From assembly GCF_005377625.1 (NCBI RefSeq), contig NZ_CP040098.1, positions 2,965,279-3,029,278 on the forward strand: a stretch of 64,000 nt of DNA, given 5' to 3'. Positions 1 through 64,000 of this stretch are shown here, piece after piece. The translations under genes and the position numbers were made by a program. The DNA is from Desulfoglaeba alkanexedens ALDC. Its GTDB lineage: Bacteria; Desulfobacterota; Syntrophobacteria; Syntrophobacterales; DSM-9756. The notes under the pieces were generated by a model that was given only the letters and a program-made list of their open reading frames with translations, was not told the DNA's origin and ran no database searches. Numbering within the stretch: position 1 is the stretch's first letter; every line of letters begins with the position of its first letter.

Positions 1-399
1 GCGCAGCTGCCAGATCAGGTGGTCTTCCAGGGAAGGTTTGTGGGTGAGGCGCTGTTCGTAGGAAGGGTAGTCCTGACCCGGGTCCCGTTCAACCAGAACC
101 GGTGTGCTGGTATTGTATTCCTCCAGGTAGGCTTCCCAGTCGAAATCTTCACGGACCTTCTCGGTGATTTCCACTTCGGCGTACGTTTCCTGAGCCGGTT
201 CGGCCTCGATTTCCCCCTCTTCCCGTTCCGCGGTCTCCTCCTGGCCATCTTCCAGGACCGGGTTGGTTTCCAGTTCTTCGCGAATGGTTTCCACCAATTC
301 GAGGCGTGACAGTTGGAGCAGCTTGATGGCCTGTTGCAACTGAGGCGTGATGATCAGTTGCTGGGAAAGCTTCATTTGCTGTTTGAGTTCCAGTGCCAT
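1..399 (-). CDS. rpoN: RNA polymerase sigma-54 factor, N-terminal part (cut by window edge)
   Basis: The first 133 codons of a minus-strand gene run off the left edge with no stop. The start MALELKQQMKLSQQLIITPQ, followed by a Gln/Leu-rich helix (LQQAIKLLQLSRLELVETI) and NPVLE, is the activator-interacting region I of sigma-54. An acidic stretch follows, as in region II. Sigma-54 directs core RNA polymerase to -24/-12 promoters that need AAA+ activators. The gene lies 13 bp downstream of lptB in the order lptA-lptB-rpoN that is common in proteobacteria, so it is probably co-transcribed with the LPS-export genes. Core-binding and DNA-binding (RpoN box) regions lie outside the window. Confidence 0.95.
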   Translation of the reverse strand, partial: MALELKQQMKLSQQLIITPQLQQAIKLLQLSRLELVETIREELETNPVLEDGQEETAEREEGEIEAEPAQETYAEVEITEKVREDFDWEAYLEEYNTSTPVLVERDPGQDYPSYEQRLTHKPSLEDHLIWQLR

Positions 400-412
400 G
401 ATGCTTCTCGCC

Positions 413-1147
413 TTACAGGGAGAATCCCTGCCCCAAGTAGGTCTCGCGGGCCCGTTCGCTTCGAGCGATCATCTCGGGAACTCCCTCCTCCAGGATGCGG
501 CCTTCGTGCATGATGTAGGCCCGGTCGCATACCTTGAGGGTTTCCCGGACGTTGTGGTCCGAAATGAGAACCCCGATACCCCGGTCCTTCAGGGAACGGA
601 TGAGCCCCTGAATCTCGGCCACGGCGATGGGATCGATTCCCGCAAACGGTTCGTCGAGCAGAATGAAGCTGGGTTCCGTAACCAGTGCCCGGCTGATTTC
701 GAGCCGTCGCCGTTCGCCCCCCGACAGCCGTTCCGCCTTGTTTCGGGCCAGGTGCGAGATATTGAGATCCGCCAGGAGCGCCTTGAGTCTTTCTCTGCGC
801 TCCGCGCGTCCCAGATCCAGGGTTTCGAGGATCGCCATGACGTTTTCTTCCACGGTGAGCTTCCGGAAAACGGAAGGCTCCTGGGGCAGGTAGGCGATGC
901 CCTTTCGAGCCCTAAGATACATGGGGTCGTTTCCGATGTTCTCGCCGTCCAGGTGAACGGTTCCCGCATCCGGGCGGATGATTCCGACCACCATGTAAAA
1001 GGTCGTGGATTTTCCGGCACCGTTCGGTCCCAGGAGCCCCACGATTTCTCCCTGTTCCAGATCCAGGTTCACGTGGTCCACCACGCAGCGTCCGCCGTAG
1101 TTCTTCACGAGTTCCCGAATCCGGAGCGACCTCGAAGCGCAACCCAT
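413..1147 (-). CDS. lptB: LPS export ABC transporter ATP-binding protein LptB
   Basis: A 244-residue ABC ATPase. Walker A is GPNGAGKST at about residues 40-48, the Q-loop is in YLPQEPSVF near 87-95, the signature LSGGERRR at 141-148, Walker B ILLDEP at 162-167 and the H-loop His near 198. The motifs QEPSVFRKLTVEEN and DEPFAGIDP are typical of LptB. The protein powers extraction of lipopolysaccharide from the inner membrane by LptFG and its transfer along the LptC-LptA bridge. The gene sits directly after lptA (4 bp) and before rpoN. lptF and lptG are not in the window. Confidence 0.96.
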   Translation of the reverse strand: MGCASRSLRIRELVKNYGGRCVVDHVNLDLEQGEIVGLLGPNGAGKSTTFYMVVGIIRPDAGTVHLDGENIGNDPMYLRARKGIAYLPQEPSVFRKLTVEENVMAILETLDLGRAERRERLKALLADLNISHLARNKAERLSGGERRRLEISRALVTEPSFILLDEPFAGIDPIAVAEIQGLIRSLKDRGIGVLISDHNVRETLKVCDRAYIMHEGRILEEGVPEMIARSERARETYLGQGFSL

Positions 1148-1151
1148 CCGC

Positions 1152-1721
1152 TCAATCCTCCGACCTTTTGGGGTGGAGCACCGCCTGCACCGGCTGGTCG
1201 GAAGTTCCCTCCACCACGCTTCGTTCCTCTTCCAGGTAGAGCGTGATGAGGCGCCCTTGGACAGTGTTCTTACCCTGCATCAGCCGCGGGTTTCCCGACA
1301 ACATGATTTTCTGTTCCTTCTGGAAGAACACCGCTTTCTCCGCTCGGGCGACCTTGTCCTCGCGGGTGATCGTCACCTCGCCTTCCACCTCGATGCGCTC
1401 CACCTCTTCCATCATCTGGTTTTCAGCAAGGTCGGCGCCTTCCTTTGCGTACACCGTGAGCCGCTTTCCCGTGATCACCAAGTCGTCCTGTTTGACCACC
1501 ACGTGGCCTTCGAATCGGATGGTATTGGAACGCTGGTCCACCACCATGCGATCGCTCGCCACATGGAGCGGCGACCCGCCGGCCAGGGCCTTGACTTCCG
1601 GCCCTTTGGGTGTTTCAGCGGCGGCCGCTGGATTCACCGAGCCGGTCTGAACGACGGCGGTCCAAAGAAGCCCGGCTGCGATCGCCGCAGCCCAGGTGAA
1701 AATCCTAGAATGTCGTTTCAT
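1152..1721 (-). CDS. lptA: LPS transport periplasmic protein LptA
   Basis: A 189-residue protein starting MKRHS, with a signal peptide (hydrophobic core AAAIAAGLLWTAVVQ) and then an OstA-like beta-jellyroll region containing ASDRMVVDQRSNTIRFEG and VVVKQDDLVITGKRL. LptA polymerises in the periplasm to bridge LptC and LptD for LPS transport. The ATG at 1721 is preferred over an in-frame GTG at 1736 because it is preceded by GGGGA and gives a normal signal peptide. It lies between lptC and lptB, the conserved order. Sequence identity to characterised LptA is normally low, so the call rests on the OstA motifs plus context. Confidence 0.9.
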   Translation of the reverse strand: MKRHSRIFTWAAAIAAGLLWTAVVQTGSVNPAAAAETPKGPEVKALAGGSPLHVASDRMVVDQRSNTIRFEGHVVVKQDDLVITGKRLTVYAKEGADLAENQMMEEVERIEVEGEVTITREDKVARAEKAVFFQKEQKIMLSGNPRLMQGKNTVQGRLITLYLEEERSVVEGTSDQPVQAVLHPKRSED

Positions 1722-1756
1722 CGCGTCCCCAACCACCGTCCTGCCTTGGTTCTGTT

Positions 1757-2347
1757 CTACGGCCGCCGAAAGCTCACGCCGGTGAAAACCGCCTGGACCG
1801 ACCCTTCCATCACCGCCTGTTCCGCTGCAAGGAAGTAGGTCCAGCGGTTCCCCTCCAGCTCCATGTCCGGACCGGTTATCCGGGTGAAGGCCTCCGAATG
1901 GATGACGCCGTCTCCGTGGCGGTAGTGGGCGCTTTCCGTGACCAACTCGTAGCTCCGGTCACCCCGGGCCAGCCGGGCCCTCACGTCGCCCCAAAGGTCG
2001 ATATCCTTGGTGCCGGCGTGAAGGCGCCCTTCCCGGCTTTCCAGAACGATGGGTTCACCCTCCTTCGTATATAGGATCAGGTGGACGTTGGAAAGGAGCG
2101 TCTTCTGGCTCTCGCTGTCGTAACGAGCCTCCGACGCCTTCAGTTTCCAGAGTCTGCGCCCTTCGCGCACCTCCGTGTATTCCATGTCCGTGAGTTTCAT
2201 CTCCGAATCCGAAACATCGTCCTGCACGATCGCCGCGCGGTTGCTGCGCCGGCTTTCTCCTTTCCAGAAACCGAAAACCAGTGCGCCCACAAGCACCAGC
2301 GCCGCTACCGCGGTGAGACCGTGAAACAACCTGCCGCGAATTCCCAT
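1757..2347 (-). CDS. lptC: LPS export system protein LptC
   Basis: A 196-residue bitopic protein. There is one N-terminal membrane segment (residues about 8-30, LFHGLTAVAALVLVGALVFG) and then a periplasmic domain with KLTDMEYTEVREGRRLWKLK and repeated D/E-rich beta strands typical of LptC (DUF1239). LptC connects LptB2FG in the inner membrane to LptA. Its position directly upstream of lptA and lptB supports the assignment. There is a 163-bp gap to the upstream kdsC with no evident gene or terminator. Confidence 0.9.
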   Translation of the reverse strand: MGIRGRLFHGLTAVAALVLVGALVFGFWKGESRRSNRAAIVQDDVSDSEMKLTDMEYTEVREGRRLWKLKASEARYDSESQKTLLSNVHLILYTKEGEPIVLESREGRLHAGTKDIDLWGDVRARLARGDRSYELVTESAHYRHGDGVIHSEAFTRITGPDMELEGNRWTYFLAAEQAVMEGSVQAVFTGVSFRRP

Positions 2348-2510
2348 ATTCCGTCAAGACCCGGTCATCTTCAGAAATTGCAAACGGTTAGACTCTAACA
2401 CGCGCCTCGGCGGAGTGTAAAGCCATATGACACCTAAGACTCCATCCCGGGACCCGGTCGAGAAGAACCGGCGCACGGCGGGTGTTTCCGTCCGGCGGCG
2501 GAGGGAAACG

Positions 2511-3092
2511 TCAGACCTCGGAAGGGAAATCATCGTGAAAGTATCGACGGGTCACCGATTCCCAGAGTCCCTGCGAGTGGAGGAGCAGTTCGCAGACTTC
2601 CCGGCAGGCTCCTCGGCCTCCGGCGGCCCGGGTGATGTAATGGGCGTAGGGACGCACGTGGGGGCTGGCGTTGGGGACCGTAACGGCGAAGCCGACCCGC
2701 CGCATCACGGGAATGTCGATCAGGTCGTCGCCCATGTAACCCACTTGGGCGTCCCGGAGGCCGAGTTCTTCCTTGATCTCCGCGTAGGCGCCCGCCTTGT
2801 GCTGGATGTTCTGAAACACGCGACGGATTCCCAGTCCTTCCGCACGCCGGGCCACGGCTCCGCAGTAGCGGCCCGACATGAAGGCGACTTCCAGACCCGC
2901 ACGCAGCAGCAGTTTGATGCCGTGGCCGTCTTGGACGTCGTAGGCTTTCAGTTCCGAACCGTCGTCGTGGTAGATGATCCGACCGTCGGTCAAGACCCCG
3001 TCCACGTCGAAAATCATGAGCCGCACGGCGATGGCTTTCCGGCGGACGGTTTCGTCCGGGACGGCGGATGTCCGAGGTTCAGCAGCCGGCAT
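2511..3092 (-). CDS. kdsC: 3-deoxy-D-manno-octulosonate 8-phosphate phosphatase KdsC
   Basis: A 193-residue HAD-family phosphatase of the C0 (capless, tetrameric) type. The catalytic DxD is in FDVDGVLTDG at about residues 28-37, with MSGRYCGAV (motif II region) and GDDLIDIPVMRRVG (motif IV acidic residues) further on. It removes the phosphate from KDO-8-phosphate, the step after KdsA. The first 24 residues are poorly conserved in character, so a later start is possible. The gene is 18 bp downstream of kdsA and followed by lptCAB, so KDO synthesis and LPS export form one cluster. Confidence 0.95.
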   Translation of the reverse strand: MPAAEPRTSAVPDETVRRKAIAVRLMIFDVDGVLTDGRIIYHDDGSELKAYDVQDGHGIKLLLRAGLEVAFMSGRYCGAVARRAEGLGIRRVFQNIQHKAGAYAEIKEELGLRDAQVGYMGDDLIDIPVMRRVGFAVTVPNASPHVRPYAHYITRAAGGRGACREVCELLLHSQGLWESVTRRYFHDDFPSEV

Positions 3093-3110
3093 GAGGCATC
3101 CTCCCGGATT

Positions 3111-3965
3111 TCAGGGGTCGGCGAAGGCGGCGGATTCGCCTCTTACGCAACGGCGCCGGGCGGTCCGGTAGAGTTCCACGAGCACGGCGAGCAGTTCTCC
3201 GGCGTCCGGGAGCGACAGTGAGTTGGGGCCGTCGCAGAGGGCGCGGTCGGGGTCTTCGTGGACTTCGAAGAAGACGCCGTCGGCGCCGGCCGCCACGGCC
3301 GCACAGGCGAGCGGCCGCACGAAGTCGCGCTGACCTCCCGAAGACCGCCCCAGCCCCCCCGGAAGCTGTACGCTGTGGGTGGCGTCGAAGACCACCGGGT
3401 ATCCCAGGGCCGCCATCACGGGGATGGATCGCATGTCCACCACCAGGTTGTTGTACCCGAAGGCAGTCCCCCGCTCGGTCAGAAGGATTTTACGGTTGCC
3501 GGTGCTTTCGACCTTCTTCACCACGTTCGCCATGTCCCAGGGAGCCAGAAACTGGGCTTTCTTAAGGTTCACTGGTTTTCCCGTTTCGCCGGCCGCCAGG
3601 ACAAGGTCTGTCTGCCGGACAAGAAAGGCCGGGATCTGGATGATGTCCACCACCCGGGCCGCTTCTTTCGCTTCCCTCCGGGAATGAACGTCCGTAAGGA
3701 CCGGTACGCCGACTTCCCGCCGCACACGCTCCAACATCGCCAGGCCGCGCTCCAGCCCGGGGCCGCGAAAGGAATCGATGGCGGTTCGATTCGCCTTGTC
3801 GTAGGAACTCTTGAAGATGTAGGGAACCCCCAGCTCATCGCAAGTCCTTTTGAGAAAGGTCGCCACTTTGAGGGCCAGGGCTTCGCTTTCCAGCACGCAG
3901 GGCCCTCCGATCAGGAAAAGGCGGTCCTTCCCCACGGGATTTCCAAGAACTTCAAACGTCGACAA
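3111..3965 (-). CDS. kdsA: 3-deoxy-8-phosphooctulonate synthase (KDO-8-P synthase)
   Basis: A 284-residue DAHP/KDO8P synthase-family TIM barrel that condenses phosphoenolpyruvate with arabinose 5-phosphate. Visible motifs are GGPCVLES at residues 20-27, [10 protein letters not shown] at 51-60, the [17 protein letters not shown] region and LLTERG. Cys23 in GPCVLES marks the metal-dependent class; metal-independent enzymes such as that of E. coli have Asn there. Length is normal. It lies 34 bp downstream of pyrG, an arrangement found in many proteobacteria, and just upstream of kdsC. Confidence 0.97.
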
Positions 3966-3999
3966 CCGGCGGCTCCTCCATGGCCACGATCCAGCCTTC

Positions 4000-5718
<1,719 letters not shown>

Positions 5719-5765
5719 CTACTTTGCTGCATTTTCGGCTGCCGCCGGACGTTCCGACCGGCTTC

Positions 5766-5793
5766 AGTATAGCCTCCGATCCTTCAAAGTCAA
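5766..5793 (-). promoter_or_regulatory. Sigma-70-type promoter for pyrG-kdsA-kdsC-lptCAB-rpoN
   Basis: On the minus strand TTGACT (5788-5793) and TATACT (5766-5771) are separated by 16 bp, each matching consensus at five of six positions. It points at pyrG, whose ATG is at 5667. No terminator-like hairpin was seen between the seven genes, so this may drive the whole cluster. Read from sequence only. Confidence 0.6.
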
Positions 5794-5952
5794 TTGGAAG
5801 CCCGCCGCCCCCCGCATGTACGATTTTCCTGTTGCGCTTCCGCCTGATTTTGCATTAAAGGATAACTTGTTAACGTAACTTGACTGTCAGGTTGTCCCTC
5901 CATGCTGCTGACACGCAAAATCCTATAAACCCGTTGTCGCAAGGTAGGCCGG

Positions 5953-6561
5953 ATGATTGTACGCCAATGGATGACCACCGATGTGGTGAGTACAACGGAG
6001 AAGGCCTCCATCCAGGAAGCGCTGGCCCTCATGAAGCGGCATTCGATCCGCCATCTGCCCGTGGTGGACGAAACCCAGGGGCTGGTGGGATGGGTGACGG
6101 ATGCGGACCTGCGAGGGGCCCTGATCGCGTCCATGCTCGAAGACTTGACGGTGGCGGACGTGATGGTCCGCCAGCCTTACTTGGTCCGCCCGCACGATTC
6201 TTTGGAGAAAGCGGCTCTGCTCATCCTGAACCGGCGCATCGGCGGCCTGCCTGTGGTGGACGGCGCCCGGCTGGTGGGCGTGATCACGGTGGTGGATATT
6301 CTCTCGGCGTTCATTTCGCTTCTCGGCATCATGGAACAATCCAGCCGGTTGGATGTCAAGATGGGAGCTGCGAAAACGACGCTCGAAGAAGTGACGCGCG
6401 TGCTGCACGGCTCCGGCGCGGAAATCATCAGTGTCTGTTACCTCGGGCCGTTCGAAGACCAGCACCCGGTCTATTGCTTTCGCTTGAAGAAGTGTGATCT
6501 GGCTCCCATCGTCGCGAAGCTGAAAGATCACGGGGTGGAGGTGGTTTCGAGCGAATCCTGA
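5953..6561 (+). CDS. AcuB-like protein: CBS-domain pair plus ACT-like C-terminus
   Basis: A 202-residue soluble protein. Two CBS motifs occupy about residues 5-60 (MTTDVVSTTEKASIQEALAL; HLPVVDETQGLVGWVTD) and 68-125 (GGLPVVDGARLVGVITVVDI), and a C-terminal part resembling an ACT domain occupies about 140-198. This architecture is that of AcuB, linked to acetoin or acetate metabolism, where the CBS pair is thought to sense adenine nucleotides. It is followed in the same direction by an acyl-CoA ligase, so regulation of acyl-CoA formation according to energy state is a reasonable guess. No catalytic motif is present. Confidence 0.85.
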   Translation: MIVRQWMTTDVVSTTEKASIQEALALMKRHSIRHLPVVDETQGLVGWVTDADLRGALIASMLEDLTVADVMVRQPYLVRPHDSLEKAALLILNRRIGGLPVVDGARLVGVITVVDILSAFISLLGIMEQSSRLDVKMGAAKTTLEEVTRVLHGSGAEIISVCYLGPFEDQHPVYCFRLKKCDLAPIVAKLKDHGVEVVSSES

Positions 6562-6842
6562 CCGGATGACGTCCGATCGGCTTTCCTTTATGTGGATTGC
6601 GGATTGCAAAAGCGTTTGCCTCAATTTCCTTGTTCCCAAGCTCCAGCTTGGGAACACAGCTGTGCAGAAGCTCCAGCTTCGATTCCCATGGGGCCGTTCC
6701 CAAGCCAGCACTTGGGAACGAGGGGAAAGGTCAAAAAATCCCCCTCTCCCCCCTCCCCTTAATCCCCTCCCACAAGGGGAGGGGAATAGAAAGCGGCGCC
6801 CCCGCCGCGATGAACAAACGCAGCGAGTAATGAAGAGTAAGG
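6562..6842 (+). repeat. Gene-free gap holding short dispersed repeats
   Basis: Positions 6632-6655 are the 24-bp palindromic repeat GTTCCCAAGCTCCAGCTTGG plus GAAC. A degenerate second arm and a truncated copy follow to 6722. Positions 6727-6788 hold a pyrimidine-rich repeat ending in the inverted repeat CCCCTCCC-ACAA-GGGGAGGGG. Positions 6791-6820 hold a GCGGCGCCCCCGCCGCGATGA repeat seen again near 39673 and, inverted, near 50050. No coding region is supported. The acyl-CoA ligase start at 6843 follows directly. Confidence 0.8.
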
Positions 6843-8483
6843 ATGGCAAGGATACCCGAATCTTATCTGCCCCCGAAGGAAATGTGGCCCGAATACATCG
6901 TTCCCGAAGAGTTTTCCGACATTCCCATGAAGCTCAACCTGGCCGATTACTTCGTTGATCGGCACGTGCGCGAAGGCCGGGGGGACAGCGTTGCAGTCAA
7001 ATTCATGGACGAGACCTTCACGTACACCGATCTTCAGCGGATGGTCAACAAGTTCGGCAATGCGCTGAAGGCGGCCGGGGTGGAGTCCCAGGACCGTGTG
7101 GGTATCCGGCTGGTCAATTCCCCTCAGGCCATGGTCAGTATCTTCGCCATTGAAAAGGTGGGAGGGATCCCCGTACCTATGTCCCCCCTGTGGTCCAAGG
7201 AAGAGGTGGCTTTTGTGGCCAACAATGCGGAGATGAAGTTCTTCGTGGTCAACGAGCCGCTTCTGGGACCCGTCGAAGAAGCCAAGGACGATTTTGAGTA
7301 CGGAACCAAGGTCATCGTCATCGGGGGAAAGCCGGATGAGGTGAAGGCGGCAGGCAACTTCAGCTTCGAGGAGATGATGGAACAGGGGGCGCCGGAGCTG
7401 GAAGCGGGGATGCTGGACGCCGACGACATCGGGGTCATCCTGTATACGTCCGGGACCACCGGGATGCTCAAGGGTTGCGTGCACTTCGTCAGGCCGGTGA
7501 TCATCGAGGCCTGCCTGGTGAATAAGTATGTCTATGACCTGAAGCCTGGAGATATCCTAGGAGGATCGGCTCCGGTTTCCTTCGCGGCCGGCTTCGGGAC
7601 GTTCACCCTCATACCTTTCGCGGGAGGCGCCGGTATTTCTCTCCTTCCCAAGTTCGCGCCGGCGGACATGCTGGATCTCATCCAGAGACACAAGATCACG
7701 GTGGTCACCGGTCTGCCCACGGCCTACTGGGTTCTCATGAAGTTCCCGGAGTTCAAGAAGTACGATCTCAGCTCGGTGCGGCTTTACACGACGGCAGGCG
7801 ACGCGCTGGGGGCTGAGACGCTGGAAGGGTGGAAACAGCTGACGGGGCAGCCCATCTGGGAAGGCTTCGGCGGGACCGAAGTGCTTCACCTGGTCACATC
7901 CAACACCATGAACCCCGAGCCGGTTCCCAACTCCATCGGGAAGCCTCTGCCCGGCATCAAGGTGCGGGTCATCGATGCGGGTTGGAACGACGTGAAGCCC
8001 AACGAAGTGGGTAGCATGGTTATTAAGGCGCCTTCCGGCACGCTATATTGGAAACCCTACGTGGACAACGAGCGGCTCTTGAGGTCTCAGCAAGAGAACG
8101 TGACCACAGGGTGGAACAAGATGGGCGACGCGGTCTATATGAGGGAAGACGGGAACATCTTCTTCGTGTCACGTGAAGACGATGTGATTAAGGTTTTAGG
8201 CTATCGCATCGGCCCTGCGGAAGTGGAAGAAGCGATCATGAAGCACCCGGCGGTGGCGGACGCCGGGGTCGTTGGGGTTCCGGATCCGGAGAAGGGTCAG
8301 ATCGTCAAGGCGTACATTGTCATGAAGCCCGGGTATAAGGGTAACGATGCGTTCTTCGAGGAACTGAAGGAATTCTTGAAGCAGCACATCGCTGTGTACA
8401 AGCTGCCGCGCGCAGTGGAGTATGTGGAAGCTCTTCCGCGGACGCCCACCGGGAAGTTGCTGCGCCGGCTGCTCCGGAAATAG
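6843..8483 (+). CDS. Acyl-CoA synthetase, benzoate/aminobenzoate-CoA ligase type
   Basis: A 546-residue ANL-superfamily adenylating enzyme forming an acyl-CoA from a carboxylate, ATP and CoA. Visible motifs: the P-loop-like ILYTSGTTGMLKG near residues 199-211, GFGGTEV (A5; most relatives have Y/G-x-TE), GDAVYMREDGNIFFVSREDD (A7/A8), and the catalytic Lys near 538 in PRTPTGKLLRR. The overall layout, including the N-terminal NLADYFVDRHV, is that of benzoate- and 2-aminobenzoate-CoA ligases, but substrate cannot be read from sequence. The AcuB-like gene upstream and the MBL-fold gene downstream run in the same direction. The start is 281 bp from the AcuB-like gene across a repeat. Confidence 0.9.
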   Translation: MARIPESYLPPKEMWPEYIVPEEFSDIPMKLNLADYFVDRHVREGRGDSVAVKFMDETFTYTDLQRMVNKFGNALKAAGVESQDRVGIRLVNSPQAMVSIFAIEKVGGIPVPMSPLWSKEEVAFVANNAEMKFFVVNEPLLGPVEEAKDDFEYGTKVIVIGGKPDEVKAAGNFSFEEMMEQGAPELEAGMLDADDIGVILYTSGTTGMLKGCVHFVRPVIIEACLVNKYVYDLKPGDILGGSAPVSFAAGFGTFTLIPFAGGAGISLLPKFAPADMLDLIQRHKITVVTGLPTAYWVLMKFPEFKKYDLSSVRLYTTAGDALGAETLEGWKQLTGQPIWEGFGGTEVLHLVTSNTMNPEPVPNSIGKPLPGIKVRVIDAGWNDVKPNEVGSMVIKAPSGTLYWKPYVDNERLLRSQQENVTTGWNKMGDAVYMREDGNIFFVSREDDVIKVLGYRIGPAEVEEAIMKHPAVADAGVVGVPDPEKGQIVKAYIVMKPGYKGNDAFFEELKEFLKQHIAVYKLPRAVEYVEALPRTPTGKLLRRLLRK

Positions 8484-8525
8484 ACGACGAGCAGGCTCAG
8501 GCCTGTTCATCCCGCAACGTTCTTC

Positions 8526-8543
8526 CCCCGCATCCCTGCGGGG
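8526..8543 (+). terminator. Small GC hairpin after acyl-CoA ligase
   Basis: CCCCGCA-TCCC-TGCGGGG forms a perfect 7-bp stem with a 4-nt loop 42 bp after the ligase stop. It is followed by CGCTCTTGTTT, only a weak T-rich tail, so termination would be partial at best. Confidence 0.3.
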
Positions 8544-8567
8544 CGCTCTTGTTTCCAGGAGGTGGCT

Positions 8568-9410
8568 ATGAGCTGGAAGGTCACGGTGCTTTGCGAAAAT
8601 ACGGTTACCATGCCGGGGCTCCTTGGCGAACATGGGTTTTCCGCCTACGTGGAAACCCCGGAAACAACGCTGCTGTTCGATACCGGTCAGGGTTTCGGCT
8701 TGGTTCCCAACACGCTTTGCCTCAAGAAGGACCTGCAGAAGGTGTCGGCTCTGGTCCTGAGCCACGGCCACTACGACCATACCGGGGGCCTGCTGGCCTT
8801 CTTGGGGGTTCGAGGGCCGTGCGAAGTGGTGGCCCATCCCCAGGTGCTGGAAGAGCGGTTCCGCTGGATGCCGGTCGGCCCTGAAGAAAAGCCGATTTCC
8901 ATCGGCCTGCCCTGGCGCGAAGCGTATGTGGTGAGTCGCGGGGCGCGTTTTCGTTGGGTGGAGTCGTTCGAAGAACTGGCTCCAGGGGTATGGGTGACGG
9001 GAGTGGTCCCCCGCAGAACGGATTTCGAAACCGGGGATCCCAAGTTCGCGGTGCTTCGGGACGGTGCGTGGGTTCCCGACCCGTTCCTGGACGACTACTC
9101 CATCGCCCTGAACACCCCCGAGGGCCTGGTGGTGGTACTGGGCTGCGCCCACGCGGGAATCATCAACATCCTGGAGCACATCACGGAAAAAACGGGGATC
9201 GACCGCATTCACGCCGTTCTCGGAGGGACTCACCTGGGGTTTTCGGCCAGGGAGCAGCTGGAGAGGACCATCGAGGCCTTGAAGCGATTCAAGGTGAAGA
9301 CGCTGGCGGTATGCCATTGCACGGGCCAGCTGCCTGCAGCCAGGTTGGCCGTGGAATTCGGTGCCGGCTTCGCCTTTGCTCCCGTCGGGTTCGTACTGGA
9401 AGTCGGGTAG
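8568..9410 (+). CDS. MBL-fold metallo-hydrolase (pterin-synthase-like family)
   Basis: A 280-residue metallo-beta-lactamase-fold protein. The metal motif SHGHYDHTGG is near residues 64-73, a second His is in VVAHPQVL, and CAHAGIINIL carries the later His. The order and the FDTGQG strand match the group annotated as 7,8-dihydropterin-6-yl-methyl-4-(beta-D-ribofuranosyl)aminobenzene phosphate synthase-like, whose bacterial members have no settled role. The start is the ATG at 8568 with AGGAGG five bases upstream; an in-frame GTG six bases earlier overlaps the ribosome binding site. It may share a transcript with the acyl-CoA ligase 84 bp upstream. Confidence 0.85.
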   Translation: MSWKVTVLCENTVTMPGLLGEHGFSAYVETPETTLLFDTGQGFGLVPNTLCLKKDLQKVSALVLSHGHYDHTGGLLAFLGVRGPCEVVAHPQVLEERFRWMPVGPEEKPISIGLPWREAYVVSRGARFRWVESFEELAPGVWVTGVVPRRTDFETGDPKFAVLRDGAWVPDPFLDDYSIALNTPEGLVVVLGCAHAGIINILEHITEKTGIDRIHAVLGGTHLGFSAREQLERTIEALKRFKVKTLAVCHCTGQLPAARLAVEFGAGFAFAPVGFVLEVG

Positions 9411-9563
9411 CCCGGACCCCTCAGGGGCGGCGCGGGAAGCGTCGAGGCGGCAAGGCCTTGTGAGTTCCCGGCAAAGGGTTTGGTAGCGTTCTAAAGTGGA
9501 GACCTTAAGCAAAAAGGTTAACGAAGGTCAAAAAATCCTCCTCTCCCCCCTCCCCTTGATCCC

Positions 9564-9944
<381 letters not shown>

Positions 9945-10091
9945 CTCTTATCCCCAAATAGAATTTGGCATCAAATATCAGGTCTATTATTCTACGCTAC
10001 CGATGGTTTAGGTTCCGCGTCAGCCGAAGGCCACAGGAGCGTCGGTTCTTTCCGGTGAGGCATCTGCAATGAAGAGCGTCGGGTTCCGCGC

Positions 10092-10120
10092 TTGACTTGA
10101 AGAAAGATCTCCGCTAAGTT
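10092..10120 (+). promoter_or_regulatory. Sigma-70-type promoter of the nickel transporter operon
   Basis: TTGACT (10092-10097), 17-bp spacer, TAAGTT (10115-10120). Predicted transcript start is near 10127, giving a leader of about 220 nt before nikK. The -35 matches five of six consensus positions, the -10 four of six. Confidence 0.5.
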
Positions 10121-10126
10121 GCATGA

Positions 10127-10349
10127 GCGTCGGACGCTGCTCGAAGGGAGGAACGCAGAAGCGTTCCGCCGGCCTCCATGGGCCGGGAGCCAGAAGGATT
10201 AGAGGGAATCGGCGGGTGCATGGGCGGGGAGCGGGAGCGTTCCCGGCAGCTCTTTCAATCGGGTCACGAAGGCCGGCACTTGGGTGTCGGCCTTTTTTTG
10301 TGCTGCGGTGGCTTCGGTGTCTCGATGAGGCTATACGAGGAGGTTTGCT
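10127..10349 (+). promoter_or_regulatory. Structured 5' leader with attenuator upstream of nikK
   Basis: Three stable hairpins can be drawn: GGAACGC-AGAA-GCGTTCC (10150-10167), CCGGCC-TCCATG-GGCCGG (10169-10186) and CGGGA-GCGT-TCCCG (10232-10245). An intrinsic terminator at 10271-10299 follows, 51 bp before the nikK ATG. GCCGGCC at 10168-10174 is exactly complementary to GGCCGGC at 10271-10277, the 5' arm of the terminator, so hairpin 2 and an antiterminator would be mutually exclusive. This is what a metal- or cofactor-controlled attenuator would look like. No B12 box or NiCo-riboswitch core could be recognised. Confidence 0.5.
10271..10299 (+). terminator. Intrinsic terminator within the nik leader
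   Basis: GGCCGGCAC-TTGG-GTGTCGGCC followed by seven T. The 9-bp stem has one G-T wobble. Lying between the promoter and the first gene, it should act as an attenuator rather than an end-of-operon terminator. Confidence 0.8.
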
Positions 10350-11156
10350 ATGCGATTCTGGCTTCGATGGGTGGTACCTTCCGCGTTGATCGCGGTGTTG
10401 GCCTTTCCTTGGAATGCCCTCGCACATTTCGGGGTGATCCTGCCTTCCGACGATATCGTCACCCAGGAAGACACGAAGAACCTGATGGTGGAGGTGAAAT
10501 TCGTCCATCCCATGGAAGGAGCTTACATGGCGATGGCGAAGCCCAAAAGGTTCGGCGTGGTTCGTTCGGGGGAGCATAAGGACCTGCTTCCGGTTCTAAA
10601 AGAGGCCGAGGGGAAAGGCCCTCATCAGGAGGGAAGCTTCACTTACTGGAAAGGCGAGGTTGCGATCGGGCGTCCCGGGGATTACGTATTCTACGTGGAA
10701 CCGGCTCCCTACTGGGAACCTGCTGAAGACAAGTATATCGTGCATTACACCAAGGTGTGCGTGAACGCCCTGGGATTGGAGGAAGGCTGGGACGAACCGG
10801 TGGGCCTGGAAACGGAAATCGTTCCCCTGAGCCGGCCTTACGGCCTCTGGACGGGAAACATCTTCACCGGCCGGGTGCTGCTGGAGGGGCGGCCTGTACC
10901 ACACGCGGAGATCGAAGTGGAATACCTGAACGAATCGCCCGGCAATCCGAATTTCGTTCAGCCTCCGTCGGACCCCTTTGTGACCCAGGTGATCCGGGCC
11001 GACGAAGACGGGATCTTCAATTACGCGATGCCGAGGGCCGGCTGGTGGGGTTTCGCGGCCTTGAGCGATGCGTCTTGGAAGCTTGAACGCCAAGGCGTTA
11101 AAAAGGATGTGGAAATCGGTGCCGTCTTCTGGGTGCGCACCACGGACATGCGTTGA
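10350..11156 (+). CDS. nikK: NikK-like periplasmic protein of nickel ECF transporter (DUF4198)
   Basis: A 268-residue exported protein. It has a signal peptide (residues 1-25, [20 protein letters not shown]) and then a DUF4198-type all-beta region: [22 protein letters not shown], a Gly-rich centre, and a C-terminal Ig-like half with [20 protein letters not shown] and [18 protein letters not shown]. In NikKLMQO nickel transporters this extracytoplasmic component precedes the core genes. The His at the mature N-terminus and other exposed His residues could bind metal, but that is inference. The start ATG follows GAGGAGG by 7 bp. First gene of the operon behind the attenuated leader. Confidence 0.8.
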
Positions 11157-11206
11157 GACCGGCCGCTCCTAGAATTGGGCACCTGTAGGGGCGGGGCATT
11201 CCCCAC

Positions 11207-11295
11207 GTTCCCAAGCTCTGGCCTGGGAACGGTCCCATGGGAATCGAAGCTGGAGCTTCTGCACAGCTGTGTTCCCAAGCTGGAGCTTGGGAACA
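11207..11295 (+). repeat. Palindromic dispersed repeat between nikK and nikL
   Basis: Two palindromic arms (GTTCCCAAGCTCTGGCCTGG and GTTCCCAAGCTGGAGCTTGG, each followed by GAAC) frame GGAATCGAAGCTGGAGCTTC. Same family as at 6632, 9754, 13764, 27394, 34497 and 43900. It is inserted inside the nickel operon without a gene. Confidence 0.85.
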
Positions 11296-11365
11296 AGAAA
11301 AAAGGTCGAGGAAACCGTTTTGCCGGCGGTGGTTCAGTGGGTGGCGGTGTTGACTGGAGGAGGAG

Positions 11366-11698
11366 ATGGACCTGAAGCGAATGGGGATCATCCTGGCGGT
11401 CATGGCTGCCGTGACGGGGTTTTCGGTTCCCGCCTGGAGTCACAAGGTGAACGTTTTCGCCTATGTGGAACGCGGCACGGTACACGTGGAAGGCTATTTC
11501 CCTGACGGCAAGCCCGCGGGAAACGCCGCGATCCAGGTCCTCGATAGCGGAGGGCGCAGACTGCTGGAAGGCAGAACGGACGCGGAAGGGCTCTTTTCCT
11601 TCCCCCTTCCGAAAAAGGACGACCTGACCATCGTGATCGACGCATCTATGGGCCACAGGAACCAGTTTCTGCTGAAGAAGCAAGACTTGGGGGACTAG
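11366..11698 (+). CDS. NikL-like protein, N-terminal (Ig-like) part of nickel ECF transporter
   Basis: A 110-residue exported protein with a signal peptide (residues 1-24, ending VPAWSHKVN) and a carboxypeptidase-regulatory/Ig-like fold: VFAYVERGTVHVEGYFPDG, NAAIQVLDSGGRRLLEGRTD, AEGLFSFPLP, VIDASMGHRNQFLL. The HKVNVFAYVE start and the conserved M-G-H match the N-terminal half of NikL as I know it. Typical NikL proteins continue into a coiled coil and one C-terminal membrane helix; here the frame stops after residue 110, and those parts lie in the next ORF, whose TTG start directly follows this stop. The ribosome binding site GGAGGAGGAG is strong. Confidence 0.7.
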   Translation: MDLKRMGIILAVMAAVTGFSVPAWSHKVNVFAYVERGTVHVEGYFPDGKPAGNAAIQVLDSGGRRLLEGRTDAEGLFSFPLPKKDDLTIVIDASMGHRNQFLLKKQDLGD

Positions 11699-12079
11699 TT
11701 GAAGTCGGTGCCGGTGTTTGGGAAGGCGGTCCTGGCTGCCGCGTGCCTTGCGGCGATAGGGATCTTTTCACCGTCCGGTTTTTCTGAAGCGGGCTCGGTG
11801 GTTCGGGCGGCGGAAGCGTCGTCTGAGGCCGAACGAGCGGGGTTACGGCCGGAGCGTCGTTCGGGATGCGAAGAAGATCTGGCTCTGATCAAGGAAGAAC
11901 TGGATCGGCTGTCCCAGGAGATGCACCACTTGCGACGCGATGTGGCACGCCTTCGTGAGGAAGTTTCTCAGCCCGGGTTGGAGGAAGCGATGGCCGGCGT
12001 CGGCTTCATTTTCGGACTCTTCGGAGTGGCCTTTTTCCTCCGCGCAAGGGGCTCGGGCCGAACCGGGCCGGGGACATGA
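11699..12079 (+). CDS. NikL-like C-terminal part: signal helix, coiled coil, membrane helix
   Basis: A 126-residue protein beginning at a TTG that abuts the previous stop. Residues 1-30 form a hydrophobic signal or anchor (KAVLAAACLAAIGIFS), 58-90 a charged coiled coil (LALIKEELDRLSQEMHHLRR), and about 98-118 a membrane helix (AMAGVGFIFGLFGVAFFLRA). The last two elements resemble the C-terminal part of intact NikL, and the two-helix topology resembles CbiN/NikN. So the usual single NikL gene appears to be two genes here, each with its own export signal. The alternative is an old frameshift. The start codon is inferred. Confidence 0.65.
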   Translation: MKSVPVFGKAVLAAACLAAIGIFSPSGFSEAGSVVRAAEASSEAERAGLRPERRSGCEEDLALIKEELDRLSQEMHHLRRDVARLREEVSQPGLEEAMAGVGFIFGLFGVAFFLRARGSGRTGPGT

Positions 12080-12088
12080 GGAAGTGAC

Positions 12089-12706
12089 ATGCACCTTTCG
12101 GACGGAGTGCTGCCGACGGCGGTGACGCTCGGCGGCTTTGCGGCGGCGGCAGCTGCAGCGGCCTGGAGTCTTCGAAGAACACGGGCGGAGGATCTCCCCA
12201 AGGTGGCGGTGGTGACCTCGTCGTTCTTTGTGGCCTCGCTGATCCATGTTCCTCTGGGCCCCACCAGCGTCCACTTGCTTCTTCCCGGCGTGGTGGGGAT
12301 CCTGCTCGGGCCCGCAGCCTTTCTCGCCATCTTTCTCGGCCTGATTCTCCAGAGCTTTCTTTTCGGGTTCGGTGGAATCACGGCGCTGGGAGCCAATGCT
12401 GTCATAATGGGGGTCCCGGCATGGGTTGCGGGGGCCCTGTTTCGGACCTTCCGGGGGGAAGGGGCGGCCCGACAAGCGGTCCTCGGGGCCGTCGCCGGTG
12501 CCCTGGCGGTGGCACTGGCCGCGTTGATCCTCGCCCTTTTCCTGTTCACTGGGGGTGAAGATTTCCTGGGGATCGCCAAGATCGCTTTGGCAGCCCATAT
12601 TCCAGTCATGGCGGTGGAGGCTCTGATCACCGGGGTTTCGATTTCCTTTCTGGCCAAGGTCAAACCGGAACTGCTGGACAGGCCGTTCACTTCCGGTTCC
12701 CGTTGA
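12089..12706 (+). CDS. nikM: Nickel/cobalt ECF transporter substrate-binding membrane subunit (NikM/CbiM)
   Basis: A 205-residue polytopic membrane protein beginning MHLSDGVLP. In CbiM/NikM the free N-terminus and His2 enter the membrane and coordinate Ni2+ or Co2+, and the Met-His start fits that. Further features are HVPLGPTSVHLLLPGVVG (conserved His), the GPAAFLAIFLGLILQSFLFG segment, GGITALGANAVIMGVPA and several Ala/Leu-rich helices. Metal preference cannot be read reliably, but the NikK/NikL-like companions and lack of cobalamin genes favour nickel. The ATG is preceded by AGGAAG. It is 9 bp after the NikL-like C-terminal gene. Confidence 0.92.
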   Translation: MHLSDGVLPTAVTLGGFAAAAAAAAWSLRRTRAEDLPKVAVVTSSFFVASLIHVPLGPTSVHLLLPGVVGILLGPAAFLAIFLGLILQSFLFGFGGITALGANAVIMGVPAWVAGALFRTFRGEGAARQAVLGAVAGALAVALAALILALFLFTGGEDFLGIAKIALAAHIPVMAVEALITGVSISFLAKVKPELLDRPFTSGSR

Positions 12707-12752
12707 AGCCGAGGCGGGAGATCGAATGTGACCTCCGGTCGAGGGTGCGAGC

Positions 12753-13736
12753 ATGACAGACGTTTCCGAGGTCTTGAGGATCCCTTGGCCCGCCTTTCTT
12801 TCCGGAACCGTCGTGGCGGCGGGAGCGGCCCTCTGGGGCTGTCGCCGGGTTTTTCAGGGCGAAGCTTCGAAGGTGAAAGGAGACGATGAGTCGGAAAGGG
12901 ACTGGTCCCTTCCCGCGGTGGATGCGTTCCATGACCGCCGTTCGCCCTTTCACGAGTGGGACCCCCGTTTCAAGATCGCGTCGATCCTGACGTACTGCTT
13001 CCTGGTGGTTTCGCTCAGAACCGTCCTCATGGCCCTGGCGGCCGCGGCCGTCTCTGTGGCCTGCGTGGCGGCGGCCCGCGTTCCGTTGGGGAGAGCGTTC
13101 AGGCGGGTGGCCGCGATGGGCGGTTTTCTGGTCATGCTCGTTCTCGTGATGCCCTTGACCGTACCGGTGAAGGACGGGGACATGGTAGCGGTGGTCATGC
13201 CGTTGGATTGGCTGAGCTTCAACGTCCGGGGTTTCGAGATCGCCCTGCTGATCGGGCTCAAGGCGACGGCGGTTACGCTTCTTATGGAACCCCTCCTGGG
13301 GACGGCTCCTTTTTCGGTCACCGTTTCGGCTCTCGCTCGTATCGGGTTGCCCAAGAACCTTTGCCAGATGCTGCTGCTGGCGCACCCCTACCTTTACGTT
13401 TTTCAGCATGAAGCTCGGCGGATGAGTGTGGGAATGGCCGTTCGGGGTTTTCGAAAGCGAACCAATTGGGCGACGCTTCAAGCGACCGGGAATTTCCTTG
13501 GGATGCTCTTTGTGAGAAGCTTCGAACGGACGGAGCGGGTCTACGAAGCCATGCTCTGCCGTGGTTACCGCGGGGAATTTCCAGCGACGGTTTCTTTCAC
13601 GGCTCGCGGAAGTGACTGGGCCAAGGGGGCGGTGTTCGCCGCCCTGGGAGCCGGCCTCCTACTGCTGGATCGGATGGTGCCGGTCCAGTCGATGACGGCC
13701 TGGCTCCATTTCCTTTTTCCTTTCCAGGGCGGTTAG
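12753..13736 (+). CDS. nikQ: Nickel/cobalt ECF transporter T-component (NikQ/CbiQ)
   Basis: A 327-residue CbiQ-family energy-coupling membrane protein. The first 45 residues contain a hydrophobic stretch (FLSGTVVAAGAALWG), then AVDAFHDRRSPFHEWDPRFKI, which is the CbiQ start signature (normal relatives begin near this point). Several membrane helices follow. The cytoplasmic coupling motif occurs in the ARRMSVGMAVRGFRKRTN region and again in MLCRGYRGEF. The T-component transmits ATPase motions to NikM. It is normally followed at once by its ATPase, but here the next gene is 1.2 kb away across repeat DNA. Confidence 0.9.
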   Translation: MTDVSEVLRIPWPAFLSGTVVAAGAALWGCRRVFQGEASKVKGDDESERDWSLPAVDAFHDRRSPFHEWDPRFKIASILTYCFLVVSLRTVLMALAAAAVSVACVAAARVPLGRAFRRVAAMGGFLVMLVLVMPLTVPVKDGDMVAVVMPLDWLSFNVRGFEIALLIGLKATAVTLLMEPLLGTAPFSVTVSALARIGLPKNLCQMLLLAHPYLYVFQHEARRMSVGMAVRGFRKRTNWATLQATGNFLGMLFVRSFERTERVYEAMLCRGYRGEFPATVSFTARGSDWAKGAVFAALGAGLLLLDRMVPVQSMTAWLHFLFPFQGG

Positions 13737-13927
13737 CGCGGAGGAGAGAGGCTTTTCCACCTTGTTCCCAAGCTTCACCGTCCACCTTGTTCCCAAGCTC
13801 CAGCTTGGGAACACAACTGTGCAGAAGCTCTAGCTTCGATTGAGGCCGATCCCGAGCCAGAGCTTGGAAACGAGGGCAAAAGTTAACGAAGGTCAAAAAG
13901 TTCCCCTCTCCCGCTTCCCTTAATCCC

Positions 13928-14742
<815 letters not shown>

Positions 14743-14965
14743 CCCTTAATCCCCTCCCACAAGGGGAGGGGAAATAGAATTTGGCATCAAATATTAGGTC
14801 TATTATTTTCTACGTTACCACCGGTTTTACGGGTCGCGGCCAAGGCCGCTCCTATCAGGAACAAGGAACCTCAGGGCCCAACTTTCGTGAGCTTGTTTTT
14901 GGACAAGCGCTTAGGCCGGAGTAGAGAGGCTTTTTCCCTTCGGTGGACTTGAAGGGGCTTTTAAA

Positions 14966-16666
14966 GTGCCGAAGCGGCGGCGCGACGGCGAAGTCATTTC
15001 CACGAAAGAGACGACGAGGTGCCTTTTGCACCAGCAGATCGCTTCCCTTCCCTTGTCTCTGGAACCGGGCCGCCCCCTGATCGCGGTCGAAAAGGTGTCT
15101 TATGTCTACCCGGACGGCCGCCGGGCCCTTGAGGACATCGACCTCACCGTCCAGGAAGGCGATCGAATCGCCCTGGTGGGGCAGAACGGTTCGGGAAAAA
15201 CCACACTGGCCAAGGTGCTCAACGGGCTCTACACGCCCCGTCGGGGGCGTGTATGTTACGCGGGGGGTTTGCTTGAAGGCGATCACCTTCTGCGGGCCCG
15301 TACCGAAATCGGGCTTTTCTTTCAAGATCCCGACGACCACCTGTTCTGCAACACAGTCTACGAAGACGTCGCCTTTGGTCCGTTGAACCAGGGATGGGAC
15401 CCGCAGGAAGTGGACCGCCGGGTGAGGGAAGCGGTGGAGCACGTGGGGCTGGAAGCCTTCCTCTACAAACCGGCCCACCATCTGAGCTACGGTCAGCGAA
15501 AGCGCGCCGCCTTCGCCGCGGTGCTCGCCATGAAGCCGCGGGTGCTGATTCTCGATGAGCCCACGGCGAACCTTGATCCGCGACAGGAAGCCGTCTTCGT
15601 TGAGCTGCTGAAAAAGTTTCATGGGACGCTGATCGTCATCAGCCACGACCTCCTCTTTCTCTACGGCCTGTGCTCGAGAGCCGTGGTCCTGGAGCACGGA
15701 AGGATTCACCACGACTACACGCTGGAGGCCCTGGTGGCCCACCCGCCCTCGCTTCGTGAACACGGGCTGGATTTTTCGTTTCGATTCAGCTGCTGCGGCA
15801 TCCATGAACCCGGGAGGATCGAGCCTTCGGCGGATTCGGGGAATGCGCAGGAAAGCGGCAGCCCCGAGGGGCGGTCTTCGAGGGGTGCCGAGGTTTCTCC
15901 GCTGATCCAGCTGAAGGATTTCGCTTATCGCTACCCCGATGGGACCTGGGGCGTTCGGGGCATCGACCTTTCGGTTCACGCCGGTGAAAAGTTGGCTCTG
16001 GTGGGGGAAAACGGCGCCGGAAAGTCGACGCTCGCCGCATGCCTGCTGGGTCTGCGCCTCGGGCGTGGTACTTACCGTTTCGACGGCAAGCCGGTCGACG
16101 AAAAGCGGCGAAAGCGGCTTTGGCGGCATATCGGCATGGTGTTCCAGGATTCGTCGGATCAGCTCTTCTGTCCTTCCTGTCGGGAAGAGGTGGCCTTCGG
16201 CCCCAGGCAGATGGGGCTTGCAGCCGCCGAAGTGGACCGGCGTACCCGGGAGGCTCTGGCGCGCGTGGGACTGGAGGGGTTCGAAGATCGCGCGCCCCAT
16301 CGGTTGAGCGGCGGGGAGCGGAAGCGCCTCGCTATCGCGGCGGTCCTCGGCATGCATCCGCGTGTGCTCATCCTGGATGAGCCGACCTCCGGCCTGGATC
16401 CTCGAAGTGAGGAACGTCTCCTGGAAATTCTCCGGGAGCTTCGGGTGACCCTTGTGGTCATCAGCCACGACGTGCACTTCCTGTCCCTTCTTTGCGAACG
16501 GACGGTGGTCATGCACGGGGGCCGCATCATTCGAGACGGCCCCATGGACGCCTTCCTGAACGATGAGCACCTGGATAGTCTGAATGGCCTGGCGTACACG
16601 TACAAGAGCGAATGCCGCCGCCGGATCTTGAGGCTTCAGGAATCGGCGTTTCCGGCCGCCGGCTGA
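14966..16666 (+). CDS. nikO: Nickel/cobalt ECF transporter ATPase, tandem two-domain fusion (NikO/CbiO)
   Basis: A 566-residue protein with two complete ABC ATPase domains joined by a Ser/Gly/Glu-rich linker (about 270-310). Domain 1 has Walker A GQNGSGKTT, signature LSYGQRKR and Walker B LILDEPTANLDP. Domain 2 has Walker A GENGAGKST, signature LSGGERKR and LILDEPTSGLDP. Both carry the ECF-type Q-loop context FQDPDDHLF / FQDSSDQLF. Most CbiO/NikO proteins are single-domain homodimers; here one chain supplies both halves. The GTG start has GAAGGGG 8 bp upstream. Separated from nikQ by repeat DNA, so its own transcription start is possible. Its last 31 bp overlap the convergent glycosyltransferase. 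Confidence 0.92.
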   Translation: MPKRRRDGEVISTKETTRCLLHQQIASLPLSLEPGRPLIAVEKVSYVYPDGRRALEDIDLTVQEGDRIALVGQNGSGKTTLAKVLNGLYTPRRGRVCYAGGLLEGDHLLRARTEIGLFFQDPDDHLFCNTVYEDVAFGPLNQGWDPQEVDRRVREAVEHVGLEAFLYKPAHHLSYGQRKRAAFAAVLAMKPRVLILDEPTANLDPRQEAVFVELLKKFHGTLIVISHDLLFLYGLCSRAVVLEHGRIHHDYTLEALVAHPPSLREHGLDFSFRFSCCGIHEPGRIEPSADSGNAQESGSPEGRSSRGAEVSPLIQLKDFAYRYPDGTWGVRGIDLSVHAGEKLALVGENGAGKSTLAACLLGLRLGRGTYRFDGKPVDEKRRKRLWRHIGMVFQDSSDQLFCPSCREEVAFGPRQMGLAAAEVDRRTREALARVGLEGFEDRAPHRLSGGERKRLAIAAVLGMHPRVLILDEPTSGLDPRSEERLLEILRELRVTLVVISHDVHFLSLLCERTVVMHGGRIIRDGPMDAFLNDEHLDSLNGLAYTYKSECRRRILRLQESAFPAAG

Positions 16667-17706
16667 CCCCACTTTCCTGCAGTTTCGCCTTTCCCACAGT
16701 TGCGCCGCCGATCGCGGGAGTGCCGGGTCGACTCCCCGGCGAGCGCCCGCTCCACAAAGGCGGCCGCCGCTTCATCGGGGGCATCGGCTGCCTTGGCATC
16801 CCAGTGCAGCACGTTTTCCGGATTCCATTGTCTCCGAATCACCTGCACGTTCCGCCCCCGCGGTGCCCAGATTTCGGGCGCCGTGGGGCCGAAGACAGCG
16901 GCCGAAGGCGTTCCTACGGCCGCGGCCAGGTGTGTGATCCCCGAATCGTTTCCGACGTAGAGAGCGGCAAGATCCAGGAGCGCCACCAGGCGGGCCAGCG
17001 GGAGGGAAGAGGCGACGGCCGCTCCCAGCTCGCCCCGGGCGGTTTCGGCGAAAGGGTGAAGCGGCGCGTCGGCGGGCCCCAGCGTCAAGACGACCGGGAT
17101 GCCCACGTCGTTTCGGAGCCACCGAACCAGCGACCACCAGTTGCGAAGCGGCCAGATCTTCTTCAAGCTTCCGCTGCCGGGGTGGACGACGGCGAAGGGG
17201 CCGCCGGCGATGCCTTGGTTGCGGAGAATGTCTTCCGCAAGAAGGGATTCGGCGGGATCCGCCATCACGCGAACGGGCCTGTTCGGAATGGGCCATCCCA
17301 GGGCGTGGAACTGATCCACGAGGGTTTCGGTCACCGACCGCTGAGCGGCTTCGTTCGGGAAAGAGCGAATCCAGTGGACGGGGATGCGGAGCCTCCGCGA
17401 AAGGAGATCGGCGACGCGCTTCGTGTTTTCCTGGCCGAAGAGGAAAAAGGCGTCCAGTTGGGTGACCCCCGGAGGAAGGGCGGGTGCGGCGGTGAAGTCG
17501 TCCATGTGGAAGGCGGCCCAGCGGGAGTCGTCGGGACTGAAGAAACGGCCGGCGTAGGCCTTGCCGTAAAAAAGGGCAGCGTATTCGGATTTGGTCCAGA
17601 AATCCATGTATGATGGGCCGAAGAGATGGTAAAATCCTTCGACAGCGGGAAGAGAAAGAAGAAAATCGCCCAAGGCGCCCTGGTGGAAAATCCCGATGCT
17701 TTTCAT
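16636..17706 (-). CDS. Glycosyltransferase family 9 (heptosyltransferase-like)
   Basis: A 356-residue GT-B fold protein. The N-terminus MKSIGIFHQGALGDFLLSLP and the C-terminal nucleotide-sugar site VHPGSGSLKKIWPLRNW ... LYVGNDSGITHLAAAVGTPS are the ADP-heptose:LPS heptosyltransferase signatures. It probably adds a sugar during LPS core assembly, but the acceptor is unknown. The ATG at 17706 is chosen over an upstream in-frame start (17760) because it begins the conserved beta strand; it lacks a strong ribosome binding site. The C-terminal tail (about 30 residues, Arg/Gly-rich) is unusual and overlaps the end of nikO. Divergent from phoB. Confidence 0.85.
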   Translation of the reverse strand: MKSIGIFHQGALGDFLLSLPAVEGFYHLFGPSYMDFWTKSEYAALFYGKAYAGRFFSPDDSRWAAFHMDDFTAAPALPPGVTQLDAFFLFGQENTKRVADLLSRRLRIPVHWIRSFPNEAAQRSVTETLVDQFHALGWPIPNRPVRVMADPAESLLAEDILRNQGIAGGPFAVVHPGSGSLKKIWPLRNWWSLVRWLRNDVGIPVVLTLGPADAPLHPFAETARGELGAAVASSLPLARLVALLDLAALYVGNDSGITHLAAAVGTPSAAVFGPTAPEIWAPRGRNVQVIRRQWNPENVLHWDAKAADAPDEAAAAFVERALAGESTRHSRDRRRNCGKGETAGKWGQPAAGNADS

Positions 17707-17803
17707 TGCAAGGTCACCGTTCCGTGACAGGGCCTTCGTCGTTCCGACACAGTCCGGCATTTACACTGATACGATTTTGCAGAGTAAACGATGAGGGAGA
17801 TTC

Positions 17804-18484
17804 ATGGTAAAGGAAAAAATACTTGTGGTTGAGGACGATCCGGATATTCTTAACCTTCTCGCCTGGCACCTTAGGGCGGCCGACTTCGAGGTGATCGTCT
17901 GTCAGGATGGAGAAGTCGCCGTGGAGGCGGCCCATCGGGAGGTGCCGAGCCTGGTGGTTCTGGATCTGATGCTGCCCGGCCTGGACGGCCTGGAAATCTG
18001 CAAGATCCTTAGAAGAAAAGAAAAGACGTCGCGCATCCCCATCTTGATGCTCACCGCCCGGGGGGAGGAAGCGGACCGGGTTCTGGGTCTGGAACTGGGA
18101 GCGGATGATTACGTGGTCAAGCCTTTCAGTCCCCGGGAACTGGTGCTTCGGGTACGGGCGATCCTCCGGCGTTCCAGCACGGAAGGTACGGTATCGGTGC
18201 TGGAGGCGGAGGGACTCCGAGTCGATGCCGACAGCCACAGGGTGTGGGTGGACGAAGAAGAGGTTCCCATCACGGCGACGGAATTCAAACTGCTGGTGGA
18301 ATTGATGGGGAGTCGAGGACGGGTGCTCAGCCGCGACCAGCTCCTGGATCGTGTCTGGGGCTACCAGTTTGAGGGGTACGCCCGGACCGTCGATACGCAC
18401 ATCCGAAGGCTGCGGCAGAAACTGGGCCCCTACGCCGACCTGGTTGAAACCATACGAGGGGTGGGCTACCGGTTCCGGGAGTAG
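17804..18484 (+). CDS. phoB: Phosphate regulon response regulator PhoB
   Basis: A 226-residue OmpR/PhoB-family regulator. The receiver domain has the acidic pair ED-D near residues 10-12, phospho-acceptor Asp54 in LVVLDLMLPG, and Lys in DDYVVKPFSP. The C-terminal winged helix contains the ITATEFKLLVELMG helix, the DQLLDRVWGY recognition region and RTVDTHIRRLRQKLG. It is followed 3 bp later by its sensor kinase and then by pstB-phoU, which fixes the role as the Pho regulator more firmly than sequence alone would. Confidence 0.93.
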   Translation: MVKEKILVVEDDPDILNLLAWHLRAADFEVIVCQDGEVAVEAAHREVPSLVVLDLMLPGLDGLEICKILRRKEKTSRIPILMLTARGEEADRVLGLELGADDYVVKPFSPRELVLRVRAILRRSSTEGTVSVLEAEGLRVDADSHRVWVDEEEVPITATEFKLLVELMGSRGRVLSRDQLLDRVWGYQFEGYARTVDTHIRRLRQKLGPYADLVETIRGVGYRFRE

Positions 18485-18487
18485 CGG

Positions 18488-20278
18488 ATGAGGTCTCTTC
18501 GGTACAGAACGCGGCTTTTTCTCGTTTTCTGGATGGTGGTCGCCTTTTCCCTCTGCCTTCCGATCTTCATCTTGAAAGGTCCGCTCGAGAACCTGGTGAT
18601 CGAGGAAGCGGTCGAAGCGGCCCGCAAGCACCTGGAGTTCGTCTATTGGTCCCTCGAACATCATGAACGGTTCACGCGTGCCGAAGACCTGGAGCGGTGG
18701 TGCGAGGATCTGGCGCGGCACCTGGGGTTCCGAGTGACCGTCATCGCCGAAGGGGGCGTGGTCATTGCGGATTCCCACGTTCCGAACGACCGGTTGCCCT
18801 TTTTGGACAATCACGCCGCGCGGCCGGAAGTCATGGAGGCCCGCCACGGAGGCGTGGGAATGAGCATTCGTTACAGTGCGACCCTCCAGCAGGAAATGGT
18901 TTACGTAGCCAGGCGCATCGAACCGGGAGGTGGTCTTCCTTCGGGGGTTCTTCGCCTGGCGGTGCCGTTTCCCACGGTCAAAGGGTGGCTGGACCGCCTT
19001 TATCCCAGACTGTGGGCCGTTCTGGCTTTGACTCTCGGGGTCACGGGAGGCATCAGCTACGTTCTGTCGCGCCGTTTCGAAGAACCGATCCAGAAAATCG
19101 TCGAAGCGGCTCAGGCTATCGGTAAAGGGGAGTACCAGCGGCGGATCCACATCGACGCTTCTCCGGAATTCAATCGTCTGGCCAAGGCCATCAACGAGAT
19201 GGCGAGCCGGATCGGGGATGACGTTCAGCGGCTCACTTTCCAGAAGTCCCAGTTGGAGACCATCCTCGACAGCATGAAGGAGGGCGTGATGGTGCTCGAT
19301 CGGGACGGACGGATTCGCGTGACCAATCGGTCGCTCATGCTCCTCCAGCGCGATCCCAAACCGCAGGCGGGAAAGCGGCCTCTGGAGGTTTTCCTGAGCC
19401 CGGAACTGCAGAAAGCGTGCGACGAGGTCCTGCTTGAAAAAGACCAGGAACGCCTGGAAATCGAGATGGAAGGGAACCGCTTTTACGACATCAACCTGGT
19501 GAGGATTCCCGGTCCGGGGACTCCCGGGGGCGCCGTGGTGGTTTTTCACGACATCACCGACATCAAGCGCTTGGAACGGGTTCGAAGGGACTTTGTGGCC
19601 AATGTGAGCCACGAGCTCAGGACCCCCCTGACCTCCATCAAGGGTTACGCGGAAACCCTCCTGGAAAGCCCTTGTGCCGAAAGCGAAGAGACGCGTTCCT
19701 TCCTGCAGACCATTCTCAAGAACGCCAATCACATGTCCCGGATGGTGAACGACCTGCTGCAGCTGACCCGCCTGGAAGTCCGGGGATTGGACGCGCCCCT
19801 GGGCGTGGTGGATGCCGCGAAAGCGCTGGAGAGCGCCTGGGAAACCTGTGCTCTTCTGGCTCAGAAACAGGGGATCGGCCTGCAGTCGGACTTCGCCGGA
19901 AAAGAGGTTCCCGTCTATGCGGTTCGGGATTCCCTGGTCCAAGTGTTCCAGAATCTTCTCAACAACGCGATCCGCTACAGTCCTGCGGGGTCTTCCGTCC
20001 GGGTGTCCGTACGCGAAGAAGGGGATATGGCGGTGTTCCAGGTCGAAGACGAGGGCCCCGGAATTCCCGTCGAACATCAAAGTCGCATTTTCGAGCGGTT
20101 CTACCGCGTGGACAAGCAGCGGGGAGACGGTACGGGAGGCACCGGCCTGGGACTCGCGATCTGCCGCCACATCGTCCGAAACCTGGGAGGTCGGATCTGG
20201 GTGGAAAGCCCGCCCCAAGGGAAAGAGCACGGCTCCGCCTTCTGCTTTTCACTCAAGCGTGCGGTCGGCGCGGCTTGA
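18488..20278 (+). CDS. phoR: Phosphate regulon sensor histidine kinase PhoR
   Basis: A 596-residue membrane kinase. There are two N-terminal membrane helices (about 10-30 and 173-195) around an extracytoplasmic region, then HAMP (RRFEEPIQKIVEAAQAIGKG), a PAS domain (ETILDSMKEGVMVLDRDGRI), the HisKA phospho-acceptor His near 375 in NVSHELRTPLTSIKG, and a HATPase domain with NLLNNAIRYSP, DEGPGIP and [10 protein letters not shown]. The extracytoplasmic domain is longer than in E. coli PhoR and resembles Bacillus-type PhoR. It phosphorylates PhoB when phosphate is limiting, under control of PstSCAB and PhoU. Confidence 0.93.
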   Translation: MRSLRYRTRLFLVFWMVVAFSLCLPIFILKGPLENLVIEEAVEAARKHLEFVYWSLEHHERFTRAEDLERWCEDLARHLGFRVTVIAEGGVVIADSHVPNDRLPFLDNHAARPEVMEARHGGVGMSIRYSATLQQEMVYVARRIEPGGGLPSGVLRLAVPFPTVKGWLDRLYPRLWAVLALTLGVTGGISYVLSRRFEEPIQKIVEAAQAIGKGEYQRRIHIDASPEFNRLAKAINEMASRIGDDVQRLTFQKSQLETILDSMKEGVMVLDRDGRIRVTNRSLMLLQRDPKPQAGKRPLEVFLSPELQKACDEVLLEKDQERLEIEMEGNRFYDINLVRIPGPGTPGGAVVVFHDITDIKRLERVRRDFVANVSHELRTPLTSIKGYAETLLESPCAESEETRSFLQTILKNANHMSRMVNDLLQLTRLEVRGLDAPLGVVDAAKALESAWETCALLAQKQGIGLQSDFAGKEVPVYAVRDSLVQVFQNLLNNAIRYSPAGSSVRVSVREEGDMAVFQVEDEGPGIPVEHQSRIFERFYRVDKQRGDGTGGTGLGLAICRHIVRNLGGRIWVESPPQGKEHGSAFCFSLKRAVGAA

Positions 20279-20377
20279 CGCCCGCGGAGGAACGGCTTCA
20301 TCGCCGACACCGCGCCCTCGGGCGAAACAGTCCCGATCTTTCGGATTCAAGACGTGGCAGGGAGCAGGACTGAGACC

Positions 20378-21139
20378 ATGAATCATGAACTCAAGATGGC
20401 CGTGCGGAACCTGAATTTCTATTACGGTAAGTTTCACGCGCTCCATGACATCAGCATCGATTTTCACGAAAACCGGGTGACGGCGCTCATCGGCCCTTCG
20501 GGATGCGGCAAAAGTACACTGCTCAGATGCCTGAACCGGATGAACGATCTCATTGCGGGAACGCGGGTGGAAGGCGAGGTGATCCTGGACGGCCAGAACA
20601 TTTACGCACCCGGCATGGACGTGGTGACACTCCGGCGGCGGGTCGGCATGGTATTCCAAAAGCCCAATCCTTTTCCAAAGAGCGTCTTCGAAAACGTCGC
20701 CTACGGCTTGCGGGTCAACGGGATCAAGGACAAGGCGTTCATCAGAGAACGCGTGGAAACCAGCCTCCGTCAGGCGGCCTTGTGGGAAGAAGTGAAGGAC
20801 CGCCTCAAAGATTCGGCGTTGGGCCTTTCCGGCGGGCAGCAGCAACGGTTGTGCATCGCCAGGGCGCTCGCCGTTGAACCCGAAGTGCTCCTCATGGATG
20901 AACCAGCCTCGGCGCTGGATCCCATCGCGACCCAGAAAATCGAGGAATTGATCCACGCATTGAAATCGGAATATACAATCATTATCGTGACACACAACAT
21001 GCAGCAGGCCGCGCGGGTTTCCGACATCACGGCGTTTTTTTACATGGGAAAACTGATCGAGACGGATAAGACGGAGACCTTGTTCACAAGGCCCAAAATC
21101 AAGCAAACCGAAGATTACATCACGGGACGGTTCGGTTAG
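20378..21139 (+). CDS. pstB: Phosphate ABC transporter ATP-binding protein PstB
   Basis: A 253-residue ABC ATPase with Walker [10 protein letters not shown], the PstB-typical [12 protein letters not shown]-loop [10 protein letters not shown], signature LSGGQQQR and Walker [13 protein letters not shown]. It energises phosphate import by PstC/PstA. The ATG at 20378 (MNHELKMAV) is preferred to an in-frame GTG at 20354, as AGGA lies 8-9 bp upstream of it. The partner permease genes are on the opposite strand 0.8 kb away, an uncommon split of pstSCAB. Confidence 0.95.
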
Positions 21140-21150
21140 GAGACCGTTTT

Positions 21151-21810
21151 ATGAAAAGCCATTTTCACCAACAGCTGGAAGCCCTGCGCATGATCGTTCT
21201 CCAGATGGCGGCGAAGACCGAGCGCGCCATGGAGCGGGCTCTCAAAGCATTGAACGAGCGCGACGAGGTCCTTGCCCAGGAGGTGATCGACGGCGATCAG
21301 GAGATCAACGAACTGGAACTGGAAATCGACCGGCTGTCACTGAAACTGCTGGCCCTCGAGCAACCCATGGCCCGCGACCTCCGCTTCATTGTCGGCTCCA
21401 TCCGCATGAGCATCGATCTGGAGCGGATCGCAGACCAGGCCGTCAATATCGCTCAACGAGCCAAGTTCCTGTGCCAACGGCCGCCGCTGGAGCCGCTGCC
21501 GGCTCTGCAGAGGCTTGCCGATACGGCCATGGACATGCTTCGTGTGGCCGTTGCATCCTTTATGAACGGGAATGTGAACCAGGCGCGGGACGTCTGCCAG
21601 ATGGACGACGATGCCGACGAGATGAACTCGCGGGTTCTTCGAACCATGATCGAATACATGATTGAGGAATCGCGGACGGTGGAGCGGGCCGTCCAGACCA
21701 TCATCGTGGCCCGCTGCCTGGAACGGGTTGCCGACCAGACGACCAACATCGCGGAAAACGTCATATTCATCGTGGACGGTGTAAATATCAAGCACCATTG
21801 TGAGACCTGA
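21151..21810 (+). CDS. phoU: Phosphate signalling protein PhoU
   Basis: A 219-residue all-helical protein made of two PhoU repeats. Each carries an E/DxxxD-type metal-binding helix, for example IDGDQEINELELEID and CQMDDDADEMNSRVL, and the conserved ARDLRFIVGSIRMSIDLERI and CLERVADQTTNIAENV segments. PhoU links the Pst transporter state to PhoR and represses the Pho response when phosphate is plentiful. It lies 11 bp after pstB. Convergent with pstA across a 126-bp gap. Confidence 0.95.
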   Translation: MKSHFHQQLEALRMIVLQMAAKTERAMERALKALNERDEVLAQEVIDGDQEINELELEIDRLSLKLLALEQPMARDLRFIVGSIRMSIDLERIADQAVNIAQRAKFLCQRPPLEPLPALQRLADTAMDMLRVAVASFMNGNVNQARDVCQMDDDADEMNSRVLRTMIEYMIEESRTVERAVQTIIVARCLERVADQTTNIAENVIFIVDGVNIKHHCET

Positions 21811-21936
21811 CGTTGCTGCACCGCACTTGTGGAGGCGGGCGTGACGCGCGCCGGTCTGTGGTGTCGTGCGGTTTTCGCCTAAGTATCGAGAAAAGGGGTT
21901 CCGCGAAGGCCTTGCCGAAGTGGTGCGCGACCGCTT

Positions 21937-22929
21937 TCAGCGCCTTTTTCGGAGCCGCGCGCGATACCAGATGGCGGCCAAGTTCATGCCGAGGACCAGC
22001 ACGATGAGCAGAAGGGCCGTGCCGTATTGGAGATGGCGTGTGGCTTCGATTTCCGTCCCCGCCGTGGCGAGAACGTAGATGTGGTAAGGGAGGGCCATTA
22101 CGGGATCGAAGATGGAACCTGGAAGGTGCGGTGTGAAAAAAACGGCGGCGGTGAACATGATGGCGGCCGTTTCGCCGGCGGCCCTGCTGATCCCGAGAAT
22201 GGCCCCCGTGAGCATGGACGGGAGGGCCGCCGGGAGGACCACGCGGTAAATAGTCTGCCACTGGGTGCTTCCGAGGGCCAGGGACGCTTCGCGGTAGGTG
22301 CCGGGGACGGCCCGCAGAGCTTCCTCGGCGGCCCCTATAATAACCGGCAGGGTCAGCGCACCCAGAGTGAAAGCCCCCGAGACGATACTCACCCCGAATT
22401 TGAACCAGGTGACGAAAAGAGCCAGCCCGAAAAGCCCGAAAACCACCGAGGGAACCCCGGCCAGATTGTTGATGCCGAACCGGATGAAGCGAAGCATGCG
22501 CCCGGCTCGAGCGTACTCGCTCAGGTAGACGGCGGAAGCGACTCCCATCGGAAAGGCCACCAGCAAGGCGCCGAGACTCAATGAAAGTGTCCCGACGATA
22601 CAGGGAAAGACCCCGCCTTCGGTCATGGAGTTGCGGGGAGCCTGGGTTAGAAAGGTCCAGGAGAAGGCCCGCCAGCCGTTTTTGACCAGGAAGAAAAGGA
22701 CGATGCCCAGGGCCAGGCCGTTCAGAACCGCGGCCCCCTTGAACACGGCGAAAAAGAACCTCTGGCGGAGTCGCCGGCTCGAAACCCGTGCTGGAGCGGC
22801 CCTTCGGCCCGCGGTGGGCGCGGCATTGGGCACGGAATTTCTCTTCGGTGGATCGGAAACGGACCCGTGGTCGTCACCTCGCATGGGATCTGCTCTCATC
22901 GATTCCCGGACGGGAATGCAGTCTCTCAT
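21937..22929 (-). CDS. pstA: Phosphate ABC transporter permease PstA
   Basis: A 330-residue permease with six predicted membrane segments. The signature is in the binding-protein-dependent transport loop EEALRAVPGTYREASLALGSTQWQT..., and AYLSEYA-type and NNLAGVPSVVFGLFG motifs are typical of PstA. The first 55 residues are hydrophilic and Arg/Pro-rich, longer than in most relatives. AGGA precedes the ATG, so the start is plausible. It partners PstC to form the phosphate channel. It starts 8 bp after pstC ends. Confidence 0.94.
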   Translation of the reverse strand: MRDCIPVRESMRADPMRGDDHGSVSDPPKRNSVPNAAPTAGRRAAPARVSSRRLRQRFFFAVFKGAAVLNGLALGIVLFFLVKNGWRAFSWTFLTQAPRNSMTEGGVFPCIVGTLSLSLGALLVAFPMGVASAVYLSEYARAGRMLRFIRFGINNLAGVPSVVFGLFGLALFVTWFKFGVSIVSGAFTLGALTLPVIIGAAEEALRAVPGTYREASLALGSTQWQTIYRVVLPAALPSMLTGAILGISRAAGETAAIMFTAAVFFTPHLPGSIFDPVMALPYHIYVLATAGTEIEATRHLQYGTALLLIVLVLGMNLAAIWYRARLRKRR

Positions 22930-22937
22930 AACGCGTC

Positions 22938-23831
22938 CTAAAGGGTCGCCGCTCCCACCTGCTTGTGCTTGTGAGCCACGGTGTCGGCGATCACGTTGAA
23001 AACCATGGTGAAGAGGAAAAGGACCATGCCGATGGCGAACAGCGCGTGGTAATGCTCGCTCCGGAAAGGCGCCTCGGCCATTTCAGCCGCGATACTAGCC
23101 GGCATGGGGCGCACTGGGTCGAAGATCGACAGGGGGACCATGGCGGCCCCGCCCGCCACCATCAACACCACCATGGTTTCGCCGATGGCTCGAGACATGC
23201 CGAGAATCACCGCGGTGCTGATACCCGAAAGGGAAGCCGGAATGATCACTCGGCCGATGGTTTCCAGGTGAGTGGCTCCCAGCGCCAGGCTGGCTTCCTT
23301 CAGTTCCAGCGGTACGCTCCTTATGGCGTCTTCCGAAATGCTGCAGATGGTTGGAACCGACATGAAGGCCAGCATAAGCGAAGCGTTGAAGAGGTTCAGG
23401 CCCGTGGCGATGTTGAAGGTTTCCTGGAGAAAGGGCGCCACCACGACCATTCCGAAAAAGCCGATCACCACCGAGGGCAGCGCTGCCAGCAGTTCGATTA
23501 TGGGTTTCACGGTTTCGCGCACCCGTTCGGAAGCGATTTCCGCGAGATAGAGGGCGGTCATGATGCCCAGAGGAACCGAGATGCAGGCTGAGAGCGCCGT
23601 CACCGCCATGGAGGCGATCAGCAGGGGATAGATACCGAAGTCCGGCGGGTCGGCCGTCGGGTACCAGTAGCGGCCGAAGAGGAAGGCTTTCACGGACACG
23701 GTCCGGAAGATCGGGGTACCTTCCGCGAAGAGAAAGACCAGGATCGTCCCGAGTATGGCGATGGAGACGAAGGCCACCCCGAAGAAAAAGGCGCGGATCA
23801 GTGCTTCCCTGTTCGCTCGCTCGGCGATCAT
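22938..23831 (-). CDS. pstC: Phosphate ABC transporter permease PstC
   Basis: A 297-residue permease starting MIAERANREALIRAFFFG. It has six membrane segments and the cytoplasmic coupling loop EDAIRSVPLELKEASLALGA. IIELLAALPSVVIGFFGM is the PstC hallmark. An in-frame extension to 23957 adds 42 Arg/Pro-rich residues; the ATG at 23831 is preferred because AGGGGA precedes it and the helical protein begins there. Transcribed with pstS and pstA. Confidence 0.94.
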   Translation of the reverse strand: MIAERANREALIRAFFFGVAFVSIAILGTILVFLFAEGTPIFRTVSVKAFLFGRYWYPTADPPDFGIYPLLIASMAVTALSACISVPLGIMTALYLAEIASERVRETVKPIIELLAALPSVVIGFFGMVVVAPFLQETFNIATGLNLFNASLMLAFMSVPTICSISEDAIRSVPLELKEASLALGATHLETIGRVIIPASLSGISTAVILGMSRAIGETMVVLMVAGGAAMVPLSIFDPVRPMPASIAAEMAEAPFRSEHYHALFAIGMVLFLFTMVFNVIADTVAHKHKQVGAATL

Positions 23832-24008
23832 CGTCGTCCCCTGCGGGATGTCTGGTGGTAGTGTCCGGAGCCTGCGTTTTCCAGGCGATGCGGCGGCCCG
23901 GGTTTCAGGCGGAACCGGCGGCGCGCGCGATTGTAAAGCCTGCCGGCCTGCTGTCAATGGTCGCTTCGAGCCGCCTTCCCCGGATGAGGGGAGGAAATCG
24001 ATCCCGCA

Positions 24009-24824
24009 TCAATAAAGAGGGACGAATCCGGCGTCTTTTACGTATTTCTGACCCTTGGCCGGGTGCAGCACGTACTTGATGAATTTCAGAACCGGGCCTT
24101 CCGGCCATCCCCGGGTGAACATGAAAAGCGGGCGACTGATGGCAAACGTTCCGTCCAGGGTCGTCTCCACGCCGGCGGCCACCCCGTCCACCGTGAGGGG
24201 CTTGAGGCCTTCATTGAGGTAGCCGATGCCCACGTAGCCGATGGCGTTTGCGTTTCTGGACACCGCCTGAGCCACGGCTCCGTTGGACGCCTGAAGGAGC
24301 GCCCCGGGGTAGACCCTTGACTTCCTCATCACCTTCTCTTCCCAGACTTCATAGGTGCCCGAAGACGTGTCGCGGGAGATGACCACGACGGGCCTGTCGG
24401 GACCTCCCACCTCCTTCCAGTTGCGGATCTTCCCCTCGTAAATGGCCTTCAGTTGATCCAAGGACAGATCGCTTATGGTATTGGATGGATGAACCACCGG
24501 AACGATGCAGTCGTAAGCCACGGCGAAGGGAACCGGATAGGCGCCCTTTTGGACCGCCAGGGCCACTTCCTTGTCCTTGATGAACCGGGAACTGTTAGCG
24601 ATGTCCGTTGTGCCGTCGATAATCGCCTTGATCCCGTTTCCGGATCCGCCACCGGAGATGGAAACGGAGATGCTCGGATATTCTTTCATGAAGGCTTCCG
24701 CCACCTTCTGCGCCACGGGAAGTACCGTCGTGGAACCGTTGATGTTGAGGGACTCGGCCCGGGCGGCCGAAGCGATCAGCAAGCCGAGGGCACAGGCTGC
24801 TGAAGCCAGGAATCTCATTTTCAT
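24009..24824 (-). CDS. pstS: Phosphate-binding periplasmic protein PstS
   Basis: A 271-residue exported protein with a signal peptide (MKMRFLASAACALGLLIASA, cut near ARA-ES) and the phosphate-binding loop LNINGSTTVLPVAQKV with GGGSGNGIKAIIDGTTDIANSSR and SRDTSSGTYEVWEEKV. These residues donate hydrogen bonds to dianionic phosphate. It delivers phosphate to PstCA. The ATG at 24824 is supported by AGGGAGGA 7 bp upstream; the in-frame extension to 24905 has no such site. Confidence 0.95.
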   Translation of the reverse strand: MKMRFLASAACALGLLIASAARAESLNINGSTTVLPVAQKVAEAFMKEYPSISVSISGGGSGNGIKAIIDGTTDIANSSRFIKDKEVALAVQKGAYPVPFAVAYDCIVPVVHPSNTISDLSLDQLKAIYEGKIRNWKEVGGPDRPVVVISRDTSSGTYEVWEEKVMRKSRVYPGALLQASNGAVAQAVSRNANAIGYVGIGYLNEGLKPLTVDGVAAGVETTLDGTFAISRPLFMFTRGWPEGPVLKFIKYVLHPAKGQKYVKDAGFVPLY

Positions 24825-24948
24825 CGCTATGTCCTCCCTTTTGGCCTGAGGTCGGCGTCGTGCACCGGTTACTGGAATCCACGCCGCGCGCACGACGGAA
24901 CCCATTGATGGAAACGCCGGTCCGGCGTAAGAAACCTAATTGGCGAAC

Positions 24949-24973
24949 ATTATGCCTCATTTTGAATTGACAG
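24949..24973 (-). promoter_or_regulatory. Possible PhoB-dependent promoter of pstSCA
   Basis: On the minus strand CATAAT (24949-24954) is a good -10. There is no good -35, but CTGTCA (24968-24973), a Pho-box half-site, lies 13 bp upstream of it, as expected of an activator-dependent promoter. The second half-site is not evident, so this is tentative. Confidence 0.35.
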
Positions 24974-24996
24974 AGAAGCTCTCTTTGGCCTAGTGT
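24967..24996 (+). promoter_or_regulatory. Possible sigma-70 promoter for khpA paralogue
   Basis: TTGACA (24967-24972, perfect consensus), 18-bp spacer, TAGTGT (24991-24996, weak). It overlaps the presumed pstS control region on the other strand. Confidence 0.35.
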
Positions 24997-25208
24997 TTTA
25001 CTTTGTGGAACGGCCGATCGGGGTTCTCTTTTCTTTCGTAACGACATCTTGAATTATTCCAGGTTGAGCAGGCGTCCTGCTTGGGGGAGCGGTTCCCCAG
25101 CCCTTTCACAAAGGCGCGTTGAAGTCTTGTATGCCATTTCCAGAACCCAGGTTGATTGCCCATCGGAAGTTCAGAAAGAACGTGATTGACTGGAGCGGGG
25201 GGTGAGGT

Positions 25209-25454
25209 ATGAAAGGGAGCGAAATCAAAGAACTGGTGGAAGTGATCGCGCGAGCTCTGGCGGAACATCCGGAACAGATTCAGGTTCGAGAAATCAACGG
25301 GGCCCAGATTTCGGTCATTGAGCTGAAGGCCGCCAAGGACGACTTGGGAAAAATCATCGGCAAGGAAGGCCGGAACGCCCACGCGCTCCGGACCATCATG
25401 AACGCCGCAGCCACCAAGCTGAAGAAGCGTGCGGTGCTGGAGATTCTCGAGTGA
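25209..25454 (+). CDS. KH-domain RNA-binding protein, KhpA-like (second copy)
   Basis: An 81-residue single type II KH domain. The GxxG loop is IIGKEGRN near residues 48-55, preceded by [13 protein letters not shown] and followed by the [22 protein letters not shown] helix and strand. It closely parallels the KhpA gene at 46856-47089, which sits in the usual rpsP-rimM context. KhpA proteins bind RNA and, with KhpB, affect division and envelope genes in Gram-positive bacteria; their role here is unknown. The ribosome binding site GGGGGGTGAGGT is strong. Its stop overlaps the start of the next gene. Confidence 0.9.
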
Positions 25455-25762
25455 TGTCGGACGGACGGACGGATGGAGCTCAGGTGATGGACGTCGTCAC
25501 AGGGAACAAGACGCAGAACGAGAGCGGAGAGCCTTCGTGCTTCGGAGACCCTCGCAAGGTCTGCCCTCGAGACGATGAGGGCGTGATCCAACCTCAGCCC
25601 GAGTGCATCGGGTGTGCCTGGGTGAGGTCCTGCCTTCAGGCGGCTCTCAAGAAGGAGGGGGTGCTGGAGGAGCGCCCTCGCGAAAGTCAAAGGGAAACAC
25701 GAATCGGCCGATTTCTGAAGCGGTGGTCCGAACAGAAACTGGCCCGTTCCGAGAGCCGTTGA
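25454..25762 (+). CDS. Small Cys-rich protein of unknown function
   Basis: 102 residues, starting at an ATG that overlaps the stop of the KH-protein gene, so the two are probably translationally coupled. The centre carries CFGDPRKVCP, then PECIGCAWVRSCLQAAL: five Cys arranged C-x7-C, then C-x2-C-x5-C, a spacing suited to a zinc or iron-sulfur site. The C-terminal third is basic and Glu/Arg-rich. I recall similar small proteins (CFGD...C..C.....CL) in deltaproteobacterial genomes but know no function. Coupling to an RNA-binding KH protein hints at a nucleic-acid or ribosome-related role; that is speculation. Confidence 0.65.
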   Translation: MSDGRTDGAQVMDVVTGNKTQNESGEPSCFGDPRKVCPRDDEGVIQPQPECIGCAWVRSCLQAALKKEGVLEERPRESQRETRIGRFLKRWSEQKLARSESR

Positions 25763-25783
25763 ATCGGATCGCGGGAACGATTC

Positions 25784-26926
25784 ATGTGCCCGGAACCTGC
25801 CAGACCCGGATCGCGCCGTGGCGCAGCTGGTTGCCGAAAAGCCGAGGATGCGACCGTGACTCCCCCCGCCCGGGATACCGAGGTGGGCGGTCCTCGTTTC
25901 GCGAATTTTGAATTTCGAGGGATCCATCCTCACCTGCTGTTTGGAACGGCGAGCGACCGCTATGGCGGTTGGCTGGGACAGATCTATACCCGGGCGCGTT
26001 ATGAGGGCCGTATCTCCCGCCGGTCGGTGAAGCTCGGGTCCCGATCCTTCACCGGGGAATTCCTGCCTGTAGAAAGCGTCGTCGAATATTTCGAACACTT
26101 CGAGGTGCTGGAACTGGATTTCACCTTCTACGGCCTGCTCCAAAACCCCGACGGTTCGCCGTCAAGGACTTTCCATGCCCTTTCCGCCTACGCCCGTCAC
26201 CTGCCGGAGGATGCTCGGGTCCTGCTGAAGGTGCCTCAGGCGGTGTTCGCAAGGAGACTTCGGCGCGGCGGCAAGGTCGTAGAGAACCCGCAGTATCTGG
26301 ATCCCGTGGTGTTTCGACGCTGGTTTTATGAACCGGCCTGCAAGCTCCTTTCGGAAAAGATCGCGGGGTTCGTTTTTGAACAGGAGTACCAGAAAAGCGG
26401 CGATCGGCCTGCGCCGCAGCAGGTGGCGCGGGAGTTCGACGCGTTTTTCGGTTCGGTGCCCGGGGATTCCCGCTACCACGTGGAATTGAGGACGGACGCC
26501 TTGCTGCGGCCGCCCGTGTTCGATGTCTTGGAAGCCCGAGGCGTCGGCGTGGTCCTTTCCCATTGGACCTGGCTTCCGCCGCTTTCCGTTCAATATGAAA
26601 GGATGGCCGGCCGGCCTTTCAACCGAGGGCGCACGTGTGTGCTGCGCCTCATGACCCCGCGCGGTGTCCGTTATGAAGACGCCTACGCCCGGACTCATCC
26701 CTTCGATCGGATCCAGGAGGACATGCTCGACGAAAGGATGCTCGACGACACGGTGGCGATCGCGCGGGACGCCCTCCGCCGGGATATGCGGGTGTTCGTG
26801 ATCGTAAACAACCGCTCGGGTGGAAACGCGCCGCTTATCGTGCAACGGCTGGCTTTGCGGTTCGTGAGCCGGCATACCAGCAATTCCCGGAGGGGAGGGC
26901 CAGGTCCGGGAAACCGGCCGGGCTGA
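25784..26926 (+). CDS. DUF72 family protein (YecE-like)
   Basis: A 380-residue protein with a DUF72 TIM-barrel-like domain from about residue 45: LLFGTASDRYGGWLGQIY, the FTGEFLPVESVVEYFEHFEVLELDFTFYG region with the Glu/Asp-rich strand, RVLLKVPQAVF, and a late NNRSGGNAPLIVQRLALRF, which matches the closing N-N/H-x-G...A.....L of the family. Function is unproven. The start is uncertain: the first 23 residues are low in character, and a GTG at 25856 preceded by GAGGA is a good alternative. The gene follows the Cys-rich small ORF by 21 bp. Confidence 0.8.
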   Translation: MCPEPARPGSRRGAAGCRKAEDATVTPPARDTEVGGPRFANFEFRGIHPHLLFGTASDRYGGWLGQIYTRARYEGRISRRSVKLGSRSFTGEFLPVESVVEYFEHFEVLELDFTFYGLLQNPDGSPSRTFHALSAYARHLPEDARVLLKVPQAVFARRLRRGGKVVENPQYLDPVVFRRWFYEPACKLLSEKIAGFVFEQEYQKSGDRPAPQQVAREFDAFFGSVPGDSRYHVELRTDALLRPPVFDVLEARGVGVVLSHWTWLPPLSVQYERMAGRPFNRGRTCVLRLMTPRGVRYEDAYARTHPFDRIQEDMLDERMLDDTVAIARDALRRDMRVFVIVNNRSGGNAPLIVQRLALRFVSRHTSNSRRGGPGPGNRPG

Positions 26927-26929
26927 TGG

Positions 26930-27219
26930 TGCTATCCGTTTATCACATCGGCGAAATGAGGGAAATCGAGCCGCCCAGCGACGGTAAAGGCTCCGGCGCG
27001 CTGTGCGCCGTGGTCGATATCGATGGCGAAATAGTGCCGGCTTGCTCGGTGCACCTGAACGAAGTGGATCCCAAGGTCCGCAACGCCGAGAGGGATGTGG
27101 TCTTTTCCGCTGAATCCCCGCATCGATTACATCTTTGTATCCCCCAGGATAACGGTCGACCAAGCCCGGGTGCTGCCCCATATGCGTCTAGCCAAGGTAG
27201 CGGCCACGAGGAGTTCGGC
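26930..27219 (+). pseudogene. Relic of an endonuclease/exonuclease/phosphatase-family gene
   Basis: Two adjacent reading frames carry pieces of one protein. Frame 1 (26926 onward) reads GALCAVVDIDGEIVPACSVHLNEVDP, like the central strands of EEP-fold phosphodiesterases. After a shift near 27119, another frame reads RIDYIFVSPRITVDQARVL, the characteristic R-I-D-Y-I-F near-C-terminal motif. The intervening catalytic G-D-F-N portion is missing, and the closing S-D-H is replaced by a dispersed repeat starting about 27222. So this is a shortened, frameshifted fragment. An intact 145-residue ORF drawn through it would be an artefact. Confidence 0.5.
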
Positions 27220-27221
27220 AC

Positions 27222-27297
27222 TGGGAGCGCGGGCGTCTCGCCCGCAGAGGACGCCATGGGCCTAAGAGTTGCGGGCGGGACGCCCGCGCTCCCAGGT
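27222..27297. repeat. GGGAGCGCGGGCG inverted repeat
   Basis: TGGGAGCGCGGGCGTCTCGC ... GCGGGCGGGACGCCCGCGCT forms a long imperfect inverted repeat around GGACGCCATGGGCC. Translated repeats of this type (AGVSPA..GGTPALPG) are common spurious ORFs in bacterial genomes. Confidence 0.8.
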
Positions 27298-27594
27298 TAT
27301 TGCCCACCTGATTGTGGGGTCATGCGCTCAGTACAGGTCCACAAAATAAAGTGTTCATTGTAAGATGTTAAAATTCTCTGGAAATTCCACCTTGTTCCCA
27401 AGCTGGAGCTTGGGAACGAGGGGAAACGGAGCTGATGCGCTTGCTGCTTCAGGGCCATCTGGATCTACCTCAGAGGGTCACCCTGGATGTTCGTTCTAAA
27501 AGATCCGCACCCATTCATAATTACCCCATGCATCACCGACATGACTGGGGAATGTAAGTTATATAAACGGCGCCATATTTCTCCATCTATGCCC
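27298..27594. other. Gene-free gap with one palindromic repeat
   Basis: Contains the 24-bp palindrome at 27394-27417 (GTTCCCAAGCTGGAGCTTGG plus GAAC) and a comparatively AT-rich stretch (27510-27594) downstream of the acyl-CoA synthetase stop. No coding region or clear terminator seen. Confidence 0.7.
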
Positions 27595-29259
27595 CTATTT
27601 GCCTCCTATATAAATGTCGTGATATTTATCTCGGATAGCTTTCTTGTTGATTTTGCCGACGCTGGTTTTGGGAATGGCATCCACAAACAGGATCTCATCC
27701 GGAAGCTGCCATTTGGCGAATTTCTTGCCCAGGTGAGCGAGAATGTCCTCTTTCGATACCTTACCTTTCTGTTCCGGCCTTATCACTACGAGGGCGATCG
27801 GCCTTTCCTCCCACTTGGGATGGCTGACGCCGGTCACGGCAGCCTCTAGAACAGCCGGGTGGGAAACGAGTTCGTTTTCCATGTCCACGGAAGAGATCCA
27901 CTCTCCGCCGCTCTTAATCAGATCTTTTATCCTGTCGGTGATCTTGATGTAGGCTTCCTCATCGATCGTTGCCGCATCCCCGCTCTTCCAGTAACCGTCG
28001 GCGGTGAACTGCGTTTCCGTTCCGGGGGCGTTGTAATAGCTGCCCGTGATCCAGGGGCCCCGGAACAGCAGTTCCCCTGAAGATTTTCCATCCCAAGGAA
28101 GCTCTTTCCCTTCCGGATCCACAATCTTCACGTCAATCCCCACTGGAGGATAACCCTGCTTGCGCTTGATATCCCATCTCTGTTCTTCCGTGTACATCTC
28201 GTTCAACCATGGTTTCAGCCGATTGAGCCCCACGAGGGGCGTGGTTTCCGTCGCCCCGTAAGCGTGAATAATCTCCGCGCCGGTCATGTCATAGAATCCT
28301 TTCATGAGCGCGACGGGCGGCTCCGTGGCCCCGGAGGCAAAACGGGCGCCCTTGAAGTTGGGTTTCACGTCCATCTTCCGGATGTATTCGAGCATGGGCA
28401 TAAAGATGGCTGGAGCACCGGCACCCGCGGTCACATTTTCGTTTACCATGGTCTCCACGATGGGGCCAAGGTCAACCGCCTCGTATCTGCCGGGAAGCAA
28501 AAGCTTGGATCCCGCCATCGTAGCCGCCTGGGGCATGCCCCAGCCCATGGCGTGAAACATGGGGACGAGCTCGATTAAGCAATCCCGGTAGGAAAGCTCC
28601 ATATTCATGACAACGGCCACAGAATGGAGGTAAACATTCCGGTGGGAATAAAAGACCCCCTTGGGGTTTCCTGTCGTCCCGGTGGTATAACAGGCGGCGT
28701 AGGCCGATTTCTCATCGAGATTCGGCCATTCAATATCCTCCTTGGCCTCCGCAAGAATTTCCTCGTAACTGAAAACCGGACTCAGCTTCGTCTCGACATC
28801 TCCAAGCTCCTTGTCCGTGAGAATCACCCAGCCCTTTACCGTCTTGCACTGAGGAGCAATGGATTCCGCGATGGGAATCAGGGTCTCATCCACAAAGATG
28901 AACGATGCTCCCGCGTGATTCACAACGAAACTCAGGTCCGGAGGCGACAACCTCAGATTCATCTGAAGAAGGACTGCGCCGGATCCCGGAATACCGAAGT
29001 CCATTTCATAGTATCTGTAAGTATTCCACTCGAGCACCCCGATACGGTCACCTATCTTGACTCCTAGACCGTAGAGAGCGTTGGCAAGCCGCTTGATTCT
29101 CGCATAGGCGTCCTTGTAGGTGTACCGGAACAAACCGCCCGGTTTTCTCGAAACAATCTGCTGCTTGCCGAAGTTTCTCACGGCATGCCTGATAATGTTG
29201 ATCATGTTCAGCTGATAATCATCCTGCGACGTTGACGGAAAACCCTTGATAATCTCCAT
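27595..29259 (-). CDS. Fatty-acid-type acyl-CoA synthetase (AlkK-like)
   Basis: A 554-residue ANL enzyme of the medium/long-chain fatty acid family. The adenylate motif YTTGTTGNPKG is near residues 192-202. PMFHAMGWGMPQAATMAGSK is the substrate-binding region, HAYGATETTPL the A5 motif, and DRIKDLIKSGGEWISSVDME the fatty-acid-ligase motif; the C-terminal catalytic Lys is in PKTSVGKINKKAIR. It makes acyl-CoA from a free acid for beta-oxidation; chain length cannot be given. It stands alone on the minus strand between repeats. By eye its codons are less GC-biased than its neighbours', which could mean a separate history. Confidence 0.9.
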   Translation of the reverse strand: MEIIKGFPSTSQDDYQLNMINIIRHAVRNFGKQQIVSRKPGGLFRYTYKDAYARIKRLANALYGLGVKIGDRIGVLEWNTYRYYEMDFGIPGSGAVLLQMNLRLSPPDLSFVVNHAGASFIFVDETLIPIAESIAPQCKTVKGWVILTDKELGDVETKLSPVFSYEEILAEAKEDIEWPNLDEKSAYAACYTTGTTGNPKGVFYSHRNVYLHSVAVVMNMELSYRDCLIELVPMFHAMGWGMPQAATMAGSKLLLPGRYEAVDLGPIVETMVNENVTAGAGAPAIFMPMLEYIRKMDVKPNFKGARFASGATEPPVALMKGFYDMTGAEIIHAYGATETTPLVGLNRLKPWLNEMYTEEQRWDIKRKQGYPPVGIDVKIVDPEGKELPWDGKSSGELLFRGPWITGSYYNAPGTETQFTADGYWKSGDAATIDEEAYIKITDRIKDLIKSGGEWISSVDMENELVSHPAVLEAAVTGVSHPKWEERPIALVVIRPEQKGKVSKEDILAHLGKKFAKWQLPDEILFVDAIPKTSVGKINKKAIRDKYHDIYIGGK

Positions 29260-29535
29260 TCCTCTACCTCTTTTTTGTCGGTTGGATTGCCCGCATTGAC
29301 CGCTCTGAGGTTCCGGTGTCCGGCAATGAAAAGACGGCGATGCGGATCCCTGGGTGGAACGGCTTCAGCCGCGAAGGATGTGTTTGTAGGATCGGTCTTG
29401 GCCGCGATTCGAGCCGCCTGCAAGCCGGCAGGCAGGCAAGCCGGCTCCTTCTGTAGGGAAGGAATAAACCAGCGTTTGAGGTGACTTGTCAAGCGGCACA
29501 ACATAAATCGGTCCAGCGTCCCCCATGCCCCCTCC
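29260..29535. repeat. Gap with GCCGGC-rich inverted repeats
   Basis: Positions 29411-29456 (GAGCCGCCTGCAAGCCGGCA, then GGCAGGCAAGCCGGCTCC) form an inverted repeat related to those at 34440-34625, 39575-39652, 44077-44112 and 50092-50142. No gene supported. Confidence 0.65.
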
Positions 29536-31536
29536 TCACGCCGATGCCTCTAACGCCCTCATGAGGGGATGGATTTTTCGAATGTCGCATGTCCGTCCGA
29601 AAACGACCATCACATCACCGGCTTTGAGCGCCGTTTCCGGTCCTGGATTGGCGATCCATTCGCCGTTGCGCCGCAAGGCCACAACGGTCACCCCCCAGTT
29701 TTTCCGAAGACCTAATGCACCGATGGTTTTTTCGGCTATGGGTGAGCCCGCCATGATGCGAAAAGATCGCACTTCCATGTCCGGTAGATCCCTCAACAGG
29801 TCGCACCACTGCATCATGGGCACCTGCGGGCCTTCCACCGAATGGTACCCCTCGGCACGCACGCGGGCGATCATTGCCTCGATATCCTCTCGAGGCACCA
29901 GGTACTTGGTGAGCACTCGGGCGAAAATTTCAATGGATGTCTCCAGTTCCTCCGGGATGACCTCATCAGCCCCCAATGCGATCAAATGAGGCGCCTCCGA
30001 CAAAAACCGTGTGCGGGCGATGAGGTATACCGTGGGGGCGGCGGCGCGCACCGAGACCGTAATCCGCCTGACCATGGAGGGGTCAGCCAGGGAAACGACC
30101 ACGACCTTGGCGTCCCTGATGGAGACGTGGTCCAAAACGGTCTTTTCGGAAGCATCACCGAAAACGATCGGTTCGCCTCTTTTCCTCTCCTCTCTCACCG
30201 TGGTCGGGTTCATCTCCACGACCGCGTAGGGCACACCGGAACTCTTGGCGGCTCGAGCGAGGTTGCGCCCCACGGGGCCGAAACCTATAATAACAACATG
30301 ATTTTTCAGCGGAGGCTCCCCGTGGTTGGTTTTTGTGAAAGAAGGGGCGGCAAAGCCGCTGAGGATTCTTTGAGGCAGCGGCGCGCGGGATGCGGCTTCG
30401 GCGATTCGAGGCGCCATGGCAATGAGAAACGGCGTCATGATCATGCTCAGCGTAGAAAAAGCCAGGAAGAGGGGCACAGAATCCCCGGCCAGTATTTTGT
30501 GGTTGATGCAGACCGTGCTCAGTACGAAGGCAAATTCGCCGACTTGGGCAAGGATCAGCCCTACATGCACCGCCGTCCTGAAGGGATACCCGAGGGCCGC
30601 AACGACCCCCATGCACACCAGCGCCTTCAGCACCGCGATCCCAACGGTCCAAGCCAAAACCTCGGGAAGGTTCTGCATGACGAAGGACACGTTGAGAGTC
30701 ATTCCCACGGAAATGAAGAACAAGCTGGTAAAGAGATCTTTGAAAGGCAGCATCTGGGCCAATGTTTGATGGCTGTATTCCGATTCCGAAAGGACCAAAC
30801 CAGCGAGAAAGGCGCCCAGAGACAAAGACAACCCGGCCGATGACGTGACCCACGCCACACCGAAACAGATGACCACGGCCGTCAGAAGAAACAGCTCCCG
30901 ACTTCGGGTTGCAGCGACTACGGTGAGGATCCGTGGAAGGAGATAGCGCTGGGTGAGGAAGATCAAGAGGAAAATCCCGGCGGATTTGGCGCCGAGGATG
31001 CCCAGGGCTCGATAGAGGCTTTCCGCAGTGCCTCCCAACAGAGGAATAAAGAGCATCATGGGTATGACGGCCACATCCTGGAACAAAAGGATTCCCAGAC
31101 TGATCTGACCTTGAGGACTTTCCAGCTCCATGCGGTCCTGAAGGGTTTTCAACACGATGGCCGTGCTGCTCAAGGCGATCAAAAGCCCCATGGGCAGAGC
31201 GGACTCCGGCGATCCAAGGGCGTATTCGACCAGGGCCCAGACGACGACAATCGTCACCAAGACCTGCAAGCCGCCTCCCCAAAAGACTACGCGCTTGATT
31301 CGGATCAGTTCCGAGAGGGAAAACTCCAGGCCGATGGAAAAAAGCAAGAGTACTACGCCGATTTCCGCCAGAAATTCTACGTTTTCCGACGATTCGATCA
31401 AGCCGAGGCCGTGCGGCCCCGTCAGGCACCCGGTGAGAAGAAACCCCACGATCGGGGGAATCTTCACACGATCACAAACCAGAATGACTCCAACGGCCGA
31501 TACGAAAACAATGAGCAAATCCGTCAGCGTGTGCAC
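29536..31536 (-). CDS. Monovalent cation:proton antiporter-2 (KefB/KefC-like) with TrkA domains
   Basis: A 666-residue protein. About 12 membrane helices (residues 1-385) carry the CPA2 signatures VGFLLTGCLTGPHGLGL, LLFSIGLEFSLSEL and ILLFQDVAVIPMML (conserved QDxxxIP). A TrkA-N NAD-binding domain follows (VVIIGFGPVGRNLARAA) and then a TrkA-C domain (about 580-660). Such proteins exchange K+ or Na+ for H+ under nucleotide control. The GTG at 31536 is preceded by GAAGGA; an open in-frame extension to 31695 adds 53 hydrophilic residues and is not favoured. Glutathione-gating residues of Kef proteins cannot be assigned. Confidence 0.88.
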   Translation of the reverse strand: MHTLTDLLIVFVSAVGVILVCDRVKIPPIVGFLLTGCLTGPHGLGLIESSENVEFLAEIGVVLLLFSIGLEFSLSELIRIKRVVFWGGGLQVLVTIVVVWALVEYALGSPESALPMGLLIALSSTAIVLKTLQDRMELESPQGQISLGILLFQDVAVIPMMLFIPLLGGTAESLYRALGILGAKSAGIFLLIFLTQRYLLPRILTVVAATRSRELFLLTAVVICFGVAWVTSSAGLSLSLGAFLAGLVLSESEYSHQTLAQMLPFKDLFTSLFFISVGMTLNVSFVMQNLPEVLAWTVGIAVLKALVCMGVVAALGYPFRTAVHVGLILAQVGEFAFVLSTVCINHKILAGDSVPLFLAFSTLSMIMTPFLIAMAPRIAEAASRAPLPQRILSGFAAPSFTKTNHGEPPLKNHVVIIGFGPVGRNLARAAKSSGVPYAVVEMNPTTVREERKRGEPIVFGDASEKTVLDHVSIRDAKVVVVSLADPSMVRRITVSVRAAAPTVYLIARTRFLSEAPHLIALGADEVIPEELETSIEIFARVLTKYLVPREDIEAMIARVRAEGYHSVEGPQVPMMQWCDLLRDLPDMEVRSFRIMAGSPIAEKTIGALGLRKNWGVTVVALRRNGEWIANPGPETALKAGDVMVVFGRTCDIRKIHPLMRALEASA

Positions 31537-31869
31537 AGATCCTTCTCTCCCATGCGGCGCACCGGATCCTCGAGAATTCTCAAGGGCTTTTTCGGGATCA
31601 ATGCGGGCGATGCTTCCATCGGCACGGTCCAGATATCGCCGGGTCAGGTGTTGCCCGTGGTCTTGGAACTCGTACCAGGTTCCATAAAACCTCAAGTCGA
31701 TACTACGGTCACCCGTTCCTGGGTCTCCGATGGGTTTGTACCAGATTCTTCGTGAATGGGCCTAACGCATTCTCTGGCCTGAGGGTGCAAGGATGGTATA
31801 AGGTAAGGGACGGACCTAAGAGGCCAAGGTTTCGGACACAGCATCCTTCAAAGAAGGAACGGAGGGCTT

Positions 31870-33543
31870 ATGGATTGCACGATCGTCATTGCGGGAAGTG
31901 CCGGAGAAGGCGTCCAGACCATCGGGGATGTGCTGGCCGATACCCTGGCTGCTCACGGCTATGGAGTCTTCGCCTGGCAGGAATATGAGTCGCGCATTCG
32001 AGGTGGGCAGAACTCGTTCACGATTCGCGTGACGGATCCCTTGGTGAGCGCCCCGACCATGGAAGCCGATATTCTACTCTACCTCAACGCGGGAGCCATG
32101 GAGAAATACCGAGCGTGGTGCAAACCGGAGGCGATCCTGGTGGGGGAAACGGCCGCCGAAGGCCGTTCCATTGTGGTTCCGTTCAAGGAAATGGCTCGGT
32201 CCCAATTGGGACGCCCCCTTTATGCCAACACCCTCGCCATGGGGGCGCTTGCGGCCGTAGCGGGGCTGAACACGGCCGTGCTGGATCGGGTGCTGACCCA
32301 CGAATTCGCCTCCAAAGGCGAAGACGCCGTCCAGGCCAACCTCAAGGCGGCCGCACTGGGATACGACCATGCAGATCGAGCTTTGGGGGATCAGCGTCCA
32401 TGGTCTTTCCCTCAAAAAGATCAGGCCTTTTATCTCATTTCCGGAAACGAATCCCTGGCCGTGGGAGCCTTCCACGCCGGGTGCCGCTTCATGGCCGCTT
32501 ATCCCATGACGCCGTCCACAGGCATCATCCGTTTCTTAGCTCAACATTGGGACAAGACGGGGATCTTTTGCGAACAAGCCGAAGATGAAATTGCGGCCAT
32601 CAACATGGCCTTGGGCGCCTCATTCGCCGGAGTCCGCTCCATGACCGCTACTTCCGGAGGCGGCTTCGCTCTCATGGTGGAAGCCGTGAGCCTTTCCGGC
32701 ATGACGGAAGTCCCCGTGGTCATCGTGCTGGCGCAAAGGCCGGGACCTGCCACAGGGCTCCCCACGCGAACGGCGCAAGGGGATCTCCTCTTCGCCGTCC
32801 ACGCCGGACACGGAGAATTCCCCAAGGCCGTGCTGGCCCCGTCCGACCCCCGGGAGGCGGTGCACGTCATGGGCCGGGCCTTCGACCTTGCGGATCGTTT
32901 CCAAATCCCGGTGATCGTGCTGAGCGACCAGCTCCTGGCGGATGCCCGATTCAGCGTCGACGACTTTCGGCTGGAAGACATCGTCCGTCGGTGCCACCTC
33001 GCCGACCCTAAAGACGTCACGCATTACCAACGCTATGCCCTCACCGATACGGGCGTCTCCCCTCGACTCTACCCCGGCCAAGGGCCTCATTTGGTCACGG
33101 CGGACAGCGACGAACATGACGAATGGGGCCACATCACTGAAGACCTGACCCGCACGGCCCCGTCCATGCTTGCCAAAAGGCTCAAGAAGGGCACGGGTCT
33201 TCAACAAGCCATGAAGGCCCCTGAGGCTTATGGACTGGAAGACGCGGAAGAAATTTTCTGTACGTGGGGATCCGCGCGAGGCGCGGCGTTGGAGGCCGTC
33301 GAAGCCCTGCGACGCAGTGGTGTCCGCGTGGGGCTGCTTCACTGGACGGATCTGTGGCCCCCACCCGCAACGCCCCTTCCCGAAAAGGGACGGCTTTGGA
33401 CGGTGGAAAACAACGCCGGCGGCCAATGGGCCGCCCTCATGGCCTTGGCATACGGCCGGAAAGTGGAGAAACGCATCCTGCGAAGCGACGGGCTGCCGCT
33501 TACGGCCGCCTTCATCCGGAGGGCCTATCATGAACTCGCCTGA
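31870..33543 (+). CDS. 2-oxoacid:acceptor oxidoreductase, fused gamma-alpha subunit
   Basis: A 557-residue protein. Residues 1-180 are the gamma (catalytic domain III) part, with IAGSAGEGVQTIGDVLADTL and YESRIRGGQNSFTIRV. From about 190 the alpha part begins: GNESLAVGAFHAGCRFMAAYPMTPST, then the EDEIAAINMALGASFAG Glu/TPP-region and TATSGGGFALMVEA, LPTRTAQGDLLFAVH. It oxidatively decarboxylates a 2-oxoacid with CoA, giving reduced ferredoxin; 2-oxoglutarate or a branched-chain acid is more likely than pyruvate given the two-subunit KorAB layout. ATG preceded by CGGAGG. Overlaps the beta-subunit start by 14 bp. Confidence 0.92.
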   Translation: MDCTIVIAGSAGEGVQTIGDVLADTLAAHGYGVFAWQEYESRIRGGQNSFTIRVTDPLVSAPTMEADILLYLNAGAMEKYRAWCKPEAILVGETAAEGRSIVVPFKEMARSQLGRPLYANTLAMGALAAVAGLNTAVLDRVLTHEFASKGEDAVQANLKAAALGYDHADRALGDQRPWSFPQKDQAFYLISGNESLAVGAFHAGCRFMAAYPMTPSTGIIRFLAQHWDKTGIFCEQAEDEIAAINMALGASFAGVRSMTATSGGGFALMVEAVSLSGMTEVPVVIVLAQRPGPATGLPTRTAQGDLLFAVHAGHGEFPKAVLAPSDPREAVHVMGRAFDLADRFQIPVIVLSDQLLADARFSVDDFRLEDIVRRCHLADPKDVTHYQRYALTDTGVSPRLYPGQGPHLVTADSDEHDEWGHITEDLTRTAPSMLAKRLKKGTGLQQAMKAPEAYGLEDAEEIFCTWGSARGAALEAVEALRRSGVRVGLLHWTDLWPPPATPLPEKGRLWTVENNAGGQWAALMALAYGRKVEKRILRSDGLPLTAAFIRRAYHELA

Positions 33544-34405
33544 TATTTTCAAAAACGATGTGCCCGTGCAATGGTGCCCCGGATGCCCCAACTTCGGCAT
33601 CCTTTCGGCCTTAAAAAAGACCTTGGCGGACCTTGGCTGTAATCCCCAGGATGTGTGCCTCGTATCCGGGATCGGCCAAGCGGCCAAATTGCCCCATTAT
33701 CTGCAATGTCACTTTTTCAATGGACTGCACGGTCGAGCCCTCCCCGTCGCCGCGGGCATCCAGGCCGCCAATCCACAACTCATTACGGTCGTGACCACCG
33801 GCGAAGGAGACTGCTACGGGGAAGGCGGGAATCACTTGCTCCACGCCTTCCGAAGAAATCCCAACATCACGGTGCTCGTCCATAACAACGAATTCTATGC
33901 TTTGACCAAGGCCCAAGGATCCCCCACAACACCCATGGGCGAAATAAGAAGCCTTCATCCGGAGGGGGTGGAAGCGGCGCCGCTCAATATGCTCGCCGTG
34001 GCCGTGGCCCATCGGTGCCCGTACGTGGCACGGGGGTTCGCCCTGGATCCGGAAGCGCTGAGCGCGCTCCTGACGGAGGCCGTCCGCCGGCCGGGCTTGG
34101 CCCTTGTCGAAGTCATCCAGCCCTGCATCACCTGGGGTCGCCATCCGGTGGCCTGGTACCGGGAACGCGTGCGGCCCGTCCCCGAAGCCCATGACCCGAA
34201 AGATCAGGCGGCGGCCCTTTCCCTGCTCCTCCAAGAAGAAAACCGCTATATGACGGGCTGCTTCTTTCAAGACGACACCCGACCCGTTTTTGGGGCTCGG
34301 TTCCGACAGCGCCACGGCGATCTGCCCCTCGCCGGGTCGGGTTTTCCCCCGGCGGAACGGACCCTGGATCTTCTCGCCGGCTTTGCCGCTCACCACGGTG
34401 CATGA
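33530..34405 (+). CDS. 2-oxoacid:acceptor oxidoreductase, beta subunit (TPP-binding)
   Basis: A 291-residue beta subunit. CPGC at residues 16-19 starts the iron-sulfur site. TPP and Mg2+ are bound by TGEGDCYGEGGNHLLHAFRR and VHNNEFYALTKAQGSPTT, and a later Cys lies in IQPCITWG. In most KorB proteins the third cluster Cys is in GIGCS; here the segment reads GIGQAAKLPHYL, so that ligand is Gln. I have seen this GIGQAAK form in other anaerobes, so it marks a subfamily rather than damage, but cluster ligation must differ. The start is the ATG inside the end of the alpha gene; upstream in-frame sequence is alpha-gene shadow. Confidence 0.92.
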   Translation: MNSPDIFKNDVPVQWCPGCPNFGILSALKKTLADLGCNPQDVCLVSGIGQAAKLPHYLQCHFFNGLHGRALPVAAGIQAANPQLITVVTTGEGDCYGEGGNHLLHAFRRNPNITVLVHNNEFYALTKAQGSPTTPMGEIRSLHPEGVEAAPLNMLAVAVAHRCPYVARGFALDPEALSALLTEAVRRPGLALVEVIQPCITWGRHPVAWYRERVRPVPEAHDPKDQAAALSLLLQEENRYMTGCFFQDDTRPVFGARFRQRHGDLPLAGSGFPPAERTLDLLAGFAAHHGA

Positions 34406-34724
34406 CGGCAACCGTGAGGTAAGAGGCTGTCTGATGCCCTGTAGGAGCCGGCTTGCCGGCGATCAGGGTGAACGGGGCATTGCCGGTTTCCACCTTGTTC
34501 CCAAGCTCCAGCTTGGGAACACAACTGTGCAGAAGCTCCAGCTTCGATTTGAGGCCGTTCCCAAGCCGGCGATCAGGGTCAACGGGGTGTTGCCGGTTTT
34601 ACGGGTCGCGGGCAAGCCCGCTCCTACCGATAACGGAACACCGGGCCGGTGGGGCGGGGGAATGTGGGCGGGTAAGGGGATCCGGCGGTGGGCGGACGAA
34701 GGCGGGAGGGCAGGGCGGGGCGCT
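34406..34724. repeat. Repeat-filled gap after the 2-oxoacid oxidoreductase
   Basis: Positions 34440-34487 (GTAGGAGCCGGCTTGCCGGC, GATCAGGGTGAACGGGGC) and 34568-34625 (GATCAGGGTCAACGGGGTGT, ... CGGGTCGCGGGCAAGCCCGC) belong to the GCCGGC family. Between them, 34497-34565 is the palindromic GTTCCCAAGC family. The palindrome appears inserted inside the GCCGGC repeat. No gene supported. Confidence 0.8.
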
Positions 34725-35201
34725 TCAGCCGCTCAGTTCCAGGATCGTTTTCAGGCGCCGGGGATCGAGCCGGTACGGACTGCCGGCGCCCTGGTAGAAG
34801 CCGTGGGCTTCGATCATGTGGATCCCCAGATCGCTCCAGGCGAGGGTTTCACCGGTATCCAGCCGTTCCAGGGTGACGTGGGTCTTGGGGTAAAGGCCCG
34901 GGTGTCCCCACGGGCACGGGATTTTGCCCCGAGCCGCCTCGATACGCACCCGGAACCGGCCTTCCACGTCGACGGTCTGCCCGTAGGCCTTCTTGGCGGC
35001 TTCCGTCAGTTCCTTCAGCCGCTGGGCTATGGCTTCGTGGGTCAGCCCCAGTTCCTTTACGGCCAGGTGATCCGCGTTCAGGATTTGGACGAGCGGGCGC
35101 GGGTCGCCGCGCAGAAACCCATGCGGGTGGTCGGCGTGCGGGCGCATGCGCTTTTCCGCCTCGTCCAGTTCCGGGGTCTGATACACGGGAAAGCGGGCCA
35201 T
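34725..35201 (-). CDS. Conserved-looking hypothetical protein at the end of the Nqr/Rnf-like operon
   Basis: 158 residues, soluble, no signal or membrane segment, no Cys motif. Readable segments: HADHPHGFLRGDPRPLVQIL, TEAAKKAYGQTVDVEGRFRV, WGHPGLYPKTHVTLERLDTG and AHGFYQGAGSPYRLDPRRL. The start ATG is preceded by GGGGAGG and lies 22 bp after the NqrF-type gene, so it should be co-transcribed. I do not recognise a family. Its consistent placement at the tail of a redox-pump operon suggests an assembly or accessory role; only context supports this. Confidence 0.7.
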   Translation of the reverse strand: MARFPVYQTPELDEAEKRMRPHADHPHGFLRGDPRPLVQILNADHLAVKELGLTHEAIAQRLKELTEAAKKAYGQTVDVEGRFRVRIEAARGKIPCPWGHPGLYPKTHVTLERLDTGETLAWSDLGIHMIEAHGFYQGAGSPYRLDPRRLKTILELSG

Positions 35202-35223
35202 GGGTTCCTCCCCTTCGGCCGGA

Positions 35224-36327
35224 TCAACCGAATTTGTCGTAGTAGATGCGTTCTTCGGGGATGCCCTTGGACGTGAAGAGCTTCACCGCCGCGTCGATCA
35301 TGAACGGGTTGCCGCACAGGTAGGCTTCCATTTCCGAAAGGTCATTAAACCGCCGTTCCACCGCGTCGGTGACGAGGCCGGTCTCACCATCCCACTGGTC
35401 TTCGGGGTCGGGGCTGGAAAGGACCAGGACGTAGTCGAAATCGGGGAGCTTTTGCCTGAAGGCTTCCAGTTCGTCCCTGTAGAAGAGGTCCTTCTTGGCA
35501 CGGACGCCGAAAAAGAGCGTGGCCTTTCGTTGGATTCCTTCGTCGGCCATCTGGTGCAGGAGAGACATGAGGGGCGCCAGTCCGGAGCCGGTCGCGATCA
35601 TGAGGATTTCGCGGTCGGTGTCCCTGAGGTAAAATTCTCCGTAAGGACCGTTGATGGTTACCGGGTCGCCTTCCTTGAGGTAGTCGTGGATGTAGGTGGT
35701 GGCGATGCCCTTTTCGACGCGGGTGATGACGAGCTTTACTTCAGTGGGGCGGCTCGCCGCCGAACACATGGAATAGGCCCGGTAGACCGGTTCGGGCGAT
35801 TCCGCATATTCTGGCACTTCCAACTGGATGAACTGACCCGGTTTGAAGGTGATTTCGGGCGGATCCACCAGTTTCAGCGTGATTTCCTTGATGTTGTGGG
35901 TGAGCTCCCGGATGGCGGCGACCCGGGTCTGGTATTCCTTGATGAGGAACAGCTCCTCGGGGATTTCGATCACCAGGTCGTTTCGCACCTTGATCTGGCA
36001 CGACAGGCGGACCTTGTTTTCGATTTCCTGCGGTTCCATGTACGGGGTTTCGGTGGGAAGAATGGGACCGCCGCCTTCAAGGACCTTCACCTTGCACAAG
36101 CCGCAGCTCCCGCGGCCGCCGCAGGCCGAGGGGACGAAAATGCCGTTGTCCATGAGGGTTCCCAGGAGTTTCCCGCCGCCCTGGACGGTGAGCACCTTTT
36201 CGCCTCCGTTGATGGAAATGTGGCATTCGCCGTAGTCGGCGAAATAGGAATCGGCCCATTCCAGCAAAAGGGCCAAAAAGGCGGTGAGTCCGCTCAGGGA
36301 AACCACTCCGATGGCCATTTCCAGCAT
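35224..36327 (-). CDS. NqrF-type NADH dehydrogenase flavoprotein (2Fe-2S, FAD)
   Basis: A 367-residue protein built like NqrF of Na+-NQR. It has an N-terminal membrane helix (about 3-23), a plant-type 2Fe-2S domain with C69-x5-C75-x2-C78 and C110, then a ferredoxin-NADP reductase-type module with the FAD motif RAYS (183-186) and the NADH site IATGSGLAPLMSL and AYLCGNPFMIDAAV. It takes electrons from NADH and passes them via FAD and 2Fe-2S to the membrane part. It follows rnfA/nqrE by 15 bp. In Rnf operons this position holds RnfB; in Nqr operons it holds NqrF but NqrA is also present, which it is not here. Confidence 0.9.
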   Translation of the reverse strand: MLEMAIGVVSLSGLTAFLALLLEWADSYFADYGECHISINGGEKVLTVQGGGKLLGTLMDNGIFVPSACGGRGSCGLCKVKVLEGGGPILPTETPYMEPQEIENKVRLSCQIKVRNDLVIEIPEELFLIKEYQTRVAAIRELTHNIKEITLKLVDPPEITFKPGQFIQLEVPEYAESPEPVYRAYSMCSAASRPTEVKLVITRVEKGIATTYIHDYLKEGDPVTINGPYGEFYLRDTDREILMIATGSGLAPLMSLLHQMADEGIQRKATLFFGVRAKKDLFYRDELEAFRQKLPDFDYVLVLSSPDPEDQWDGETGLVTDAVERRFNDLSEMEAYLCGNPFMIDAAVKLFTSKGIPEERIYYDKFG

Positions 36328-36342
36328 GGGGAACCCTCTCCC

Positions 36343-36936
36343 TCACTGCATCTGGATCATGCCGCTGAAACCCACGAACGAAAGGGCCATCAGGCCCGCC
36401 ACGATGAGGCTCAATCCCGCGCCTTCCAGCGCCTTCGGGACGGGCGCCTTCCTCAATTTTTCCCGGATGCCGCCCAGGGCCACGATGGCGAGCATCCACC
36501 CCAGGCCGCCCCCGAACCCATAGGCCACGGACTGGACGAAGGTGTATTCCCGGATGACCATGAAGAGGCACACGCCCAGGATGGCGCAGTTGACGGTGAT
36601 GAGCGGCAGGAAGACGCCGAGCACCACGTAAAGGAGCGGCGAGTAGCGTTCGATGACCATTTCCACCAGCTGTACGAAGGCGGCGATCACCACGATGAAG
36701 ATGATGAACCGGAAGGAGACGAGATCGAATGGCACCAGGATGTAGTGGTACACGAGGTGATTGATCCCGGTGGTGCAGGCCATGACGAAGGTCACAGCGA
36801 GCCCCAGCCCCACCGAAGACTTCACTTCCCGGCTGATGGCGAGAAACGAGCACATGCCGAGGAAGTTGGTCAGCAGGATGTTGTTGGTGAAAATCGCCGC
36901 GAAGAAGATGACCGGGGCGCTCACGCCGGTTTCCAT
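36343..36936 (-). CDS. RnfA/NqrE family membrane subunit
   Basis: A 197-residue protein with six membrane helices. Signatures are FTNNILLTNFLGMCSFLAIS, which carries the Asn-Cys/Gly-Cys half-site for the intramembrane iron, and PLITVNCAILGVCLFM with the second Cys. RnfA/NqrE and RnfE/NqrD form an inverted pair in the membrane that holds a Fe or 2Fe-2S centre and moves electrons across. Start ATG preceded by AAGGA. An in-frame extension to 37164 is antisense-like shadow of rnfE and is rejected. Confidence 0.93.
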   Translation of the reverse strand: METGVSAPVIFFAAIFTNNILLTNFLGMCSFLAISREVKSSVGLGLAVTFVMACTTGINHLVYHYILVPFDLVSFRFIIFIVVIAAFVQLVEMVIERYSPLLYVVLGVFLPLITVNCAILGVCLFMVIREYTFVQSVAYGFGGGLGWMLAIVALGGIREKLRKAPVPKALEGAGLSLIVAGLMALSFVGFSGMIQMQ

Positions 36937-36965
36937 GGTTTTTCCTTTCCGATGAATGAACGCGA

Positions 36966-37574
36966 TCACGCCTTTTTCTTTTCGCCGCTCCAGCTCAGGG
37001 CCACCCAGATGAAAAGTCCCAGCATGAAGAACCCGCCGGGTGCCATGACCATGATCACCCAATTGGTCCAGGCGTCCGGCATGACCCGAAGCCCGAAGAC
37101 GGTTCCGAACCCCAAAAGCTCCCGGATGAAGGCGATGGTGAGCAGCACGAAGGCGTAGCCGCACCCCGACGCGACGCCGTCCAGGAATGACGGCCAGACA
37201 GCGTTGTTTCGGGCGAAGCCTTCACACCGGCCCATGATGATGCAGTTGGTGATGATGAGGCCCACGTACGGGCCGAGCGCCTCGCTGATGTCGGGAAGGT
37301 AGGCCTTGAGGGCGATATCTACGATCATGACGTAGGAGGCGATGATGAGCACCTGTACCATCATCCGGATGCGGGCCGGCGTCACTTTCCGGAGCAGGGA
37401 CACAGTGACGTTGGACATGGCGGTCACGAAGATGAGACTCACCCCCATGATGAAGGTGTTGAGGAGTAGGTTCGTGACCGCGAGCGCCGAACAGATGCCC
37501 AGGACCTGCCGGAAGACGGGGTTTTCATCCCAGAGGCCTTTGCGGAAGATGGCTGAGGCGGTTTCGCGCGCCAT
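36966..37574 (-). CDS. RnfE/NqrD family membrane subunit
   Basis: A 202-residue protein with six membrane helices. Motifs are NPVFRQVLGICSALAVTNLL, holding the first conserved Cys, and LIITNCIIMGRCEGFARNNA, holding the second. Pairs with the RnfA/NqrE subunit encoded next. The C-terminus is charged (SGEKKKA). Distinguishing RnfE from NqrD by eye is not safe; the companion NqrF-type protein favours the Nqr side. Confidence 0.92.
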   Translation of the reverse strand: MARETASAIFRKGLWDENPVFRQVLGICSALAVTNLLLNTFIMGVSLIFVTAMSNVTVSLLRKVTPARIRMMVQVLIIASYVMIVDIALKAYLPDISEALGPYVGLIITNCIIMGRCEGFARNNAVWPSFLDGVASGCGYAFVLLTIAFIRELLGFGTVFGLRVMPDAWTNWVIMVMAPGGFFMLGLFIWVALSWSGEKKKA

Positions 37575-37700
37575 GAAGCGGAAACTCCTTGCATCGGGTG
37601 TTTGAGGGTCCGCGGACCCGGTGGTCCGCGAAAAGGCGGTTCTTCACGCACTTTCCCGGTCACAGGTCACAGGCGCAGCGAGCGGATTCGCCGCGGTGTT

Positions 37701-38441
37701 TCATGCCCCCACGGGGCACTCAAAGCGACAGGAAAAGGAACGCCTCGAAATAGGGACCCCGGGATGGGTTCGAGCTCGTCCTCTTCCGGCCGTGTCCCGC
37801 CCGCCGCTCAACCGGGTTTTGTTGGCTTCGATCCAAGCCAGGTACTCTTTCAAGTTGCGGTTCAAAAACACTTCCAGCCGCCGGCTTGTTTCAGTCGCGC
37901 CGGTGACGGCGTCCACCTCGTTGGGTTGGTCCGCGGTTCCGGGCGGGCGGAGTTCGAAGTAGTTCCCGCCGGGTTCCGGTGCCATCAAGGGTTTGCCCTT
38001 GAACTGGTCCTGGAACCAGGCCTCGGTGATGCGCCCGCCGAGCCCCGGGGTTTCGCTGTGGCTGTAGAAGGCGATCCCCAGGACCGTTTTCAATTCGGGG
38101 TCCACGGCCATCATGCCCCGGATCGAGCCCCAAAAACCGGGGCCGTAGAGGGGGAAAGCATACCCCGTCACGGCGCCGTCTTCGTTTCGAGCCACATACA
38201 GCGTTTTCCCGTCTTCGGCGACAGTGGTCACGCGTTGGGAAAAAATGCGGACCACCGTCTCCTTTTCCGCGTCGGGAGGCACGGGCACCTGGAGCACTCG
38301 GAGGATGATGCCCTGGAGTTTGATCTGTTCGTTCAGTTCGATCCGTTCCGCATTGAGGACGTAAATTCCGGCCACCAGCGACATGAACACAAGGGACACG
38401 GCGAACATGTAAACGACGGAAAAGGCGCGGCTTGGATTCAT
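37701..38441 (-). CDS. RnfG/NqrC family FMN-binding subunit
   Basis: A 246-residue protein with one N-terminal helix (about 8-28) and a periplasmic FMN domain. The covalent-FMN Thr should be Thr183 in DAVTGATETSRR. GIAFYSHSETPGLGGRI is the conserved G-x-T/S-x-x-x-x-x-E-T-P-G-L-G element. The region after the helix (ERIELNEQIKLQGIILRVL) reads more like NqrC than RnfG. The ATG overlaps the rnfD/nqrB stop (ATGA). The last 30 residues are an Arg/Ser/Gly-rich tail not expected in the family. 126 bp separate it from the next gene, including the palindrome GGGTCCGCGGACCC. Confidence 0.9.
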   Translation of the reverse strand: MNPSRAFSVVYMFAVSLVFMSLVAGIYVLNAERIELNEQIKLQGIILRVLQVPVPPDAEKETVVRIFSQRVTTVAEDGKTLYVARNEDGAVTGYAFPLYGPGFWGSIRGMMAVDPELKTVLGIAFYSHSETPGLGGRITEAWFQDQFKGKPLMAPEPGGNYFELRPPGTADQPNEVDAVTGATETSRRLEVFLNRNLKEYLAWIEANKTRLSGGRDTAGRGRARTHPGVPISRRSFSCRFECPVGA

Positions 38442-39424
38442 GAGACCGCCTCCGCCTTGTTGCGTTCTTTCAGGGCTTTGACCGCCAAGTCCAGAACCGG
38501 AACGAAGGTGTTCATGAAAAGCACCGAAAACATGACGCCTTCGGAAAAGTTGGCGAACCGGCGCAGCACGATGACGAGGGCTCCGATCACGATCCCGTAG
38601 ATCCATTGGGCCGGCTTGGTTTTGGGGCCGCTGATGGGTTCCGTCACCACGAAGAAGGCGCCGAAAAGAAAGGATCCGGCCAGGAGATAGGACAACGGGT
38701 CCGGGACGCCGGGAATGCCCACGAGATAGAGGATCCCGCCCATGGCGGCGCCGCCGATGAGGGGCGCCACCACAAGGCGCCACTGAGCGGTCCTGGTGTA
38801 GAGGAGGTACGCACCTCCGAGAAGAATCAGGAACGCGCTCGTTTCACCCAAAGCCCCGGAGACGTTTCCCCAAAAGAGCCGTTCCATGGCAACGGTGTCG
38901 CCCGCCTTGAGGAGTTGCAGCGGGGTGGCCGTCGTGACGGCGTCCACTCCGGGCGCCCAGGCCGCAGCGCCGCCGAGGAAGCCCGGAAAGGGTTCCACCC
39001 AGCGGTTGGTGAGCGCGATGGGAAACGAGATGTAGACGAAGCATCGGCCCACCATGGCGGGGTTGTAGATGTTGAAGCCGAACCCGCCGAAAACCATCTT
39101 TCCGAACACGATGCCGAAGACCATGCCGACAGCGGCGATCCAGTAAGGCACCGTCGGAGGGAGACTCAGGGCGTAGATGAGCGCGGAAACCAGCACGGCG
39201 GACGTCACGGGCTTTCCCTGCCGGAGAGTGAACGCCGCTTCAGTCGCGACCGCAAAGACCAGCGAGACGGCGGTCACCGCCAGGGCCCGAAATCCGAAGA
39301 AATAGACCGATCCCAGAAGGCAGGGCAGCAGCGCGGCGACCATCCGGATCATGATGGGTTGCTTCTGGAAAAGGCGCTTGGGCGGGGGAGGCCGGCCGGT
39401 CCCTTTCCGTGATTGGTTTTCCAT
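38438..39424 (-). CDS. RnfD/NqrB family membrane subunit
   Basis: A 328-residue polytopic protein with about eight to ten helices. The FMN-attachment motif appears as DAVTTATPL with Thr167 in the expected place; GFNIYNPAMVGRCFVYISFP and VTEPISGPKTKPAQWIYGI are family signatures. Length is that of RnfD rather than the longer NqrB, whose extra N-terminus binds quinone. First gene of the operon. No NqrA or RnfC precedes it: upstream is repeat DNA and then slyD on the other strand. Confidence 0.9.
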   Translation of the reverse strand: MENQSRKGTGRPPPPKRLFQKQPIMIRMVAALLPCLLGSVYFFGFRALAVTAVSLVFAVATEAAFTLRQGKPVTSAVLVSALIYALSLPPTVPYWIAAVGMVFGIVFGKMVFGGFGFNIYNPAMVGRCFVYISFPIALTNRWVEPFPGFLGGAAAWAPGVDAVTTATPLQLLKAGDTVAMERLFWGNVSGALGETSAFLILLGGAYLLYTRTAQWRLVVAPLIGGAAMGGILYLVGIPGVPDPLSYLLAGSFLFGAFFVVTEPISGPKTKPAQWIYGIVIGALVIVLRRFANFSEGVMFSVLFMNTFVPVLDLAVKALKERNKAEAVS

Positions 39425-39817
39425 GGCGGCTGGAACACCTCCGTGAAGGCGAGCGCGAACAACTGCTGGAAGGACCCGATTCCTAGTGGAACACCTTTAC
39501 AACTAATCCAAAACCGAGGATCTTTCAAGGAGACTGTCCGCCCTACCCATCGGCCCGATTTTCCGTTATCGGTAGGAGGGGGCTTGCCCGCGACCCGTAA
39601 AACCGGCAATGCCCCGGTGAGCCTGATCGCCGGCAAGCCGGCTCCTACAAAAGCAACCGCGGTCGTTGTAGGAGCGGCGCCCCCGCCGCGATGAGCCAAC
39701 GTTTCGATGGCGGACTCCCGAATTTTGCTCACCGTTCCTTGACTTCGACCCATCGACAGACTAGGTTCAGCGTGAGAGAACTCATGACCCGAAGACTCAT
39801 TGTGGAAGGAGATCTAA
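39425..39817. other. Divergent gap between the redox-pump operon and slyD, with repeats
   Basis: Positions 39425-39540 may contain the operon promoter, but no convincing -35/-10 pair was seen. Positions 39575-39652 hold the GCCGGC-family repeat (GTAGGAGGGGGCTTGCCCGC ... CGCCGGCAAGCCGGCTCCTA). Positions 39667-39700 hold the GGAGCGGCGCCCCCGCCGCG repeat also seen near 6791 and 50050. A slyD promoter candidate follows. Confidence 0.65.
39739..39767 (+). promoter_or_regulatory. Possible sigma-70 promoter of slyD
   Basis: TTGACT (39739-39744), 17-bp spacer, TAGGTT (39762-39767). The -35 is good and the -10 weak. About 50 bp ahead of the slyD ATG. Confidence 0.4.
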
Positions 39818-40294
39818 ATGAAAAGAGTGGAAAGCGGCCATTTTGTCAAGGTGCATTACACGGGGAAATTCGACAGCGGCGAAGTCTTCGATTCGAGCGA
39901 AGGGTGCCAGCCGCTGGAAGTTCAGGTGGGCTCGGGGCAGGTGATCCCTGCCTTCGAGGACGCGCTGGTCGGAATGGCCGTGAACGAGAAGAAGACCTTC
40001 AGGGTCGAACCGGAGGAAGCCTACGGTGATCGGGACGAAGGCCTGCATCACACGCTTTCCCGCGCAGACCTTCCGCCCAACTACGAACCCCAGGTGGGGG
40101 AACTCCTGGCGCTGAGGACTCCCGACGACCAGCGGGTGTACGCCACCGTCGCGAAGGTCACCGACCAGGACATCGTGATCGATTTAAACCACGTACTTGC
40201 GGGGAAGGCCTTGAACTTCGACGTGGAAGTGGTGGAAATCAACGACCAGGCGTCGCCGCAACAAGGCTGCGACTGCGGGTGTTCCTGTTGTTAA
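39818..40294 (+). CDS. slyD: FKBP-type peptidyl-prolyl isomerase SlyD
   Basis: A 158-residue FKBP-fold protein. VKVHYTGKFDSGEVFDSSEG and PEEAYGDRDEGLHHTLSRAD belong to the isomerase domain, which has the inserted IF chaperone loop (about 75-125) of SlyD. It ends in a Cys cluster, GCDCGCSCC (six Cys in the last nine residues). In E. coli the His/Cys-rich SlyD tail binds nickel and assists hydrogenase maturation; here the tail is short and Cys-only. Genomic proximity to a nickel transporter is loose (23 kb). Confidence 0.92.
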   Translation: MKRVESGHFVKVHYTGKFDSGEVFDSSEGCQPLEVQVGSGQVIPAFEDALVGMAVNEKKTFRVEPEEAYGDRDEGLHHTLSRADLPPNYEPQVGELLALRTPDDQRVYATVAKVTDQDIVIDLNHVLAGKALNFDVEVVEINDQASPQQGCDCGCSCC

Positions 40295-40326
40295 TCCCGG
40301 GGATGACCTTCCAGTCCGTTGGGAAT

Positions 40327-40361
40327 GCCACAGGGCCGGTGCCGCAGCGCCGCCCTGTGGC
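40327..40361. terminator. Possible bidirectional hairpin between slyD and ppiC-type gene
   Basis: GCCACAGGGC (40327-40336) pairs perfectly with GCCCTGTGGC (40352-40361) around a 15-nt loop, in the gap between convergent genes. No T-tract follows on either side, so any termination would not be of the classical intrinsic kind. Confidence 0.35.
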
Positions 40362-40543
40362 TGAGAAGTCGCCGCCTCGGCCGCTTTCGGCGGCGCGGCT
40401 GAAGCCCTTCATTCCATGGAGTGCGCCCTTCGGGTCCCTGGGAAATCGCCGCGTCGATCGTCGTGTGCCGAAAGGTTCCGGCAGCATCCCGACGGTAAAC
40501 AGGGTATGCGGTATTCGACCGGCCTGTTCTCGGTCGGGGATCC

Positions 40544-41536
40544 TCAGGGCTTTTCCGGCGGGGTCCTCTCGATCTTGGCTTTAGCCTTGAGGGCTTCCAC
40601 GTATTCGCCCGCCTGTTTCTTTATTTCTTCCTGCTTGAGGTGGTTCGCGAGGCGTTCTTTCACTTCGTCGTAGCTCGCCGTCGAAGCTTCGGCCCGTTCC
40701 GTCACCTTGATGATGTGGTAGCCGAACTGGGTTTCGACGATATCGCTCACTTCACCCGGTTTCAAGGCGAAGGCGGCTTCTTCGAAAGGCTTCACCATCT
40801 GGCCCCGGCGGAAAAAACCCAGGTCGCCGCCTTTCTGAGCGCTGGGGCACTGGGAATGGGCCTTGGCCAGTTCCGCAAAGTCCTCACCCGCGTTCACCCG
40901 CTTCTGGATGTCCTTGATCTTTTTCATGGCGGCATCCCGGTCGGCCTGGGAGGCGTCCTCTGCCACCGTGACCAGGATGTGGCTGGCTCGAACCCTTTCC
41001 GGCTGCTTGAACATTTCTTGATGCGCGTCGTAGAAGGCCTTGGTTTCTTCGTCCGAAACGGTGACCTTTCCGGCGACTTCCTTGTCCACCAGCTGCCGGA
41101 TCGCAGAATCCCGGGTCATCTCGTCCTTGATGCCTTCTTCGGTGAGATTCATCTGCTGCATGGCCGCCTGAAACTGTGCTTCATCCGGGAACCGGCTCTT
41201 GATGGCCTCCATCTGTTCCGCCACCGCCGCTTCGTCCGTCTTGATACCCTGTTTCATGCTTTCCTGGTACAGAAGTTCCCGGCTGATGAGTGCGTCCAGC
41301 ACGTCGCTTTTGAGCTGCTCCAGCTGGGCGGGGTCTACGGGCTGTCCCATTTGCATCATGCGGCTTTCGATCCGGGTCAGTTCCTGTTCATAAAGCGTTC
41401 GGCTGATGGCTTTGCCGTTGACTACGGCCACCGTTTCGGAGTCGCCGGCCTTATCTTGAGCGCCCGCGAAAGTCGCTACGGCAAGTGCGGCGAAAAGGAA
41501 AACCGCGATGGTGATCCATCCTCTGTGGTTCGTCAT
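40544..41536 (-). CDS. Exported parvulin-type peptidyl-prolyl isomerase (PpiC/SurA/PrsA-like)
   Basis: A 330-residue exported protein. There is a signal peptide (residues 1-26, ITIAVFLFAALAVATFAGAQ), an N-terminal SurA_N-like helical chaperone region (VNGKAISRTLYEQELTRIES ... DALISRELLYQ), a parvulin domain (RASHILVT, FAELAKAHSQCPSAQKGGDL, GFFRRGQMVKPFEEAAF, FGYHIIKVTE) and a C-terminal helix. It should help fold outer-membrane or periplasmic proteins. The ATG at 41536 has GGAAGGAGA upstream; the in-frame extension to 41599 would run through the csp terminator and is rejected. Confidence 0.92.
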   Translation of the reverse strand: MTNHRGWITIAVFLFAALAVATFAGAQDKAGDSETVAVVNGKAISRTLYEQELTRIESRMMQMGQPVDPAQLEQLKSDVLDALISRELLYQESMKQGIKTDEAAVAEQMEAIKSRFPDEAQFQAAMQQMNLTEEGIKDEMTRDSAIRQLVDKEVAGKVTVSDEETKAFYDAHQEMFKQPERVRASHILVTVAEDASQADRDAAMKKIKDIQKRVNAGEDFAELAKAHSQCPSAQKGGDLGFFRRGQMVKPFEEAAFALKPGEVSDIVETQFGYHIIKVTERAEASTASYDEVKERLANHLKQEEIKKQAGEYVEALKAKAKIERTPPEKP

Positions 41537-41559
41537 GAGACATCTCCTTCCGTGAAAAG

Positions 41560-41592
41560 AAAAAAGGCACCCCAGAACATTTCCAGAGTGCC
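41560..41592 (-). terminator. Intrinsic terminator of the cold-shock gene
   Basis: On the minus strand GGCACTC and GGGTGCC close a hairpin (one T-G wobble) immediately followed by six T. It lies 26 bp past the csp stop and just upstream of the ppiC-type gene. Confidence 0.8.
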
Positions 41593-41617
41593 TCGGCATC
41601 CGGTTTGAAGGCGCGCC

Positions 41618-41821
41618 TCAGCCCAATCGCTTGACTCGAACGGCCTGAGGTCCCTTCGGGCTTTCGCCGATTTCGAAGCTCACGCTTTCCCCTTCCGAAA
41701 GGGTCCGAAAGCCTTCCCCTTCGATGCCCGAGAAGTGGACGAAAACGTCACCGTGAGTCTCAGATTCAATAAACCCGTATCCCTTCTTTTCGTTGAACCA
41801 TTTGACTCGGCCCTGCAGCAT
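41618..41821 (-). CDS. Cold-shock domain protein (CspA family)
   Basis: A 67-residue OB-fold protein with RNP1 KGYGFIES and RNP2 DVFVHFSGI, starting [12 protein letters not shown]. It binds single-stranded RNA/DNA and melts mRNA structure. The ribosome binding site (AAAAAGGAG) is strong, and an intrinsic terminator follows, so it is a one-gene unit. No cold-box leader was recognised upstream. Confidence 0.96.
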
Positions 41822-42044
41822 AAGCGAACTCCTTTTTTTCTAGAACTCAAGCAGCTCGTCGGGTGTTACTTTGGAGACATCCACGGGATTGCTTCGCTCA
41901 TGCGAAAGGCCAATTCTCGATGGACCCCAAGAAACGGACCTCAACGCGCCGTCTACGAAGAGGCTTCGGAACCCGCTCCGAAGCCCTACCAACAAACGAC
42001 GCCATTTTCTAACGCAGAGGTTTCGGCAAAGCAAGCGGATTTTT

Positions 42045-42300
42045 TTTGATGCGAAGCGCCTGCACCGCACGGTGTAGGTGAGCGCGAAGTCGCCTCCGGC
42101 CCCGATCCCCTGTAGGACCCGGAAGCCGATGAGCCGGGTCATGGACTGGGACGCCCCAGGAAGGACGGAGCGCAACACGAAAGTTCCTGTGGCGACGGGG
42201 GAAAATCCTTTGCTATGATGGAACACAAGAAACTTCCCGAAGATGGGAAGGGCCACGGCGCGAGTGAGCAGATAGAAGTTGGAAGTGCCGTTCGTAAACC
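42045..42300 (-). pseudogene. Fragment of an MFS drug-efflux-type transporter
   Basis: The minus-strand frame reads NFYLLTRAVALPIFGK, then TGTFVLRSVLPGASQSMTRL, IGFRVLQGIGAGG. This closely follows the conserved second and third helices of DHA2 (EmrB/QacA) transporters, where LTSTV..PIYGKLSDLYGR..., GSVLCG.AQSM.QLI.FRALQGIGAGG is typical. The D-x-x-G-R-R motif between them is lost, there is no start, and similarity ends after about 80 residues. So it is a degraded internal fragment of a gene normally 450-500 codons long. Confidence 0.55.
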
Positions 42301-42440
42301 GCCCCTACGGGAAAAAGCGGACACTCAAGCTCCAAAGGCGTGGGGGGTATTATCAGGCAGCTTCCAACGGCCGCGAAGCCATCGAGGTGACGATCTTGGC
42401 CCGCCGTTTCCGGGAATTCAACTTCCGGCGCCGGGCGTAG
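42285..42440 (+). CDS. Possible small basic protein (51 aa)
   Basis: A GTG-initiated frame with GGAA upstream, ending at TAG 42438-42440. The product is strongly basic (PYGKKRTLKLQRRGGYYQAA; LARRFREFNFRRRA) and has amino-acid composition more protein-like than random. No family recognised, and the weak start makes it uncertain. Lies 66 bp upstream of gph. Confidence 0.2.
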   Translation: MPFVNRPYGKKRTLKLQRRGGYYQAASNGREAIEVTILARRFREFNFRRRA

Positions 42441-42506
42441 CGGAAGCGCCATGCCTGGAAGGTTCCCGGGGAGCTCCGGCGGTTCCAACGGAAAGGTGAA
42501 CGACCC

Positions 42507-43160
42507 ATGACGTTTCGAGCGGTGATTTTCGATCTGGACGGAACGCTTCTCGACACCCTCCAGGATATCTCGGATTCCATGAACGCGGTGCTCCGATCTC
42601 ACGGTTGGCCGGAACACGACCGGGAGACCTACAGGACCTGGGTGGGCGACGGCGCGGAAAACCTGGTCCTGCGGGCGATCCCCGAAGCCGCGCGTACCCC
42701 GGAAGCCGTGCGCGAAGGTGTCAGGGCGTATCGCGAGGAATATGAGCGGCGCTGGGCTTCCAACACCCGCCCTTACCCGGGCGTCGCCGAACTGCTGGAT
42801 GGTTTCCTGGAAAAAGGGTTCAGCCTCGCGGTTTTGAGCAACAAGGGGGAGGAGTTCACGCAAACGATGGTCCGTGGACTGCTCGCGCGTTGGGGCTTCC
42901 GGGATATCCGCGGCGCTCGGCCCGGGAGTCCCTTGAAGCCGGATCCTTCCGCGGCGTTCCAGGTGGCGGCGAACCTGGGAGTGGATCCTTCGGAATGCCT
43001 CTTTTTCGGGGATAGCGATTTAGACATGGAAACGGCGCGCCGGGCGGGCATGTTCGGCATCGGAGTCCTGTGGGGGTTTCGCGGCCCGGAGGAACTGGCT
43101 CAGGCGGGGGCCCGGCTGCTGGTGAAGGACCCGCGTTCTTTCGTCCCCTTTATTCCTTGA
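42507..43160 (+). CDS. gph: HAD-family phosphoglycolate phosphatase-like hydrolase
   Basis: A 217-residue HAD subfamily IA protein. Motif I is FDLDGTLLDTL (Asp9/Asp11), a helical C1 cap occupies about 18-85, motif II is AVLSNK, the motif III Lys is in LKPDP, and motif IV is FFGDSDLDMETA. The cap and FDLDGTLLDT...D fit Gph, which removes phosphate from 2-phosphoglycolate formed in DNA repair; other small phosphate esters are possible. Next to nth, also a repair gene, which mildly supports this. Confidence 0.85.
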   Translation: MTFRAVIFDLDGTLLDTLQDISDSMNAVLRSHGWPEHDRETYRTWVGDGAENLVLRAIPEAARTPEAVREGVRAYREEYERRWASNTRPYPGVAELLDGFLEKGFSLAVLSNKGEEFTQTMVRGLLARWGFRDIRGARPGSPLKPDPSAAFQVAANLGVDPSECLFFGDSDLDMETARRAGMFGIGVLWGFRGPEELAQAGARLLVKDPRSFVPFIP

Positions 43161-43172
43161 GGAGTTTCGCAA

Positions 43173-43877
43173 GTGGCAGGTGATCTTCGGACCGAACGTG
43201 CCGGGAAAATCATGGACGCCCTCGTTGCCGTCTACGGGGTCCGACCCTGGAACTGGCACACCCGGCAGCCTCCCTTTCACGTGCTCGTGGGCACGATCCT
43301 TTCGCAGCGCACCCGTGATGAAAAAACGGACCTGGCGGCTCGAGCCGTTCTCGAACGGTTTCCCGATCCGGCAAGCCTCGCGGCGGCTTCCCTGGAAACC
43401 GTGGAGGCTTTGGTTCGCCCCGCCAATTTCTATCGTACCAAGGCCCGGAGGCTCCGTGAGGCGGCGGCGATCCTATGCCGGCGGTACGGCGGCAGAGTGC
43501 CGGAAAGCCTCGAAGAGCTCACGGCGCTTCCGGGGGTGGGGCGCAAGACGGCCAACTGCGTGCTGGTCTACGGTTTCGGGAAGGCGGCGCTCCCGGTCGA
43601 TGTTCACGTCCACCGGATTGCTAACCGGCTGGGGCTCGTCCGGACGCGCACCCCCGAAGAAACGGAACGGGAACTGTGGGAGATCGTCCCGGATCGGCAT
43701 CGGCTTCTGGTAAACGAACTCCTGGTCAAACACGGGCAGACCCTTTGCGGGCCGAGAAACCCTCGATGCGTGGAGTGCCCGGTGAACGCGCTTTGCTCGG
43801 CCGGAAGCGGCGGGCTGAAAGACGAAGGCAGGGCTCAGGAAGCGCGAAGGGGGCGGAACGGCCGGGATTCACTGTAG
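43173..43877 (+). CDS. nth: Endonuclease III (DNA glycosylase/AP lyase)
   Basis: A 234-residue HhH-GPD enzyme. ILSQRTRDEKT is the N-terminal signature. The helix-hairpin-helix LPGVGRKTANCVL carries the catalytic Lys, the catalytic Asp is in LPVDVHVHRIANRLG, and the 4Fe-4S loop is C-x6-C-x2-C-x5-C (CGPRNPRCVECPVNALC). It excises oxidised pyrimidines and nicks the abasic site. The start is a GTG 12 bp after gph. The last 30 residues are Gly/Arg/Glu-rich and not part of the fold. Confidence 0.95.
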   Translation: MAGDLRTERAGKIMDALVAVYGVRPWNWHTRQPPFHVLVGTILSQRTRDEKTDLAARAVLERFPDPASLAAASLETVEALVRPANFYRTKARRLREAAAILCRRYGGRVPESLEELTALPGVGRKTANCVLVYGFGKAALPVDVHVHRIANRLGLVRTRTPEETERELWEIVPDRHRLLVNELLVKHGQTLCGPRNPRCVECPVNALCSAGSGGLKDEGRAQEARRGRNGRDSL

Positions 43878-44202
43878 CGGTCGGTTTCCCCTTCCCCTTG
43901 TTTCCAAGCTCCAGCTTGGAAACAAGGGGAAGGGGATGTTGGAGCTTGGGAACAAGGGGAAACGCCAACTGGAGAGCCGTGTGCGGGAGAACCGCAGGCA
44001 CGGTTCGGGGGGCGGGGAGAGCTTCGGCTCTTCCCGACCCCTATCTGATAACGGAAAATCGGGCCGGCCTCCGTAGAAGCCGGCTTGCCTGCCTGCCGGT
44101 AGGCAGGCACGTCAGGGTCCCACTTTCATCAGCTCTCTTGTGCTTCAAGCCTGTCCCCGAAACGACGAAGGGGGGCGGTTTTCGGGGATCTTTGAAGGGC
44201 CC
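43878..44202. repeat. Repeat-bearing gap after nth
   Basis: Positions 43900-43955 carry palindromic TTTCCAAGCTCCAGCTTGGA repeats (a decayed copy of the GTTCCCAAGC family). Positions 44037-44112 carry the GCCGGC family (CCTATCTGATAACGGAAAAT ... GCCGGCTTGCCTGCCTGCCG). No gene supported. Confidence 0.7.
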
Positions 44203-44832
44203 TCAAGTGCCGGATGGGTGCGGGTGGGCCTCCACCCAGCCGGCCACCAAGTCCACGGCGGCCTGGAGCGGGATTTTGCTGAGGTTGAGCACCAGGTGGT
44301 AGAGGTGGGCGTCGTCCCAGGAACGGTTGAAGTAGTGCTCGATGTATGTCGCCGATTCCCGTTCTTCGCGGTCGATCAACTCCCTGGCCGAGCGTTCGTC
44401 CATGTCGAAATGGGTTCTGAGCCAGCGAACGCGGTCTTCGATCCGCTTGACGAGGCGCAGGTGAAGGGCGTCCGGGTGATCCTCCAGGATGCACTGGGCG
44501 CCCCACCCAAAGATGATGACGTTCCCCTCTTCGGCGACCTTCTTCACCAGGTTCACGGTGACTTGGTGGTAGGCCTGGTCGTCCAGCCGGCCGTAGGATC
44601 GATCGACGATGCGTTGCACCACGGTGGACGTGTAGCGGTCGATGAGGCGCAGGAGCCTGGATTCCCGTTCCTTCTGGAAGCTGAGGGCTTCGGTTTCGGA
44701 AAGGTTAAGTTCCTGAGCGGCGGCGGCCACGATCTGCTTGTCCAGGATGGAATAGCCCAGGCGGTCCGAAAGGCTGCGAGCGAAATCTTCGCTTTCAGAC
44801 GCGAATTCCTTGCTGACCGTGACGACGGGCAT
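44203..44832 (-). CDS. Cytidylate kinase-like family protein
   Basis: A 209-residue protein of the cytidylate-kinase-like group (PF13189 type). It starts MPVVTVSKEFASESEDFARS, where true cytidylate kinases have a Gly-rich P-loop (G-P-x-G-x-G-K-S/T). It continues LGYSILDKQIVAAAAQE, VIIFGWGAQCIL and a C-terminal YHLVLNLSKIPLQAAVDLV. The family is frequent in Deltaproteobacteria; substrate unknown. Here the phosphate-binding loop is noticeably reduced (no GSGG), so kinase activity is doubtful. ATG 44832 preceded by AGGAGG. Confidence 0.8.
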   Translation of the reverse strand: MPVVTVSKEFASESEDFARSLSDRLGYSILDKQIVAAAAQELNLSETEALSFQKERESRLLRLIDRYTSTVVQRIVDRSYGRLDDQAYHQVTVNLVKKVAEEGNVIIFGWGAQCILEDHPDALHLRLVKRIEDRVRWLRTHFDMDERSARELIDREERESATYIEHYFNRSWDDAHLYHLVLNLSKIPLQAAVDLVAGWVEAHPHPSGT

Positions 44833-44913
44833 GAGGCGCCTCCTGGGCTTCGACGGCGGGGAGTGCCGGCTTGCCCGGCACACAAAGTCTTTCCTTGGAA
44901 GAACTTTTATGCA

Positions 44914-44941
44914 ATTATATCAAATCTTATGACCCAGTCCA
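44914..44941 (-). promoter_or_regulatory. Possible promoter of the cytidylate-kinase-like gene
   Basis: Minus strand TATAAT (44914-44919, perfect -10) with TGGACT 16 bp upstream (44936-44941, weak -35). About 80 bp upstream of the start. Confidence 0.45.
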
Positions 44942-45106
44942 GGGACAAGACCCGAAGGCTTCTTTCGGGGCGATTCCACAGACCAAGACTTGTTTGTATC
45001 GGATAGGTGGCGGTTGAGGTGGAACGGCGGGGGAGCGGGGAGATCGACGGCCGGGGAACGCGCCGGTGGAAGCATTGGACGATGAAGGATTGCGGCGGTA
45101 AAGACG

Positions 45107-46456
45107 ATGTTCGATAATCTTTCCGGAAAGTTGCAGAAAGTCTTCAAACACCTCAGGGGCCAGGGGAAGCTCACCGAGGAAAATATCCAGGAGGCCCTTC
45201 GGGAAGTCCGGCTGGCGCTTCTGGAAGCGGACGTCCATTACAAAGTGGCGCGGGATTTCGTCAAGGGGATCGCTGAACGGGCGGTGGGCCGGGAGGTGAT
45301 GCAGAGTCTCACGCCGGGCCAGCAGGTCATCAAGATCGTGAACGACGCGCTCACGGACCTCATGGGCGGAAGCGCCGAGCCGCTCCGATTGGCGGGCAAG
45401 CCTCCTCTGGCGGTCATGCTGGTGGGGCTTCAGGGGTCCGGCAAGACGACCACGGCGGGCAAGCTGGCGCTACGGCTTTCCCGAGACAAGCGCCGCCCCT
45501 GCCTTGTGCCGGTGGATGTGTACCGGCCGGCGGCTATCGACCAGTTGAAGACGCTCGCCGGGCAGCTGGGGCTCCCGGTCTATCCGTCCAAGACGGACCA
45601 GCGGCCGGAAGACATCGCCCGGGAAGCCTTGGCCTTCGCTTCCCGCGAAGGCTGCGACACGCTCCTGGTGGACACGGCCGGCCGGCTCCACGTGGACGAT
45701 GAGCTGATGGCCGAACTGGAGCGCTTGAAGAAGATCCTTTCGCCGGCGGAGATTCTCCTGGTGGCCGATGCCATGACGGGCCAGGACGCCGTCCAGGTGG
45801 CTTCCAGCTTCAATGAACGGCTCGGCGTTTCGGGGGTCGTGCTCACCAAGCTCGACGGCGACGCCCGGGGCGGCGCCGCTCTATCCATCCGAGCGGTCAC
45901 GGGATGTCCCATCAAGTTCGTGGGTGTGGGCGAAAAACTCGACGCCCTGGAGGTCTTCCATCCGGACCGGATGAGTTCGCGGATCCTGGGGATGGGCGAT
46001 GTGCTGACCATCGTCGAAAAGGCCCAGGAAGCCTTCGATGAACGGCAGGCCGCGGAAATGGCCCGCAAGTTCAAGGAAGACACCTTCAGCCTGGAAGATT
46101 TCCGGGATCAGCTGCGCCAGATCAAGAAGCTGGGTTCCCTGGAACAGATCCTGGAGATGCTCCCGGGCATGGGCGCGATGAAGGAACTCAAGAAAATGCA
46201 GGTGGACGAGAAGGAACTGGTCCGGACGGAAGCCATCATCAATTCCATGACCCGGCAGGAACGGCTGAACGCGGAGATTTTGAACGCCAGCCGAAAGCGG
46301 CGCATCGCGGCGGGAAGCGGCACATCGGTCCAGGAAGTGAACCGGCTCATCAAGAGCTATAACGAAGCGCGCCGGATGATGCGCCAGATGATGGGCGGAG
46401 GCGTCACTCGGAAGAAGCCCAAGAAGCGCCGGGCCAAGACATTTTTCCCTTTTTAA
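45107..46456 (+). CDS. ffh: Signal recognition particle protein Ffh
   Basis: A 449-residue SRP54 protein. It has an N-terminal four-helix bundle (MFDNLSGKLQKVFKHLRGQG), a G domain with P-loop GLQGSGKTT near residue 107, DVYRPAAIDQL and DTAGRLHVD, and a Met-rich M domain with the SRP-RNA-binding MPGMGAMKELKKM and TRQERLNAEIL-x-x-SRKRRIAAGSG region. It binds signal sequences of nascent membrane proteins and targets them to FtsY. It heads the conserved ffh-rpsP-khpA-rimM-trmD-rplS run. No 4.5S RNA gene was recognised nearby. Confidence 0.97.
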   Translation: MFDNLSGKLQKVFKHLRGQGKLTEENIQEALREVRLALLEADVHYKVARDFVKGIAERAVGREVMQSLTPGQQVIKIVNDALTDLMGGSAEPLRLAGKPPLAVMLVGLQGSGKTTTAGKLALRLSRDKRRPCLVPVDVYRPAAIDQLKTLAGQLGLPVYPSKTDQRPEDIAREALAFASREGCDTLLVDTAGRLHVDDELMAELERLKKILSPAEILLVADAMTGQDAVQVASSFNERLGVSGVVLTKLDGDARGGAALSIRAVTGCPIKFVGVGEKLDALEVFHPDRMSSRILGMGDVLTIVEKAQEAFDERQAAEMARKFKEDTFSLEDFRDQLRQIKKLGSLEQILEMLPGMGAMKELKKMQVDEKELVRTEAIINSMTRQERLNAEILNASRKRRIAAGSGTSVQEVNRLIKSYNEARRMMRQMMGGGVTRKKPKKRRAKTFFPF

Positions 46457-46545
46457 ATGGGAGCGGATGGAGTAGAAAAACAGAATTTGCTTTGGCAGGT
46501 GTTGGCAATCATGCAGGTTCTTGAACAGGAGGTAACACGTTCGCT

Positions 46546-46806
46546 ATGCCGGTACGCATTCGTTTGGCTCGACGAGGGAGCAAGAAACGGCCTTTTTATT
46601 CCATCGTGGTGACCCATTCCGAGGCCCCGCGTGACGGTCGCTTTATTGAACGCATTGGCACGTACAACCCGCTGACGGACCCCGCTGCGGTCACGTTCAA
46701 GACCGATCGGCTCGACTACTGGCTTCAGCAGGGCGCTCAACCCACGGATACTGTGCGCAGCTTGATTCGCAGGCACACCGACCGGGCTGTGCCACAGGCC
46801 TCCTGA
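46546..46806 (+). CDS. rpsP: 30S ribosomal protein S16
   Basis: An 86-residue ribosomal protein starting [20 protein letters not shown], with [20 protein letters not shown] and the [16 protein letters not shown] end typical of S16. Preceded by AGGAGG. Follows ffh by 89 bp and is followed by khpA. Confidence 0.98.
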
Positions 46807-46855
46807 GGCCTCCTGAAGGTCGACGATTTGCGGCGCAGAGCAGGTGGAGGGGAGC

Positions 46856-47089
46856 ATGTTGAAGGAACTGATTGAGTACATGGCGCGGGCTCTGGTGGAT
46901 CAACCTGAGCAGGTGAGGGTTTCCGAGATCGAAGGCGAACAGACCTCTGTGATCGAGCTGCGCGTGGCCAAGGAAGATCTGGGGAAGGTCATCGGAAAAC
47001 AGGGGCGGACCGCCCGTGCGATGCGGACCATCCTGAGCGCCGCGTCAACGAAGATCCGAAAGCGGGCCGTGCTGGAGATCATCGAATAG
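46856..47089 (+). CDS. khpA: KH-domain RNA-binding protein KhpA
   Basis: A 77-residue single KH domain: [19 protein letters not shown], then [20 protein letters not shown] (GxxG in IGKQGR), then [20 protein letters not shown]. Located between rpsP and rimM as usual. The ATG 46856 with GGAGGGG just upstream is preferred over a GTG 12 bp earlier. A paralogue lies at 25209-25454. Confidence 0.95.
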
Positions 47090-47093
47090 GAGC

Positions 47094-47621
47094 ATGGATG
47101 AGCGGGTTTGGGTTCCTGTCGGGAAGGTGACCCGCGCCCACGGGGTGCGGGGCGATGTGAAGATTTTACCTTACGGGGACACCCTGGCGGGATTCCAGGC
47201 GGGCGGGAAAATGCACGTCCGCGTGGCGGGTTTCCATGCGCTGCGCACGTTGACGCTCACCCGGATCAGGCCCCACGGCAGGTTCCTGCTCGCCGGATTC
47301 GAAGAATTGCCGAATCCGGAAGCCGCCGCGGCCATCGTCGGCGGTGAGATCGTCCTTTCGGAAGACCACCTGCCTCCCACAGACGAAGGGGAATACTACA
47401 CATACCAGCTGATCGGCCTCTCGGTCGAAACGACGGCGGGCATCCCCGTGGGGACGCTTCGAGCCGTTTTCGATGCTGGAAGCCACGATATCTACGTCGT
47501 GGCAGGACGGCACGGAAAGGAAGTGCTCATCCCGGCGGTGGAAGACGTGGTCACGGAAGTGGACCTGGGCCGGCGGCGGATGGTGATCGACCCGCCGGAG
47601 GGTTTGATCGATGATCTTTGA
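47094..47621 (+). CDS. rimM: 16S rRNA processing protein RimM
   Basis: A 175-residue protein with an N-terminal RimM barrel ([20 protein letters not shown]) and a C-terminal PRC-barrel ([20 protein letters not shown] ... [15 protein letters not shown]-like). Needed for maturation of the 30S 3' domain; binds S19. Starts 4 bp after khpA, and its end overlaps trmD by 11 bp. Confidence 0.96.
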
Positions 47622-48375
47622 CATCCTGACGCTCTTTCCGGCGATGTTCGCCTCGCCCTTCGAAGAAAGCATCCTCGGCAAGGCGCGGGCGCGCGGACTC
47701 GTCACGGTTCGCGTTCACAATATCCGGGATCATGCGGAGGACCGGCACCAGATGGCCGACGATCGGCCTTTCGGTGGCGGCGAGGGCATGATCATGAAGC
47801 CGGAGCCCGTGGTGAAGGCGCTGGAAGCGGTCCGTGCGGAAGGACCGCCTGCGGTGGCCGTGCTGCTTTCCCCCCAAGGGGAGCTGTTTTCGCAGTCGCT
47901 TGCGTGGGAATTCAGCCGACTGGAGCGACTCATCCTGATCTGCGGGCGGTACGAAGGCGTCGACGAACGGGTGGTTCACTTCGTGGACCGGGAGGTTTCC
48001 ATCGGCGATTACATACTGACCGGCGGCGAACTGGCCGCCATGGTGGTGGTGGACGCCGCGGCACGGCTTATCCCCGGGGTGCTGGGAAACACGGCTTCGC
48101 CGGAAGCGGAGTCGTTCCGGGAGCCCATCCTGGAATATCCCCAATACACGCGTCCTCGGGAGTTCCGGGGGCTTCGGGTGCCGGAAGTGTTGCTTTCCGG
48201 GGATCACGAGGCGGTTCGCAGGTGGCGGCGGGCCGAGGCACTCCGCCGCACCCGCATCCGGCGCCCCGATCTCTTTTCGCGCTTGAAACTCAGCGACGAA
48301 GACCGGCGGCTGCTCCAGGCGGCCGAGAGTGAAGACGATTCAGGAGATCAGCATGCCAGGGAAGTCATCGGCTAG
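47611..48375 (+). CDS. trmD: tRNA (guanine-N1)-methyltransferase TrmD
   Basis: A 254-residue SPOUT methyltransferase starting [20 protein letters not shown]. The trefoil-knot SAM site is [15 protein letters not shown], and the [17 protein letters not shown] and [20 protein letters not shown] segments are TrmD hallmarks. Methylates G37 of tRNAs reading CNN codons, preventing frameshifts. Coupled to rimM upstream by an 11-bp overlap and to the next gene by a 23-bp overlap. Confidence 0.98.
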
Positions 48376-48952
48376 TTCCGGCCCGAGCCTCTACCTGGCG
48401 CTGGTCCATTTTCCCGTGCTCAACCGGAAGGGCGAGTGCATCGCGTCGGCTCTCACCAATCTGGACCTCCACGATCTGGCGCGTCTCGCCTGCACCTATG
48501 ACCTCCCGGCCTGCTTTGTGGCGACGCCGCTCCGGGATCAGCGGGACCTGGCCGAGCGGCTGATGGGTCACTGGCGGTCGGACATCGCGAAAACGCTGCA
48601 TCCGGACCGCGAAAGGGCTCTGCGGCGCCTCCGGCTGGTGGACAGCGTGGAGGCCGCCGTTGCGGCCGTGGAACGGGAATGCGGGGCGGCGCCTCTGGTG
48701 TGGGCTACCACCGCAAGGGAGAGCCCGACCAGCGTGGCACCCGTGGACGCTTGCAAACAGGTCATGGACAGCGGCCGGCCGGGCTTGTTGCTGCTCGGGA
48801 CCGGCTGGGGCCTGGCCCCGGAAATGCTCCAGAAGTGTGACGGTGTGATTCGCCCCATCCGGGGGCGCAACGGATACAATCACCTGTCGGTAAGATGTGC
48901 GGCGGCGATCTTGATCGACAGGTTTTTTGCTGCTATAGACACAGGTTCGTGA
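48353..48952 (+). CDS. SPOUT-class RNA methyltransferase (Methyltrn_RNA_4 / TrmD-associated)
   Basis: A 199-residue protein starting [10 protein letters not shown], with [60 protein letters not shown] and [20 protein letters not shown]. The last two fit the SAM-binding trefoil knot ([15 protein letters not shown]-x-A). This family is regularly found after trmD in Deltaproteobacteria; its RNA target is unknown. The ATG 48353 with CAGGAG upstream is preferred over a GTG at 48329. Followed by rplS. Confidence 0.85.
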
Positions 48953-49004
48953 ACGGAACGTTCGATGGATCTGTACGACTTGATTTGAGCTTGGGGAGGA
49001 TACC

Positions 49005-49352
49005 ATGGCTTTCAACGTGATTGAGAACCTCGAAAAAGAATCGATGCGGCTCGACATTCCCGCCTTCCGGGCCGGGGACACGGTCAAGGTGCACGTGAAG
49101 ATCCGCGAAGGCGACAAGGAACGGATCCAGGTCTTCGAAGGGGTCGTGATCCGGCGTCACCGGGGAAACATGGGAGCCACCTTCACGGTGCGCAAGGTTT
49201 CTTACGGTGTAGGCGTGGAAAGGATTTTTCCGCTGCATTCGCCTCAGATCGACCGTATCGAAGTGGTTCGCCGCGGCCGCGTGCGCCGGGCGCGCCTGTA
49301 CTACCTACGGGATCGGGTCGGAAAGGCGGCGAGGATCCGGGAGCGGCGCTAG
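49005..49352 (+). CDS. rplS: 50S ribosomal protein L19
   Basis: A 115-residue protein containing [60 protein letters not shown] and the basic end of L19. ATG preceded by GGGGAGG. Its stop overlaps the GTG of rnhB by one base. Confidence 0.98.
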
Positions 49353-49996
49353 TGCAGCTGCGTCTTTTTGGAGCCCCGCCGGCGGACGGTTTGGCCTTCG
49401 AGGCCCAAGCCCGCCGGCGGGGCTTTCGTTTGGTGGCGGGCCTGGATGAAGCAGGCCGAGGCCCCCTGGCCGGCCCCGTGGTGGCCGCCGCCGTCATCCT
49501 TCCCAGCGATTGGAAGGCGGAGGCCGTCAAGGATTCGAAACAGCTTTCCCAGGCTCAACGGGAGCGGCTCGACCGGGTCATCCGCACCAAAGCCGTTTCC
49601 GTGGGAGTCGGCGTGGTGGAGCCCGCGGAAATCGACCGCCTGAACATCCTGCAGGCCACGTTCAAGGCCATGGCGGCCGCGGTCGCGGAACTTTCGCCCC
49701 CGCCGGATTGCCTCCTCATCGACGGTCCCTACAGCCTCCCTTTGCCGCTGCCGCAGAAGGGCATCCCCGGCGGCGACCGGAAGAGCCTTTCCATCGCGGC
49801 GGCATCCATTGTGGCCAAGGTCTACCGGGACCGCCTCATGGAAGCCTATCACGCCCGGTATCCCGCCTACGCCTTTCGGGTAAACAAAGGCTACGCCACC
49901 CGCGCACACCTGGAAGCCTTGAAGCGCCACGGCCCCTGCGCCATCCACCGCCTCACCTTTCGCGGGGTCCGGGAATGCGGTCCCGAGCCGGGCTGA
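49352..49996 (+). CDS. rnhB: Ribonuclease HII
   Basis: A 214-residue RNase HII. The catalytic motif DEAGRGPLAGPVVAAAV (DEAGRG near 32-37) provides Asp-Glu; later acidic residues are in LLIDGPYSLP and the A-S-I-V-A-K-V-x-R-D motif is present (AAASIVAKVYRDRLM). Removes RNA from RNA-DNA hybrids and single ribonucleotides from DNA. Starts at a GTG translationally coupled to rplS. Confidence 0.96.
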   Translation: MQLRLFGAPPADGLAFEAQARRRGFRLVAGLDEAGRGPLAGPVVAAAVILPSDWKAEAVKDSKQLSQAQRERLDRVIRTKAVSVGVGVVEPAEIDRLNILQATFKAMAAAVAELSPPPDCLLIDGPYSLPLPLPQKGIPGGDRKSLSIAAASIVAKVYRDRLMEAYHARYPAYAFRVNKGYATRAHLEALKRHGPCAIHRLTFRGVRECGPEPG

Positions 49997-50258
49997 GCGG
50001 TTCCGCCCGCCCTCGGGCAGATGGGAGGTGGGGCGGCGCATTGGGGTTTGTTCATCGCGGCGAGGGCGCCGCTCCCACAACCACTCATGTCCTGTAGGAG
50101 CCGGTTTGCCGGCGATCTCGATCGCGGGCAAGCCCGCTCCTACAGAACCCAGAACCCAGAACCCAGAACCCAGAACCTCATCAGAGCCCGACTTTTATGA
50201 GCTTGTTTCTGGACAGGCCCTATAACAGGCTCCGCCGTCACGGGAGGGACGCCTCGGG
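49997..50258. repeat. Repeat-filled gap between rnhB and yraN
   Basis: Positions 50047-50080 carry the inverted TTCATCGCGGCGAGGGCGCC repeat; 50092-50142 a GCCGGC-family repeat (GTAGGAGCCGGTTTGCCGGC ... CGCGGGCAAGCCCGCTCCTA); 50144-50178 five tandem AGAACCC heptamers; and 50179-50222 a segment (CATCAGAGCCCGACTTTTAT, GAGCTTGTTTCTGGACAG) related to 14870-14911. No gene supported. Confidence 0.8.
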
Positions 50259-50630
50259 ATGCACAATCGACGAGCCGTGGGACAGGAAGGTGAAGCGCTG
50301 GCCGCTTCTTACCTGAAAGAGCGTGGAATGCGCATCGTGGATCGAAACGTCCGCTGCGCGCTGGGAGAAATCGACCTGGTGGGCCTGGACGGCGATACCA
50401 TCGTCTTCGTGGAAGTGCGTACGCGATTGTCTTTGGTGAAGGGGAGCGCCAAAGAATCGATCACGGCGGGAAAGCGGCGCCGCCTGGTGCGGCTCGCACA
50501 GTGGTACCTTAAGGGGAAGCGTTGGGAGAACCGGTCGGCGCGTTTCGATGTGGTGGCCGTCACCTGGATCGGGGAGATGCCGGAACTTGATTGGATTCCC
50601 AACGCCTTCGACGCGTTCGGCTGCCGATGA
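50259..50630 (+). CDS. yraN: UPF0102 (YraN-like) nuclease-fold protein
   Basis: A 123-residue restriction-endonuclease-fold protein: GQEGEALAASYLKERGMRIV, GEIDLVGLDGDTIVFVEVRT (Asp and E-V-R catalytic-like core) and RFDVVAVTW. Function unproven; commonly found beside rnhB and rsmI as here. Stop lies 17 bp before rsmI. Confidence 0.93.
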   Translation: MHNRRAVGQEGEALAASYLKERGMRIVDRNVRCALGEIDLVGLDGDTIVFVEVRTRLSLVKGSAKESITAGKRRRLVRLAQWYLKGKRWENRSARFDVVAVTWIGEMPELDWIPNAFDAFGCR

Positions 50631-50646
50631 TCGCCGGAGCCCGATT

Positions 50647-51492
50647 GTGCTGCAAGGGACGCTTTACATCGTTGCAACCCCCATCGGAAACCTGGGGGAC
50701 ATCACGCTTCGAGCTCTCGAGACGCTGAAAGGCGTCGATGCGATCGTTGCCGAAGACACCCGCCGCACTCGGAAACTCCTGACACACTACGACATTCACA
50801 AGCCTCTGGTCAGCTACCACGAACACAACGCGCGGAAGCGGGAACCGGAACTCATCGCCCGCCTGCAGAGCGGTCGGTCGCTGGCCCTGGTGACCGATGC
50901 GGGGACACCCGGCATTTCGGACCCGGGGGAGCATTTGGTACGGAAAGCGATTGAAGCGGGCCTTTCCGTGGCGGTGGTTCCGGGTCCGAGCGCCGTGACG
51001 GCGGCCCTGGTGATTTCCGGCCTGCCGCCTCAGCCCTTCGCCTTCTTGGGATTTGCGCCGGTGAAGGGCCGGGCGCGGTCGGATTTCTTCGCCGGCGTTG
51101 CGGGCCTTCCGATGACGCTCGTCCTTTACGAAGCCCCTCAGCGCCTTTTGAGGTCCCTGGAGGACATGTACCGCCACTGGGGAAACCGCCGGATCGCCGT
51201 GGCCCGGGAACTGACCAAGCGGTTCGAGGAAGTCTACCGCGGCGATATTCGGGGAGCTCTGGAGCATTTTCAGGGGGAAGTCCGTGGCGAGTTCACGCTG
51301 GTGATCGATGGATACCGGGGGGAGGCTGAGGCGGTCCGGTCTCTGGAACTGTGGCGCGAAGAACTACGCCGACTTTTGGAGTCCGGAATGAGCATCCGGG
51401 AGGCCGCCGCTCATACGGCGAAGACCTTTCGGCTCCCGAAAAACGCGGTCTATCGGGCGGCGCTGGAACTGGCCGGCGGCGTGAAGGAGTGA
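50647..51492 (+). CDS. rsmI: 16S rRNA (cytidine-2'-O)-methyltransferase RsmI
   Basis: A 281-residue tetrapyrrole-methylase-fold enzyme: LYIVATPIGNLGDITLRALE, VDAIVAEDTRRTRKLLTHYD, LVTDAGTPGISDPG, VPGPSAVTAALVISGLPPQP, and a C-terminal HTH-like tail. It 2'-O-methylates C1402 of 16S rRNA. The GTG at 50647 with GGAG upstream is the expected start; the in-frame extension to 50548 is a yraN shadow. Confidence 0.96.
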   Translation: MLQGTLYIVATPIGNLGDITLRALETLKGVDAIVAEDTRRTRKLLTHYDIHKPLVSYHEHNARKREPELIARLQSGRSLALVTDAGTPGISDPGEHLVRKAIEAGLSVAVVPGPSAVTAALVISGLPPQPFAFLGFAPVKGRARSDFFAGVAGLPMTLVLYEAPQRLLRSLEDMYRHWGNRRIAVARELTKRFEEVYRGDIRGALEHFQGEVRGEFTLVIDGYRGEAEAVRSLELWREELRRLLESGMSIREAAAHTAKTFRLPKNAVYRAALELAGGVKE

Positions 51493-51657
51493 CCGGCGGC
51501 GTTTTGCCCGCGAGCCCACCCCTCACGGTTTCCATTGGGAAAGCCTTAAATTTCAACCGGTTTTCTGCCGATTGTTAAAACAACTGCCGTGTTGTCGGAA
51601 TGCCTCAGCTCCCGGTGCTGCTTTGCTGAGCAACCCTCGAGATCCAGGGAGGTGTGA

Positions 51658-54600
51658 ATGGCGGCATCAAGACCGTTGGCCATGATCGTTTATCGATACT
51701 TGCTTCCGAGACTTGTGGCCATAGGGTGCCTGCTGATGATGTTGGCCGGATGCCTGCTGGGCTGGTATCAGTATCGTGCCGGTCGCGAGACTCACCTGGA
51801 GTTGGCCCGGTCTGTAGCGGCGACCACGGAGCTCTACGTCCGCAGCGCCCAGAACATGCTCGAAGGCCTGGCCCTGTTTCAGCCGGACGAGGTCGAGATT
51901 CTTCCGCGGCTCTTGAACAACCTCTACAACGCCTCCCCGTGCTTTCAACGCCTGTCCTGGGTGGATGCCCGGGGAACGTTGCGGGCTTCCATCCCGGAAA
52001 CGAAGGTTGCCCAGGCTGTTGTCGAACCGGTGAAGATACTTCTGGAATCCCCCACGCTGCTCACCTACGTGAGCCCCGCCTTCCGCTCGCCGCTCACCGG
52101 GCGCCGGACGGTGAGCGTGGGGCATACCATGTTTTCGGGAGGAGCGGTGTTTGGGGAGCTCAACCTGGATGCGCTGGAAGGCCAGCTCAGCGCGCTTCAC
52201 GATGTGTCCGACGGCTGGGTGGTGGTGGCCGACCGGCAGGGGAACATCCTGGCCGGCCTGGGACGGCCGGCCGCCTCGGAAGTCGGAGCCGGGGGGATCG
52301 GAGAGTTGATCGAAAAGATCCATGCAGCGGAAGGCCCGGTGTGCGAATTCGTCAGGGCGGGAGATCGGACCTATCTCGCCGCCGGAAGCCGCCTCGCCAA
52401 ACCCGATTGGCTCGTCGTTGTGGCCACACCGGCATCCTCGCTCTTTCAACCAGTCATGAAGACGGGCGGCATCACCATGGCCGCCTTCATTCTCTTCGTG
52501 GGGCTTTTCGCCGTCGCCACCAAGCGCTTGCTGGACCGGTTGATCGTCCGGCCGCTGCACTACTTTTCGGAATCCCTGCCGAAGGTGGCCACAGGCGGAG
52601 AAGGTATTTCCTGGGACGGAAGCCGGGTCCGGGTCCAGGAGCTCCAGGTCATGGACCGAAAGTTCATTGAGATGGCCGGCATCCTGCGCCAGCGCGAAAA
52701 CGAGCTGCTCCGGAAAACGGAAGAACAGGAGATCCTTCTCGCCAACATGGAGGGCCAGGTCTGGTTCCTCAAAGATCCGGAGACCTACGGCGCCGTGAAC
52801 CGGGCGCGGGCGATTTTTCTGGGTCGTGACGCGACGGAGCTGGCGGGCGGAGCCCTGAGTCAGTTCCATGGGGCCGACGAGCTGGAAACGGTGATCGAGC
52901 GAAACCGGGAGGTGTTCGAGCGGGGTGAGCCCCTGAGGACGGTGGAGTGGTGCCGCAACGGCGACGGAGAAGTGCGGCTGCTGGCCGTCACGCGTTCGCC
53001 GAAACTGGCCGGTGACGGCAGAGTGGAATACGTGGTCTGCTCGGCCGTTGACATTACGGAACACCGGCGCGCCCGGGAGGAACTGGAACAGGCTCTGGCT
53101 GCGGTGGAAAAGACCAACGAGCAGTTGGAAAAGGCCATCGAGCACGCCAACCGGCTGGCTTTGGAGGCGGAATTGGCCAACCAGGCGAAGAGCCAATTTC
53201 TGGCCAACATGAGCCATGAAATCCGGACGCCCATGAACGGCGTCTTGGGCATGGCCCGACTGCTCCAGGACACCCCCTTGAACGCCGAACAGCGCGAATA
53301 TGTCCGCATCGTGCAAAGCAGCGCCGATAACCTGCTTTGCATCATAAACGATATCTTGGATTACTCGAAGATCGAAGCGGGAAAGCTGGAACTGGAGGAG
53401 ACGGACTTCGATCTTCGCACGACGGTGGAAGACGTGGCCGAAAGCCTGGCCTTTCGAGCTCACGAAAAGGGCCTCGAACTGGCTTGCCTCATTCACCACG
53501 ACGTCCCCTCGCAGCTGCGGGGCGATCCGTGGCGGCTGCGCCAGGTCCTGCTGAATCTGGCGGGAAACGCCGTCAAGTTCACTGAAAAGGGTGAGGTGGT
53601 CATCCGCGTCACCCTGGAAAGTGAGCGCGAAGAAGAGACCGAAGTCCGCTTTTCGGTCACCGACACGGGCATCGGGATTCCCCCCGATCGCCGGAGCGCC
53701 CTCTTCCAGTCCTTCACACAGGTGGACGCCTCCATCACGAGAAAATACGGCGGGACCGGGCTGGGACTCGCCATTTCCAAGGGCCTCGCTGAAATGATGG
53801 GGGGGCGTATCGGCGTGGAAAGTGAGCCCGGGAAGGGTTCCGTCTTTTGGTTTACGGCCGTTTTTCGAAAGCAGCGTCGCTGTGCGGGTCCCCCGCCCTT
53901 ACTACCGGAAGAGCTGTGCCGGCATCGGGTCCTGGTGGTGGACGACAACACGACCAACCGCTTCGTGATCGGCGAGATGCTCCGAACCTGGGGATTTCGG
54001 TTCGAAGAGGCGAAAGACGGCTTGGAGGCGCTGGAGCGGCTGGAGGAAGGCCGGCGCGTGGGGGATCCTTTTTCCATCGCCCTGCTCGACATGCAGATGC
54101 CCGGCATGGACGGCGCGGCCCTCAGCCGGAAAATCCGGCTCACGCCGAGCGGGCGGGATCTTCCCCTTGTGCTGTTGAGTTCCATCGGTGCAGACGAGCG
54201 CGAGTTGGGCCTTGAAAAAGGCGACTTCAACGCGACCCTTCCAAAACCGGTGAAGTATTCCAGGCTGTACGACTGCCTGGCCATGCTGATTGGAGAAAGG
54301 GTCTTCGGCGATTCCTGCGCCTTTGTGCGCAAGGACGAGACGCCGCCCTGTCGGGAAACCCCGGTGGCGGAGTGCCGGATCCTCTTGGCGGAGGACAACC
54401 CCATCAACCGGAAGGTGGCCCTGGGGATTCTCAGAAAGATGGGCTACGAGGCGGTTGCCGTAAACAACGGCAAGGAGGCGGTGGCGGCCCTTTCCGAAAC
54501 GCCCTACGACCTGGTCCTCATGGATATCCAGATGCCGGAAATGGACGGCCTGGAAGCGACCCGGATCATCCGGGAAGGGCGGGCTCCGGTTCTGGATCCT

Positions 54601-55158
54601 GCGGTCCCCATCATCGCCATGACGGCTCACGCCATGCGCGGAGACCGCGAGAAATGCCTTGAAGCCGGAATGAACGACTATGTGGCCAAGCCCGTACAGC
54701 CGGATGAACTGATGGCGGCCATCCAGCGCCAGTCGCGGCATAGTGCGCCCGATCCCGGTTCCGGGGAGGCGGCGGCGCCGGCGGGTTCCGTCCCGGATTC
54801 GCGGAAGATCCTGGACTGGGAAAGCCTGGTGCTGCGGCTGGGCGGTGACGTGGAACTGGCCCAGGACATCCTCGTGGGATTCATCGAGGATGCCCCCAAG
54901 CAGATGGCGGCCCTCCGTGCGGCCCTGGAAGCCGGAGACACCGAGGCGCTGAGGCGCAACGCCCATACACTCAAAGGGTCTTCGGCCAACGTTTCGGCGA
55001 CGGCCCTTCAGGATGCCGCCTTCAGCATGGAATCGGCGGGAGTCCGGGGTGATGGGGAAGCCGCGACGTCGGCGATGGCGGAACTCGAGAAGGCATTCGA
55101 GTGCCTTCGGCAGGCGGTGGAACGTCTTCGAATCGATGAAGCATCTCCCGCTTTTTAG
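51658..55158 (+). CDS. Hybrid sensor histidine kinase with two receivers and HPt (BarA-like layout)
   Basis: 1166 residues. Membrane helix (about 16-36), extracytoplasmic Cache-like region (40-260), second helix (270-290), linker, PAS domain (about 355-470) ending in a coiled coil, HisKA with phospho-acceptor His near 519 ([13 protein letters not shown]), HATPase ([30 protein letters not shown]), receiver 1 from 758 ([15 protein letters not shown]), receiver 2 from 908 ([22 protein letters not shown]) and HPt with His near 1102 ([14 protein letters not shown]). This is a full phosphorelay in one chain. Signal unknown. It is followed 23 bp later by a REC-GGDEF protein, the likely output. Confidence 0.93.
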
Positions 55159-55181
55159 TTCCAACGAAAGAGAAGGGTGTC

Positions 55182-56162
55182 ATGTCGAGGGATACTGGAG
55201 GCGATATGAGGGTGGAAGTGACCGGGGTTGAAGGAAACGCGGGCGCCCCGCCTTCCCGGGTGCTCGTCGCCGACGACGATCGGACCACGCGCGCCATGCT
55301 TAAGGCAATGCTGTCGCGCTGGCGGTACGAAGTGCACACCGCTTCGGACGGGCTGGAGGCTTGGGAGATACTGAGACGTCCGAATTCCCCCCGGGTGGCC
55401 GTTCTGGACTGGATCATGCCGGGCATGGACGGGGTCGATGTCTGCCGGAGAATCCGGTTGGAAGTGCCGGCGGAAGAACGCTACATCTACATCATCCTTC
55501 TTACGGCCAAAACATCCCGCGAAGAAATTGTGGCGGGTCTGGAAGCGGGAGCCGACGACTACATGGTGAAGCCCTTCGACGCCAGCGAGCTGCAGGTGCG
55601 GGTGAGGATCGGGCAGCGCATCGTGAACTTGCACTCGGAACTGGTAGCCGCCCGGGAGGCGCTTCGCATCCAGGCCACCTACGACGGGTTGACCGGGCTG
55701 CTGAACCGGGCCGCCACCCTGGATACGCTCCACCGCGAACTTTCCCGCACCGCGCGTGAAGAAGCCGTCTTGGGGCTGCTGATGATCGATATCGATCATT
55801 TCAAGCGGGTGAACGACACGTACGGCCACATGGTGGGCGACGAAGTGCTCAGGGCATGCGCGCACCGCATCCGGGCCTCCGTTCGCCGCTACGACGCGGC
55901 GGGAAGAGTGGGCGGCGAGGAATTCCTGGTGATCCTTCCCGGGGCGGATCGGGAAACGGTGCAGGCGGTGGCCGAGCGAATCCGGGAGCACATCGGCGGA
56001 GCGCCCATCGAAACGGAGACGCTTCAACTGAACATCACCGCAAGCCTCGGCGGAACGACCCTGCAGGGCAGGGGCGTTTCGGCCGACGAACTGATCGGGG
56101 CGGCGGACCGAGCCCTCTATCGCGCCAAGGAAGAGGGGCGAAACCGGGTGGTTCTGGAGTAG
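55182..56162 (+). CDS. Response regulator with GGDEF output (diguanylate cyclase)
   Basis: A 326-residue protein. The receiver domain (about 27-145) has the acidic pair in VLVADDDRTT, phospho-acceptor in VLDWIMPG, and Lys in DDYMVKPFDA. The GGDEF domain has DGLTGLLNRAA, DIDHFKRVNDTYGH and the active-site GRVGGEEFLVIL (GGEEF, an active variant). It would make cyclic di-GMP on phosphorylation, presumably from the upstream hybrid kinase. No RxxD inhibitory site is obvious ahead of GGEEF. An ATG at 55206 is an alternative start. Confidence 0.93.
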   Translation: MSRDTGGDMRVEVTGVEGNAGAPPSRVLVADDDRTTRAMLKAMLSRWRYEVHTASDGLEAWEILRRPNSPRVAVLDWIMPGMDGVDVCRRIRLEVPAEERYIYIILLTAKTSREEIVAGLEAGADDYMVKPFDASELQVRVRIGQRIVNLHSELVAAREALRIQATYDGLTGLLNRAATLDTLHRELSRTAREEAVLGLLMIDIDHFKRVNDTYGHMVGDEVLRACAHRIRASVRRYDAAGRVGGEEFLVILPGADRETVQAVAERIREHIGGAPIETETLQLNITASLGGTTLQGRGVSADELIGAADRALYRAKEEGRNRVVLE

Positions 56163-56214
56163 CCGCCAAGCGATTCCTTTCCGGGTCGGTGGGCGACCGC
56201 GGCTGCAACAGGGG

Positions 56215-56730
56215 TCAATCGGAACCGGTGGTTTGAGCCGTCGCCGTGGAGCGGGCTTCGTACATGCGCAGCCAGGCGTCCAGAGTGTCGATGGAAAGGT
56301 CTAGATTTTCCATACCGGCGATGCGGGCGGCCTGAAGGTCGGCCAGGAGGGTTCGGTAGCGTTCGGCCAGAGGCGCTTCCAAGGGAGCGAGCGCTCTGTA
56401 GGCGGCGTCGATTTCTCCTTTGAGGATCTCCCTGAGGGCCGCCAGGGCCTCTTCCGGGCTGGAAAAGGACCGGCCCGTCAGTTCCTTCACGGCGTCACTG
56501 CCGATAGGGATGTGTTCATAGCCCTTGAGCGGGCGGCCCACGAGACCCATCAGCCTGCCTTGGCACAGGCTCAGTGCGTTTCCTTCCGAACGGAAGATGT
56601 AGCGGTTGGGCATGGCGAAAAAAACGAGGAGCCCCACCACCGCCAGGACCGCAAGAGCCAGTACGCCTTGTTTCATCCACCTGCGAGGCACAGCGGAAAC
56701 CGCGATATCGCCACCTATCCTACCCTGCAT
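56215..56730 (-). CDS. Membrane-anchored hypothetical protein
   Basis: A 171-residue protein with a short cytoplasmic N-terminus, one membrane helix (about 22-40, VLALAVLAVVGLLVFFA) and an alpha-helical exterior domain including GRLMGLVGRPLKGYEHIPIG and SSPEEALAALREILKGEIDA. No Cys or catalytic-looking residues. The ATG 56730 is chosen because AGGAGG lies 6 bp upstream; upstream in-frame sequence is not protein-like. Not recognised. It is convergent with the REC-GGDEF gene. Confidence 0.7.
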   Translation of the reverse strand: MQGRIGGDIAVSAVPRRWMKQGVLALAVLAVVGLLVFFAMPNRYIFRSEGNALSLCQGRLMGLVGRPLKGYEHIPIGSDAVKELTGRSFSSPEEALAALREILKGEIDAAYRALAPLEAPLAERYRTLLADLQAARIAGMENLDLSIDTLDAWLRMYEARSTATAQTTGSD

Positions 56731-57184
56731 CTCGAACCTCCTCGTGCTGTCCCGACAACGCGCCCAAGCCGTGACGTTTCCACACCATTTCAGGACCCGG
56801 ATCTGCAAGTGACCAGGGAAAAGAGCCCGAAAGCATCGACCGGATGGTTAAGTCCTTTACTCAAAACCCGCGCGCCATTCCGGGGTTGATCCCGTTCCGG
56901 AAAAACCGGCGGGTCATGCCGCCTTTCGCCGGAAGGACGAAGGGGTGGTCTCTCGAAAGCCTCATGGTTGTGTCGGCGCGTCCGCCCGTCACCGTGTGAA
57001 AAATCGACGTCACTCTACTGAAGACACCCCTTCAAGTCAAACATTATCACGGGCTTCGAGATACGCCGAAGCCATACCTTCCCTGGAAGCCACGCGGCCC
57101 CGGGCTTCAATGCCCCCATCTGACCAATATCTTCGGCGAGCGGAAAGTGGTCCAAGGGACCATTCACAGCATGTCCCTGGTGAA
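56731..57184. other. Gene-free stretch upstream of the membrane-anchored protein
   Basis: 454 bp with one promoter-like site (57012-57040) pointing at the 56730 start. The long putative 5' untranslated region (about 275 nt) shows no recognisable RNA family and no repeat of the dispersed families. The trmJ 3' end lies at 57185. Confidence 0.55.
57012..57040 (-). promoter_or_regulatory. Possible promoter for the membrane-anchored protein
   Basis: Minus strand TTGACT (57035-57040), 17-bp spacer, TAGAGT (57012-57017). Good -35, moderate -10; would leave a 275-nt leader. Confidence 0.4.
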
Positions 57185-58000
57185 TCACAAGATCCCTCTG
57201 GAGTCCCGGGAGTCTTGATTTTCGTGAGAAGCCGGGGGGGCTTTCGGGCTTTGCTCTGCCTCGGCTTCCGCAGATTCCAGGCGTTTTCCGCAGTACCAGT
57301 TGATTTGCCGGCATATACCACGGATGATCTTCACGTCTCGAGCTCTCAGGCCGAGCCGGCCCACGGCGCGCCGGATGTTTTCCATCCAGTGGTCTGGGTT
57401 TTCCGGGTTGATGAAATGAATCCTCGCCAGGGTTTCGCCCAGCTGCTCGTACATGGCCTCCAGTTCAAAGGACGTGGCGAGCCGTGGAACGAAAACCGGA
57501 GGCGTTTCGACGCCGGCTCGAAAGATCTCGTAACAGATCAGCATGACCGCCTGAGCCAGATTCAGGGACGAGAAGTCATGGGTGGGGATGGTGACCAAGC
57601 TGTGGCAGAAGCGAAGTTCGCGGTTGGAAAGACCTCGGTTTTCCGGCCCGAACAGAAGGGCGACTCGGTTTTCGCGGCTGAGGGCGATGAGCTGTTCCGC
57701 CATGCGCCTGGGATCGGCTACGGTCGGCCGGTGGGAGCCGGTGCGGGCGGTGGTGCCCACCACGTATTGGTATGGGCCCACGGCGTCGGCCAGGTATTCG
57801 TAAATTTCCATGTCGGCCACCAGGTCCTCGGCGGCCTGGGTCGCCATTTTGAGGATGCGGGTGAGGTCGCAGTCCAGTGGATCCACCACCGCCAGCCGGC
57901 TGATCCCCATGTTCTTCGCCGCTCGGGCGGCCGCTCCGATGTTTTCGGGAAAGTGCGGCCGGTGAAGAATGATGCCGATGTTTTCAAGCTTGACTCGCAT
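57185..58000 (-). CDS. trmJ: TrmJ-like RNA 2'-O-methyltransferase (SPOUT)
   Basis: A 271-residue SPOUT enzyme: ILHRPHFPENIGAAARAAKN, LAVVDPLDCD, the AARTGS-type loop VGTTARTGSHRPTV, and the knot VALLFGPENRGLSNRELRFC with IPTHDFSSLNLAQAVML. This fits TrmJ, which methylates position 32 of some tRNAs; related TrmH-family targets cannot be excluded. C-terminal 60 residues form an extension ending in an acidic/Pro-rich tail. Own promoter upstream. Confidence 0.88.
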   Translation of the reverse strand: MRVKLENIGIILHRPHFPENIGAAARAAKNMGISRLAVVDPLDCDLTRILKMATQAAEDLVADMEIYEYLADAVGPYQYVVGTTARTGSHRPTVADPRRMAEQLIALSRENRVALLFGPENRGLSNRELRFCHSLVTIPTHDFSSLNLAQAVMLICYEIFRAGVETPPVFVPRLATSFELEAMYEQLGETLARIHFINPENPDHWMENIRRAVGRLGLRARDVKIIRGICRQINWYCGKRLESAEAEAEQSPKAPPASHENQDSRDSRGIL

Positions 58001-58060
58001 GGCGCCCTGCTGTCTCCCTTAAGAAGTCGAAGCGTTCGTTGCCTGAAGAAGATGTATTAT

Positions 58061-58088
58061 ATTATAGGAAAGTTTGCGTTAGGATCAA
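58061..58088 (-). promoter_or_regulatory. Promoter of trmJ
   Basis: Minus strand TTGATC (58083-58088), 16-bp spacer, TATAAT (58061-58066). The perfect -10 lies in a TATTATATTATA stretch that could also serve the divergent gene. About 60 bp from the trmJ start. Confidence 0.5.
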
Positions 58089-58192
58089 AAACCCGGGGCA
58101 TTGCTCGGAGGGATTCGACGGGAGCTTTCTCGGTCGAAGTTATGGAGGGGCGAGGCGTTACCCTCCAGAAGCTCCGGGGACGAGGTGAAGCT

Positions 58193-59608
58193 ATGGAGCG
58201 AGAGAAAATCAGAGAATCGGTCATTGCCGGTACGTGGTATTCGGGAAACCCGGAAGCGCTGCGGCGCGAAATCCTCGGCCACCTGGCACGCGCCCGGGTG
58301 GAGCCGCTCAAGGGGCGCCTGGTGGGGCTGGTGGCTCCCCACGCCGGCTACCTGTATTCGGGCGGTGTGGCCGCCCACGCCTACAAGCTGCTGGAGCAGC
58401 ACCCGTTCGATCGTGTGCTCATCATGGCGCCGAGCCATCGGGCTTATTTCACGGGCGCCAGTATCTACCATCTGGGAGGATACCGGACGCCGCTGGGTGT
58501 CGTGCCCCTGGACCGGGAGATCGTGGATTCCCTGCGGAAGCACTCAGATCTTTTCGGCTATGTTCCGCAGGCTCACGCGCAGGAACATTCACTGGAAATC
58601 CAGCTGCCCTTCCTTCAGGTGGTGCTGGGCGATTTCCGGCTGACCCCCGTGCTCCTGGGCGACCTTTCGGAAGGAGCCGCACGGCTTACGGCCAAAGCCG
58701 TCGCCGAGGCCTGCGCGGGCCGGAACATCCTCCTGGTGGCCAGCACGGATCTTTCTCATTACCATCCCTATGAGCAGGCCGTGCGCCTGGACCGCCGGGT
58801 GCTGGATCGCGTGGAGGCGTTCGACCCGGAGGGCCTCGCGGAGGAGCTTCGAAGCGGGCGATGTGAAGCGTGCGGCGCCTGGCCGCTCACGGTGGTCATG
58901 TGGACCGCAAAGGAACTCGGAGCGTCCAAGGGGCGGGTGCTGCACTACGCCAACTCCGGAGACGTGACGGGAGATACCCGCAGCGTGGTGGGATACATGG
59001 CGGCGGCCCTGGTGGACAATCCGGGGCAGGGACGTGAGGTGAATAGGCGGCATCAGCCGGTGGGGGTGGACTTGGGGCTGTCGCAGGAAGAAAAGGAAAC
59101 GCTTCGTGATATCGCATGGGAGGCGATCCGAAACAGGATCCGCAACGTCTATCGCCCCGTGCCGAAACCCGATGCTTCCAAGCTCCAAGAACCCCGCGGC
59201 GTCTTCGTTTCGCTCCACAGGAAAGGCTGTCTCCGCGGGTGCATCGGCCTGATAGAAGGGCGAGAGCCGCTTTATCAGGCTGTCGCTCAGATGGCTGTCC
59301 AAGCCGCTTTCGGCGACCCTCGGTTCCCGCCGCTTCAGCCGGACGAACTGGACGATCTCGACCTGGAGATCTCTGTTTTGACGCCGCTTCAACGGATTCA
59401 CGACCCATCGGAAATCGTAGTCGGGGTTCACGGCGTGATGGTTCGCCGTGGGCATCGGAGCGGTCTGCTGCTTCCTCAGGTGGCGGTGGAACACGGCTGG
59501 AGCCGTGAAGAACTGCTGGAATGGACATGTCGAAAAGCCGGGCTTCCCCCCGATGCGTGGAAGGACCCGAGAACCGAGATTTTTGTTTTTTCCGCCGATG
59601 TTTTCTAA
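58193..59608 (+). CDS. AmmeMemoRadiSam system fusion: MEMO1 domain plus AMMECR1 domain
   Basis: A 471-residue fusion. Residues about 5-275 are a MEMO1-family dioxygenase-like domain: VIAGTWYSGNPEALRREI, APHAGYLYSGGVAAHAYKLL, QEHSLEIQLPFLQ, STDLSHYHPYEQA, with His residues at the expected metal site. Residues about 290-471 are an AMMECR1 domain: GVFVSLHRKGCLRGCIGLIE (conserved LRGCIG), DPRFPPLQPDELDDLDLEIS, HRSGLLLPQVA. In many anaerobes these act with a radical SAM enzyme of unknown product; that third component is not adjacent here. ATG 58193 with AGGTGA upstream. Upstream in-frame sequence opposite trmJ is not coding. Confidence 0.93.
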   Translation: MEREKIRESVIAGTWYSGNPEALRREILGHLARARVEPLKGRLVGLVAPHAGYLYSGGVAAHAYKLLEQHPFDRVLIMAPSHRAYFTGASIYHLGGYRTPLGVVPLDREIVDSLRKHSDLFGYVPQAHAQEHSLEIQLPFLQVVLGDFRLTPVLLGDLSEGAARLTAKAVAEACAGRNILLVASTDLSHYHPYEQAVRLDRRVLDRVEAFDPEGLAEELRSGRCEACGAWPLTVVMWTAKELGASKGRVLHYANSGDVTGDTRSVVGYMAAALVDNPGQGREVNRRHQPVGVDLGLSQEEKETLRDIAWEAIRNRIRNVYRPVPKPDASKLQEPRGVFVSLHRKGCLRGCIGLIEGREPLYQAVAQMAVQAAFGDPRFPPLQPDELDDLDLEISVLTPLQRIHDPSEIVVGVHGVMVRRGHRSGLLLPQVAVEHGWSREELLEWTCRKAGLPPDAWKDPRTEIFVFSADVF

Positions 59609-59640
59609 AGGACGGGGCGGCGGTCGCCGGGAGAAAACAG

Positions 59641-60192
59641 GTGGGAGACGTCATTGATTTGGATGAACGAAAGCGGCAGCTCGCGGCCCGAAAGGCTTTC
59701 AGATCCTGGGTGTTGCGGTTCGGGGAGGCGTTCGACTTCTGGACCCGCCTTCGGGACCTTTCGGACCGGAGCCTTTATGAGCTGATCCAGGGAGGTGAAA
59801 CCTCGGGGGCCGTTATCCAGGGTTTCGTGATGGCCGTCTTGGGCATGGGCGAAAGGGACCTGGATTTTCAACGGCTGGAGCCCGCGGAGAAAATCGATGT
59901 CATCGACATCACGCTCTTCCTGGTGGATCAACTCCGATTCGAATGCATGCGGCGTCTGGGCTGGGTGGAAACCTATCCCGCCGACGGCATCCCGCTCATG
60001 GACATGGTGGAACAGTTCGCTGTCCGGTTCCAGGTCGTGAAAAACGAAACGCCGCCGCTCGCGGAAACGCACCCGGCCTACGCGGATTTCCAATCCACCT
60101 TCCAAGGCGACCGGGCTTCCTTCGTTAGGCGGCTCATTCCCGAAGCGATCCAGGCCTTCAGGGAGCGGCTCCGCCGTGATCCCGGCAAGTGA
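59641..60192 (+). CDS. Conserved-looking hypothetical protein
   Basis: A 183-residue soluble, acidic, helical protein: DLDERKRQLAARKAFRSWVL, GEAFDFWTRLRDLSDRSLYE, IDVIDITLFLVDQLRFECMR, RLGWVETYPADGIPLMDMVE. No Cys motifs, signal or membrane segment. Not recognised. The start is a GTG (59641) with GGGAGAAAACAG upstream. It follows the MEMO-AMMECR1 fusion by 32 bp and may be co-transcribed. Its last 35 bp overlap the end of the convergent MFS gene. Confidence 0.7.
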   Translation: MGDVIDLDERKRQLAARKAFRSWVLRFGEAFDFWTRLRDLSDRSLYELIQGGETSGAVIQGFVMAVLGMGERDLDFQRLEPAEKIDVIDITLFLVDQLRFECMRRLGWVETYPADGIPLMDMVEQFAVRFQVVKNETPPLAETHPAYADFQSTFQGDRASFVRRLIPEAIQAFRERLRRDPGK

Positions 60193-61510
60193 GTGTTTTC
60201 GATTGGAGGGCGGAGGCGTTTGCGTCTGCCACGCGGACCCTGGAGAGAAGGGCCATGCCCACGAGGAAGAAGATAAGGACGGTGAGGATGGCGCGGCGCG
60301 AGTCGCCCAGGAGGTCACGGCTGATCCCGAAGCACAGCGGACCCAGGATGGCGGAAAACTTGCCGCCGACGGCGAAAAAGCCGAAGAACTTTGAGCTCCG
60401 GTCCGGCGGGATCATCTGGCTGTAAAGGGACCGGCTGAGGGACTGACTGCCGCCGAGGATGAACCCGACGAACGCTGCCAGGATCCAGAATTCCCAGGCG
60501 CAGGTCATGCGATAGGCATAGACGACGATGGCGCACCAGAGGCAGAGCGTCATGAAAAGAACGCGCCGGGTGCCCCACCGTTCGGCCGACCGCGCCACGA
60601 AAACGGCCCCGGGAAAGGCGATCCACTGGGTCAGGAGGAAGGCACCGAGAAGGGTTTGAAGCGAAAGTCCGAGTTCCGTGGCTCCATAGATGGAAGCCAT
60701 GCTGATGACGGTCTGGATGCCGTTGTTGTAGATGAAATAGCTTAAGATGAACAGGAACCGGTGACGGTTCCGGCGGGTGTCTCGGATCGTGTCGTTGAGA
60801 TCCCGGACGGCTCCGGCCAGGATGCGGCGAAGGGGAAGGCGGGGGGGCGTCTCTTCGGAGGGGAGAAAGAGGCTGGGCAGTGTGAAAACCGCCCACCAGA
60901 TGCCGACGGAAACGAACGCCAGGCGGACGGCGCCGTCCACCGTGGGGACCCCCCATGCCGCGTGGTTGCGGATGAAGAGCAGGTGGATCGCCAAGAGGAG
61001 ACCTCCGCCCACGTAACCGAAGGCGTAGCCCAAGCCGGAAAGCCGGTCGCGTTTTTCAGAGGGGGCGATCACCGGGAGGTAGGCGTTGTAGAAGACCTCG
61101 CTTCCCGAAAACCCGATATGAGCCAGCACGAAAACGAAGATAGTGAAGCCCACGCGGCCGGCGGTGGCTCCGTACAGGGCACAGGTGGCCAGCGATCCCA
61201 TGGCGGCGAACGCCAGAAAGAAAGTCTTTCTGCGGCCCCGGTGATCGGCGACGGCTCCCAGAAGTGGCGCGGAAAGCGCAACGATGAAAAGAGCGAGCGA
61301 GACCGTGTAGGCCCAGAGCGACGGGGCTTCGATGTGCCAGCTCCACCGCCGGAAGGCGAGTTCCAGGCCGGAGGCCGGCACCACGTGCCGCGCGAAGTGC
61401 ACGGGAAGAAATGTCCCGAGAACGCTGGTGGCGAAGGCGGAATTGGCCCAGTCGTAAAGGCACCAGATCAGTTCCACCCGGCCGATCCACCATCCTTTGG
61501 AGTCAGCCAC
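60158..61510 (-). CDS. UMF1/Atg22-like MFS transporter
   Basis: A 450-residue membrane protein with about 12 helices. The N-terminus VELIWCLYDWANSAFATSVL is the UMF1 signature. LGAVADHRGRRKTFFLAFAA is the MFS loop 2-3 motif, and FGYVGGGLLLAIHLL, YFIYNNGIQTVISMASIYG and GGSQSLSRSLYSQMIPPDRS are further family markers. Substrate unknown. The start is uncertain: GTG at 61510 has AAAGG upstream; an ATG at 61555 adds 15 residues but would overlap the divergent gene. Confidence 0.88.
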   Translation of the reverse strand: MADSKGWWIGRVELIWCLYDWANSAFATSVLGTFLPVHFARHVVPASGLELAFRRWSWHIEAPSLWAYTVSLALFIVALSAPLLGAVADHRGRRKTFFLAFAAMGSLATCALYGATAGRVGFTIFVFVLAHIGFSGSEVFYNAYLPVIAPSEKRDRLSGLGYAFGYVGGGLLLAIHLLFIRNHAAWGVPTVDGAVRLAFVSVGIWWAVFTLPSLFLPSEETPPRLPLRRILAGAVRDLNDTIRDTRRNRHRFLFILSYFIYNNGIQTVISMASIYGATELGLSLQTLLGAFLLTQWIAFPGAVFVARSAERWGTRRVLFMTLCLWCAIVVYAYRMTCAWEFWILAAFVGFILGGSQSLSRSLYSQMIPPDRSSKFFGFFAVGGKFSAILGPLCFGISRDLLGDSRRAILTVLIFFLVGMALLSRVRVADANASALQSKTLTCRDHGGAAP

Positions 61511-61532
61511 TGCTAGGAGCCTTTCATTCACA

Positions 61533-62351
61533 ATGCCCAAAGAACGGTTCCACATGTTGCTGACCGAACAGTCTTTGAAACTGTCCGGCTTGCTTCCCGG
61601 CGAGGGAAGTGAGGAGCGGTCGGCCGTTCTCCTGGGGTCGGTTCTGCCCGATATTTTTTTCTACGATCTCCCGAATTTTCGCTGGTCGGCGACAGGGGTG
61701 AGCCTTCACCGTTACGAGGGGGAGGAAGGATTCAGGCTGTGCGCGTCCTGGCTGAAGGCCAAGCCGTTGCTGAAATACACGACGGTTTTCTACTGCCTCC
61801 TGGGGGTGGCCTCCCATCTTCTGACCGACGGGTTTTGGCATCCCAGTATCAACCGTGAAAGCTTTTCCGGCTCTGAGCCCTGTCGGAAATATCGGTTGCC
61901 GCCCCAATCCTGCCACCACTGGCTGGAAGGCCAGCTGGAAGCGCTCTGGATTCCCCTGCTCGCCCCGCCGGAAACCTACCGTACCCGCCTGAAAGCCTTC
62001 CGGGAAGGGACACCGCCTGTACCGGCATGCCTTGAGTTTTACTCCGACTTCCTGAGTTTCGCCGGTTTCCGGCCCGTGCCGTCGGTTTCCAGGATGAGGC
62101 GGTGCCTCTTCTGGCAGACGACGCTCCTTCGGGCCTTCACGGATCCGCGGTTCACCCGCTGGCAGGAAAGGCTGCTCACGGAGCGACTGACCAAGAGGCT
62201 GGGAACGCTCCTCGTTCCGCCGCCCGGAAGCGGCATCCAAATCGTGGACGGGCGGAGACCCGCCGCGTCTGAAGGCCGGGATCCGGCCACAGCCTCGTTT
62301 TTGGCGTCTTCCGTCATTTACCTGAGCGAACGGCTGCGTGAGCTTTTCTGA
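61533..62351 (+). CDS. Zinc-dependent phospholipase C family protein (PF00882-like)
   Basis: A 272-residue helical protein beginning MPKERFHMLLTEQSLKLSGL. It contains VLLGSVLPDIFFYDLPNFRW (P-D-I with metal Asp), SLHRYEG (His) and LLGVASHLLTDGFWHPSINR (H-x-x-x-D), the His/Asp spacing of the zinc-dependent PLC family. A later HHWLEGQLEALWIP is also typical. Such bacterial proteins are mostly uncharacterised and need not act on phospholipid. No signal peptide is seen, unlike secreted PLCs. Start ATG lacks a clear ribosome binding site. Its 3' end overlaps the transketolase by 38 bp. Confidence 0.8.
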   Translation: MPKERFHMLLTEQSLKLSGLLPGEGSEERSAVLLGSVLPDIFFYDLPNFRWSATGVSLHRYEGEEGFRLCASWLKAKPLLKYTTVFYCLLGVASHLLTDGFWHPSINRESFSGSEPCRKYRLPPQSCHHWLEGQLEALWIPLLAPPETYRTRLKAFREGTPPVPACLEFYSDFLSFAGFRPVPSVSRMRRCLFWQTTLLRAFTDPRFTRWQERLLTERLTKRLGTLLVPPPGSGIQIVDGRRPAASEGRDPATASFLASSVIYLSERLRELF

Positions 62352-64000
62352 AGGCGTCCAGGATTGCCGGGGCATCGAGCCCTTCCATGCGGTAGAGCTC
62401 CCGGGGGGCGCCGGAATGCCCGTAGTGTTTGACTCCGAGGCGGACCAGGCGGCAGGAAACGGCCCGGTCGGCCAGGACTCCAGCGACTCGGGCGCCGAGC
62501 CCGGTTTCCACGTGGTGGTCTTCCACCGTGAGGATCAAGCCGGTTCCCGCAGCTTCGATGACGGCGTCTTCGTCCAGGGGCTTGATGGAGGCGCAGTTGA
62601 CGACGGCCACCTTGAGTCCGTCTTCTTCTTCGAGCAGCCTCTGAGCCTCCAGGGCTATGGCCACCATGGGGCCGTACGCGAGGATCGCCCCGTCGCTTCC
62701 CCGCCGCACCCAGTCGGCCCGGCCCGGTCGAAAACGATAGTCGCCGCCGTAGAGGGGGACGCCGTCTCTGTCGGTCAGCACGGGGGTCTTGGAGCGGCCC
62801 ATGCCCACGAAGCAGTTGCCGGGATGTTGGGCCGCGTGGCGTACGATGCGGTCGGTCTGGTTGGGATCCGCCGGAATGAAGATGGAAAAGTGGTACAGGT
62901 TCTGCAAAAGGCCGATGTAGTCGATGCACTGATGGGTCTGGCCGTCCTCGCCCACGTCCAGGCCCAGGTGCGTACAGACCAGCTTCAGCTGGGACCCGTT
63001 GATGTCGTTCAGTCGATGCTGGTTGTAGACTTCGCTCACGCCGAAGACGCCGAAGGTGCTGAAAAAGACGGCGAACCCTTCGCGGCTCACGGCCCCGGAA
63101 ACCGTGGCGGTGTGGTGTTCCTGAATGCCGGCTTCAAAGAACGCATCAGGCGAAACCTTGTGGAACCCCTTCATCTTCACCGACCCTTCCAGGTCGCAGC
63201 TGAAGCCCAGTATTTTCGGCGTGTCTCCGGTGTTGTTCAGCCGTGCCAGGTCCTCCAGGGCCGCTCCATAGGCCGACCGATTGTCGATGCGCACGTCGGC
63301 CCCGTACTCCCGCGGTGAGCCCTCATGGATTTCGGGGTATGGAATAGCCGGGCAGTAAGCGCTCTGAAACAGGCGGTGGTGCCGGCGCTTTTCCTGGAAG
63401 GATGCCAGGGCGTTTTCCATGCCCAGTTCGGCGAAGGCGCGTTCCGCCTCGTCTTCGGTCAGAGCGCACCCGTGGTAGTGGGCGTTGTTTTCCATGAAAG
63501 AGATGCCTTTTCCCATGACCGTCCGCGCCACGATGACCGAAGGGCGCGCCGGGTCGGGAACGTCCCGCCGATGGACGCGGCGGAGGGCGTCGAAAATTTC
63601 CCGGTAATCGTGGCCGTCTTCCACTGAAATCACGTTCCAGCCGCTAGCGGCGTATTCGTCCCGGATCCTCTGCGGCATAACCGTTTGGGTGTCTCCGCCG
63701 ATCTGGAGCCGATTCCGATCCACGATCCCCAGCAGGTTGCTCAGTTTGTACTTCCAAGCGAAGCGTCTCGCTTCCGAAACCTGGCCCTTCTGCTGTTCGC
63801 CGTCTCCCATGAGCGCGGCCACGCGGGCGTCCCGTTGTCGCAGTCTGAGGGCCAGGGCCATACCGGTGGCCGCCGAGAGCCCCTGGCCCAGGTTGCCCGT
63901 GTTCCATTCCACCCCCGGCACGCAGGTTTCCACGTGCCCGGCGAAGGAAGAGCCTGCGCGGCGGAATTCGAGAAGCATGGCGTCTTCCGCGATGTAGCCG
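62314..64000 (-). CDS. Transketolase (5' end outside window)
   Basis: At least 561 residues; the frame is open to the right edge, which lies in the family motif Y-I-A-E-D-A-M. Visible parts: ETCVPGVEWNTGNLGQGLSA, the TPP/Mg motif GDGEQQKGQVSEARRFAWKY (most transketolases have GDGE-L-x-E-G), the central pyrimidine domain QEHHTATVSGAVSREGFAVF, and the C-terminal domain VNCASIKPLDEDAVIEAAGT, LTVEDHHVETGLGA. Transfers two-carbon units in the pentose phosphate pathway. About 60-90 N-terminal residues are missing. The QQ-K-G variation suggests a subfamily away from E. coli TktA. Confidence 0.9.
   Translation of the reverse strand, partial: GYIAEDAMLLEFRRAGSSFAGHVETCVPGVEWNTGNLGQGLSAATGMALALRLRQRDARVAALMGDGEQQKGQVSEARRFAWKYKLSNLLGIVDRNRLQIGGDTQTVMPQRIRDEYAASGWNVISVEDGHDYREIFDALRRVHRRDVPDPARPSVIVARTVMGKGISFMENNAHYHGCALTEDEAERAFAELGMENALASFQEKRRHHRLFQSAYCPAIPYPEIHEGSPREYGADVRIDNRSAYGAALEDLARLNNTGDTPKILGFSCDLEGSVKMKGFHKVSPDAFFEAGIQEHHTATVSGAVSREGFAVFFSTFGVFGVSEVYNQHRLNDINGSQLKLVCTHLGLDVGEDGQTHQCIDYIGLLQNLYHFSIFIPADPNQTDRIVRHAAQHPGNCFVGMGRSKTPVLTDRDGVPLYGGDYRFRPGRADWVRRGSDGAILAYGPMVAIALEAQRLLEEEDGLKVAVVNCASIKPLDEDAVIEAAGTGLILTVEDHHVETGLGARVAGVLADRAVSCRLVRLGVKHYGHSGAPRELYRMEGLDAPAILDAFRKAHAAVRSGK

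Follow-up and report, generated by a model that had tools for sequence, protein, structure and literature searches.

The NikR repressor, a DNA-binding protein, would control the same genes as the RNA element that is the subject here, and would do so in response to nickel. The NiCo (czcD) riboswitch also ties RNA control to nickel and cobalt: it governs efflux and binds the metal directly, in a four-way junction. CsrA/RsmA is a small β-rich homodimer that bridges target hairpins standing at variable distances from each other. The RNA targets of the ANTAR proteins NasR, EutV and AmiR are pairs of small hairpins that are read through their loops and are separated by a variable linker, with one of the two overlapping an intrinsic terminator; by definition, both hairpins of an ANTAR-target RNA carry a hexaloop whose first base is A and whose fourth is G (PMC3369931).

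The leader of the nickel-transporter operon of Desulfoglaeba alkanexedens ALDC probably belongs to a new RNA family that attenuates transcription in response to nickel and is bound by a protein. It differs from each of its described counterparts: from NikR, which is almost never found in genomes that carry the RNA element; from the NiCo riboswitch in lacking both the four-way-junction core and an Rfam match; from the CsrA/RsmA targets in that most of its loops have no GGA core (and CsrA/RsmA has no nickel connection); and from the ANTAR RNAs in its NGAA or ANGAA loops, its nickel targets, its much more variable linker and its presence in genomes without ANTAR proteins.

The leader and operon of D. 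alkanexedens

Positions are those of the window (the whole stretch of 64,000 nucleotides that was analyzed):

10092..10120, + strand: σ70-type promoter, TTGACT (10092-10097), 17 bp, TAAGTT (10115-10120); read from the sequence
10150..10167, + strand: hairpin H1, GGAACGC-AGAA-GCGTTCC; in the MFE fold, and a covarying NGAA-loop hairpin in orthologues
10169..10186, + strand: accessory middle hairpin; in the MFE fold, and by comparison with leaders L022 and L026
10262..10274, + strand: hairpin H3, GGTC-ACGAA-GGCC (RNA GGUC-ACGAA-GGCC), conserved antiterminator; from leader comparison and folding
10268..10299, + strand: intrinsic terminator with T tract, exclusive with H3; from terminator search and folding
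10350..11156, + strand: nikK (DUF4198; Pfam PF10670), first gene of the operon
11366..11698, + strand: nikL (NCBIfam NF058648, NikL family nickel/cobalt ECF subunit)
11699..12079, + strand: small predicted coiled-coil membrane protein of no Pfam family, whose homologues recur in the same operons
12089..12706, + strand: nikM (CbiM family; Pfam PF01891)
12753..13736, + strand: nikQ (CbiQ family; Pfam PF02361)
14966..16666, + strand: nikO-like double ABC ATPase (Pfam PF00005, two stretches)

An earlier note on this DNA had read a promoter, three hairpins and a strong intrinsic terminator ahead of nikK, and all of these stand. The promoter matches its consensus at 8 of 12 positions, and is therefore not listed by the promoter tool, whose cut-off is 9/12; the same TTGAC box recurs in orthologous leaders, and transcription would start at about 10127. 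The hairpins at 10150-10167, 10169-10186 and approximately 10224-10247 are all present in the MFE fold, the second of them placed as are the NGAA hairpins of L022 and L026 (the closest leaders of the same layout) with a different loop in the window. The terminator, a 12-pair stem (10268-10295) followed by a run of seven T, lies before the first gene and has a mutually exclusive alternative fold, a combination expected of an intrinsic-terminator attenuator, in which read-through would also change with a signal.

What is that alternative fold? The earlier note had paired the 5' arm of the terminator (10271-10277, GGCCGGC) with part of the middle hairpin (10168-10174, GCCGGCC). The complementarity is indeed exact; the exclusive pairing is not conserved. 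It is missing from L022 and L026, which makes it look like a coincidence or a peculiarity of this genome, and it has been rejected as a conserved switch. The conserved competitor of the terminator is instead a small local hairpin that the earlier note did not have: H3, the 3' arm of which is, in the window, the base of the terminator's 5' arm. H3 is much the weaker of the two (about -3 kcal/mol, versus -20 for the terminator), so the antiterminated state needs something that stabilizes H3 during RNA synthesis.

An Rfam scan of the window leader finds no family at gathering score (sub-threshold matches to SorY, Esr41 and others are due to the terminator only), in agreement with the earlier note's reading that neither a NiCo nor a cobalamin riboswitch is present. 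In the nikK leaders of relatives RF00174 has no match; it matches only away from the leaders and on the opposite strand. (A side observation: in the same-family relatives' loci L023, L024, L028 and L030-L032 a cobalamin riboswitch stands ~600-1100 nt before nikK on the other strand, placing cobalt/B12 control and nickel control back to back. Elsewhere in the window, tandem GAACATCGAACATT repeats followed by GTTCCCAAGCTGGAGCTTGGGAAC-type palindromes at 9606-9840 recur at several places, and a group II intron domain match, RF00029 with 54.5 bits, lies at 43972-44044 on the + strand.)

A conserved element before nickel-uptake genes

A DNA similarity search with the leader returns only chance matches of ~20 nt, because the element is conserved in structure and not in sequence. 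The earlier note had proposed a search for covariation upstream of nikK homologues, and comparison of the leaders of nikK orthologues, taken from relatives that span six families, does bring out two covarying hairpins with NGAA loops, in a constant order: TTGAC box, H1, variable linker, H3, T run. The distance from the TTGAC box to H1 is 37-42 nt in nearly all of these leaders and 58 nt in the window; the H3 loop is ANGAA, mostly closed by GGYC/GGCC; the linker between H1 and H3 ranges from a few to ~94 nt. The leaders of some relatives in families f1 and f3 have a middle hairpin, GCACC-UGAA-GGUGC or CACC-UGAA-GGUG.

H3 and the terminator exclude each other in two ways. In type A, to which the window and families f1-f3 belong, the two structures share a strand: the terminator's 5' arm has the 3' arm of H3 as its base. 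In type B, which covers families f5 and f6 as well as most sites of other phyla, it is the terminator's 3' arm that pairs with H3, taking up its 5' arm and loop; at many type B sites the terminator contains an extra NGAA hairpin. Nearly all of the segments with a T run that were tested fold as terminators. Two Nitrospirae leaders (L247, 3282-3530; L251, 1693-1940) have two successive element-type terminators in tandem before the same operon.

Is there a switch at all? The window leader as a whole folds only moderately better than its shuffles (z = -1.8; 10 of 200 shuffles are equally good), so energy by itself is not convincing, and one might see here nothing but a terminator of the usual sort, ending an upstream transcript or a small RNA, with hairpins that precede it by chance. 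That reading is very improbable in view of the covariation, the conservation across phyla, the fixed place after a promoter and the restriction to nickel genes. Two hand-registered alignments, of 24 and 43 sites, have 86-87% of their cells paired (65-66% in shuffles) and score 0.69 for covariation (0.27 in shuffles), a signal that is destroyed by sliding the partners (the measure does lean toward structure, since the hairpins were located by stem and loop). A covariance model, R1, was built without promoter and without terminator; most of its non-coding matches nonetheless have a correctly placed TTGAC upstream and a T run downstream, and the genes that follow, which the model does not see, are nickel genes. 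A separate collection of 80 NikK loci gives 19 promoter-linked descriptor sites in the sense and 1 in the antisense orientation, and ten complete shuffles together yield 2 (~0.2 per set). Across the genome, a 13-base pattern for H3 by itself occurs no more often than chance would have it, and it takes the complete layout to be informative. (R1 and R2 matches in coding sequence without promoter or terminator, L121, L124, L125, L129, L130 and L311-L315 among others, were set aside.)

The layout of two small hairpins, the second overlapping the terminator, is that of the two-hairpin antiterminators of the nasF and eut leaders (PMC3369931), and an ANTAR protein might be thought to read the element. 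The tandem hairpins and the terminator overlap are there; the A1/G4 hexaloop signature is missing (the loops are NGAA, ANGAA or NNGAAN) and so is the protein: many genomes with the element, at 95-99% completeness, have no ANTAR domain, which refutes this as a general explanation, and in this genome the only ANTAR protein is a NadE-GAF-ANTAR fusion encoded far from the leader. ANTAR control is the least credible of the alternatives. (The fusion, of an NAD synthetase to GAF and ANTAR, is at 5976-7421 of L062, G000:C1:455975-457420; ANTAR matches in long open frames of several same-family genomes suggest the same NAD synthetase fusion.)

Sites are found in Desulfobacterota, Nitrospirota and one Schekmanbacteria genome, and no Rfam overlap was found at the element sites that were checked. 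The isolates with the element include Desulfosarcina widdelii PP31 (L255) and Thermodesulfovibrio sp. N1 (L254, L341). This genome has two further copies: one (L098) precedes exbB-exbD-tonB-TonB receptor, and the other (L099) precedes DUF3842-cooT-FecCD permease-ATPase-binding protein-FmdE. Elsewhere, in relatives and other phyla, the first genes encode NikMN/CbiM, NikK, NikL, FecCD permeases (of ABC transporters), a FecB-type binding protein, TonB/ExbBD or DUF3450-type energizers, TonB receptors, porins and CooT. Judged by their sequences, the target genes are throughout those of nickel uptake (outside the window, L098 and L099 the gene names come mostly from reading translations by eye).

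Two kinds of less transparent neighborhood may be noted. At two Nitrospirota loci (L331, L341) the element stands before a methyltransferase gene, and at one of them the next frame resembles, by eye, a portion of a nickel/peptide ABC binding protein. Such loci may be concerned with a nickel metallophore or represent a new uptake cluster. A full copy near 7392 (-) of L145 (G036:C141), a clear site with no obvious nickel gene adjoining, precedes an apparent response regulator and membrane protein pair.

Replacement of NikR and the candidate binder

NikR_C has no match in this genome or in 54 relatives of its class. A comparison sample of 50 genomes with NikK, which come from several phyla and were all scored by a uniform rule, has NikR in 1/28 element-bearing and 18/22 element-free genomes (Fisher p = 7e-9); genome counts of this kind are confounded by phylogeny to some degree, but the pattern spans phyla. 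The sole overlap, G095, has a site without a promoter that may be there by chance. Two genomes that lack NikR and have an element-like site by eye, G082 (L209) and G108 (L274), are missed by the uniform rule and were left out of the 28-versus-22 count. By these distributions the element stands in for NikR. The earlier note had suggested that there may be an undescribed sensor here, and its reading is partly borne out: it is well supported that the nickel operon is attenuated by an element other than a NiCo or cobalamin riboswitch, and without NikR. The conserved design, with almost the same NGAA loop on two small hairpins whose spacing varies widely, points to a protein binder and not to a metal-sensing aptamer.

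The loops are fixed, the stems change freely and the linker is very variable, which suggests a protein, probably a dimer. (A counterpoint: a linker that extends to such lengths is wide for a single dimer.) The proposed sequence of events is as follows. Polymerase would start at about 10127 and make H1 first, then H3. With no binder, the 3' arm of H3 would be drawn into the far more stable terminator and transcription would stop near 10299. When nickel is scarce (the signal may also be cobalt, or both metals), a trans-acting RNA-binding protein would keep H3 folded, probably by binding, as a dimer, the NGAA loops of both H1 and H3 at once; the terminator would thereby be blocked and nikKLMQO expressed. 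The same protein acting on the exbBD-tonB-receptor and DUF3842-cooT-FecCD-FmdE copies would make of these operons one regulon, the role that NikR has elsewhere.

Might the RNA itself bind Ni2+ or Co2+, with H1 and H3 packed together as the aptamer? The regulon is one of nickel uptake, the protein binder is only a candidate, and NiCo sets a precedent for a riboswitch that binds these two metals. Yet conservation is limited to short loops, the linker varies as described, no junction or other conserved core is seen, and there is no Rfam riboswitch match; a riboswitch is on balance unlikely.

For the favored reading, that a protein binds the two loops, the leading candidate is CooT, a nickel-binding homodimer. 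The identification is tentative, and less likely right than wrong. The nickel-free homodimer would bridge the NGAA hairpins, and nickel at Cys2 would release them. On this speculative view CooT would sense nickel and act on RNA as an antiterminator, either in place of its role as a chaperone of carbon monoxide dehydrogenase or in addition to it. In more than 10 genomes cooT follows an element-led operon or forms part of one, in several coming immediately after the terminator. Strong CooT matches occur in 24/28 element-bearing versus 7/22 other genomes of the comparison sample (p = 1e-4), and in 50/58 class relatives. Reasonably complete genomes of the class without CooT have no full site. Against CooT, Desulfacinum hydrothermale (G005) is without the protein and yet keeps a leader with the hairpins, though with no terminator; three element-bearing draft genomes (G061, G064, G065) show no CooT, and CooT is also present in some genomes with NikR. 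The CooT fold is a small β barrel; structure comparison finds other CooT structures first, then Hfq and other small barrels weakly (Z ~3), a likeness too weak to be evidence for RNA binding. (The window also has a 5'-truncated cooT remnant without a start, LTNIFGERKVVQGTIHSMSLVNHKIPLES, at 57123-57220 (+); intact copies are elsewhere in the genome.)

Another protein of the regulon might be the binder in place of CooT, for example an FmdE-family protein with a DksA/TraR zinc finger, or DUF3842. Genes of both are in the cooT operon of this genome (L099), and FmdE proteins are metal-binding dimers, of which those with the zinc finger have been proposed to bind RNA or to sense metal (PMC2954224). 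In the neighborhoods examined, both are rarer near the element than CooT is, and either would be an improbable choice.

Novelty and meaning

Attenuation through alternative paired hairpins is an already known kind of mechanism. The element itself is apparently new: neither the family, nor its loop signature, nor its nickel regulon, nor its replacement of NikR was found in Rfam 15 or the open literature, and a prior description is possible in the subscription papers and preprints beyond the literature searched. Genome comparison thus presents an apparently undescribed, widespread family of putative RNA switches governing nickel-uptake genes in Desulfobacterota, Nitrospirota and other bacteria.

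Many nickel-dependent anaerobes are without NikR, and no account of how they control nickel uptake was found. The element offers a testable answer across several phyla, and names both a regulon and a candidate sensor, CooT, the function of which is debated. It would add a metal-responsive case to antitermination at the RNA level. If CooT should prove to be the binder, it would represent a metalloregulator class that works on the RNA as it is being made and takes the place of NikR in several phyla.
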